NCBI GenBank assembly: GCA_020724415.1
Contig: DYHB01000019.1
Span: forward strand, 1 to 33,441
From: Thiobacillus sp.
GTDB taxonomy: Bacteria; Pseudomonadota; Gammaproteobacteria; Burkholderiales; Thiobacillaceae
Direction of reading: 5' to 3'
DNA length: 33,441 nucleotides
Shown here: piece by piece, positions 1 to 33,441 of the stretch
Layout: every line of letters starts with the position of its first letter
How positions within the stretch are numbered: position 1 is the first letter of the stretch
Made by a program: the position numbers and the translations under genes
Notes under the pieces: model-generated
Told to the model about the DNA's origin: nothing
Database searches by the model: none
What the model saw: only the letters and a program-made list of their open reading frames with translations

Positions 1-77
1 AGAAGGACGCGGGCGGCTTCATCAAGCTCAACGCCCTGCGCATGCGCATCGCCGCCAAACTCAAAGCCAGGCAATAA
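1..77 (+). CDS. 3' end of an unidentified protein
   Basis: Only the last 24 codons are in the window, read in the frame starting at base 3 and ending with TAA at 75-77. The visible tail is basic and probably helical (ends RIAAKLKARQ). This is too short to assign a family. It ends 16 bp before the DUF2788 gene on the same strand, so the two may be co-transcribed. That it is coding is inferred from the open frame, the codon usage and the close spacing to the next gene. Confidence 0.5.
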   Translation, partial: KDAGGFIKLNALRMRIAAKLKARQ

Positions 78-93
78 GCGGAACGCCTGAACC

Positions 94-321
94 ATGTCCC
101 CGCCCGGCACCCTGTTCGGCTATACCGAAGCCCAGGTCGCCGAATTTGGCGCCACGGTGGGGATCGCCATTCTCATCCTGTACATGCTGTTCATCATCGG
201 CAACCTGGCCTGGACCTCCAAGGCGGGCAAGCTGGGCACCTTCGCCCTGTTCTTCGTCCTGGCCTTCGGCATGGTGGGCTTCATCACCAAGATCATCCTG
301 CAAACCTTCTGGAATATGTAA
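94..321 (+). CDS. DUF2788 family small inner-membrane protein
   Basis: This is a 75-residue protein of unknown function that matches my memory of the DUF2788 family, found in beta- and gammaproteobacteria. After a short N-terminus (about residues 1-20) there are two hydrophobic segments, roughly residues 21-40 (containing [13 protein letters not shown]) and 49-70 (containing [15 protein letters not shown]), separated by a short Lys-rich loop (TSKAGK). It is therefore probably a two-pass inner-membrane hairpin. The stop codon is only 2 bp before the ppnP start, suggesting translational coupling, although no functional link between the two is known to me. The ATG at 94 has no strong Shine-Dalgarno sequence. 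The family call is from recognition, not from a search. Confidence 0.8.
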
Positions 322-323
322 CC

Positions 324-635
324 ATGAGCCAATTCGACAACATCAGCGTCATCAAGAAGGCCAACGTCTACTTCGACGGCAAGTGCGTCTCCCACACGGT
401 CCAGTTCGCCGACGGCACCCGGAAGTCGGTGGGTGTCATCCTGCCCGCCAGCCTGACCTTCAACACCGCTGCCCCCGAGATCATGGAATGCGTGGCCGGC
501 GCCTGCCGCTACAGGCTCCCGGGCCAGGACTGGCAGGCCAGCCAGGCCGGCGAATCCTTTTCCGTGCCGGCCAATACCGCTTTCGACATTGAAGTCACCG
601 GCGAGCCCTACCACTACGTCTGCCACTTCGGCTGA
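324..635 (+). CDS. ppnP: Pyrimidine/purine nucleoside phosphorylase (PpnP, YaiE family)
   Basis: This 103-residue cupin-like protein matches the PpnP/YaiE (former DUF1255) family in full length. Family members cleave several purine and pyrimidine nucleosides with phosphate, giving the free base and ribose 1-phosphate, and act in nucleoside salvage in the cytoplasm. Recognisable family features are the N-terminal [14 protein letters not shown] stretch, the [10 protein letters not shown] segment, the central [14 protein letters not shown] strand pair and the C-terminal [17 protein letters not shown]. The ATG at 324 follows the DUF2788 stop by two bases. A short inverted repeat lies just downstream at 643-666. 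No truncation or unusual residue is apparent. Confidence 0.9.
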
Positions 636-642
636 CCCGGGT

Positions 643-666
643 GGCCGTCGCGGTGGGGTGACGGCC
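643..666 (+). terminator. Weak hairpin after ppnP, possible terminator
   Basis: GGCCGTC at 643-649 and GACGGCC at 660-666 form a perfect 7-bp GC-rich stem with a 10-base loop, 7 bp after the ppnP stop. The sequence that follows (CCTCTGTGAC) has no T-run, so intrinsic termination is only possible. The rest of the 300-bp gap to gnd (667-935) holds a candidate promoter and otherwise nothing I can recognise: no tRNA and no convincing small gene. Confidence 0.3.
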
Positions 667-877
667 CCTCTGTGACTGATCGGTCGGCAATTACCTACTG
701 ACCGTCTGCCTACGACTTTCTTTGAAGACAGAGCCAATGACCTGGCCCTTGCTCCTTGCGTGCAATGTGTTGGATTGATTGATCATCTCCGCTGGGAGAC
801 GCTGGCTGCAACATCCTGGCTCAGGCCTTGCGCCACACCCGGCCCCATGAATTTTCCGTGACGCACCCCATGGGCGC

Positions 878-906
878 TTGATCTTGTGGGCCATCGGGCC
901 GATATT
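878..906 (+). promoter_or_regulatory. Candidate sigma-70 promoter for gnd-zwf
   Basis: TTGATC (878-883) and GATATT (901-906) are separated by 17 bp. Each matches the sigma-70 consensus at four of six positions. Transcription would begin near 913 and give a 5' leader of about 23 bases before the gnd ATG at 936, which leaves room for the AGAGGAAG ribosome-binding site. Predicted from sequence only. Confidence 0.4.
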
Positions 907-935
907 CGTTGCATTGCCGTGAAAGAGGAAGCGTC

Positions 936-1850
936 ATGCATGAAATCGGTTTGTACGGCCTGGGCCGCATGGGGGGCAACATGGCCCGCCGCTTGTCCCG
1001 GGCGGGTATCCGGGTCCACGCCCACAATCGCAGTCACGAGGTGACCCTGGCCCTGGCGGGTGAAGAGGCCCATGTGGTGCCCCATGCCCGGTTGGCGGAC
1101 ATGGTGCAGGCCCTGGCCGCGCCCCGCATCCTGTGGTTGATGTTGCCTTCCGGGGCGCCTACCCAGGCGGCCATCGATGCCCTGGTCCCCCTGCTTTCCC
1201 CCGGCGACCTGATCGTGGACGGGGCCAACGGCTTCTACAAGGAGGCTCAGGGACGTGGCCAGGTGCTGGAAGCGGCGGGCCTGCGCTTTGTCGACGTGGG
1301 GGTATCCGGCGGCATCTGGGGGCTGGACAACGGCTATTGCCTGATGGCCGGCGGCGCCCGGGAGGATGTGGCCCGGATCGAGCCCGTGCTGCGCGCCCTG
1401 GCCCCGGCGCCGGATCGGGGCTGGCTCCATGCCGGTCCCCTGGGCGCCGGCCATTTCACCAAGATGGTCCACAACGGCATCGAGTACGGCATGATGCAGG
1501 CCATGGCGGAGGGATTTGCCTTGTTGGAGGGCAAGCGGGAGTTCGAACTGGACCTGGCCGCCGTGGCGGAGTTGTGGCGGCACAGTTCCGTGGTCCGGTC
1601 CTGGCTGCTGGACCTGACCGCCGACTTTTTGACCAAGGATCAGCGTCTGGACGACATCCAGCCCATCGTGGCCGATTCGGGGGAGGGCCGCTGGACGGCG
1701 GCGGAATCCATCGAACAGGGCATTCCCACCCCGGTCATGACCCTGGCCCTCATGGCCCGCTTCGATAGCCAGGGCAAGGCGGATTATGGCCACAAGCTCC
1801 TGGCCAAGATGCGCCAGGGCTTTGGGGGGCATACGACGGTGGGGAAGTGA
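936..1850 (+). CDS. gnd: 6-phosphogluconate dehydrogenase, short decarboxylating type
   Basis: This 304-residue cytoplasmic enzyme oxidises and decarboxylates 6-phosphogluconate to ribulose 5-phosphate. It has the N-terminal dinucleotide-binding motif GLGRMGG (residues 8-14), the substrate-site motif DVGVSGGIWGL, and the catalytic-region motif KMVHNGIEYGMMQ. The length fits the short GntZ/YqeC-like form rather than the roughly 470-residue E. coli Gnd. Asn-Arg-Ser follows the second beta strand (HAHNRS), which in related enzymes accompanies NADP preference; coenzyme choice here is inference. I chose ATG 936 over a TTG at 909 because AGAGGAAG lies just upstream and residue 2 onward begins the Rossmann fold. 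The stop codon lies inside the first GTGAC repeat. zwf follows 87 bp downstream, so both oxidative pentose-phosphate dehydrogenases are probably co-expressed. Confidence 0.93.
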   Translation: MHEIGLYGLGRMGGNMARRLSRAGIRVHAHNRSHEVTLALAGEEAHVVPHARLADMVQALAAPRILWLMLPSGAPTQAAIDALVPLLSPGDLIVDGANGFYKEAQGRGQVLEAAGLRFVDVGVSGGIWGLDNGYCLMAGGAREDVARIEPVLRALAPAPDRGWLHAGPLGAGHFTKMVHNGIEYGMMQAMAEGFALLEGKREFELDLAAVAELWRHSSVVRSWLLDLTADFLTKDQRLDDIQPIVADSGEGRWTAAESIEQGIPTPVMTLALMARFDSQGKADYGHKLLAKMRQGFGGHTTVGK

Positions 1851-1911
1851 CAGAGTGACGGGTGACAGAGTGACAGAGTGACGAGTGACGGGTGACAGAG
1901 TGACGGGTGAC
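1847..1911 (+). repeat. Nine GTGAC short tandem repeats between gnd and zwf
   Basis: GTGAC occurs nine times, starting at 1847, 1855, 1862, 1870, 1878, 1885, 1892, 1900 and 1907. The spacings are 8,7,8,8,7,7,8,7. The units alternate between AGAGTGAC (8 bp) and GGGTGAC or GAGTGAC (7 bp). The first copy contains the gnd stop codon, and the array ends 26 bp before the zwf ATG, so it would lie in the mRNA between the two genes. Function unknown. Confidence 0.9.
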
Positions 1912-1937
1912 TGGGTCGGCCGTCGGAAAGGGTAGCC

Positions 1938-3425
1938 ATGTTTGAACAGGATGTTCCGCTTCCACCGTGCAATTTCGTGATCTTCGGGGCCACGGGGAAT
2001 CTGGCCAGCAAGAAGCTGTTGCCGGCGTTGTACCGGCTGGAGTTGGCCGGGCGGTTGCCGGAGGGGTTGAATTTCATCGCCTTCGCCCGGCGCGATTGGG
2101 ACAACGCCGCCTGGGTGTCCCACATGCGGGAAGTGCTGGCCAGGGTCGGCGCCACCGGTCCGGGCCTGGAGCGCTTCATCGCCCGGTTCGACTATCTCAA
2201 GGGGGAGTTGCATGACCCCGAGGCCTATGCCGCCCTGAAGGACGTGCTGGCCCGGCCCAAGCTGGGGGTGTGCAGCAACGTGGTGTTCTACCTGGCCATC
2301 AACCCCGACGACTTTCCGGCCGTCATCAAGCACCTGGATGGGGTGGGTCTGTCCAAGCCCCGGGGCTTGCATCGCGTGGTGGTGGAAAAGCCCTTCGGCC
2401 AGGACCTGGAGTCCGCCCTGGCCCTGAACGAGCTGCTGCACCGGCATTTCGACGAGGAACAGGTGTTCCGCATCGACCATTACCTGGGCAAGGAAACGGT
2501 GCAGAACCTGTTGGTGTTCCGGTTTGCCAATACCCTGATCGAGCCCCTGTGGAACCGCAACTTCATCGACCACGTCCAGATCACCGTGGCCGAGTCCGCC
2601 GGCATCGAACAGCGGGCCGGCTATTACGACAGGGCGGGTGCCCTGCGGGACATGATCCAGAATCACCTGCTGCAACTGCTCACCCTGGTGGCCATGGAAC
2701 CGCCGCCCTCCCTGGATGCCGACGCCCTGCGCGACGAGAAGGTGAAGGTGTTGCGCTCCATCCGGCCCGTGCCCCGCAACGGCGTCAACACCCAGGCCCT
2801 GCGGGCCCAGTATCGGGCGGGATCCAGCCCCGCCGGTCCCATGAACGGCTATCAGGAAGAGGGGGGCGTGGCGCCGGGATCGGTGACCGAAACCTTCGCC
2901 GCCGCCAAGTTCTACATCGACAACTGGCGCTGGCGCGGCGTGCCCTTCTACCTGCGTACCGGCAAGCGGCTGCGCGAGAACCTGTCCATGATCGCCATCC
3001 GGTTCCGGCACCCGCCCCAGCAGTTGTTCCGGGAAACGCCCATCGAGGTCATCGATCCCAACTGGGTCATCCTGTCGCTCCAGCCCGAGGAATCCATGCA
3101 CATGGAAATCCACGCCAAGCAGCCGGGCCTGGGCATGGATACCCGGGTGCTGCGACTGAACGCCTGCTACCGCAACCCGGACGACCAGCCCCTGGATGCC
3201 TACGAGACCCTCTTGCTGGACGTGATCGAAGGCGATCGCACCCTGTTCATCCGCTTCGACGAGGTGGAGTGGGCCTGGCGGGTGGTGGATCCCATCCTGC
3301 GCCAATGGAGCCAGGAGCGGGATTTCATCGCCTCCTACCCGGCCGGAAGCTGGGGCCCCCAGGAGTCCACCCGCCTGTTCGACAGCGAACAGACCGCCTG
3401 GCGCAACAGTGTGGAGCTGGATTGA
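1938..3425 (+). CDS. zwf: Glucose-6-phosphate 1-dehydrogenase
   Basis: This 495-residue enzyme is full length for the family. It converts glucose 6-phosphate to 6-phosphogluconolactone and makes NADPH (or NADH) in the cytoplasm, the first step of the oxidative pentose-phosphate and Entner-Doudoroff routes. Visible motifs are the N-terminal coenzyme fingerprint [15 protein letters not shown] (canonical GATGDLA, so Asp is replaced by Asn), the substrate-binding [11 protein letters not shown] with its lysine, and the active-site RIDHYLGKE with the catalytic histidine. The C-terminal YPAGSWGP motif is also typical. An AAAGGG element lies 6 bases before ATG 1938. No 6-phosphogluconolactonase or edd/eda gene is in the window, so which pathway it serves cannot be decided here. 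It converges with the gamma-glutamylcyclotransferase-like gene, leaving only 15 bp between stops. Confidence 0.97.
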
Positions 3426-3429
3426 CCGG

Positions 3430-3446
3430 CCCTGACCGGATCAGGG
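3430..3446. terminator. Candidate bidirectional hairpin between convergent genes
   Basis: CCCTGA (3430-3435) and TCAGGG (3441-3446) form a 6-bp stem with a 5-base loop exactly between the zwf stop and the convergent stop at 3441. The position suits a shared terminator, but no T-run follows on either strand. Confidence 0.35.
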
Positions 3447-3932
3447 GGCGCCGGTTTGCCCCGGGTTGGCCAGCTGGCCAAAGCCCAGGTAGCGGGCTTC
3501 GAAACGGGCCTTGCCCCGGGCGAGAAACTGCTCAAAATCCCAGTCGTCCGGGGCCAGAAGATGCTGAAACTCGGGCCGGAAGACGTAGGTCCAGGCAGGG
3601 ATCATCCCGCCCCCCGCCTGGCTGACCCGCACCTGCTTGCGCAGGTACATGTCGCCCTCGAAGGCATCCAGCCTGGGCCAGGCCGTGGCAGGCAGTCCCC
3701 GGTAGAGCACCCCCGTCACCCGCCCGTCCGGCGCCGGCACGATGCCGGGGTAATCCTCGCCCCGCACCGGTGCCCGGCGGTAGTCCGTCAGGCATGCCGT
3801 CTCGCCTGCCAGCCCATGGGCCTCACCGATGCCGCAGACCCGGGCCATGATGTCCGGGCACATCAGGGAGCCATAGGCGAAGCAGGCCGCAACCTCCGGT
3901 TCGGCAACGCTGTCAGGGGGAGACGGAATCAT
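3441..3932 (-). CDS. Gamma-glutamylcyclotransferase-like (AIG2/GGACT fold) protein
   Basis: This is a 163-residue protein of the gamma-glutamylcyclotransferase superfamily, whose members cyclise gamma-glutamyl groups of small peptides or amines to 5-oxoproline. The hallmark YGSL sits at residues 20-23 (FAYGSLMCPD), and the likely catalytic glutamate is Glu92 in DAFEGDMY, the usual distance from YGSL. The true substrate cannot be read from the sequence. I chose ATG 3932 because the conserved fold starts about 17 residues later; the frame extends further upstream, but that part is antisense-like, low-complexity sequence inside the neighbour. The gene overlaps the 3' end of the GGDEF-EAL gene by 20 bp, so it is probably the last gene of that operon. 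No functional link to c-di-GMP signalling is known to me. Confidence 0.85.
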   Translation of the reverse strand: MIPSPPDSVAEPEVAACFAYGSLMCPDIMARVCGIGEAHGLAGETACLTDYRRAPVRGEDYPGIVPAPDGRVTGVLYRGLPATAWPRLDAFEGDMYLRKQVRVSQAGGGMIPAWTYVFRPEFQHLLAPDDWDFEQFLARGKARFEARYLGFGQLANPGQTGAP

Positions 3933-6270
3933 GGAAGGCCTCGGGCATGTGGATGGCGTAGCCTTGAGCATAATCCACACCCATGGCTTCCAGCATCTGG
4001 GCGATCTCGGGGGTATGGACGAACTCGGCAATGGTCTTCATGCCATGGACCCGGGCCACCTCCATGATGGACTTCACCACCGCCTGGTCGCGCACGTCCT
4101 GGTCCAGGTTGCGCACGAACAGGGCGTCGATCTTGAGGTAATCGGCTTCCAGGCGACGCAGGTAGGCGAAGGAGGACAGGCCGGCGCCAAAGTCGTCCAG
4201 GGCGACGCTGCACCCCAGTCGATGCATGGCCTGGATGAAGTCCTGGGCTTTTTCCATGCTGGCCACGGCGGCCGTCTCCGTGATCTCGAAGCACACGCGT
4301 CGTGGCTCGACACCATGACGCTGGATGCACTGGGTGACATAGTCAGTCAGGTCATCCGAAGACAGGGTGTTGCCCGACAGGTTGACCGCATAGGTGGTGG
4401 CGGTATGGTGTTCCGGACCCAGCCGGCCCAGCAGGGCGCAGGCATGATCGATCACCCACTGGTCGATGGTGGTCATCAGGTTGAAGCGTTCGGCTGCAGG
4501 GATGAAGCGCGCCGGGGACAGGACCTCGCCCCGCTCGTCCCGCATGCGCACCAGGATCTCGGCGTGGTCAGGCAAATCCGGGTGCAGGGGCTTGACCCGT
4601 TGCACGTAGAGCAGCAGGCGGTTTTCCCTCAGCCCCCGGGTGATCTCGCTGGCAGACAGGAACTGGGCCCGCTGGGAGCGGTAGTAGTCGTCTTCAGGGG
4701 CGAACACCTCCACCCGGTTGCGGCCCTTGTCCTTGGCGGCATAGCAGGCCTGGTCCGCGGCGATCAGGAGCTCGTCGATGCCCATGTGGGTCTGGCGCAT
4801 CTCCACCACGCCTACCGAGGCACCCAACTGGAAGTACTGGCCTTCGTAGACGAAGGTGTGGGAATGGATGGCATCGATGAGCTTTTCCGACTGGCGGATG
4901 GCGCATTCCAGGTCGCAATCCAGCAGCAGGCCGAACTCGTCCCCGCCCAGGCGGGCCAGATAGCCATGGTTGGCGGTGCGCTGCATGATGACCGTGATTT
5001 CCCGCAGCAGGCGGTCCCCCGCCGAATGGCCGCAGGTGTCGTTGACCAGCTTGAACTGGTCCAGGTCGATGTACAGCAGGGTGCGGGGCTCGCTGGCCGG
5101 GCCCTGGCTGTCCAGGACCGACTGGACATACTGCTCGAAGGCGCGCCGGTTATACAGGCCGGTCAGGGTATCGTGGCTAGCCTGGTAGGCCAGCTCCTCC
5201 TTGGCGTAGTGTTCCAGGGAGATATCCCGGATGCTGGAGCGATAGCCCAGGGATTGGCCCTGGTCGTCAAAGATGGGCTGCCAGGACATGGCGACCCAGA
5301 TGGTGCGGCCATCCTTGCGCCGGATGCGGAACTCCTGGTCCTGGCCGGTCTGGCCCGACAGGCCCCGGCGATGGCAGCGGCTGACCAGGTCCAGGTCGTC
5401 GCCAAACACGATGGGAAGGGGAAAGTCTGCCATGGCATGGCATTCCTCGGGGGCATAGCCGCTCACCCGTTCCACGGCCGGGTTGACCCAGTTCAAGTGG
5501 CCATCGGGGGCAAACCAGTTTTCCCAGCCGTAGGTGAAATCGGCGATGGCGCGGGAGCGCTCTTCATTCCGGGACAAGGCATTGATGCGCTCCTGCACGG
5601 CGTCGGCCATGAGATTGAAGTGACCGGCCAGGCGGGCGATCTCGTCGTCCGAATCCACCTTCAGGCGGGTGGCGTAATCGCCCTGGGCGATGCGTCCGCT
5701 GGCCGCCATCAGGGAGGACAGATGCCGGGTCAGCCAGTAGCCGATCACGGACAGAAGCACGATGGTGAGGGTGATCTCCGCCAGGGCGATCAGGCTGCCC
5801 TGGGTGACCACTTCGCGTTTCGCCGTCTGGATGGCCTCGGTGGACAGGCCATACTGGACATGGCCGTAGACTTGGTCCAGATAATCCACCGCAAAGCGCA
5901 CATGGGTGACCGGGGCACCCCCGGAGTCCGGGCCGGAGGGGGGCAGGGCCTGGCCCGACGCCAGTCCCGAGGCGGCCAGGACGCGTCCGTTGGTATCGGT
6001 CACCACCAGGTAGAGGATGTCCTCAGCCTTGCGCCAGCCGTCCAGGATGTCGCGCAGGGTGGCATAGTCCCGGGAGGCCAGGGGGGGCGCGACCGCAGTC
6101 TTGTAGGCCAGCTCCACCGACTCGATGCCGCTCTGGGTGAGGCGCTCCATGTGGGTCTGGGTCAGGCGCATGCTGTTGCCCACCAGCAGGGCCAGCATGA
6201 TCACCTCCACCAGTATGCTGGCCAGCAGGAGCTTGCCGCGCAGGGAGAGGTGACGAGGATGCTGGAACAT
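3913..6270 (-). CDS. Membrane HAMP-PAS-GGDEF-EAL cyclic-di-GMP protein
   Basis: This 785-residue inner-membrane protein makes and/or breaks cyclic-di-GMP. Order of domains: TM helix at about 13-33, periplasmic sensor region to about 158, second TM at about 160-181, HAMP at 182-235, PAS with PAC at about 245-355, GGDEF at 365-525 and EAL at 545-780. The GGDEF motif is intact (442-446, LGGDEFG). The inhibitory I-site RxxD that usually precedes it is absent (Ala and Gly align there). The EAL motif reads EIL (571-573), but the other catalytic-site positions are kept: Asn630, Glu662, DDFG 692-695, Lys713, Glu749 and Gln769 in QGY. Both activities are therefore plausible. It starts 30 bp after the PhnD-like binding-protein gene, which suggests that protein presents a ligand to the periplasmic domain. 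Direction of net activity is inference. Confidence 0.95.
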   Translation of the reverse strand: MFQHPRHLSLRGKLLLASILVEVIMLALLVGNSMRLTQTHMERLTQSGIESVELAYKTAVAPPLASRDYATLRDILDGWRKAEDILYLVVTDTNGRVLAASGLASGQALPPSGPDSGGAPVTHVRFAVDYLDQVYGHVQYGLSTEAIQTAKREVVTQGSLIALAEITLTIVLLSVIGYWLTRHLSSLMAASGRIAQGDYATRLKVDSDDEIARLAGHFNLMADAVQERINALSRNEERSRAIADFTYGWENWFAPDGHLNWVNPAVERVSGYAPEECHAMADFPLPIVFGDDLDLVSRCHRRGLSGQTGQDQEFRIRRKDGRTIWVAMSWQPIFDDQGQSLGYRSSIRDISLEHYAKEELAYQASHDTLTGLYNRRAFEQYVQSVLDSQGPASEPRTLLYIDLDQFKLVNDTCGHSAGDRLLREITVIMQRTANHGYLARLGGDEFGLLLDCDLECAIRQSEKLIDAIHSHTFVYEGQYFQLGASVGVVEMRQTHMGIDELLIAADQACYAAKDKGRNRVEVFAPEDDYYRSQRAQFLSASEITRGLRENRLLLYVQRVKPLHPDLPDHAEILVRMRDERGEVLSPARFIPAAERFNLMTTIDQWVIDHACALLGRLGPEHHTATTYAVNLSGNTLSSDDLTDYVTQCIQRHGVEPRRVCFEITETAAVASMEKAQDFIQAMHRLGCSVALDDFGAGLSSFAYLRRLEADYLKIDALFVRNLDQDVRDQAVVKSIMEVARVHGMKTIAEFVHTPEIAQMLEAMGVDYAQGYAIHMPEAFHDSVSP

Positions 6271-6300
6271 GGGGGCCGACGCGTTGCTATGGAGGCGGGG

Positions 6301-7137
6301 CTACAACCCCATCATTTCCCGCACGATGGGCGTGTAGGGGGCGAGGGCGCGCAGGTCGGCAGGGCTGATGGGGTCATAACCAAGGTAGCCGGTGTCCTTG
6401 AAGAACACCGTGCCTTCGGCCGTGTTCGGGAAGGCCGCCAGGGCTCGCCGGATGCGTTCGATCTCGGGTTTCCCGAGCCGCTGATGGGCCAGGGTCATCA
6501 GGTGGGGCACGCTGACATCGGTGGTCAACAGGGTCACGGCCGCCCGGACATCCGGGGGAATCTGCTTCAGGGGCGTGTGGGTGGTCAGGGCGGCATCCAG
6601 GTCGCCCACCGCCACGCCCGCAATGGCGGCACCATGGGTGGTGCGTTCATGGACCGTGAAATCCTGTCCGGTGCGCAGGCCATGCTTGTTCAGCCACATC
6701 AGGCCCACGATGGAGGACACCGACAGCCGGTTGGAGAGGCCGATCCGCTTGCCGCGCAGGTCGTCATGATGGCGGATGCCCGAATCCTTGCCCACGACGA
6801 ACAGGGGCGTCAGCCGCGTCTTGTAATGAAAGAGGGGCTCCCAGCCCTGCTCCAGGCACATGGCGCCGAAATGGGGTCCGGTGATCAACAGATCATACTC
6901 CCCGGCCAGGGAGGCTCTCTGGAAACGGTCATAATTGGGGCTGGTGTAGATTTCCACAGGCCTGTCCAGGGCCTTCTGCAAATGCTGGCGCAAGGGCTGG
7001 TGGGTCTTGATCAGCGCCAGGGTGCTGTTGAACGGCATGATGCCCAGGCGCAGGGGCGCGGCCTCATCCCCGTGGGCTGCGGAGGAAAACCATAGGAGTG
7101 ACAGGGTCAGAAAAAAATACCGGAACAGGGTGAGCAC
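6301..7137 (-). CDS. PhnD-like periplasmic substrate-binding protein
   Basis: This is a 278-residue exported protein of the PhnD/PBP2 family (phosphate/phosphite/phosphonate-type binding proteins). The start is GTG 7137: AAGGAG lies 7 bases upstream, and the product begins with a clean signal peptide (hydrophobic FFLTLSLLWF, cleavage probably after AHG). A more upstream GTG at 7155 would place the ribosome-binding site inside the gene. Mature-region motifs are LRLGIMPFNS, the ligand-site loop DLLITGPHFGA and the hinge DLRGKRIGLSNRLSVSS. No ABC permease or ATPase gene is nearby. Instead a GGDEF-EAL protein follows 30 bp downstream, so it more likely senses than transports. The ligand is unknown; PhnD-like proteins beside signalling proteins need not bind phosphonates. 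Confidence 0.87.
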   Translation of the reverse strand: MLTLFRYFFLTLSLLWFSSAAHGDEAAPLRLGIMPFNSTLALIKTHQPLRQHLQKALDRPVEIYTSPNYDRFQRASLAGEYDLLITGPHFGAMCLEQGWEPLFHYKTRLTPLFVVGKDSGIRHHDDLRGKRIGLSNRLSVSSIVGLMWLNKHGLRTGQDFTVHERTTHGAAIAGVAVGDLDAALTTHTPLKQIPPDVRAAVTLLTTDVSVPHLMTLAHQRLGKPEIERIRRALAAFPNTAEGTVFFKDTGYLGYDPISPADLRALAPYTPIVREMMGL

Positions 7138-7272
7138 GATCGTTCTCCTTGCCACCTTGGCAGATTGGATGGTTGTTCATGCCGTCTGACGACAGCATCG
7201 CACGGGACTGTGATCAACACTTAACGGACGAACCCACGAATACTTTAGGGGATTGTGACAGGTTTCACATGT

Positions 7273-7530
7273 CAGTCCCGAACGGCCGCTCCGGAGGGAC
7301 TGACACCCCCCTCGGGGGGCAGCGAGCATGGCGAGCGAGGGGGCAGTGGGCCTCAGTCCCGAACGGCCGCTCCGGAGGGACTGACACCCCCCTCGGGGGG
7401 CAGCGAGCATGGCGAGCGAGGGGGCAGTGGGCCTCAGTCCCGAACGGCCGCTCCGGAGGGACTGACACCCCCCTTGGGGGGGCAGCGAGCATGGCGAGCG
7501 AGGGGGCCTCAGTTCCGACACCCCACTGGG
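7273..7530. repeat. Three 81-bp tandem repeats plus a partial fourth
   Basis: Near-identical units start at 7273, 7354 and 7435 (period 81), and a degenerate partial copy follows from about 7510. Each unit contains CAGTCCC and GGGACTG bracketing a 16-base interior, a C6/G6 hairpin (CCCCCCTCGGGGGG), and the phrase GCGAGCATGGCGAGCGAGG. The third unit differs by small indels. The array fills most of the 415-bp space between the PhnD-like gene and the hypothetical gene, both on the minus strand, and could act as a transcription barrier or a binding array. Short chance frames run through it, but the same triplication in every frame argues against coding. The remainder of the gap (7138-7272) should hold the promoter of the PhnD-like gene; I see no strong consensus there. 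Confidence 0.93.
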
Positions 7531-7552
7531 AGGGCGTCTGGAGAGGGTGATG

Positions 7553-8668
7553 TCAGTGGGTGTTGCGGGGACTGGCCGGGCCGGTGGCGGCCATGCCCTC
7601 CATGAATTCCTTGGCCGTGTCGGCCTTGAAGGATTCGGATAGTTTCTGGGCATTGCGCAACAGGGACTTGGCGAACAGGTCGCCGCCCGCGAGCTTGAGG
7701 CCGTCCCGGTCGGTGGTGTCGGCAAAGTCCGGGTAGAACATGCGTCGCCGCCGGTCCGGGTCGAACCACCAGGCATTCTTGGCGGCGTATTCATAACCGA
7801 AGGGCAGCACGGCGGCCGAGAATTCCGGTCCATCGGGATAGCCTTCGGAGCGCTCGCCCTTGCGCCCGATAAAACCGGCCTGGGCCAGTTTTTCGACGAA
7901 TCGGGTCATTTCCCGCAGATGGAGGTGCGCCACGTAAAGGTAGTGGCTGCGGCGCAGGGTCAGGGCCGCCACGCCTTCTTCGTCCACCTCCCGGGTCGGC
8001 ATTTCCGAGGCCGGCGTGCCCAAGGCGTTGACGTGGTGCATGACCAGGCCCACCGGATGGGTCAGCATGGCGGGATTGCGGCCCTCCAGGTAATTCACCA
8101 CGCTGTAGGTCAGCCTGAGGTAAGCGCTTACGCCCGTCTTCAGGCCGGCATCGGATTCCAGGCGCTTGTGCAGCTCGTACAGGTCCAGCAGCCGGTCCGC
8201 CGGCATGGGCAGCACCAGGGTGAGCAGATGCCCGTCTGGAAAGTCGCCACCCACCGCGTCATCCTCCCGGTGGGGAAAGACCCGCACGTTGTAGACCGGC
8301 TCCAGACGTTCGGTCAGCTTGCCCATCCAGGACCCGGGGTGGATGTTCTGGACGCTCTGGCCCAGCTCGGCAAATTTCTCGGCCGTGATGAGGGTCACCA
8401 TCTCGTCCCCGTCGTATGCCAGTTCCAGGGATGACAGATGGCCGGCGAACCGGTAGCGGGCCAGGTGGCCGTCCGGGTCACGCCATTCGGCCACCCAGCC
8501 CTTTTTCTGGAGCTTGAAGGATTCCCGCACCAGATCGCCGAGCAGAAAGCGGTCGGGAAGGTCGTCGGCGGATTTCACTTCGGCCGGGGTGGCCACCGGC
8601 ACGTGGACGGGGCGCTCGATGGTGGGCAGGGCGAGGAGTTTGGGGAAGACGGGGGCGGTATCGGCCAT
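7553..8668 (-). CDS. Hypothetical protein, 371 residues
   Basis: I do not recognise this protein. It has no signal peptide or membrane segment and reads as a soluble cytoplasmic protein rich in charged and aromatic residues. Notable features are the FKLQKKGWVAEWRDPDGHLARYRF stretch near residues 50-73 (strand-rich), a central helical region around 155-200, a run of histidines and tyrosines (MHHVNALG; RSHYLYVAHLHLREM) near 210-255, and an Arg-rich segment FDPDRRRRMFYPDF near 305-320. Coding is supported by uninterrupted length, normal codon usage and divergent placement against the ABC exporter. The ATG at 8668 has only a poor ribosome-binding site. It may share control with the exporter, because their starts are 188 bp apart. 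No function is proposed. Confidence 0.8.
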   Translation of the reverse strand: MADTAPVFPKLLALPTIERPVHVPVATPAEVKSADDLPDRFLLGDLVRESFKLQKKGWVAEWRDPDGHLARYRFAGHLSSLELAYDGDEMVTLITAEKFAELGQSVQNIHPGSWMGKLTERLEPVYNVRVFPHREDDAVGGDFPDGHLLTLVLPMPADRLLDLYELHKRLESDAGLKTGVSAYLRLTYSVVNYLEGRNPAMLTHPVGLVMHHVNALGTPASEMPTREVDEEGVAALTLRRSHYLYVAHLHLREMTRFVEKLAQAGFIGRKGERSEGYPDGPEFSAAVLPFGYEYAAKNAWWFDPDRRRRMFYPDFADTTDRDGLKLAGGDLFAKSLLRNAQKLSESFKADTAKEFMEGMAATGPASPRNTH

Positions 8669-8694
8669 GGCGGTTCGAAGGGTATGAATGCCAA

Positions 8695-8724
8695 TGCATA
8701 TGGGGATGCATCCTGGCGATTCAA
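8695..8724 (-). promoter_or_regulatory. Candidate promoter of the hypothetical gene
   Basis: On the minus strand TTGAAT (8724-8719) and TATGCA (8700-8695) are 18 bp apart, placing the -10 about 27 bp upstream of the ATG at 8668. The -10 overlaps a 14-bp sequence (8688-8701) that recurs with one mismatch at 12044-12057 before the adaptor gene. On the plus strand, AT-rich CTATACATAAATAAA at 8828-8842 may hold a -10 for the exporter, but no good -35 is seen. Confidence 0.3.
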
Positions 8725-8856
8725 CCGGGCAGCTTCAGTCAGGGAAGGGGTCCATGAAACGCCTGCTGCCGTCAGGTGGCGCCACTCCCTCGTCGTGCCG
8801 GCCGTGAGCATGGGCAAACGGGATGCCCTATACATAAATAAAGCGCCCTCCATGAC

Positions 8857-9576
<720 letters not shown>

Positions 9577-9577
9577 C

Positions 9578-11944
9578 ATGGGCGCCCTGCACCTGAAACT
9601 GATCCGGGACCTGTGGCAGATGCGGGGACAGGTGCTGGCCATTGCCGCCGTCATCGTGGGTGGGGTGGCCACCCTGGTGATGTCCCTGTCCACCTACGAC
9701 TCCCTGCTGGAAACCCGGGACCGGTTTTATCAGCAGTATCGGTTCGCCCATGTCTTCGTCCATCTGAAGCGGGCACCGGAGCCGGTCGCAGAGCGCATTG
9801 CCGGCCTGCCCGGCGTTGCCACGGTCCAGGTCGGCGTCCTGGCGGTGGTGAAACTGGAAGTGGCGGGCTTCCAGGACCCGGTGACCGGATTGCTTTCCTC
9901 CCTGCCGGATACCGGCCCGCCGGTACTCAATGGCCTGCATCTGAAGCAGGGCCGCTGGCTGCAGCCCTACAGCGGGGATGAGGTGCTGGTGGCCGATACC
10001 TTCGCCGATGCCCATGGCCTGCGGCCTGGCGACCGGCTGGCGGCCATCATCAACGGCAAGCGCAAGCCCCTGACCATCGTGGGCGTGGCCCTGTCGCCGG
10101 AATATGTCTATCAGATCGCACCGGGCGCCATGTTCCCGGATTTCGAACGCTACGGGGTGCTCTGGATGGGACGGGATGCCCTGGCCGCAGCCTATGACAT
10201 GGCGGGCGCCTTCAACAGCCTGACCCTGGAGCTGGCGCGGGGGGGCCGGGAGAAGGAGGTGATCGTCCAGGTGGACCGACTGTTGGCGGCCTATGGGGGT
10301 GTCGGCGCCCACGGTCGGGCCGACCAGCTCTCCAACCGTTTCCTGGCCGAGGAGTTCAAGCAGCTCAAGACCACGGCCACGGTATTCCCGGCCATCTTCC
10401 TGGGCGTGGCCGCCTTTCTGCTGAACGTGGTGATTTCCAGGCTGATCGCCACCCAGCGGGAACAGATCGCCATACTGAAGGCCTTCGGCTACGGCAACCT
10501 GGCCATTGGCGGCCACTATGTGGGCATGGTCCTGGTCATCACCCTCATCGGCGTGGCGGGAGGCGTGGCCCTGGGCCTCTGGTTCGGCCACGGCCTGGCC
10601 AACGTGTACATGGATTTCTACCGCTTTCCCAGCCTTGAATACGTGCTGGATCCCCGGGTGGTACTGGTGGCCCTGGCCGTCTCCTGCCTGGCCTCCGTGT
10701 CCGGCACCCTGTTCGCCGTGGGCCGGGCCACCCGCCTGCCGGCCGCCGAGGGTATGCGCCCGGAAACCCCGATGGCCTACCGGGCCACCGTGCTGGAACG
10801 GATGGGGCTGCAGCGCTGGCTGAGGCAGCCCAGCCGGATGATCCTGCGCCACATCGAACGCCGGCCGGTGAAATCCCTCCTCACCGTCCTGGGCATTGCC
10901 TGCGCCGGCGGCCTGATGATGGTGGGCAACTACCAGCGCGGCGCCATCGACTTCATGGTGGACCTGCAATTCCGCCATGCCGCCCGGGAGGACCTGATGG
11001 TGGCCTTCGTGGAGCCCACCGGGTCCCGGGCCCTGCACGAACTGGCCAGCCTGCCCGGGGTGCGTCGGGTGGAAGGATTCCGGGACGTGCTGGTGATCCT
11101 GCGCCATGGCCATCGTGAATATCGTCATGCCCTGTTCGGCATCCAGCCCGACAGCGTGCTGCACCGGGTCCTGGACCGCCGCATGGAACCCGTGCAGGTA
11201 CCGCCCGATGGCGTCATCCTGACTGACCACCTGGCCGAGAAGATCCTCCGGGTCCGTCCCGGGGACCGGCTGACGGTGGAGGTGCTGGAAGGTCATCGAC
11301 CCGTGCGGGAGGTGCCCGTGCTGGGCATCACCCGGCAATACCTGGGCGTGTCGGCCTACATGTCCCGGGATGCCCTGAACGCCCTGTTGCGGGAAGGTGA
11401 CGTGGTCTCGGGCGCCTACCTCTCCCACGACCAGGACAGCCAGCAGGCCCTCTATGACCAGCTCCATGCCCGGCCCCGGATATTGGGCATGGTGGCCAAT
11501 GCCTCGGCAGTACGCAGCTTCTACGCCACCATGGGCGAGTTCGTCCTGTTCTTCAACATGGTGGCCACCCTGCTGGCCGGCAGCATCGCCTTTGGCGTGG
11601 TCTACAACAGCGCCCGCATCGCCCTGTCCGAACGCAGCCGGGAACTGGCCAGCCTGCGGGTACTGGGCTTCAGCCATGGCGAGATCGCCTACATCCTGCT
11701 GGGCGAACTGGCGGTCCTGACCCTGGCCGCCATCCCGCTGGGCTTCCTGGTGGGTACCGGCCTGTGCGGCCTGCTGGTGCTGGTGTTCGAGTCGGACCTC
11801 TATCGCCTGCCCCTGGTGATCGAACCCTACAACTACGCCCTGGGCGCCACCGTGGTCGCCTTGTCCGCCCTGGTCTCCGGGCTGCTGGTCTGGTACCGGC
11901 TGGGCCACCTGGACCTGGTGGGCGCCCTGAAAATGCGGGAATGA
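9578..11944 (+). CDS. ABC exporter permease with duplicated FtsX domains
   Basis: This 788-residue inner-membrane permease has an N-terminal helix (about residues 14-36), a large periplasmic region, then a first FtsX block of three helices (about 265-390, containing ATVFPAIFLGVAAFLLN and REQIAILKAFGYG). A second copy follows: one helix near 430-450 (SLLTVLGIACAGGLMMVG), a second periplasmic domain, and a final three-helix block (about 645-780, containing SERSRELASLRVLGFS). The double layout resembles the LolC/E-related, 8-helix permeases rather than 4-helix MacB. The paired coupling-helix motifs (REQIAILKAFGY and RELASLRVLGF) should contact the ATPase encoded 1 bp upstream. With the downstream HlyD-type adaptor it likely exports a substrate from the membrane or periplasm; nothing shows which. 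Confidence 0.93.
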   Translation: MGALHLKLIRDLWQMRGQVLAIAAVIVGGVATLVMSLSTYDSLLETRDRFYQQYRFAHVFVHLKRAPEPVAERIAGLPGVATVQVGVLAVVKLEVAGFQDPVTGLLSSLPDTGPPVLNGLHLKQGRWLQPYSGDEVLVADTFADAHGLRPGDRLAAIINGKRKPLTIVGVALSPEYVYQIAPGAMFPDFERYGVLWMGRDALAAAYDMAGAFNSLTLELARGGREKEVIVQVDRLLAAYGGVGAHGRADQLSNRFLAEEFKQLKTTATVFPAIFLGVAAFLLNVVISRLIATQREQIAILKAFGYGNLAIGGHYVGMVLVITLIGVAGGVALGLWFGHGLANVYMDFYRFPSLEYVLDPRVVLVALAVSCLASVSGTLFAVGRATRLPAAEGMRPETPMAYRATVLERMGLQRWLRQPSRMILRHIERRPVKSLLTVLGIACAGGLMMVGNYQRGAIDFMVDLQFRHAAREDLMVAFVEPTGSRALHELASLPGVRRVEGFRDVLVILRHGHREYRHALFGIQPDSVLHRVLDRRMEPVQVPPDGVILTDHLAEKILRVRPGDRLTVEVLEGHRPVREVPVLGITRQYLGVSAYMSRDALNALLREGDVVSGAYLSHDQDSQQALYDQLHARPRILGMVANASAVRSFYATMGEFVLFFNMVATLLAGSIAFGVVYNSARIALSERSRELASLRVLGFSHGEIAYILLGELAVLTLAAIPLGFLVGTGLCGLLVLVFESDLYRLPLVIEPYNYALGATVVALSALVSGLLVWYRLGHLDLVGALKMRE

Positions 11945-11951
11945 ACGCTGT

Positions 11952-11973
11952 GGGGCCGGCTTCAACCGGCCAG
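11952..11973. repeat. REP-like palindrome, copy 1
   Basis: GGCCGG (11954-11959) and CCGGCC (11966-11971) form a hairpin with loop CTTCAA, preceded by TGGG. The element lies 9 bp after the permease stop. The same TGTGGGGCCGGCTTC-type sequence recurs at 30555-30576 and in reverse at 30631-30656. It resembles the GTGGGAGCGGCTTCAGCC-type REP palindromes known from other proteobacteria. Confidence 0.7.
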
Positions 11974-11993
11974 GTGCCCAGGCAGGAGTAGCC

Positions 11994-12071
11994 ATGACGA
12001 CCGAGCGCTTCACCGCCAGGAAGGCATGGAAACGAAGCCATGGATATGCGTTGGCATCTATTTTGAAATGA
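11994..12071 (+). CDS. Possible 25-residue small ORF
   Basis: ATG 11994 is preceded by AGGAG with 5 bases between, a better ribosome-binding site than most genes here. It reads 25 codons to TGA at 12069-12071. The peptide is basic (RFTARKAWKRSHGYAL) and matches nothing I know. It lies in the 224-bp gap between the permease and adaptor genes and could be a leader peptide or chance. The rest of the gap holds an 11-bp direct repeat just before the adaptor gene. Confidence 0.2.
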   Translation: MTTERFTARKAWKRSHGYALASILK

Positions 12072-12132
12072 ACAATGGTGTGGTGCGGGCTGGGCCACGA
12101 AGGCATAGACCGGCACTGCCCCAACCGCGAAG

Positions 12133-12156
12133 CGAGAACCGACACCGAGAACCGAC
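12133..12156. repeat. 11-bp direct repeat before the adaptor gene
   Basis: CGAGAACCGAC occurs at 12133-12143 and 12146-12156, offset 13 bp, ending 12 bp before the adaptor ATG. It flanks the ribosome-binding site (AGGATG) and could be a binding site or simple sequence slippage. Confidence 0.5.
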
Positions 12157-12168
12157 TAGGATGAAACC

Positions 12169-13368
12169 ATGACACGCGGACGCATCCCACTGATCCTCCT
12201 CGCCCTGGCCCTGGCAGCCGCCCTGGCCTACGGCTTCATGCCCAGAGCAGTGCCGGTGGACACCGTGGCGGTGTCCCGGGGTGACTTGGCCGTGACCCTG
12301 GAGGAAGAAGGCAAGACCCGGGTCCGGGAACGCTACCGGGTATCCGCCCCGGTGTCCGGCTATGTCCGGCGCATCGACCTGAAAGCGGGTGACCCGGTCC
12401 AGGCCGGCCAGGCCCTGGCGGTCCTGGAACCCTCCCGTTCGGATGCCCTGGACCCACGCAGCCGGGCCCAGGCCCAGGCCCGGATCAGCGCCGCCCAGGC
12501 CGCTCTCCGGGGCGCCCGGGAGCAGGCCGCGGCTGCCACTGCCGGCGCCGACCTGGCAGCCCAGGAACTGGCCCGGGCCCAGGCCCTGAGCGATCGGGAG
12601 TTCGTGTCCCGGGCCACGGTGGACCAGGCCCGGACCGCCCAGGAGCGGGCTCAGGCTGCCCGCAATGCCGCCGAGCAGGCCGTCAACGTGGCTCGATACG
12701 ACCTGGAAGCCGCCCGTGCCCTGCTCCATCGAGCAGGCGCCGGCACCGCGTCCGATCCCACTGCAAGGGTGACCGTGACCGCCCCCGTGACCGGCCGGGT
12801 GCTGGCAATCCATCACGAGAGCGAGGGTGCCGTGCCGGCCGGCCAGCCCCTGCTGGACGTAGGCAATCCCGACTCCCTGGAAGTGGTGGTGGATGTCCTC
12901 TCCACCGGGGCGGTGAAGCTGGCCCCGGGCACTAGGATCCACCTGGACCGCTGGGGCGGCGAAGGCCGTCTGGAAGGCCGGGTACGGGTGGTGGAACCGG
13001 CCGGGTTTACCAAGATATCCGCCCTGGGCGTCGAAGAGCAGCGGGTCCGGGTCATCGTCGACATCGTCTCGCCCCAAGCCGACTGGGCCCGGCTGGGCGA
13101 CGGCTACCGGGTAGAGGCCGCCTTCGTGATATGGGAGGGTCGCGATGTCCTGATCGCCCCCACCAGCGCCCTGTTTAGGCACGGCGAAGGCTGGGCGGTG
13201 TTCGTGGTCGACGACGGCCGGGCCCGGCTCACGCCGGTCCGGGTGGGTCAGCGCAACGGCCTCCAGTTCCAGGCGCTGGAAGGCCTGGCAGAAGGCCAGA
13301 CCGTCATCACCCACCCGGACGACAAGGTGGGCGAGGGGATCAAGGTCAGGTCCCGGTCAGGTGCCTGA
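12169..13368 (+). CDS. HlyD-family periplasmic adaptor of the ABC exporter
   Basis: This 399-residue membrane-fusion protein has one N-terminal hydrophobic segment (residues 7-22, IPLILLALALAAALAYGF), so it is anchored in the inner membrane with the bulk in the periplasm. It has a first lipoyl half (RVSAPVSGYVRRIDLKAGD), a long Ala/Gln/Arg-rich alpha-helical hairpin (about residues 95-185), the second lipoyl half (VTAPVTGRVLAIHHESEG), then beta-barrel and membrane-proximal domains. It should bridge the FtsX-type permease to an outer-membrane factor, which is not encoded in the window. The start follows an AGGA element. A 224-bp gap from the permease gene is long for an operon and leaves room for its own promoter. 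It converges on the SDR gene 11 bp downstream. Confidence 0.92.
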   Translation: MTRGRIPLILLALALAAALAYGFMPRAVPVDTVAVSRGDLAVTLEEEGKTRVRERYRVSAPVSGYVRRIDLKAGDPVQAGQALAVLEPSRSDALDPRSRAQAQARISAAQAALRGAREQAAAATAGADLAAQELARAQALSDREFVSRATVDQARTAQERAQAARNAAEQAVNVARYDLEAARALLHRAGAGTASDPTARVTVTAPVTGRVLAIHHESEGAVPAGQPLLDVGNPDSLEVVVDVLSTGAVKLAPGTRIHLDRWGGEGRLEGRVRVVEPAGFTKISALGVEEQRVRVIVDIVSPQADWARLGDGYRVEAAFVIWEGRDVLIAPTSALFRHGEGWAVFVVDDGRARLTPVRVGQRNGLQFQALEGLAEGQTVITHPDDKVGEGIKVRSRSGA

Positions 13369-13378
13369 GGGACTGACC
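13344..13378. terminator. Hairpin overlapping the adaptor stop, possible shared terminator
   Basis: GGTCAGGTCCC (13344-13354) pairs with GGGACTGACC (13369-13378) as a 10-bp stem with one bulged base. It lies between the convergent adaptor and SDR genes and is followed by TT only, so termination is possible but weakly supported. Confidence 0.35.
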
Positions 13379-13379
13379 T

Positions 13380-14219
13380 TCAGCGTTTGCCGCCGCCCGA
13401 GGCCCGGGCCAGGACCCAGTCCATGGCCCGGACGGGGAGCAGGCGGCGCAGCCACCAGAAGGCCACGGCGGGGACGGTGACCGGGTAACGGGGCCGGGGC
13501 CGGGGGCTTTCCAGGGCGTGGATGACCTTGGCCAGGACGGCATCGGGGCCGAGGGTGAAGGGGGCGGCGGGGCCCGGGGTGTTCAGGCGGGCCATCTGGC
13601 CTTCGTACTGGGCCCGGTGCAGGCTGTGTTCCCAGTCGATGTGCTTGTTGAAGGGGGCCACGCAGTTGTCCCGGAACCGGCTCAGGATGGGGCCGGGTTC
13701 GATCAGGCTGACCTGGATGCCGGTGCCGCGCAGTTCCAGGCGCAGGGTGTCGGTGATGCCTTCCAGGGCGAACTTGACCGCGTTGTAGGCGCCCCGGTAG
13801 GGGAAGGCGGCGTAGCCCAGGACCGAGCTGTTCATGAGGATGCGGCCTTCGCCCTGGCGGCGCATGACGGGCAGGATGCGGTTGGTGAGTTCCACCCAGC
13901 CGAACAGGTTGGTTTCGAATTGTTCCCGCAGGGCAGCCCGGGGCAGGTCTTCCACGGCGCCCACCTGGCCGTAGCCGCCGTTGTTGAACAGGGCGTCCAG
14001 GCCGCCGCCGGTGCGCTTGAAGGTTTCCGCCACGGCCAGGCGGATGGATTCGGAATCGTTCAGGTCCAGCAGGTAGCTTTCCAGGCCTTCATCGTTCAGG
14101 CGCTGCACGTCCGCTGGAGTGCGGGCGGTGGCGAACACGCGCCAGCCCCGGGCGGCCAGGCCCCGGGCCACGGCCAGGCCGATGCCCGAGGAGCAGCCGG
14201 TGATCAGGATGGTTTTCAT
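13380..14219 (-). CDS. Short-chain dehydrogenase/reductase
   Basis: This 279-residue classical SDR uses NAD(P)H to reduce or oxidise a carbonyl/alcohol. It shows the cofactor motif TGCSSGIG (7-14), the structural NNGG (79-82, usually NNAG), and the catalytic Ser131/Ser132, Tyr145 and Lys149 in YNAVK. Arg33 in the TAR segment after beta-2 suggests NADP preference (inference). A C-terminal extension containing FWWLRRLLPVRAMDWVL is amphipathic to hydrophobic and could touch the membrane. Its ATG overlaps the stop of the methyltransferase gene by 4 bp, so it is the last gene of the RND-MlaF-methyltransferase run. The substrate is not identifiable. Confidence 0.92.
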   Translation of the reverse strand: MKTILITGCSSGIGLAVARGLAARGWRVFATARTPADVQRLNDEGLESYLLDLNDSESIRLAVAETFKRTGGGLDALFNNGGYGQVGAVEDLPRAALREQFETNLFGWVELTNRILPVMRRQGEGRILMNSSVLGYAAFPYRGAYNAVKFALEGITDTLRLELRGTGIQVSLIEPGPILSRFRDNCVAPFNKHIDWEHSLHRAQYEGQMARLNTPGPAAPFTLGPDAVLAKVIHALESPRPRPRYPVTVPAVAFWWLRRLLPVRAMDWVLARASGGGKR

Positions 14220-14848
14220 GGGGTGGTTGTGTGGGGGACGGCTGGCGGGGCCGTGGGTCGCTGGGCGATGAGGGTGTCGAACACCTTCACCGTGTCGCCG
14301 GGGGCCGGGAAGACGTCATGGGATTCGGCCAGCACGGTCCAGCCGGGCAGTGCAGCCTTGAGGGCGCCCCGGGGCAGCAGGCAGAAGTGGTCCGGCTCGA
14401 ACATGCCCAGGAAGGTGGTGCCCTCGGTCAGCACGTTCAGCGCCAGCCGGCCGCCGGGCCGGACGTGGGCAGCCATGTCGGCCAGCAGGATGCGGGCGGT
14501 GGCCTCGGGCAGGAACATGAGCAGGCCGATGCAGGCGATGCTGTCGAAGTCGCGTTCCAGGCGGTAGTGGGCCAGGTCGACGGCGTGGGCGTCGATGGCC
14601 AGGCGTTCCGTCAGGGCGCTCTCCCGGATGCGGGCAATGGCGGCCGGGCTGCCGTCCAGGGCGGTCACCGTGCAACCGTTGCGGGCTGCGGCGAGGGCCA
14701 GGTTGCCCAGGCCGCAGCCCAGGTCCAGGAGTTCGCCGTCCAGATGGGGCAGGGCCAGTTGCTCGAAGGGGTTGAGCTGGAATTGCCCCGATGCCGCCTG
14801 TTGCTGGAACTGGGTGTCGAAGAACCGTACGGCGTGGCGATGGTGCAC
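14216..14848 (-). CDS. Class I SAM-dependent methyltransferase
   Basis: This 210-residue protein has motif I LLDLGCGLGN (about 40-49), the acidic end of beta-2 in VTALDGSP (about 60-67) and the post-II segment AHAVDLAHY, which together form a SAM-binding Rossmann fold of the TehB/UbiG-like type. The acceptor substrate is unknown. The start is GTG 14848, 10 bp after the MlaF-type gene, with a weak GGGA upstream. The protein overlaps the SDR start by ATGA. Its position at the end of an export operon could mean it modifies an exported compound or a membrane lipid, but that is inference. Confidence 0.88.
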   Translation of the reverse strand: MHHRHAVRFFDTQFQQQAASGQFQLNPFEQLALPHLDGELLDLGCGLGNLALAAARNGCTVTALDGSPAAIARIRESALTERLAIDAHAVDLAHYRLERDFDSIACIGLLMFLPEATARILLADMAAHVRPGGRLALNVLTEGTTFLGMFEPDHFCLLPRGALKAALPGWTVLAESHDVFPAPGDTVKVFDTLIAQRPTAPPAVPHTTTP

Positions 14849-14858
14849 GGCAATCCCG

Positions 14859-15659
14859 TCAGGCCAGGGCGAAGTCGGCAGGCAACGGACGCCGGGCGGG
14901 GTAGCGGAAGGCTACCGGGCCCTGGGGCAGGGCATGGATGAACTGGTCCACGAAGGGGTCCCGGGAGGCCTGGATTTCGGCCACCGGGCCGCCGGCCACC
15001 ACCTTGCCGCCGTCGATGAAATAGGCGTAGTCGGCAATCTTGAGGGATTCCGAGACATCGTAGGTGACCACGATGGAGGTGGTCTGGAGGGCGTCGTTGA
15101 GACGCCGGATCAGGTTGGCGATGACGTTGAGGGAGATGGGGTCCAGGCCGGAGAAGGGTTCGTCATAGACCGCCAGCAGGGGGTCCAGGACGATGGCCCG
15201 GGCCAGGGCCACCCGCCGGGCCATGCCGCCGGAGAGCTCGCCCGGCATCAGTCCGTGGGCGCCTCGCAGGCCCACGGCGTGGAGTTTCATGAGCACCAGG
15301 TCGCGGATCATGTCTTCCGGCAGGTCGGTGTGCTCCCGCAGGGGGAAGGCCAGGTTCTCGTACACGCTCAGGTCGGTGAACAGGCCGCTTTCCTGGAACA
15401 TGCGGCCGATTTCCCGGCGCAGGCGGTACAGCTCGGTGTTGTTGAGCTCGTGCACCACCCGGCCATCCAGGCGGACATGACCGGCCGCAGGGCGGGCCTG
15501 GCCGCCGATGAGGCGGAGCAGGGTGGTCTTGCCGCAGCCGCTGGCACCCAGGATGGCGGTCACCTTGCCCCGGGGGATGTCCAGGTGGATGCCGTCCAGC
15601 ACCACCCGTTCGCCATAGGCGAATTTCAGGTCACGGATTTCGATCAGGGTGTCGGTCAT
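14859..15659 (-). CDS. mlaF: MlaF-type ABC ATPase with Tyr at the H-loop
   Basis: This 266-residue ATPase of the MlaF family normally drives phospholipid transport between membranes together with MlaE, MlaD and MlaB. It has Walker A GASGCGKTT (38-46), Q-loop FQESGLF (89-94), signature LSGGM (142-146) and Walker B LAVYDEP (162-168). The C-terminal tail (QGPVAFRYPA) is the MlaF-specific extension that in E. coli binds MlaB. The H-loop histidine is replaced by Tyr200 (VVTYDVSESL); whether that is normal for this clade I cannot verify. I chose ATG 15659 because AGGAG lies 7 bases upstream; the frame extends 11 codons further. The ATG overlaps the RND stop by 4 bp. No mlaE, mlaD or mlaB is next to it. 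Confidence 0.88.
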   Translation of the reverse strand: MTDTLIEIRDLKFAYGERVVLDGIHLDIPRGKVTAILGASGCGKTTLLRLIGGQARPAAGHVRLDGRVVHELNNTELYRLRREIGRMFQESGLFTDLSVYENLAFPLREHTDLPEDMIRDLVLMKLHAVGLRGAHGLMPGELSGGMARRVALARAIVLDPLLAVYDEPFSGLDPISLNVIANLIRRLNDALQTTSIVVTYDVSESLKIADYAYFIDGGKVVAGGPVAEIQASRDPFVDQFIHALPQGPVAFRYPARRPLPADFALA

Positions 15660-18600
15660 GACGGGGCTCCTGCAAACAGGCGGGGGAACCATCCCTCCAG
15701 CCTGGCGTGGATTGTCTCATACACGGACAGCATGGCCGGCAGCCAGAGCAGGGCCACGAAGGTGGTGACCGCCAGGCCGAAGGAGATGGAGGTGGCCATG
15801 GGGATCAGGAACTGGGCCTGGAGGGAGGTTTCCATCATCAGGGGCGCCAGGCCGCCGATGGTGGTGAGGGAGGTGAGCAGGATGGCGCGCAGACGCTGGC
15901 AGGCGGCCTCCACCACGGCAGCATCCGGGGCCAGCCCCTCCTTGCGCAGGCGCTTGTAGAAGGTGACCAGGACGATGGAGTCGTTCACCACGATGCCCGA
16001 CAGGCCGAACAGGCCGAACATGGACAGCACGGTGAGGTCGATGCCCATCAGCCAGTGGCCCAGGATGGCGCCCACCAGGCCGAAGGGGATGGACAGCATG
16101 ATGATGATGGGCCAGCCGTAGTGGGCAAAGACCCAGGACAGGATGAGGAAGATGAGGACCAGGCCCATGACCAGGCCGGTCTTCATGTCGGCCATGGTTT
16201 CCCGCTGGTCGGCGGCCCGGCCTTCGAAGCTGTATTGGACGCCATGGCGCTCCAGGATGGGCGGCAGGGTGTTGTCGGTGAGGCCGGCCAGGATGTCGTT
16301 GGTGTTGGCCTGGCCCGCGGCCACGGCGGCGGTCACTTCCACCGCCAGTTGGGTGTCGGCGTGGCGCAGGGCCTCGAAGCCCTGACGGGTGCTCCAGGAG
16401 GCCACCGTGGCCAGGGGGACCCAGAGGCCGCCGGGTGTCCGGACGTTGAGCCGGCCCAGGGCGGCCAGGCTGGAGCGTTCGTCCTTGGGCAGGCGGACCC
16501 GGACTTCCACCTCGTCGGGGCCGTCCTGGAAGATCTGCACCAGGCGGCCGTCGAAGGCGGACCGCAACTGGCGCGACAGGTCGTCGATGGTCAGGCCCAG
16601 GGATTCCCCCTGGGGGGTCAGGCGGAAGATCATCTGCTCCCGGCCATAGGGCATGTCGTCCTCGATGCCATAGATGCCGTTGATCTGGCGCAGGGCGGTC
16701 TGCAGTTCCAGGGCGGCCAGCTTGAGGGCATGCTCGTCGGTGCCCGTGAAGCGGACCTGGATGTCGCTGCCCGGGGGGCCGCCCCGGCGTTCGGTGAGGA
16801 CGAAGTTCTCCATGCCGGGCGGCCGGATCACCCGTGCCTGCCAGGCCTGGACGAATTCCTCGGTGCGGGTTTCCCGTCCGTCGGAGGGAGTCAGCTGAAC
16901 CGTGACGGCGCCGAACTGGTCCCCCGTGCGGGCCTGGCCACCATCGCCGGCAATGCCGCCCCGGCGGCTCACGGCATGCTGGACCACGTCCTCGCCCAGG
17001 GCCTGCTCGGTTTCGGCCAGGGTGGTTTCCAGGTGGTGCACGAAGCGTTCCACCTGGTCGGCCGGGGTGCCCGCCACGAAAGTGGCATTGGCATAGACGA
17101 TCTGGCCTTCCGGGGTGGGGAAGAAGGTGAATTTCACCCGGCCGCCGGCCAGCAGGCCCACGGCCAGGATCAGGACCGCGATGCCGGCCGTGATGGTGAC
17201 GCCGCGCCAGGCCACGGCCCGGGTCACGAAGGGCCGGAAGACGTGGTCCCGGAAGCGGTCGAAGCCGTCTTCCAGGCGCTGGCGCAAGCCCCGGGTGGTG
17301 GCGGCCGGATCATGGACGAAGGCGTTGCGCAGGTGGGCCGGCAGGATCAGGAAGCACTCGATGATGGATGCCGCCAGGACACAGATCATGACGAAGGGGA
17401 TGTCGAACATGATGTTGCCGATGGGGCCGGACACCAGCATGAGGGGAATGAAGGCGGATACCGTGGTCAGGCTGGAGGCCATGACCGGCCAGAACATGCG
17501 TTTGGCGCCCCCTTCCGAGGCGCGCAGGGGGGCTTCCCCCATGCGGTGGTGGGCGTAGGCGTCCTCGCCTACCACGATGGCGTCGTCCACGATGACCCCC
17601 AGGGCCATGATCAGGGCGAACAGGCTGATCATGTTGATGGTGCCGCCCATCAGCCAGAGGACTGCCAAGGTGGCCATGAAGGCGGTGGGGATGCCCATGG
17701 CCACCCAGAAGGCCACCCGGCCGTTGAGGAACAGGTAGAGAATGGTGACCACGATCAGCAGGCCACCCAGGCCGTTCTTCACCAGCAGGCTGATGCGGTC
17801 CTCGATCAGGCTCCATTGCTCGTCGTAGACCTGGATCTCGATGCCCTGGGGCAAGGTGGGCCGGGTGTCGTCCAGCCAGGCCTGGAACAGCTTGGCGGCC
17901 TTGAGGGAATGACCGTCCTCGGCCCGCTTCAGGAGCAGTTCCACCGCCGGCTGCCCGTCCACGTACAGGTACAGGCTGCCGTCCCGGGCCTGGCGCTGGA
18001 TCTCGGCCACCTGGGCCAGTTCGATCCGGGCGCCGCCCTCGGTGACCAGGGGCAGGGTGCGGAAGTCCCGGGGGTCCCGGCGCTGTTCGATGGCCCGGAT
18101 CTCGCGCTGGATCTCGCCTTCACCCACCATGCCGGCGGGGGCGTCCTGGCTGACGGCGGCAATCCTGGTGGCAGCCTGGTCCAGGGTCAGGTCCAGGCGT
18201 TCCAGTTCCCGGCCCGGGATGTCGATGGCGATCTCGTCCTGGGGCAGGCCCACCAGATCCACCTTGTCGATGCCCCGGATCACCAGTTCCTGTTCGAAAC
18301 GCCTGGCCAGGTGGCGCAATTCGTCCAGGCTGGCGCCGGTGACCAGCATTTTGGCAATGGGCTCGTAGCGGGTGACGCGGGTGACCTCGGGGGTTTCGGC
18401 ATCCTTGGGCAGGTTGCGGAATTCGGCCACCTGCTGTTTCACCTCGTCCACCGCCACGATGGGGTTGGTGCCTTCCTTGAATTCCAGGGAGATGGAGGCG
18501 ATGCCCTGGCTGGAGGTGGAGGTGATCTTGTCCAGGTTGGCGACCGATTTCAGGCGTTGTTCCAGGGGTGCGCTGATGCCGTCCTCCACATCCTCGGCCG

Positions 18601-18790
18601 CTGCGCCGCGCCATTCCACCCGCACGCTCACCTGGTCCAGGCTGAAATTTGGGAAGAACTGGACGTTGATCTTGCTGAGGGCAAAGGCGCCGGCCACCAG
18701 CAATACCGCCATGAGGATGTTGGCCGCCACCTTGTGGTGGACGAAGGTGCCGATGAAGCCGTGGCCCAGGGACTCCTTGGCCTGGCTCAC
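15656..18790 (-). CDS. RND superfamily efflux pump, HAE-1-like
   Basis: This 1044-residue inner-membrane proton-driven pump has the usual RND layout: TM1 near residues 22-40, a large periplasmic porter/docking domain, a six-helix block, a second periplasmic domain and a final helix block. The TM4 proton-relay pair Asp402-Asp403 is present in GVIVDDAIVV. The N-terminal FFPNFSLDQVSV and the lack of strong metal-pump signatures suggest a divergent HAE-1 (drug/organic) rather than CusA-type pump. The ATG overlaps the adaptor stop by 4 bp, so adaptor and pump are co-translated. The outer-membrane channel is not in the window. The following genes are an MlaF-type ATPase, a methyltransferase and an SDR, so a lipid or lipid-like substrate is possible but unproven. 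Confidence 0.95.
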   Translation of the reverse strand: MSQAKESLGHGFIGTFVHHKVAANILMAVLLVAGAFALSKINVQFFPNFSLDQVSVRVEWRGAAAEDVEDGISAPLEQRLKSVANLDKITSTSSQGIASISLEFKEGTNPIVAVDEVKQQVAEFRNLPKDAETPEVTRVTRYEPIAKMLVTGASLDELRHLARRFEQELVIRGIDKVDLVGLPQDEIAIDIPGRELERLDLTLDQAATRIAAVSQDAPAGMVGEGEIQREIRAIEQRRDPRDFRTLPLVTEGGARIELAQVAEIQRQARDGSLYLYVDGQPAVELLLKRAEDGHSLKAAKLFQAWLDDTRPTLPQGIEIQVYDEQWSLIEDRISLLVKNGLGGLLIVVTILYLFLNGRVAFWVAMGIPTAFMATLAVLWLMGGTINMISLFALIMALGVIVDDAIVVGEDAYAHHRMGEAPLRASEGGAKRMFWPVMASSLTTVSAFIPLMLVSGPIGNIMFDIPFVMICVLAASIIECFLILPAHLRNAFVHDPAATTRGLRQRLEDGFDRFRDHVFRPFVTRAVAWRGVTITAGIAVLILAVGLLAGGRVKFTFFPTPEGQIVYANATFVAGTPADQVERFVHHLETTLAETEQALGEDVVQHAVSRRGGIAGDGGQARTGDQFGAVTVQLTPSDGRETRTEEFVQAWQARVIRPPGMENFVLTERRGGPPGSDIQVRFTGTDEHALKLAALELQTALRQINGIYGIEDDMPYGREQMIFRLTPQGESLGLTIDDLSRQLRSAFDGRLVQIFQDGPDEVEVRVRLPKDERSSLAALGRLNVRTPGGLWVPLATVASWSTRQGFEALRHADTQLAVEVTAAVAAGQANTNDILAGLTDNTLPPILERHGVQYSFEGRAADQRETMADMKTGLVMGLVLIFLILSWVFAHYGWPIIIMLSIPFGLVGAILGHWLMGIDLTVLSMFGLFGLSGIVVNDSIVLVTFYKRLRKEGLAPDAAVVEAACQRLRAILLTSLTTIGGLAPLMMETSLQAQFLIPMATSISFGLAVTTFVALLWLPAMLSVYETIHARLEGWFPRLFAGAPS

Positions 18791-20004
18791 TGGATGGCCT
18801 CCACCCGCAGGCCGCCCACGGCATTGGGCAGGTGGGTGGCCAGCAGCCGGTCACCGGCCTTCAGCTCGGGGCTCTGCACCAGCAGGGCCGGCGGATCGCC
18901 CGGACGTTCGCCCAAGGCCGTGATCCGGACCCGTTCCAAACGGCCCTCTTTCAAGCGGTAGACGCTGTCGCCGCCATAAAGGGCCCCATAGGGCACCGGA
19001 ATGGCGTCCGGGACCGGCGGGCGTTCCAGGTGCAGGGTGACCAGGCTGCCCACCCGCAAGCTGCTGTTGCGCCCTTCCAGGCGGAAGAAGCCGTCCAGGC
19101 CCCGGGCATCGGCGGCCCCCGCCACCCGGGCCAGCCGGAAGACCTGGGGCTTGCCGCCCAGGTCGGCCCGGGCGGTCAGACTGCCACCCTTGGCCAGCCG
19201 GGCCAGGATCTCGTCCTGGTTGGGCGCAGGAATCTTGGCCCGTACCTCCAGGCCGTCGGCCGGGTAGAGGGTGAGCAGGGTCTGGCCGGTGTTCACCTGG
19301 TCGCCGGCCGCCACCGCCACCTTGGCCACGTAACCGTGGAAGGGGGCCAGCACCCGGCTCCGGGCCAGGGCCAGTTCCGCCTGCTCCAGATTGGCCCGGG
19401 CCTGGGTCAGACGGGCCTGCAACTGGGCCAGGCGGGCCTGATGGTCGGCCACCGCCAGCTCCCGGGTGCGCACGGTGATCTGGCGCTGGGCCAGACTGGC
19501 CCGGCTTTGGTCCACCGCCGCCTGGGAGTAGAAATTTTCCTTCTGCAGTTGTTCGAAGCGGGCCACGTCGGCGGCGGCGAATTCCAGCAGCTTGCGCTCC
19601 TGGGCCAGTTGGTCCAGGTCGGAGCCATGGCGCAGCATTTCCCCCTGGATGGCCGCCTCCAGTTCCTGCACCGAGCCCCGGGCCTGTTCCACCCGGGGGG
19701 CAAAGTCCCGGCTGTCCATTTCCACCAGCACCTGGCCCCGGGATACCGCCTGGCCTTCCCGTACCTGCACGGCGGCAATGCGGCCGAGACCGGGCGCCGC
19801 AGCATTGGTCTGGGCAGGACTTTCCACTTGCCCCGTCAGGGTCAGCGTGGGGCTCAGGCTGTCGGGCGCCACCACAACCGTGGCTACCTTCCAGACCCGT
19901 TCCTGGGGCTGGACAGGCGGTGGCACCGGCTTGGTGGCCTTGAGGGCGGCGAAGCCGCCAATGCCAAGCGCAAGCAGGATGATCGGGATGAGGACTTTTT
20001 TCAT
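18787..20004 (-). CDS. RND periplasmic adaptor (membrane-fusion protein)
   Basis: This is a 405-residue HlyD/AcrA-type adaptor. It has an N-terminal hydrophobic segment (KKVLIPIILLALGIGGFAAL) without an obvious lipobox, a lipoyl half containing GRIAAVQVREGQAV, a long helical hairpin rich in Gln/Ala/Leu (about residues 95-195), the second lipoyl half APFHGYVAKVAVAAGD, and beta-barrel and membrane-proximal domains. It couples the RND pump, whose start overlaps its stop, to an outer-membrane channel. ATG 20004 puts the membrane segment at the very N-terminus; upstream ATGs at 20025 and 20037 are also in frame and none has a clear ribosome-binding site. A hairpin at 20088-20110 separates it from the peroxiredoxin gene. 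Confidence 0.92.
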   Translation of the reverse strand: MKKVLIPIILLALGIGGFAALKATKPVPPPVQPQERVWKVATVVVAPDSLSPTLTLTGQVESPAQTNAAAPGLGRIAAVQVREGQAVSRGQVLVEMDSRDFAPRVEQARGSVQELEAAIQGEMLRHGSDLDQLAQERKLLEFAAADVARFEQLQKENFYSQAAVDQSRASLAQRQITVRTRELAVADHQARLAQLQARLTQARANLEQAELALARSRVLAPFHGYVAKVAVAAGDQVNTGQTLLTLYPADGLEVRAKIPAPNQDEILARLAKGGSLTARADLGGKPQVFRLARVAGAADARGLDGFFRLEGRNSSLRVGSLVTLHLERPPVPDAIPVPYGALYGGDSVYRLKEGRLERVRITALGERPGDPPALLVQSPELKAGDRLLATHLPNAVGGLRVEAIQ

Positions 20005-20087
20005 GGGTGTGGCACGTTCTGGCATGGATGCCGCCATTATCCGAGCCGTGGCTGGGGAAAGATAGGGCCGGGACAGCCAGAGTCAAG

Positions 20088-20110
20088 ACGCCCCTCCGGG
20101 GGAGGGGCGT
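20088..20110 (-). terminator. Strong hairpin after the peroxiredoxin gene
   Basis: A perfect 10-bp stem (ACGCCCCTCC / GGAGGGGCGT) with a 3-base loop lies 36 bp after the peroxiredoxin stop on the minus strand and before the adaptor operon. The minus strand continues CTTGACTC, so there is only a weak T-tract. A terminator is the best reading. Confidence 0.65.
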
Positions 20111-20145
20111 TGAAGTTCGGGTGCCGGCGGGTCACCCGGGACGGC

Positions 20146-20793
20146 TTACAGGGATTTCTTGCAGAAGTACCAGTCGGTGCACTCGTACCCTTCGTTCATG
20201 CGCGCCTCGGCGGCGTCCACGTTCTGGGGCGGGGGCACGATGACCTTGTCGCCGGGCTGCCAGCCCTCGGGGGTGGCCACCTTGTGGGCGTCGCTGGTCT
20301 GCAGGGCCGCCACCAGGCGCAGGAACTCGGGGATGGAACGGCCGTTGGTCATGGGGTAGTACACCATGGCGCGCAGGATGCCCTTGGGATCGATGATGAA
20401 GGTGGCCCGCACGGCGGAGGTGTCGGCAGCACCGGGGTGGATCATGCCGTAGGCACGGGCCACGTCCATCTTCAGGTCTTCGATGATGGGGAAAGGAATC
20501 TCGATGCCGAACTTCTCCTTGATGTTGCGTACCCAGGCCACGTGGGAATAGTAGCTGTCGATGGACAAGCCGATCAGGTCGCAGTTCAGTTTCTGGAACT
20601 CCGGGTAGTAGCGGGCGAAGGCGGTGAATTCCGTGGTGCAGACCGGGGTGAAGTCGGCCGGGTGGGAGAACAGCACCAGCCATTTGCCCTCGTAGTCGGA
20701 CAGCTTCTTCATCCCGTGGGTGGTGCGCACCTCGAAGGCGGGAGCGGGCTCGTTGAGGCGGGGCATGGCGTAGGTGTCATTGGTGTCGGACAT
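20146..20793 (-). CDS. Prx6-type peroxiredoxin with C-terminal cysteine pair
   Basis: This 215-residue cytoplasmic peroxidase reduces hydrogen peroxide and organic hydroperoxides. The peroxidatic Cys52 sits in PADFTPVCTTEF, the long C-terminal domain (NVDAAEARMNEGYECTDWYF) is typical of the Prx6 subfamily, and the conserved Arg is in SAVRATF. Two further cysteines, Cys205 and Cys211 in CTDWYFC, occupy the positions known from archaeal Prx6 enzymes such as Aeropyrum ApTPx, where one acts as the resolving cysteine. That makes a 2-Cys mechanism likely here (inference from the family). GGAAACATC precedes ATG 20793. The gene stands alone, with its own promoter, two inverted repeats upstream and a strong hairpin downstream. 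Confidence 0.94.
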   Translation of the reverse strand: MSDTNDTYAMPRLNEPAPAFEVRTTHGMKKLSDYEGKWLVLFSHPADFTPVCTTEFTAFARYYPEFQKLNCDLIGLSIDSYYSHVAWVRNIKEKFGIEIPFPIIEDLKMDVARAYGMIHPGAADTSAVRATFIIDPKGILRAMVYYPMTNGRSIPEFLRLVAALQTSDAHKVATPEGWQPGDKVIVPPPQNVDAAEARMNEGYECTDWYFCKKSL

Positions 20794-20825
20794 GATGTTT
20801 CCTTTCGTCTGGAGTGAATGGGTTT

Positions 20826-20841
20826 ATTAGCGATTGCTAAT
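20826..20841. promoter_or_regulatory. Inverted repeat at the predicted transcription start of the peroxiredoxin
   Basis: ATTAGCGATTGCTAAT (ATTAGC, 4-base spacer, GCTAAT) begins one base past the predicted start site near 20842. It could be a repressor operator or a small hairpin in the 5' leader. Confidence 0.45.
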
Positions 20842-20848
20842 GAATCGA

Positions 20849-20876
20849 AGTATAGGGATGTCCTGTGTATTGTCAT
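20849..20876 (-). promoter_or_regulatory. Candidate sigma-70 promoter of the peroxiredoxin
   Basis: On the minus strand ATGACA (20876-20871) and TATACT (20854-20849) are 16 bp apart, in the most AT-rich stretch of the window. The -10 matches at five of six positions. Transcription would start near 20842, giving a leader of about 49 bases. Confidence 0.6.
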
Positions 20877-20896
20877 AATTGATTGTAGTTAATGTT

Positions 20897-20917
20897 CCGA
20901 TAGTCATTAAGTATCGG
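20897..20917. promoter_or_regulatory. Dyad upstream of the peroxiredoxin promoter, possible LysR/OxyR site
   Basis: CCGATA and TATCGG are separated by nine bases, centred about 31 bp upstream of the -35. Read as ATAG-N7-GTAT it is one base from the ATAG-N7-CTAT halves of the OxyR consensus, and the position suits an activator. No oxyR gene is in the window. Confidence 0.4.
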
Positions 20918-20954
20918 CATCGGTCAGCCATGGCCTGGCCAGTGTGCGGCCCGA

Positions 20955-20971
20955 CCTGCGCCCGGCGCAGG
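20955..20971 (-). terminator. Hairpin after the HAD gene
   Basis: CCTGCGC and GCGCAGG form a perfect 7-bp stem with a 3-base loop, 5 bp after the HAD stop codon on the minus strand. No T-run follows, so it is a possible terminator or RNA 3'-end structure only. Confidence 0.35.
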
Positions 20972-20976
20972 GGAGA

Positions 20977-21666
20977 TCATTCCCCCGGGATATCCAGGGC
21001 ATGGCGCAGGCAGGCGGCAAGATGTTGCGGCGATGGAGAAACCACGGCATCGGGAATCAGGAACTTCCGGGTCAGGCGGGCATGGCTCTCGAAACCGTAG
21101 GCGGCGATGAAGGGGTGGATGCCGGCTGCCAGGGCCGCGGCATAATCCTTGTGCTCATCGCCGCAGGCATAGGCCTTGGCCGGGTTGATGCCCAGTCCCT
21201 CCCGGGCCCGAATGAAATAGGCCGTCTTGGCCTCCCGCAGGTTGAGGGTGTAGACAAAGTCCAACTCGGACATGTCCAGTCCGTGGCGGGCAAACAGGTG
21301 GCTCAGGGTAAGCGCCGGTTCCCGGGTCACGTTCCGGGTGACCAGGCCCACCTTCAGGCCCGGGGTGGCCAGAAGGTCCCCGATCAGTCCTGCCATGCCC
21401 GGGTATAGACGGGCTTCTTCCCGGTAGATGTCGGTCAGGCTGGCCAGCAGTCCCCTGCGACCGCCCTTGCCCATTTGCCGTGCCAGGTTGCGGGGAAACT
21501 CCTTGATCCCGCCCAGATACTTGAACAGGTTGCGCCGCTTCTGGAAACGGTCCAGATCGCCAATGTCCATGCCCTGGCGGGCAAAGGCGGCGTCGATGGC
21601 GGAAAAGGCATCGATGAGGGTGCCATCGGCATCCAGGATGACCAGCCGGTCCGAACTCTTGTACAT
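20977..21666 (-). CDS. HAD-superfamily hydrolase (phosphatase-like)
   Basis: This 229-residue soluble enzyme has HAD motif I DADGTLID near residues 10-17 (nucleophile and general acid Asp), a helical cap domain (FQKRRNLFKYLGG onward, about 35-90), motif II Thr in GLVTRNVTR, a candidate motif III lysine in LREAKTAYF, and motif IV acidic residues in CGDEHKDY. It resembles phosphoglycolate/sugar-phosphate phosphatases, but the substrate cannot be read. The ATG at 21666 is chosen because the HAD fold starts within ten residues. There is no clear ribosome-binding site, and much longer upstream extension would overlap glgP. It follows glgP by about 100 bp on the same strand, so it may belong to the glycogen/phosphoketolase operon. 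Confidence 0.87.
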   Translation of the reverse strand: MYKSSDRLVILDADGTLIDAFSAIDAAFARQGMDIGDLDRFQKRRNLFKYLGGIKEFPRNLARQMGKGGRRGLLASLTDIYREEARLYPGMAGLIGDLLATPGLKVGLVTRNVTREPALTLSHLFARHGLDMSELDFVYTLNLREAKTAYFIRAREGLGINPAKAYACGDEHKDYAAALAAGIHPFIAAYGFESHARLTRKFLIPDAVVSPSPQHLAACLRHALDIPGE

Positions 21667-21767
21667 GATGGCGGGAGGCAAAAGGACAGGTGGCGTCAGG
21701 ATAGCCGGCTCGTCCCCGGGACGGAATAGCAGATGACCACGGTGTTCCTGGGTGTGTGTAGCGGGAA

Positions 21768-24245
21768 TCAATCCCCATCGACGGGGACGCGTCCCACGTG
21801 CCAGATGTCCCGGGCATATTCGGCAATGGCCCGGTCCGAGGAAAAATAGCCCATGCGGGCCACATTGAGTATGGACATTTGGGCCCATGCTCTGCCGTCC
21901 GCGTAGTGCCGTCCAACATGCTCCTGGGTTGCCTTGTATTGGCCGAAATCTGCGCAGACCAGGAATGGATCGTGATGCCACAGGTTGTCCAGGAAGGGAT
22001 CGAACAGGTGCGGGTCGCCGTGGCTGAAAAGGCCCGAGGCGATCAGGTCCAGGGCGGCGCGAAGCGCCGGCTCCCCTTCGATGAAATCCCGAGGGCGATA
22101 GCCTTGGCGCTGGAGTTCAAGGACACCATCCACGGTATGGCCGAACAGGAAGAAATTGTCGGCGCCGACGTGTTCGCGGATTTCCACATTGGCGCCGTCC
22201 AGGGTGCCCAGGGTGAGTGCGCCGTTCATGGAGAACTTCATGTTGCCGGTGCCGGAGGCCTCCTTGCCGGCCGTGGATATCTGCTCGGAAAGATCCGCAG
22301 CGGGGTACAAGCGCTGGCCGTTCTTCACATTCATGTCCGGCACGAACACCAGCCGGAGCCGGTCCCGGGTCTGGGGATCCCGGTTGATCACCTCGGCCAC
22401 GGCGTTGATCAGCTTGATGATCAGCTTGGCCATGCGGTAGCCGGGCGCCGCCTTGCCGGCAAAGATGACCGTGCGGGGAGTGATCTCCTCATGGGGGCTG
22501 TGCTTGAGACGCAGATAGAGGCTCACCACATGGAGGAGGTTCAGGTGCTGCCGTTTGTATTCATGGATCCGCTTGGCCTGGATGTCGAACAGGCTGTCCG
22601 GGTCGACGACCACGCCCGTGGTCTGCTGGATATGTCTGGCCAGATTCACCTTGGCGGTACGCTTCACGTCCCGCCAGCGGTCCTGGAAAGCCGTGTCGTC
22701 GGCCCAGGGTTCCAGGCGCTCCAGTTGGGTCAGGTCGCGCAGCCAGTGGTGGTCGATGGTCTCCTGGAGCAGGGCCGCCAGGGGTGGGTTGGCCAGGGCA
22801 ATGAACCGGCGTGGGGTGACGCCGTTGGTCTTGTTGCTGAATTTGTCTGGCCAGAGTTGATGGAAATCTCGCAGTACCGTGTCCTTGAGCAACTGGGTGT
22901 GCAGTGCGGCCACGCCGTTGATGGCGGCGCTGCCCACGCAGGCCAGATGGGCCATGCGCAGATGCTTGCCACCCGCTTCGTCGATCAGGGAAAGGCGCGT
23001 CAGCCCTTCCGGATCGAGCATGAATCGGGGCCGGATGTCATCCAGAAACCGGGCATTGATCTCATAGATGATCTCCAGATGGCGCGGCAGGTTGCACCGG
23101 AACATTTCCAGAGGCCAGGTTTCCAGGGCCTCGGGGAGCAGGGTGTGATTGGTGTAGGCAAAGCTTCTTCGGGTCAGGGCCCAAGCCACATCCCAGTCCA
23201 GATGGTGTTCGTCCAGCATCAGGCGCATGAACTCGGCCACCGCGATGGCGGGGTGGGTGTCGTTCAACTGGGCAATGAACTTGTCCGGAAAGGTGGTGAT
23301 GTCCCCCGAGTCGCGCAGGGTGATGCGGATCATGTCCTGGAGGGAGCAGGTGACGAAGAAGTATTGCTGGCGCAGACGCAATACCTTGCCTGCTTCAGGT
23401 TCGTCGTTGGGGTAAAGCACCTTGCTGATGTTCTGGGCCGCCACCATGTCATCGACGGCGCCATAGTAGTCGCCGGTGTTGAAGGCCTGGAAGTCGAAGG
23501 ATTCGCGCGCTTCGGATTTCCACAGGCGGAGGGTGTTCACGTTCAATACGCCATAGCCCAGGATGGGCGTGTCGTAGGCCATGCCGTATATGGTGGTTTC
23601 CGGCACCCAGCGCACCCGCAGGCGGTCTCCGTCATCACGATAGGCCTCGGTGTGGCCACCGAAACGGACCGGGTAGCGCAGGTTCAACTTGGGCAGTTCC
23701 CAGGGATTGCCATCGCGCAGCCAGTTGTCGGCCACCTCCACTTGCCAGCCGTCCTTGATCACTTGGTCGAAGATGCCGTACTCGTAGCGGATGCCATAGC
23801 CGATGGCCGGAATCTCCATGGTGGCCAGGGAATCCATGTAACAGGCAGCCAGCCGGCCCAGTCCTCCGTTACCCAGGCCCGGTTCAGGCTCGGTCTCCAG
23901 GATCACGTCCAGATCCAGCCCAAGTTGGGCCATGGCTTCCCGGGTGTTGTCCCAGATTTTCAGGTTCTGGATGTTGTTGCCCAGATGGGGACCTACCAGG
24001 AATTCCGCTGAAAGATAGGCCACGGTCTTGGCCTTCTCCCGTTTGTAGCTTTGGGCAGCGGCATGGAAGCGGGCCAGGAGCCGGTCCCGGATGGTGTAGG
24101 CCAGGGCGATGTAGTGATCTACGGGCGTGGCACGCTCGATGGGTTTGCCGGTCAGATAGAACAAATGGTCGGCAAAGGAGCGGCGCAAGGCTTCGACTGA
24201 ACGTGCAGTGCGGGTGTGGAGGGCGCGTTCGGCAATGTCGGACAT
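21768..24245 (-). CDS. glgP: Glycogen (alpha-glucan) phosphorylase
   Basis: This 825-residue enzyme, the usual length, releases glucose 1-phosphate from the ends of glycogen or maltodextrin using phosphate and pyridoxal phosphate. Diagnostic motifs are the N-terminal TVAYLSAEFLVGPHLGNN, EPGLGNGGLGRLAACYMDS, and the PLP-lysine region EASGTGNMKFSMNGA with Lys at about residue 670. I chose ATG 24245 because GGAG lies 8 bases upstream; the frame continues 25 codons into the 3' end of xfp without support. The gene starts 16 bp after the xfp stop, so it is almost surely co-transcribed with xfp. This links glycogen breakdown to phosphoketolase and acetate kinase. Confidence 0.97.
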   Translation of the reverse strand: MSDIAERALHTRTARSVEALRRSFADHLFYLTGKPIERATPVDHYIALAYTIRDRLLARFHAAAQSYKREKAKTVAYLSAEFLVGPHLGNNIQNLKIWDNTREAMAQLGLDLDVILETEPEPGLGNGGLGRLAACYMDSLATMEIPAIGYGIRYEYGIFDQVIKDGWQVEVADNWLRDGNPWELPKLNLRYPVRFGGHTEAYRDDGDRLRVRWVPETTIYGMAYDTPILGYGVLNVNTLRLWKSEARESFDFQAFNTGDYYGAVDDMVAAQNISKVLYPNDEPEAGKVLRLRQQYFFVTCSLQDMIRITLRDSGDITTFPDKFIAQLNDTHPAIAVAEFMRLMLDEHHLDWDVAWALTRRSFAYTNHTLLPEALETWPLEMFRCNLPRHLEIIYEINARFLDDIRPRFMLDPEGLTRLSLIDEAGGKHLRMAHLACVGSAAINGVAALHTQLLKDTVLRDFHQLWPDKFSNKTNGVTPRRFIALANPPLAALLQETIDHHWLRDLTQLERLEPWADDTAFQDRWRDVKRTAKVNLARHIQQTTGVVVDPDSLFDIQAKRIHEYKRQHLNLLHVVSLYLRLKHSPHEEITPRTVIFAGKAAPGYRMAKLIIKLINAVAEVINRDPQTRDRLRLVFVPDMNVKNGQRLYPAADLSEQISTAGKEASGTGNMKFSMNGALTLGTLDGANVEIREHVGADNFFLFGHTVDGVLELQRQGYRPRDFIEGEPALRAALDLIASGLFSHGDPHLFDPFLDNLWHHDPFLVCADFGQYKATQEHVGRHYADGRAWAQMSILNVARMGYFSSDRAIAEYARDIWHVGRVPVDGD

Positions 24246-24261
24246 GGCGTCGCTCCAATGG

Positions 24262-26649
24262 TCAGTCAGGCCAGGTCCACTGGTCCACTTCGGGTAGATC
24301 GACACCGTGCTCATAGGCATGGTGACGGCATTCGATTTGCCTGTCCCGCAGCCGCTCCTTCACATGAGCACCCGCAACGTGGAGTTCGGGTAGGCGGTCG
24401 ATGACATCAATGGCCAGGGAGAACCGGTCAATCTCGTTCTGGATGGCCAGTTCCAGTGGCGTGTTGATGCTGCCCTTTTCCTTGTAACCGCGTACGTGCA
24501 GGTTCTTGTGGTTGGTGCGCCGGTAGGTCAGGCGGTGTATCAACCACGGGTAGCCGTGGAAATTGAAGATGATGGGCCGATCTACCGTGAACAGGCTGTC
24601 GAAGTCCTTGTCGGACAGGCCGTGGGGATGCTCCGACGTGGGGGTCAGCTTGTACAGGTCCACCACGTTCACGAAGCGAATCTTCAGGTCCGGAAAGTGT
24701 TCCCGCAGCAGCACGGTGGCTGCCAGGGCTTCCTTGGTGGGGATGTCGCCGCACCCCACCATGACCACGTCCGGCTCGCTGCCCGCGTCGTTGCTGGCCC
24801 AGTCCCAGATTCCGATGCCCTTGGTGCAGTGCTTGATGGCCGCATCCATGTCCAGGTACTGCAAGTGCTTCTGTTTGTCGCAGACGATGACGTTGATGTA
24901 ATCGGTGCTTTGCAGGCAATGGTTGGCCACGCAGAGCAGGGTGTTCACGTCAGGTGGCAGGTAGATGCGCGTCACCTGGGGTGATTTGTTCACGACCACG
25001 TCCAGGAAGCCCGGGTCCTGGTGGGTGAAGCCGTTATGGTCCTGGCGCCAGACCGTGGAGGTGATGAGCAGGTTGAGGGATGACATTGGCGCCCGCCAGG
25101 GAATCTCGGTCGACATGGCCAGCCACTTGGCATGCTGGTTGAACATGGAGTCGATGACGTGGACGAAGGCCTCGTAGGTGGAGAAGAAGCCATGACGGCC
25201 CGTCAGCAGATAGCCTTCCAGCCAGCCTTCCAGAGTATGCTCGGACAACATTTCCATGACCCGACCGTCCGGCGACAGCTCGCTTCCGTCCAGGTCTTCC
25301 GGCAGCATGTCGGCCAGCCAGGTTTTCTTGCTCACGGCATAGATGTCATCCAGCTTGTTGGAGGTATTCTCGTCCGGCCCGAAAACCCTGAAGCTGTCCA
25401 TGTTGCCGGCCATGATGTCCCTCAGGAAGCGGCCCAGAGGACGCGTGTTCTCCGCCACGTCCCGTCCGGGCCGGGCTACCTGGGCGGCAAAACTGCGGAA
25501 GTCCGGCATGCGCAGGGCCTTGCGCAGCAGACCGCCGTTGGCATGGGGGTTGGCGCTCATGCGACGCATGGCCTTGGGGGCCAGGGCCTTCAGCTCCGGC
25601 ACCAGACGACCTTCGTCGTCGAACAAGGTCTCCGGGTGGTAACCGCGCAGCCAGGCTTCCAGTTTGGCCAGGTTGTCCGGGTTGCTGCGCACGTCGCCCA
25701 TGGGCACCTGATGGGCGCGCCAGAAGCCTTCCACCTTGCGGCCATTGACTTCCTTGGGGCCGGTCCATCCTTTGGGCGTGCGCAGTACGATCATGGGCCA
25801 GCGGGGACGCACGGGGTTGCCGCTCAGGCGGGCTTCGGCCTGGAGCCGGCGAATCTCCAGCACACATTCTTCCAGTACGGCGGCCATGCGGCGGTGCATC
25901 TCGTCGGGGTCACTGCCCTCCACGAAATGGGGGGTCCAGCCATAGCCCAGAAACAGGGCATCCAGCTCCTCGTGGCTGATCCGGGACAGGATGGTTGGGT
26001 TGTTGATCTTGTAGCCGTTCAGGTGAAGGATGGGCAATACAGCACCGTCCCGGATCGGGTTCAGGAACTTGTTGGAATGCCAGGAGGTGGCCAGTGGCGC
26101 GGTCTCGGATTCGCCGTCTCCCACCATCACGGTGACGATCAGGTCCGGGTTGTCATAGGCAGCACCAAAGGCATGGGAGATGGAATAGCCCAGTTCGCCG
26201 CCCTCGTGGATGGAGCCCGGGGTCTCCGGCGTACAGTGGCTGCCAATGCCGCCCGGGAAGGAGAACTCCTTGAAGAACAGCTTCAGGCCCTCTTCATCCT
26301 CCCCCTTGTTGGGATAGATCTCGGAATAGGTGCCTTCCAGGTAGACCGGTGCCAGCACGCCAGGGGCCCCGTGGCCCGGGCCCGCCAGAAAGATGGCATT
26401 CAGGTCATGCTTGTTGATCAGCCGGTTCATGTGCACATAGCCGAAGGCCAGGCCGGGGCTGGCGCCCCAATGGCCCAGCAGGCGGTTCTTGATGTGCTCG
26501 ACCCGCAGCGGTTCCCGCAACAGTGGGTTGTCGCGCAGGTAAATCATGCCGGCAGCCAGGTAATTGCAGGCCCGCCAGTAGCCGTCGATCAGTCGCAGTT
26601 CTTCATCGTCCAGGGGGATAGCATAGAGGGCGTTGTCGGCGTGACCCAT
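24262..26649 (-). CDS. xfp: Phosphoketolase (xylulose 5-phosphate/fructose 6-phosphate)
   Basis: This 795-residue thiamine-diphosphate enzyme has typical phosphoketolase length. It splits xylulose 5-phosphate (and often fructose 6-phosphate) with phosphate to acetyl-phosphate plus glyceraldehyde 3-phosphate (or erythrose 4-phosphate). Motifs include [10 protein letters not shown], the ThDP/metal-binding [22 protein letters not shown] region, the [20 protein letters not shown] segment, the [12 protein letters not shown] signature of the pyrimidine domain and the C-terminal [20 protein letters not shown] 26649 is preceded by AAGGAG with 8 bases between; an upstream extension of 17 codons has no support. 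ackA lies 111 bp upstream and glgP 16 bp downstream. Whether it prefers xylulose or fructose phosphate cannot be told from sequence alone. Confidence 0.96.
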
Positions 26650-26760
26650 GGCGAGGCTCCTTGTACTGGATGGTGACCCGAACCAATCTACCCCCGCCAT
26701 ATGAAAGTTAGGTTTCGCCTATTGGACAGGTTTGTGAAGGCGGTGGTGAGGGCAGGGCGG

Positions 26761-27984
26761 TTACGTCATGGAAGTGCCGGCACCCTCTTGGGGCAGGGTT
26801 TGATCCAGCATGGCCCAGGTATCCCGGGCAATGGTCCACTCTTCCCGGGTGGGGATGACCCATACGGGAATACGGGATGGCGTGCGGTGGATGGCCCCCT
26901 CGAGGCCTACCATAGTTGTGTTGAGTTGGGCATCCAGGGCGATGCCAAACAGTTCCTCCAGGTTTTGGCATACCGCCGCCCGGATGTCGGGGGCATGCTC
27001 CCCCACCCCGCCAGAGAAGACGATGGCGTCGGCCCGACCCAGGATGGCCAGGTAGGCACCCAGATACTTCCGGATGCGATGGATGTAGACGTCGAAGGCC
27101 AGTCCAGCCGCCGCATCGCCCTTCGCCCGGGCAGCCAGGACCTGGCGCATATCGGCCAGGCCGCACAGGCCTTTGAGGCCACTGTCCCGGTTCAGTGCGT
27201 CGGCCACCTGGATGGAGTCCAGGCCGGCCAGGCGCTCCAGATGGGCCGCAAGTGTGGGGTCCACGTCGCCGGATCGGGTAGCCATGACCAGGCCCTCGGC
27301 CGGAGACAAACCCATGGAGGTCTCGACGCAACGGCCCCGGGCCACGGCACTGATGCTGGCGCCATGGCCCAGATGGAGTAGCACCAGATGGACGTCTTCC
27401 TGATTGCGCTGAAGCAAGTGGGCAGCCCGTTCGGTCAGGTAGCCATGGGATATGCCATGGAAACCATAGCGCCGGACCCCCCATTGCCGGTGCCAGGCGT
27501 CGGGTATTGCATAGCGTGCGGCATGTTCGGGCAGGCTGGCATGGAAGGCGGTATCGAACACCGCCACCTGGGGAATGCCGGGGTAACGCTCCAGACAGGC
27601 ACGTATGCCGGCCAGATTGGCGGGCGCATGAAGGGGCGCCAGGGGGGCCGTGTCCTCAAGGGTTGTCAGGACGTCGTTGGTGATCAGTGTCGGCTCCCGG
27701 AAGTGCCGGCCCCCGTGCACTACCCGGTGACCGACGACATCCCATGCGAGCCCGGCTGACTGGAGATCATCCAGCACTCGGGCCAGAGCAGCCAAATGGT
27801 CGGCCAGATCCACTTGCTGTCGTGGCAGGGACCGGAGCGGGTCACCCCATTCCTGTACCAGAAGACTGTCGCCCAGCCCGATGCGCTCGGCCATGCCCCA
27901 GGCCAGCAGGGTGCCGTCAGGCATGGCAAACACCTGATATTTCAGCGACGAACTCCCACTATTGAGCACCAGCACGTTGGCCAT
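26761..27984 (-). CDS. ackA: Acetate kinase
   Basis: This 407-residue cytoplasmic enzyme interconverts acetyl-phosphate plus ADP with acetate plus ATP. It has the ASKHA-type phosphate loop LNSGSSSLKYQVF, the arginine/His motif GHRVVHGG, the catalytic Asp/His region FDTAFH (143-148), RRYGFHGISH, and TSMGLSPAEGLVMATRSGD. One oddity is HLGHGAS at 204-210, where the canonical sequence is HLGNG: Asn is replaced by His207. In this operon the acetyl-phosphate would come from the phosphoketolase encoded 111 bp downstream; no phosphotransacetylase gene is in the window. The ATG at 27984 has only a weak ribosome-binding site (AGGG, 11 bases away). It is divergent from the glycosyltransferase, with 191 bp between starts and no convincing promoter consensus there. 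Confidence 0.96.
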   Translation of the reverse strand: MANVLVLNSGSSSLKYQVFAMPDGTLLAWGMAERIGLGDSLLVQEWGDPLRSLPRQQVDLADHLAALARVLDDLQSAGLAWDVVGHRVVHGGRHFREPTLITNDVLTTLEDTAPLAPLHAPANLAGIRACLERYPGIPQVAVFDTAFHASLPEHAARYAIPDAWHRQWGVRRYGFHGISHGYLTERAAHLLQRNQEDVHLVLLHLGHGASISAVARGRCVETSMGLSPAEGLVMATRSGDVDPTLAAHLERLAGLDSIQVADALNRDSGLKGLCGLADMRQVLAARAKGDAAAGLAFDVYIHRIRKYLGAYLAILGRADAIVFSGGVGEHAPDIRAAVCQNLEELFGIALDAQLNTTMVGLEGAIHRTPSRIPVWVIPTREEWTIARDTWAMLDQTLPQEGAGTSMT

Positions 27985-28175
27985 GATTGCGATCGCCCTT
28001 CCATTCCAATCTGATGAGTGTCCCCAGCCTAGGGCAAAATCGTGACGGGCGTACGAATGCCCTGGCCTGGGTGCTCCCTTGGCAAGCGCATCAGGCCTCT
28101 GTTCGAACCCAAGTACGGGGGCGTCGGCGTATCATCCGGGACGGCTGCCGGCGGCCCATTTTCCGAGAGGGCAAT

Positions 28176-29465
28176 GTGACATCTCCAGTGCCAGAATTGG
28201 TCATCGACCTGCATGCTGCCGCGTCGTCCTACACCGGCCAGGGCGTTTCTGTGCGGGGCTATCTGCATTACCTGACCCGACGCAACCTGGCCATCAGGCT
28301 CCATGACATGAGCCCCGGCGGTGGTCGGGAGAATTTCGATCCGCGCTTCGCCGTCCTGGCGGAGACACCCCTGGATGCCCCGGCCCCGGGGGTATGGATC
28401 CATGTGGGCGGAGGCGGTGACCTGCCGCCCTGGCTCGACCAGTACCGGGCCGGGACCCAGGCGGCCGGTCGGGCGGCGGCCTATCATCTGTGGTGGGAAT
28501 TGCCGGTGTTGCACCCGGAGGTGGTGGCCCGGCTGGACCGGTTCGACGCGGTGATCGCCTCCACCCATTTCATTGCCGAGGTCGCCCGCCGTCACCTGCG
28601 CCACGCCCGGGTGATCCATGCGCCCCAGCCCCTGATCATGGCCGAGGCCCCGCGTCCAATGCCTGACCGGGCGGGATTCGGCATTCCCGACGGGGTGTTT
28701 GCAATCTTGTTCAGCTTCGATCCGGTCAGCGATACCCGGCGCAAGAATCCGGAGGGCGTCTTGCAGGCCTTCCGCCTGGCCAGGCAACAGGCGCCCCGCC
28801 TCCATCTGGTGGTCAAGCTCATGTTGCCCCGGGCCGGCAGACTGGCGCCGGGACCGGCCATGGCCGAGTTCCTGGAGGCGGCGCGCCTGGACCCGGGCAT
28901 CACCCTGATCGAGGCCGCCCTGGAGGAGGCCGCATTGCACCGGCTGCATGTCAGTTGCGACGCCTACATCTCCCTGCATCGGGCCGAGGGCCTGGGCCTG
29001 GGCATGCTGGAGGCCATGCATCTGGGCGTTCCCGTGGTGGCCACCGGCTATTCCGGCAACATGAGCTTCATGGACGAGGAGAGCGCCTGCCTGGTGCCTT
29101 ACCAGACCGTGCCCCTGCCCCCGGTGGAAACGGCCGCCTACCAGGCCGTGGCGGCGTTTGGGCCCACCTGGGCGGAGCCGGATGTGGCCGCGGCCGCCGA
29201 TCACCTGGTCCGCTTGGCTTCGGACCCCGGCTACTGCCGCCAGCGTGGCGAAGCCGGTGCCCGGTCAGCCGCTGCCTGGCAACGGGAAGCCGAGGCCCTG
29301 GCCTGGCTGGAGCCCCTGCGCGCCCTGGCCCTGGCCCGGCAAGGGGGTGGACCTGTGGACAAGGGTGACCGTCCACCCGGTGAGCGTCAACCTGGTGAAC
29401 GTCCACTCGGTGAGCGTCCACTCGGTGAGCGTCCCTTCGGCGCCCGGCTCTTCGGCTATGTCTGA
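28176..29465 (+). CDS. GT4-type glycosyltransferase with repetitive C-terminal tail
   Basis: This 429-residue soluble or membrane-associated glycosyltransferase moves a sugar from a nucleotide donor onto a glycan. The GT-B fold shows the donor-site EX7E motif Glu271-Glu279 (HRAEGLGLGMLEAMHLG) followed by GVPVVATGYSGN. The start is GTG 28176, with GAGAGGG a few bases upstream; the frame is open further upstream, but that region is divergent promoter space. The last 35 residues are a proline/glycine/charged tail built from a 15-bp DNA repeat (GERPL-type units) and are probably not part of the enzyme fold. Its stop overlaps the gmd start by 8 bp, so both likely serve one polysaccharide. The donor and acceptor are unknown; GDP-linked deoxysugars are a reasonable guess because of gmd. 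Confidence 0.9.
   Translation: MTSPVPELVIDLHAAASSYTGQGVSVRGYLHYLTRRNLAIRLHDMSPGGGRENFDPRFAVLAETPLDAPAPGVWIHVGGGGDLPPWLDQYRAGTQAAGRAAAYHLWWELPVLHPEVVARLDRFDAVIASTHFIAEVARRHLRHARVIHAPQPLIMAEAPRPMPDRAGFGIPDGVFAILFSFDPVSDTRRKNPEGVLQAFRLARQQAPRLHLVVKLMLPRAGRLAPGPAMAEFLEAARLDPGITLIEAALEEAALHRLHVSCDAYISLHRAEGLGLGMLEAMHLGVPVVATGYSGNMSFMDEESACLVPYQTVPLPPVETAAYQAVAAFGPTWAEPDVAAAADHLVRLASDPGYCRQRGEAGARSAAAWQREAEALAWLEPLRALALARQGGGPVDKGDRPPGERQPGERPLGERPLGERPFGARLFGYV
29371..29445 (+). repeat. 15-bp tandem repeat inside the glycosyltransferase
   Basis: Five 15-bp units begin at 29371, 29386, 29401, 29416 and 29431. Units three and four are identical (GTCCACTCGGTGAGC); the others differ at two to several bases, and the fifth is the most degenerate. 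In the coding frame they give (R)PPGE, RQPGE, RPLGE, RPLGE, RPFGA. Because 15 is a multiple of three, copy number can change without breaking the frame. Confidence 0.92.
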
Positions 29466-30519
29466 CCCCGTGACAGCCTTCAGCGCAACCCCCGTCCGGC
29501 GCCGGGCCCTGATTGCCGGTATCACCGGCCAGGATGGGGCCTATCTGGCCCAGTGGCTGCTGCACCAGGGCTATGAGGTCACCGGCCTGCACCGGCGTGT
29601 CAGCACCCCCAATCTCTGGCGCCTGGCGTCCCTGGGTCTGGTGGATCATCCCCAACTGCTCCTGGTGGGGTGCGACATCACCGACCTGTCCGCCACCCTG
29701 CGCCTGATGGAGTCCGTGCAACCGGACGAGGTGTACAACCTGGCCGGGCAGAGCTCGGTGGGGGCTTCCTTCGACCAGCCCCTGACCACCCTGGAGATCA
29801 ATGCCCTGGGCACCGCTCACCTCCTGGAAAGCGTGCGGTCCACGGCGCCCAGGGCCCGTTATGTCCAGGCCTCCAGCAGCGAGATGTTCGGCCTGGTGAC
29901 GAAGTCGCCCCAGGATGAGTCGACGCCGTTTCACCCCCGCAGCCCCTATGGGATATCCAAGCTGGCGGCCCACTGGCTCACCATCAACTACCGGGAAGCC
30001 CATGGCTTGCATGCCTGTTGCGGCATCCTGTTCAACCATGAATCGCCCCTGCGGGGGCTGGAATTCGTCACTCGCAAGATCAGCCACGGCATGGCCGCCC
30101 TGGCCCGGGGAGAGGATATTCCCTTGCGCCTGGGCAACCTGGATGCCCGGCGCGACTGGGGCCATGCCGCCGAATATGTCCAGGGCCTGTGGCGCATGCT
30201 CCAGCATCCCGAGCCCAGGGAGTTCGTTCTGGCCACCGGCCATAGCCTGACGGTGCGGGGGTTCCTGGTGGCCGCAGCGCGCCGGGCGGGTTTCGAGCCG
30301 GTATCGGATGGCCAGGCCACGGAGGAACAACTGTGCGATGCCAACACCGGACGGCTCCTGGCCCGGGTGGACCCGGCCCTGTATCGCCCGGCGGAAGTGG
30401 ACGAGGTGCGCGGCAACGCTCGCCTGGCCGCCGATCTCCTGGGCTGGCGCCCGACGCTGCTGGCGGAGGCCCTGGCCGAAGAGATGGTGGCGGCAGACCT
30501 GGTCCGTGCGACACCCTAG
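29458..30519 (+). CDS. gmd: GDP-mannose 4,6-dehydratase
   Basis: This 353-residue extended SDR converts GDP-mannose to GDP-4-keto-6-deoxymannose, the precursor of GDP-fucose, GDP-rhamnose and related sugars. It has the NAD(P)-binding GITGQDG (21-27), LHRRVSTPN, the catalytic Ser/Glu region ASSSEMFG, Tyr164 and Lys168 in SPYGISK, and the family signature FNHESPLRGLEFVTRKI. No partner reductase (rmd, fcl) is in the window. The ATG at 29458 overlaps the glycosyltransferase stop by 8 bp, and the frame's longer upstream part is antisense-like sequence inside that gene. Residue positions of the active site agree with the family. It is followed by a convergent hydrolase gene, with two REP-like palindromes between. 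Confidence 0.93.
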   Translation: MSDPVTAFSATPVRRRALIAGITGQDGAYLAQWLLHQGYEVTGLHRRVSTPNLWRLASLGLVDHPQLLLVGCDITDLSATLRLMESVQPDEVYNLAGQSSVGASFDQPLTTLEINALGTAHLLESVRSTAPRARYVQASSSEMFGLVTKSPQDESTPFHPRSPYGISKLAAHWLTINYREAHGLHACCGILFNHESPLRGLEFVTRKISHGMAALARGEDIPLRLGNLDARRDWGHAAEYVQGLWRMLQHPEPREFVLATGHSLTVRGFLVAAARRAGFEPVSDGQATEEQLCDANTGRLLARVDPALYRPAEVDEVRGNARLAADLLGWRPTLLAEALAEEMVAADLVRATP

Positions 30520-30554
30520 GCCCGAGATGCTGGGCCCGCTCTCTGGCCTTCTCT

Positions 30555-30656
30555 GTGGGGCCGGCTTCAGCCGGCCAACGTTCCCGATCCGATGTAGACG
30601 CACCCCCAGGACGTGGCTTGGGGCATGGGTGTTGGCGGGCTGAACCCCGCCCCACC
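30555..30656. repeat. Mirrored pair of REP-like palindromes (BIME-like)
   Basis: The first copy is GGCCGGC (30559-30565), loop TTCA, GCCGGCC (30570-30576), preceded by TGTGG. The second is inverted: on the minus strand GTGGGGCGGGGTTCAGCCC spans about 30654-30636, with stem GGCGGG (30634-30639) and CCCGCC (30646-30651). They face each other across about 55 bp in the 141-bp space between the convergent gmd and hydrolase genes. The first copy is also shared with 11952-11973. Confidence 0.75.
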
Positions 30657-30660
30657 GTAT

Positions 30661-31572
30661 TCAGGCACCTGTCGTGACCCTGGGGGCACCGGTGGCCATG
30701 AAATCCCGGACGGCCGCCAGGCACTCTTCCGGGGCGTCCAGCCAAAGGAAGTGACCGCAACGGGGGATGCGCACCACCTCGGCCTGGGGCAACAGCGTCT
30801 GCCAGCGGGCCAGTTCCTTGGTCCGGAAGGCGATGTCGTTTTCCGGCCAAAGGAATCGGACTGGTCCCTTGAAGCTGGGAATACCCTGTTCCAGACCGGC
30901 CAGGAAGGTCCGGCTGCCAGTGATGGCGCCCGGAAAGACATGCATGGGTCGGCGTGCGGCCCGATCCCGGAAGGGGGCCCGGTAGAGGTCCAGTTCCTCC
31001 CCGGCCAGTTTTCGTCGGCGCATGGAGGTAGGCATGATGCCGTTGATGAAGATGGCGTGGCGATGGGCCAGATGGCGGCCGATGGGGCCGCCCAGCAGTC
31101 TGGAGAACCACTCGAAATGGAAATCGCCGTTCACCGGCCAGGCCCAGGTGTTGCCCAGGCACAGGCGGGTGATGCGCCCCTGGGTGGCCAGCATGCTGGC
31201 CAGGCCCACGGGGCCACCCCAGTCATGGGCCACCAGGGTGGCTTCCCGGAGGTCGAGTTGCTCCAGCAGGGCCGTGATCAGCCGGGCGTGGTCCTCGGGC
31301 AGGAAGGAGAACCCCGGCGGTGCCTGGGACAGGCCGAAACCGGCCAGGTCCACGGCGATACAGCGGTAGCTGTCCTTCAGACCGTCGATCAGGCCCCGGT
31401 AGAGGATGCTCCAGGTGGGGTTGCCGTGGAGCAGGAGGATAAGGGGCCCCCGGCCTTGGTCGATGTAGTGCAGCCGGGCCTGGCCGATCTGGGCGAAGCG
31501 GCTTTCGTAGGGAAAGGCTCCGGGCTTCAGGTCCAGCAGGGTTTCGGCATGGGTTGCGGAAGGATCGGCCAT
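30661..31572 (-). CDS. Alpha/beta-hydrolase, haloalkane dehalogenase-like
   Basis: This 303-residue cytoplasmic alpha/beta-hydrolase has the oxyanion/halide motif HGNPTW (49-54), nucleophile Asp117 in VAHDWGG followed by the tryptophan used for halide binding, an acid in WPENDIAF and catalytic His in CGHFLWLDAPEE. Asp rather than Ser as nucleophile with the adjacent Trp places it with haloalkane dehalogenases and relatives (epoxide hydrolases, fluoroacetate dehalogenases). In haloalkane dehalogenases Asn51 and the Trp after the nucleophile hold the halide, and both are present. Real substrate unknown. ATG 31572 is chosen; a TTG at 31587 is in frame, but GGAG lies just inside it. The gene is separated by a terminator from the upstream nucleotidase and converges on gmd. 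Confidence 0.9.
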   Translation of the reverse strand: MADPSATHAETLLDLKPGAFPYESRFAQIGQARLHYIDQGRGPLILLLHGNPTWSILYRGLIDGLKDSYRCIAVDLAGFGLSQAPPGFSFLPEDHARLITALLEQLDLREATLVAHDWGGPVGLASMLATQGRITRLCLGNTWAWPVNGDFHFEWFSRLLGGPIGRHLAHRHAIFINGIMPTSMRRRKLAGEELDLYRAPFRDRAARRPMHVFPGAITGSRTFLAGLEQGIPSFKGPVRFLWPENDIAFRTKELARWQTLLPQAEVVRIPRCGHFLWLDAPEECLAAVRDFMATGAPRVTTGA

Positions 31573-31613
31573 GGCGCGGGGCTCCAAAGTCGGATGACGG
31601 CGTCAGTCTAGCC

Positions 31614-31637
31614 AAAAAAAACCCCGCCGTAGCGGGG
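31614..31637 (-). terminator. Rho-independent terminator of the 5'-nucleotidase gene
   Basis: On the minus strand CCCCGC, loop TACG, GCGGGG is followed by a run of eight T (the A-run at 31614-31621). It lies 22 bp after the nucleotidase stop and before the dehalogenase-like gene. This is the best canonical terminator in the window. Confidence 0.9.
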
Positions 31638-31658
31638 TGGAGAGGCAAGCCCTGGGGG

Positions 31659-33441
31659 TCAGGGCGTTTCGGTGTAGTTCTGGGTGCTGTAAAGGCTGAC
31701 CGGCAACTTGGCCAGGGGGGTATTGTCCTTCAGGTATTGTAGGAACGAGTCGGCGTAGTCCAGGAAGGTGTTTTCCTGGCGTTCGGCGGGGACGGCCTTC
31801 AAGGTCAGGTAGTTGTCGCCGCCGCCCGAGGTGAAGTTGTTGGTGATGACCCGGTAGCTGCGGCTGGCGTCGAAGACTTCCCAGGAGCCGTCGGCCTTGC
31901 GGAATTGCAGGTTCGTGACCCGGTTGCCCTTGGTCTGGTTCATGTCCACGTCGAAGCGCAGGCCGGCGGTATAGGGGTAGGCGCCGGTGCCGGTGCCCCC
32001 GATGACCGAATCCACGGCGTCTTCCAGGGTGGACTTCACCTCGGCGCCGGTCAGGGTCATGCGCACCAGCAGGTTCTTGAAGGGCAAAAGCTCATAGACC
32101 TTGCCCACGGTGATGTCGCCGGCCGGGATGTCGACGCGCACGCCGCCGCCATTCTGCAGGGCGATGTCGGCGCCACCGAAGCGCTGGCCCTGGGCCAGGA
32201 AGGCTTCGGCCACCAGTTGCTGGATGTCGCCGCCGTGGGCGATGACGTTGGGGTCCAGGTTGCAGACATCACCCAGGCGGGAGCGGGTGGTATCCCGCTT
32301 GGGACCGGGCACCCGGCGCAGGCAGAGGTTGTCGTTGCTGCTGCCCGCCACCTGGAGGCCCAGGGCGTCCTTGGCCTCCTTGAAGCTGGTCAGGGCAGTA
32401 ACGGTGCCGGCGGCGGGCTGGGTGATGCGGATCAGGCCGTTGCTGGCGTTGATGCCGGCCCGGAAGGCGGCGGCGTCGGCTTCACTGGCATCGGCGCCCG
32501 CCACCTTGTAGCTGTCGCCCACCAGGATGCGGGGTTGGCCGGCACAACTGGTCACGTCGCCGTTCTTGTCGAAGTTCACCTTCATTTCCCCCACGGCGTA
32601 GCTGTACTGCCAGGCCTGGCCCACGCAGACCTTCTTGCCGTCTTTGTCGGTCACCTGGGTGGGGTAGGCGCCGCCGGGGGTGAGGCCGAACCCGGTCAGG
32701 CTGTCCGGTCCCAGCAGGGTGTGGGAGTCGCCTCCCACGATTACATCCACGCCGGACAACTGGGGCGCCATGGCCACGTCGGCCCCATAGCCCTGGTGGG
32801 TGAGCAGGATGATCTTGTTCACGCCCTGGCCCTTGAGGGTGTTGATGGCGGCCTGGGCGCTGCTGATTTCGTTGTCGAAATTGGTATTGGCATCGGGCCG
32901 GGAGGCGTTCTTGGTCTTGTTGCTGACGGTCAGGCCGACGATGCCGATCTCCTGACCCTGGCGCTTGACGATGGTGTAGGGCTTGACCTTCTGTTTCAGA
33001 GCATCGCCACCGGCTTGCAGGTTGGCGGACAGGGCCGGGGTATTGCAGGTCTTGGGCTGGGCGCCCAGGAAATCCAGGAATTTGACCAGGCCGGCATCGC
33101 CGCCATCGAATTCATGGTTGCCCAGGGCGAAGGCATCGAAACAGACGGTATTCATGGCGGCGGCGTCGGCCTCGCCCTCGCTTTGGGTGTAATACAGGTC
33201 GCCAGTGATCGCATCGCCGGCATGGAGCTTGAGCACGGCGTCTTTGGTTCCGGCCGCCAGTTCCTGGATGGCCTGGGCCACCCGGGCGAAGCCGCCCAGT
33301 TCCACCGTGACGTTCTTTTGGGCGCCCGTGGCGTCATTCAGCTTCAGAGTGGTGGTTTCGGCATCCAGGTGGGAATGGTGGTCGTTGATGTGCAGGATGG
33401 TCAGGGCCAGGGCCTTGTCATCGTCGCTGCAGCCGGTCAGG
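31659..33441 (-). CDS. Lipoprotein 5'-nucleotidase/UshA-family phosphoesterase (5' end cut off)
   Basis: This gene has no start in the window; its frame runs off the right edge, with 593 complete codons plus stop inside. The first residues, LTGC followed by SDDDK, form a lipobox, so the mature protein is probably a lipoprotein with Cys as residue +1. Then comes the metal site HINDHHSHLDA, the metallophosphatase motif GNHEFDGG, a nucleotidase core, and the C-terminal substrate-binding domain with NGGGVRVDIPAGDITVGKVY and TLTGAEVKSTLED. Family members hydrolyse extracellular nucleotides or UDP-sugars in the periplasm or at the surface and so help scavenge phosphate and nucleosides. A GTG at 33305 is not the real start, because the lipobox lies about 45 residues upstream of it. 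A perfect terminator follows at 31614-31637. Confidence 0.93.
   Translation of the reverse strand, partial: LTGCSDDDKALALTILHINDHHSHLDAETTTLKLNDATGAQKNVTVELGGFARVAQAIQELAAGTKDAVLKLHAGDAITGDLYYTQSEGEADAAAMNTVCFDAFALGNHEFDGGDAGLVKFLDFLGAQPKTCNTPALSANLQAGGDALKQKVKPYTIVKRQGQEIGIVGLTVSNKTKNASRPDANTNFDNEISSAQAAINTLKGQGVNKIILLTHQGYGADVAMAPQLSGVDVIVGGDSHTLLGPDSLTGFGLTPGGAYPTQVTDKDGKKVCVGQAWQYSYAVGEMKVNFDKNGDVTSCAGQPRILVGDSYKVAGADASEADAAAFRAGINASNGLIRITQPAAGTVTALTSFKEAKDALGLQVAGSSNDNLCLRRVPGPKRDTTRSRLGDVCNLDPNVIAHGGDIQQLVAEAFLAQGQRFGGADIALQNGGGVRVDIPAGDITVGKVYELLPFKNLLVRMTLTGAEVKSTLEDAVDSVIGGTGTGAYPYTAGLRFDVDMNQTKGNRVTNLQFRKADGSWEVFDASRSYRVITNNFTSGGGDNYLTLKAVPAERQENTFLDYADSFLQYLKDNTPLAKLPVSLYSTQNYTETP

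Follow-up and report, generated by a model that had tools for sequence, protein, structure and literature searches.

A conserved gene pair of Thiobacillus encoding a PhnD-fold binding protein and a membrane GGDEF-EAL receptor: a probable two-part ligand sensor

The closest known system to the gene pair analyzed here appears to be XAC2383-XAC2382 of Xanthomonas citri, and the design of our pair has already been described there. The two X. citri genes are said to be adjacent, contact with the Cache domain was reportedly shown, phosphate-type ligands are reportedly preferred, and pairs with various outputs are said to exist in other phyla. A second such system, NspS-MbaA of Vibrio cholerae, has in NspS a PotD-like polyamine-binding protein. 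According to the available text of PMC8967002, its polyamine receptor is bifunctional, and the ligand sets c-di-GMP synthesis or degradation. In AioX-AioS, and with ArxX and ArrX, a PhnD-fold protein serves a membrane receptor and not a transporter, and Cys106 of AioX links arsenite (available text of PMC5908839). A 2022 review, in its available text, names SBP_bac_3 as the only PBP-clan domain of GGDEF/EAL proteins to have been studied in c-di-GMP networks (PMC8846402), and our literature search on the binding-protein/receptor clade described below found no paper. The locus lies in a 33,441-nucleotide stretch of Thiobacillus sp. DNA (hereafter the window), and we consider it likely that its two genes encode one bipartite ligand sensor, in which the binding protein docks on the Cache domain of the receptor.

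The two genes and their surroundings

Both genes, and all of the features given below for them, are on the minus strand, where a preliminary description made from the DNA letters had placed them. The first (6301..7137) encodes a PhnD-fold periplasmic binding protein with a signal peptide, and the second (3913..6270) a membrane receptor of 785 amino acids whose frame, Pfam matches and structure model indicate the order TM-Cache-TM-HAMP-PAS-GGDEF-EAL. The binding-protein frame stops at 6301 and the receptor begins at ATG 6270, and the 30 bp spacing noted previously is thus confirmed. The longest binding-protein frame opens at GTG 7155 (284 amino acids), but the GTG at 7137 chosen in the preliminary description (278 amino acids) seems the better start, judging from a Shine-Dalgarno-like AAGGAG (7145..7150) that is read 7 bases upstream. 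A GGACT-like gene that starts within the end of the receptor gene (ATG 3932) gives no sign at this locus of membership in the binding-protein/receptor system. As clues to the ligand the flanking genes were uninformative, with no family present in more than 6 of the 26 loci examined, and those loci being close relatives. The earlier statement that there are no ABC transporter genes is true of the immediate surroundings but not farther off: the opposite strand encodes an ABC ATPase, an FtsX-type permease and an HlyD protein (8857-13368), where the presence of FtsX and HlyD domains suggests export, and a second ABC ATPase is at 14862-15692. Both of these ATPases score against the PhnC profile only under its cut-off.

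The periplasmic region of the receptor is about 125 residues long, as had been reported (residues about 34–158; 5797..6171), and is modelled as one fold of the single Cache/PDC type (model m9d278c0ebbc7, pLDDT 76.7), which is the likely docking site. The model matches WalK (4ywz; Z 10.2, rmsd 3.0, 122 aligned), and DctB is also among the Cache/PDC structures matched; CitA gave weak sequence matches only. In the Pfam scan the window receptor itself has no Cache match, and sCache_3_2 is above cut-off in a receptor homologue (L051). The HAMP domain (PF00672) occupies residues 176–226 (5593..5745).

Conservation and co-divergence of the pair

The preliminary description had proposed conserved gene order as a check on the pair, and the order is indeed conserved. 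In a survey of 117 genomes of the family, all 102 strong binding-protein matches (E<=1e-30; two of them from this genome) are followed directly, on the same strand, by a receptor N-terminus, with the two matches 19–174 bp apart, and paired loci occur in 83 of the 117 genomes. Among 84,980 species genomes a scan located 23 loci, all paired, with identities of 47–70%; at least four of them are shared with the family survey. When a phylum sample was searched with a looser profile, 26 of the 82 binding-protein matches were paired (they come from 24 genomes, of which 22 do not belong to the family) and 56 had no sensor match; in the family survey 48 of 150 receptor-sensor matches had no binding-protein match at the cut-off used. 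Of the 121 non-duplicate loci (L052–L055, whose contigs agree in length with those of L029, L031, L030 and L032, were counted as duplicates of these), 87 have a 4-base overlap between the two frames, with starts chosen by script. The adjacency is more than chance; the two genes are kept together as a close unit and very probably act as a single sensor.

The two proteins have also diverged together. Six of the 121 loci (L044, L080, L105, L111, L139 and L147), which have a misplaced start or a short receptor, were left out of the trees; the comparison of sensor half with GGDEF kept 103 of the other 115, receptors without a located GGDEF segment being omitted, and alignments A3 and A4 contain 57 of the 115 (72% identity cut). 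The distances of the binding protein correlate with those of the receptor sensor half at r 0.910 (n=103), a value reached by none of 500 permutations, and with those of the GGDEF domain in the same polypeptide at r 0.595 (n=103). The correlation is 0.89 with the periplasmic part alone and 0.844 with HAMP; in the subset below 45% identity these values are 0.910 and 0.911, respectively. Parallel trees of this kind do not prove contact, because adjacent genes share history. The receptor output is GGDEF-EAL in 107 of the 121 non-duplicate pairs (3 cut by contig ends), HATPase-REC in seven and HATPase in one, and the remaining six are cut or truncated. These classes come from profiles built on Pfam-placed segments, Pfam having been run on representatives; a set of 40 "GGDEF only" receptors obtained with a regular expression was wrong, as Pfam found EAL in the one of them that was scanned (L058) and the profiles corrected the count. 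Since they co-diverge while the outputs change, the binding protein and the sensor half look, from their sequences, like one input cartridge.

We think it unlikely that the Cache domain instead binds the signal directly, and that the PhnD-like protein delivers, sequesters or competes for the ligand and never docks. The modelled Cache/PDC fold of the periplasmic domain is in keeping with such an arrangement, and direct binding of small ligands is common among Cache domains (CitA and DctB are examples); however, a protein that simply buffered the ligand would have no need to remain beside the receptor in all 102 cases, or to diverge with the sensor half so much more than with the enzyme half.

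Ligand pocket, transport machinery and enzyme half

The first gene product was described earlier as a PhnD-family protein with a signal peptide, and its match to Pfam PF12974 (Phosphonate-bd, E 1.1e-37) bears this out; the signal peptide, MLTLFRYFFLTLSLLWFSSAAHG, was judged by eye (it and the TM segments were assigned by eye and from structure models). The AF2 model of the binding protein (pLDDT 90.5) matches PtxB with a Z of about 27, and this phosphite transport protein is also the top PDB sequence match (1.9e-20). The match to PtxB would suit a protein that serves transport, with its permease and ATPase encoded in DNA that the assembly lacks and with the receptor gene just co-transcribed, and a permease could indeed be missing, because the 259 contigs of the assembly amount to 94% completeness. 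Nevertheless, in that assembly PhnE has no match at E<=1e-3 and none of the 54 PhnC matches is over the cut-off, so the permease and ATPase that go with PhnD/PtxB transport binding proteins, and whose presence elsewhere in the genome was named beforehand as evidence against a sensor, were not found there. In addition, the cut-off of the PhnD equivalog TIGR03431 is 261 bits and the protein reaches 45 bits, and the pair is kept in most of the family genomes; we therefore regard a role in transport as very improbable. There are 12 PF12974 matches in this genome, 11 of them either fused to signalling proteins or lined up next to them, and one at a contig end adjoining MalQ; the genome has four other PhnD-type domains in direct fusion with PAS-GGDEF(-EAL). 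Less expected are the rows of 4–7 PhnD-like genes that adjoin one histidine kinase in relatives.

The alignment places Y75, H174, S145 and S147 of the binding protein at Y47, H157, S127 and S129 of PhnD, which we take to be ligand contacts. Y75 and H174 are present in 24 of 24 clade members, S145 in 22 and S147 in 21; most of the wider set has F and A where the window clade has Y75 and S145. The pocket residues T92, V146, T194 and M220 are unlike their PhnD counterparts, and it is therefore not assured that there is a ligand. These four differences could also be expected of a protein that regulates the receptor by contact without any ligand, or that responds to envelope stress, but the retention of the other four residues at the PhnD contact places makes this a highly doubtful alternative. 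AioX-like arsenite sensing was considered and rejected because the binding protein has no conserved Cys among its 24 relatives (its sole Cys, C100, is shared by 10 of them).

The enzyme half of the receptor consists of PAS (PF08447 and PF13426; residues 255–351, 5218..5508), GGDEF (PF00990; residues 364–519 with the motif at 442, 4714..5181) and EAL (PF00563; residues 542–776, 3943..4647), and the closest solved relative of the catalytic part is PA0861/RbdA (E 5e-109 in a sequence search). The EAL motif reads EIL (beginning at E571) and the I-site is missing, as previously noted, since ANHG stands at the RxxD position of GGDEF. All nine EAL catalytic positions checked (E571, N630, E662, E665, D692, D693, K713, E749 and Q769) are present, and by sequence the receptor appears to have the metal, substrate and catalytic residues of active EAL phosphodiesterases; EGVE ends here in H752, whose role is uncertain. 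The motif is EAL in 85 of 107 aligned EAL domains and EVL, EIL or ELL in 22, a tally made on the alignment (a regular expression caught look-alikes inside GGDEF). Of the 104 receptors in which a GGDEF motif could be located, only 5 have RxxD, and many of those without it keep RxxE (for example RRNE in 71), which is absent in the window receptor and its near relatives. P. aeruginosa PA0285 has ESL and no I-site, yet is a phosphodiesterase (available text of PMC10874727), so an EIL-type motif and a lost I-site both have active precedent and are known kinds of variation. With this precedent and the nine residues kept, little speaks for the unusual feedback control that the preliminary description had drawn from these two traits.

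Proposed mechanism and comparison with known systems

If the two proteins are one sensor, the PhnD-fold protein would sample a small periplasmic ligand, in the window clade probably an anion of the phosphite, phosphonate or phosphate type, and would change shape on binding it. It would then dock on the partner receptor's single Cache domain, and docking would shift TM2 and HAMP and, via PAS, reset the balance of the RbdA-like GGDEF-EAL pair. At rest the receptor probably carries GTP at GGDEF and acts mainly as a phosphodiesterase, and bifunctional switching may occur as well. Thus, of the earlier proposal that ligand sensing controls c-di-GMP turnover by contact, action of the binding protein on the periplasmic domain stands as the best reading; the contact, the ligand and the direction of the switch are what we infer.

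More tentatively, and with slightly more doubt than confidence, we suggest that this is a portable two-gene input cartridge which has been re-plugged several times onto GGDEF-EAL proteins and histidine kinases, the ligand class having changed between clades. The PF12974 family in this lineage would then have been recruited from transport to sensing, and at the extreme a single kinase would take its input from a row of several binding proteins. Many GGDEF/EAL proteins have no known input signal; in a self-contained conserved pair with a soluble binding protein the signal should be findable by ligand screening, and the natural differences in output mean that either a kinase or a c-di-GMP reporter could serve to read the same input.

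Among the known systems, NspS differs from the window binding protein in not being a PF12974 protein. Arsenite-bound AioX is matched by our model with Z 23.5, but its Cys106 has no conserved counterpart in the window protein, and AioS is a histidine kinase, unlike the window GGDEF-EAL receptor (available text of PMC5908839). RbdA (PA0861) of Pseudomonas aeruginosa is alike in its PAS-GGDEF-EAL catalytic part but has the I-site (available text of PMC10874727) that the window receptor lacks. XAC2383 is too distant for a single-sequence search, even at E 10, but the family profile of the binding protein matches it at 2.4e-13, and its structure (5ub3) has the same fold (Z 24.7, rmsd 2.8, 251 aligned, 18% identity). 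The published title (2018, JBC 293:10767) calls XAC2383 a receptor/cyclase partner; to judge from this title its own partner is a diguanylate cyclase, whereas the window receptor is HAMP-PAS-GGDEF-EAL with apparently intact EAL residues. Like XAC2383, as far as the title tells, the window protein is a PhnD-fold periplasmic protein that would work with a membrane c-di-GMP enzyme, and the window locus has the features that would mark a pair of the XAC2383-XAC2382 kind: a PF12974 protein, a same-strand neighbour that is a transmembrane receptor with a modelled periplasmic Cache domain, and a conserved pairing of the two.

Arrangement and conservation of the gene pair

The binding protein and its receptor are encoded in tandem on the minus strand of the window. 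The gene for the PhnD-fold binding protein (Pfam Phosphonate-bd) has its stop at 6301 and a GTG start at 7137 (with AAGGAG 7 bases upstream of it) or alternatively at 7155, and after a 30 bp gap it is followed by the gene for a receptor of 785 residues (6270-3913) with Pfam HAMP, PAS, GGDEF and EAL domains; the signal peptide and transmembrane segments were assigned by eye and from structure models. The coordinates, 30-bp spacing, EIL motif and absent RxxD of the preliminary description are all confirmed in the sequence. Directly upstream of the binding-protein gene (7272-7507) lie 2.9 copies of a GC-rich 81-bp unit (98% matches), which has five more diverged single copies on other contigs, and also upstream of the pair is a 371-residue frame (7553-8668, minus strand) that has no Pfam match at E 0.001. 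At the other end a GGACT gene (gamma-glutamyl cyclotransferase-like, AIG2; 3441-3932, minus strand; PF06094, 5.9e-19) has a likely ATG at 3932 that overlaps the receptor 3' end.

Conservation of the two genes as neighbours elsewhere had been set beforehand as a test of the pairing, and it holds. Binding-protein matches at E<=1e-30 occur in 83 of 117 family genomes, at 102 places (two in the window's genome), and each of the 102 is immediately followed on the same strand, at a distance of 19-174 bp, by a match to the receptor N-terminus (residues 1-230, E<=1e-10). In 84,980 species genomes, a pattern-based scan picked out 23 loci, every one paired, at least four of which also belong to the family set. 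Profiles applied to a phylum sample of 299 genomes found at least 26 pairs among the 82 binding-protein matches scored (24 genomes, 22 of them outside the family), a lower bound, as scoring was limited to 8 or 9 candidates in each genome; 56 of the 82 are unpaired, one of them on contig C40 of the window's genome beside a hybrid kinase. Against a strict pairing, 48 of 150 family receptor matches have no binding protein at E<=1e-30. A second test set beforehand was whether transport parts lie elsewhere in the genome: the assembly, which is 94% complete, contains no PhnE match and only below-cut-off matches to PhnC.

Sensor half and ligand pocket

The binding-protein model (pLDDT 90.5) matches the folds of PtxB (Z about 27), PhnD, ArrX, XAC2383 (Z 24.7) and AioX (Z about 23). 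The model of receptor residues 1-230 (pLDDT 76.7) shows a long transmembrane helix, one domain of Cache/PDC type and HAMP, and among its structural matches (Z about 8-13) are WalK, DctB and the Cache domains of chemoreceptors; the window receptor has no Pfam Cache match, and its homologue at locus L051 passes the sCache_3_2 cut-off.

In a sequence alignment, Y75, S145, S147 and H174 of the window binding protein fall on ligand contacts of E. coli PhnD; they are kept in 24, 22, 21 and 24 of 24 close relatives, respectively. T92, V146, T194 and M220 occupy the places of the PhnD contacts Y93, T128, E177 and D205. Among 57 diverse members F is found at the Y75 place in 42 and A at the S145 place in 41, and H95 is invariant. 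These residues suggest a two-class pocket pattern, window clade versus wider set: the window-clade protein still seems suited to an oxyanion or a phosphonate-type ligand, while the ligand of the others is probably something else.

The enzyme half and the histories of input and output

The best solved relative of the enzyme half is RbdA, PA0861 (E 5e-109). Nine EAL positions (E571, N630, E662, E665, D692, D693, K713, E749 and Q769) are present in the window and conserved across the 107 aligned EAL domains (each in 105-107 of them), whose first motif reads EAL in 85, EVL in 10, EIL in 8 and ELL in 4. Of the 105 receptors that have a residue at the last EGVE position, H752 in the window, 19 have something other than E. 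Where the GGDEF motif could be located (104 receptors), 5 carry an RxxD. Most often the string at its position is RRNE (71), that of the window is ANHG, and the near GGDEF-EAL relatives compared likewise have a non-acidic fourth place. Unusual feedback had been proposed from the EIL motif and the missing I-site; both traits are real, but both have active precedent, as one paper describes PA0285 as having an ESL motif and no I-site and yet being a phosphodiesterase, and RbdA as acting mainly as a phosphodiesterase that GTP stimulates (PMC10874727).

We collected 121 non-duplicate pairs, including the window's and a second one on contig C121, and called output classes by profiles from Pfam-placed segments, with representatives confirmed by Pfam. 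GGDEF-EAL outputs account for 107 (3 cut by contig ends), HATPase-REC for 7 and HATPase alone for 1; 6 receptors are cut or truncated. The binding proteins of the 8 kinase versions are 47-58% identical to the window's, whereas 89 of the 107 GGDEF-EAL pairs are farther from it (<45%). Tree distances across 103 pairs correlate at r 0.910 between the binding protein and the first 225 receptor residues (reached by 0 of 500 permutations; partial r given GGDEF 0.872), versus 0.595 for the GGDEF domain. Parallel trees can arise from neighbourhood alone, but the GGDEF domain shares one gene with the sensor half, so the contrast between them is informative. For the periplasmic part by itself r is 0.89, and for HAMP 0.844; when the comparison is restricted to the 86 pairs of <45% identity, HAMP (0.911) does as well as the periplasmic part (0.910), so the data point to the sensor half as a whole rather than to the periplasmic domain. 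Input (binding protein plus sensor half) and output thus appear to evolve apart.

Other PhnD-type proteins and known systems

The window's genome has 12 PF12974 matches, one of them in the window pair. A second pair, 31% identical, joins a binding protein to a HAMP-PAS-PAS-GGDEF-EAL receptor (C121); on C40 (L014:4788-8270) a PhnD-like protein directly precedes a HAMP-HisKA-HATPase-REC-Hpt hybrid kinase; four PhnD-type genes in a row precede a HAMP kinase on C3 (L016:948-9484); according to Pfam, four domains are fused to PAS-GGDEF or PAS-GGDEF-EAL (C12, C155, C198 and C255; L017-L020), one protein also having a CZB domain and those of C12 and C155 being cut by contig ends; and a single match lies beside MalQ at the end of C209.

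A profile built from the four C3 binding proteins detected genes like them in 7 of the 117 genomes of the family (loci L152-L158 besides C3), as single copies in G027 and G028 and otherwise in rows of 7 in G031, 6 and 5 on two contigs of G032, 5 in G015, 4 in G039 and 4 in the window's genome; the G015 row and the shorter G032 row run to contig ends. The order, from Pfam-scanned neighbours, is a REC-PAS-PAS-HD response regulator (4 scanned), an outer-membrane efflux-type (OEP) protein (3), the binding proteins and a HAMP histidine kinase (5), and implies several binding proteins per kinase. No C3-type match at E<=1e-25 was found in 397 other genomes of a phylum draw (up to 5 candidates per genome scored), and our literature search on such rows beside one kinase found no publication.

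The window pair fits a bipartite receptor made of a binding protein and a membrane enzyme, in which the binding protein would dock on the receptor Cache domain, and HAMP and PAS would then reset the c-di-GMP enzymes. XAC2383-XAC2382 of X. citri is a described system of the same kind, for which contact has reportedly been shown, with phosphate-type ligands and varied outputs. NspS-MbaA is the functional analogue (PMC8967002). Its binding protein comes from another family. AioX-AioS is the analogue with a kinase as its receptor; a 2018 paper describes AioX orthologues as the sole members of their family that act in signalling (PMC5908839). The design of the pair is therefore already known, and what the window pair and its relatives add is how strongly it is conserved in this lineage, how differently the input and output halves behave, and the apparent two-class pocket pattern.
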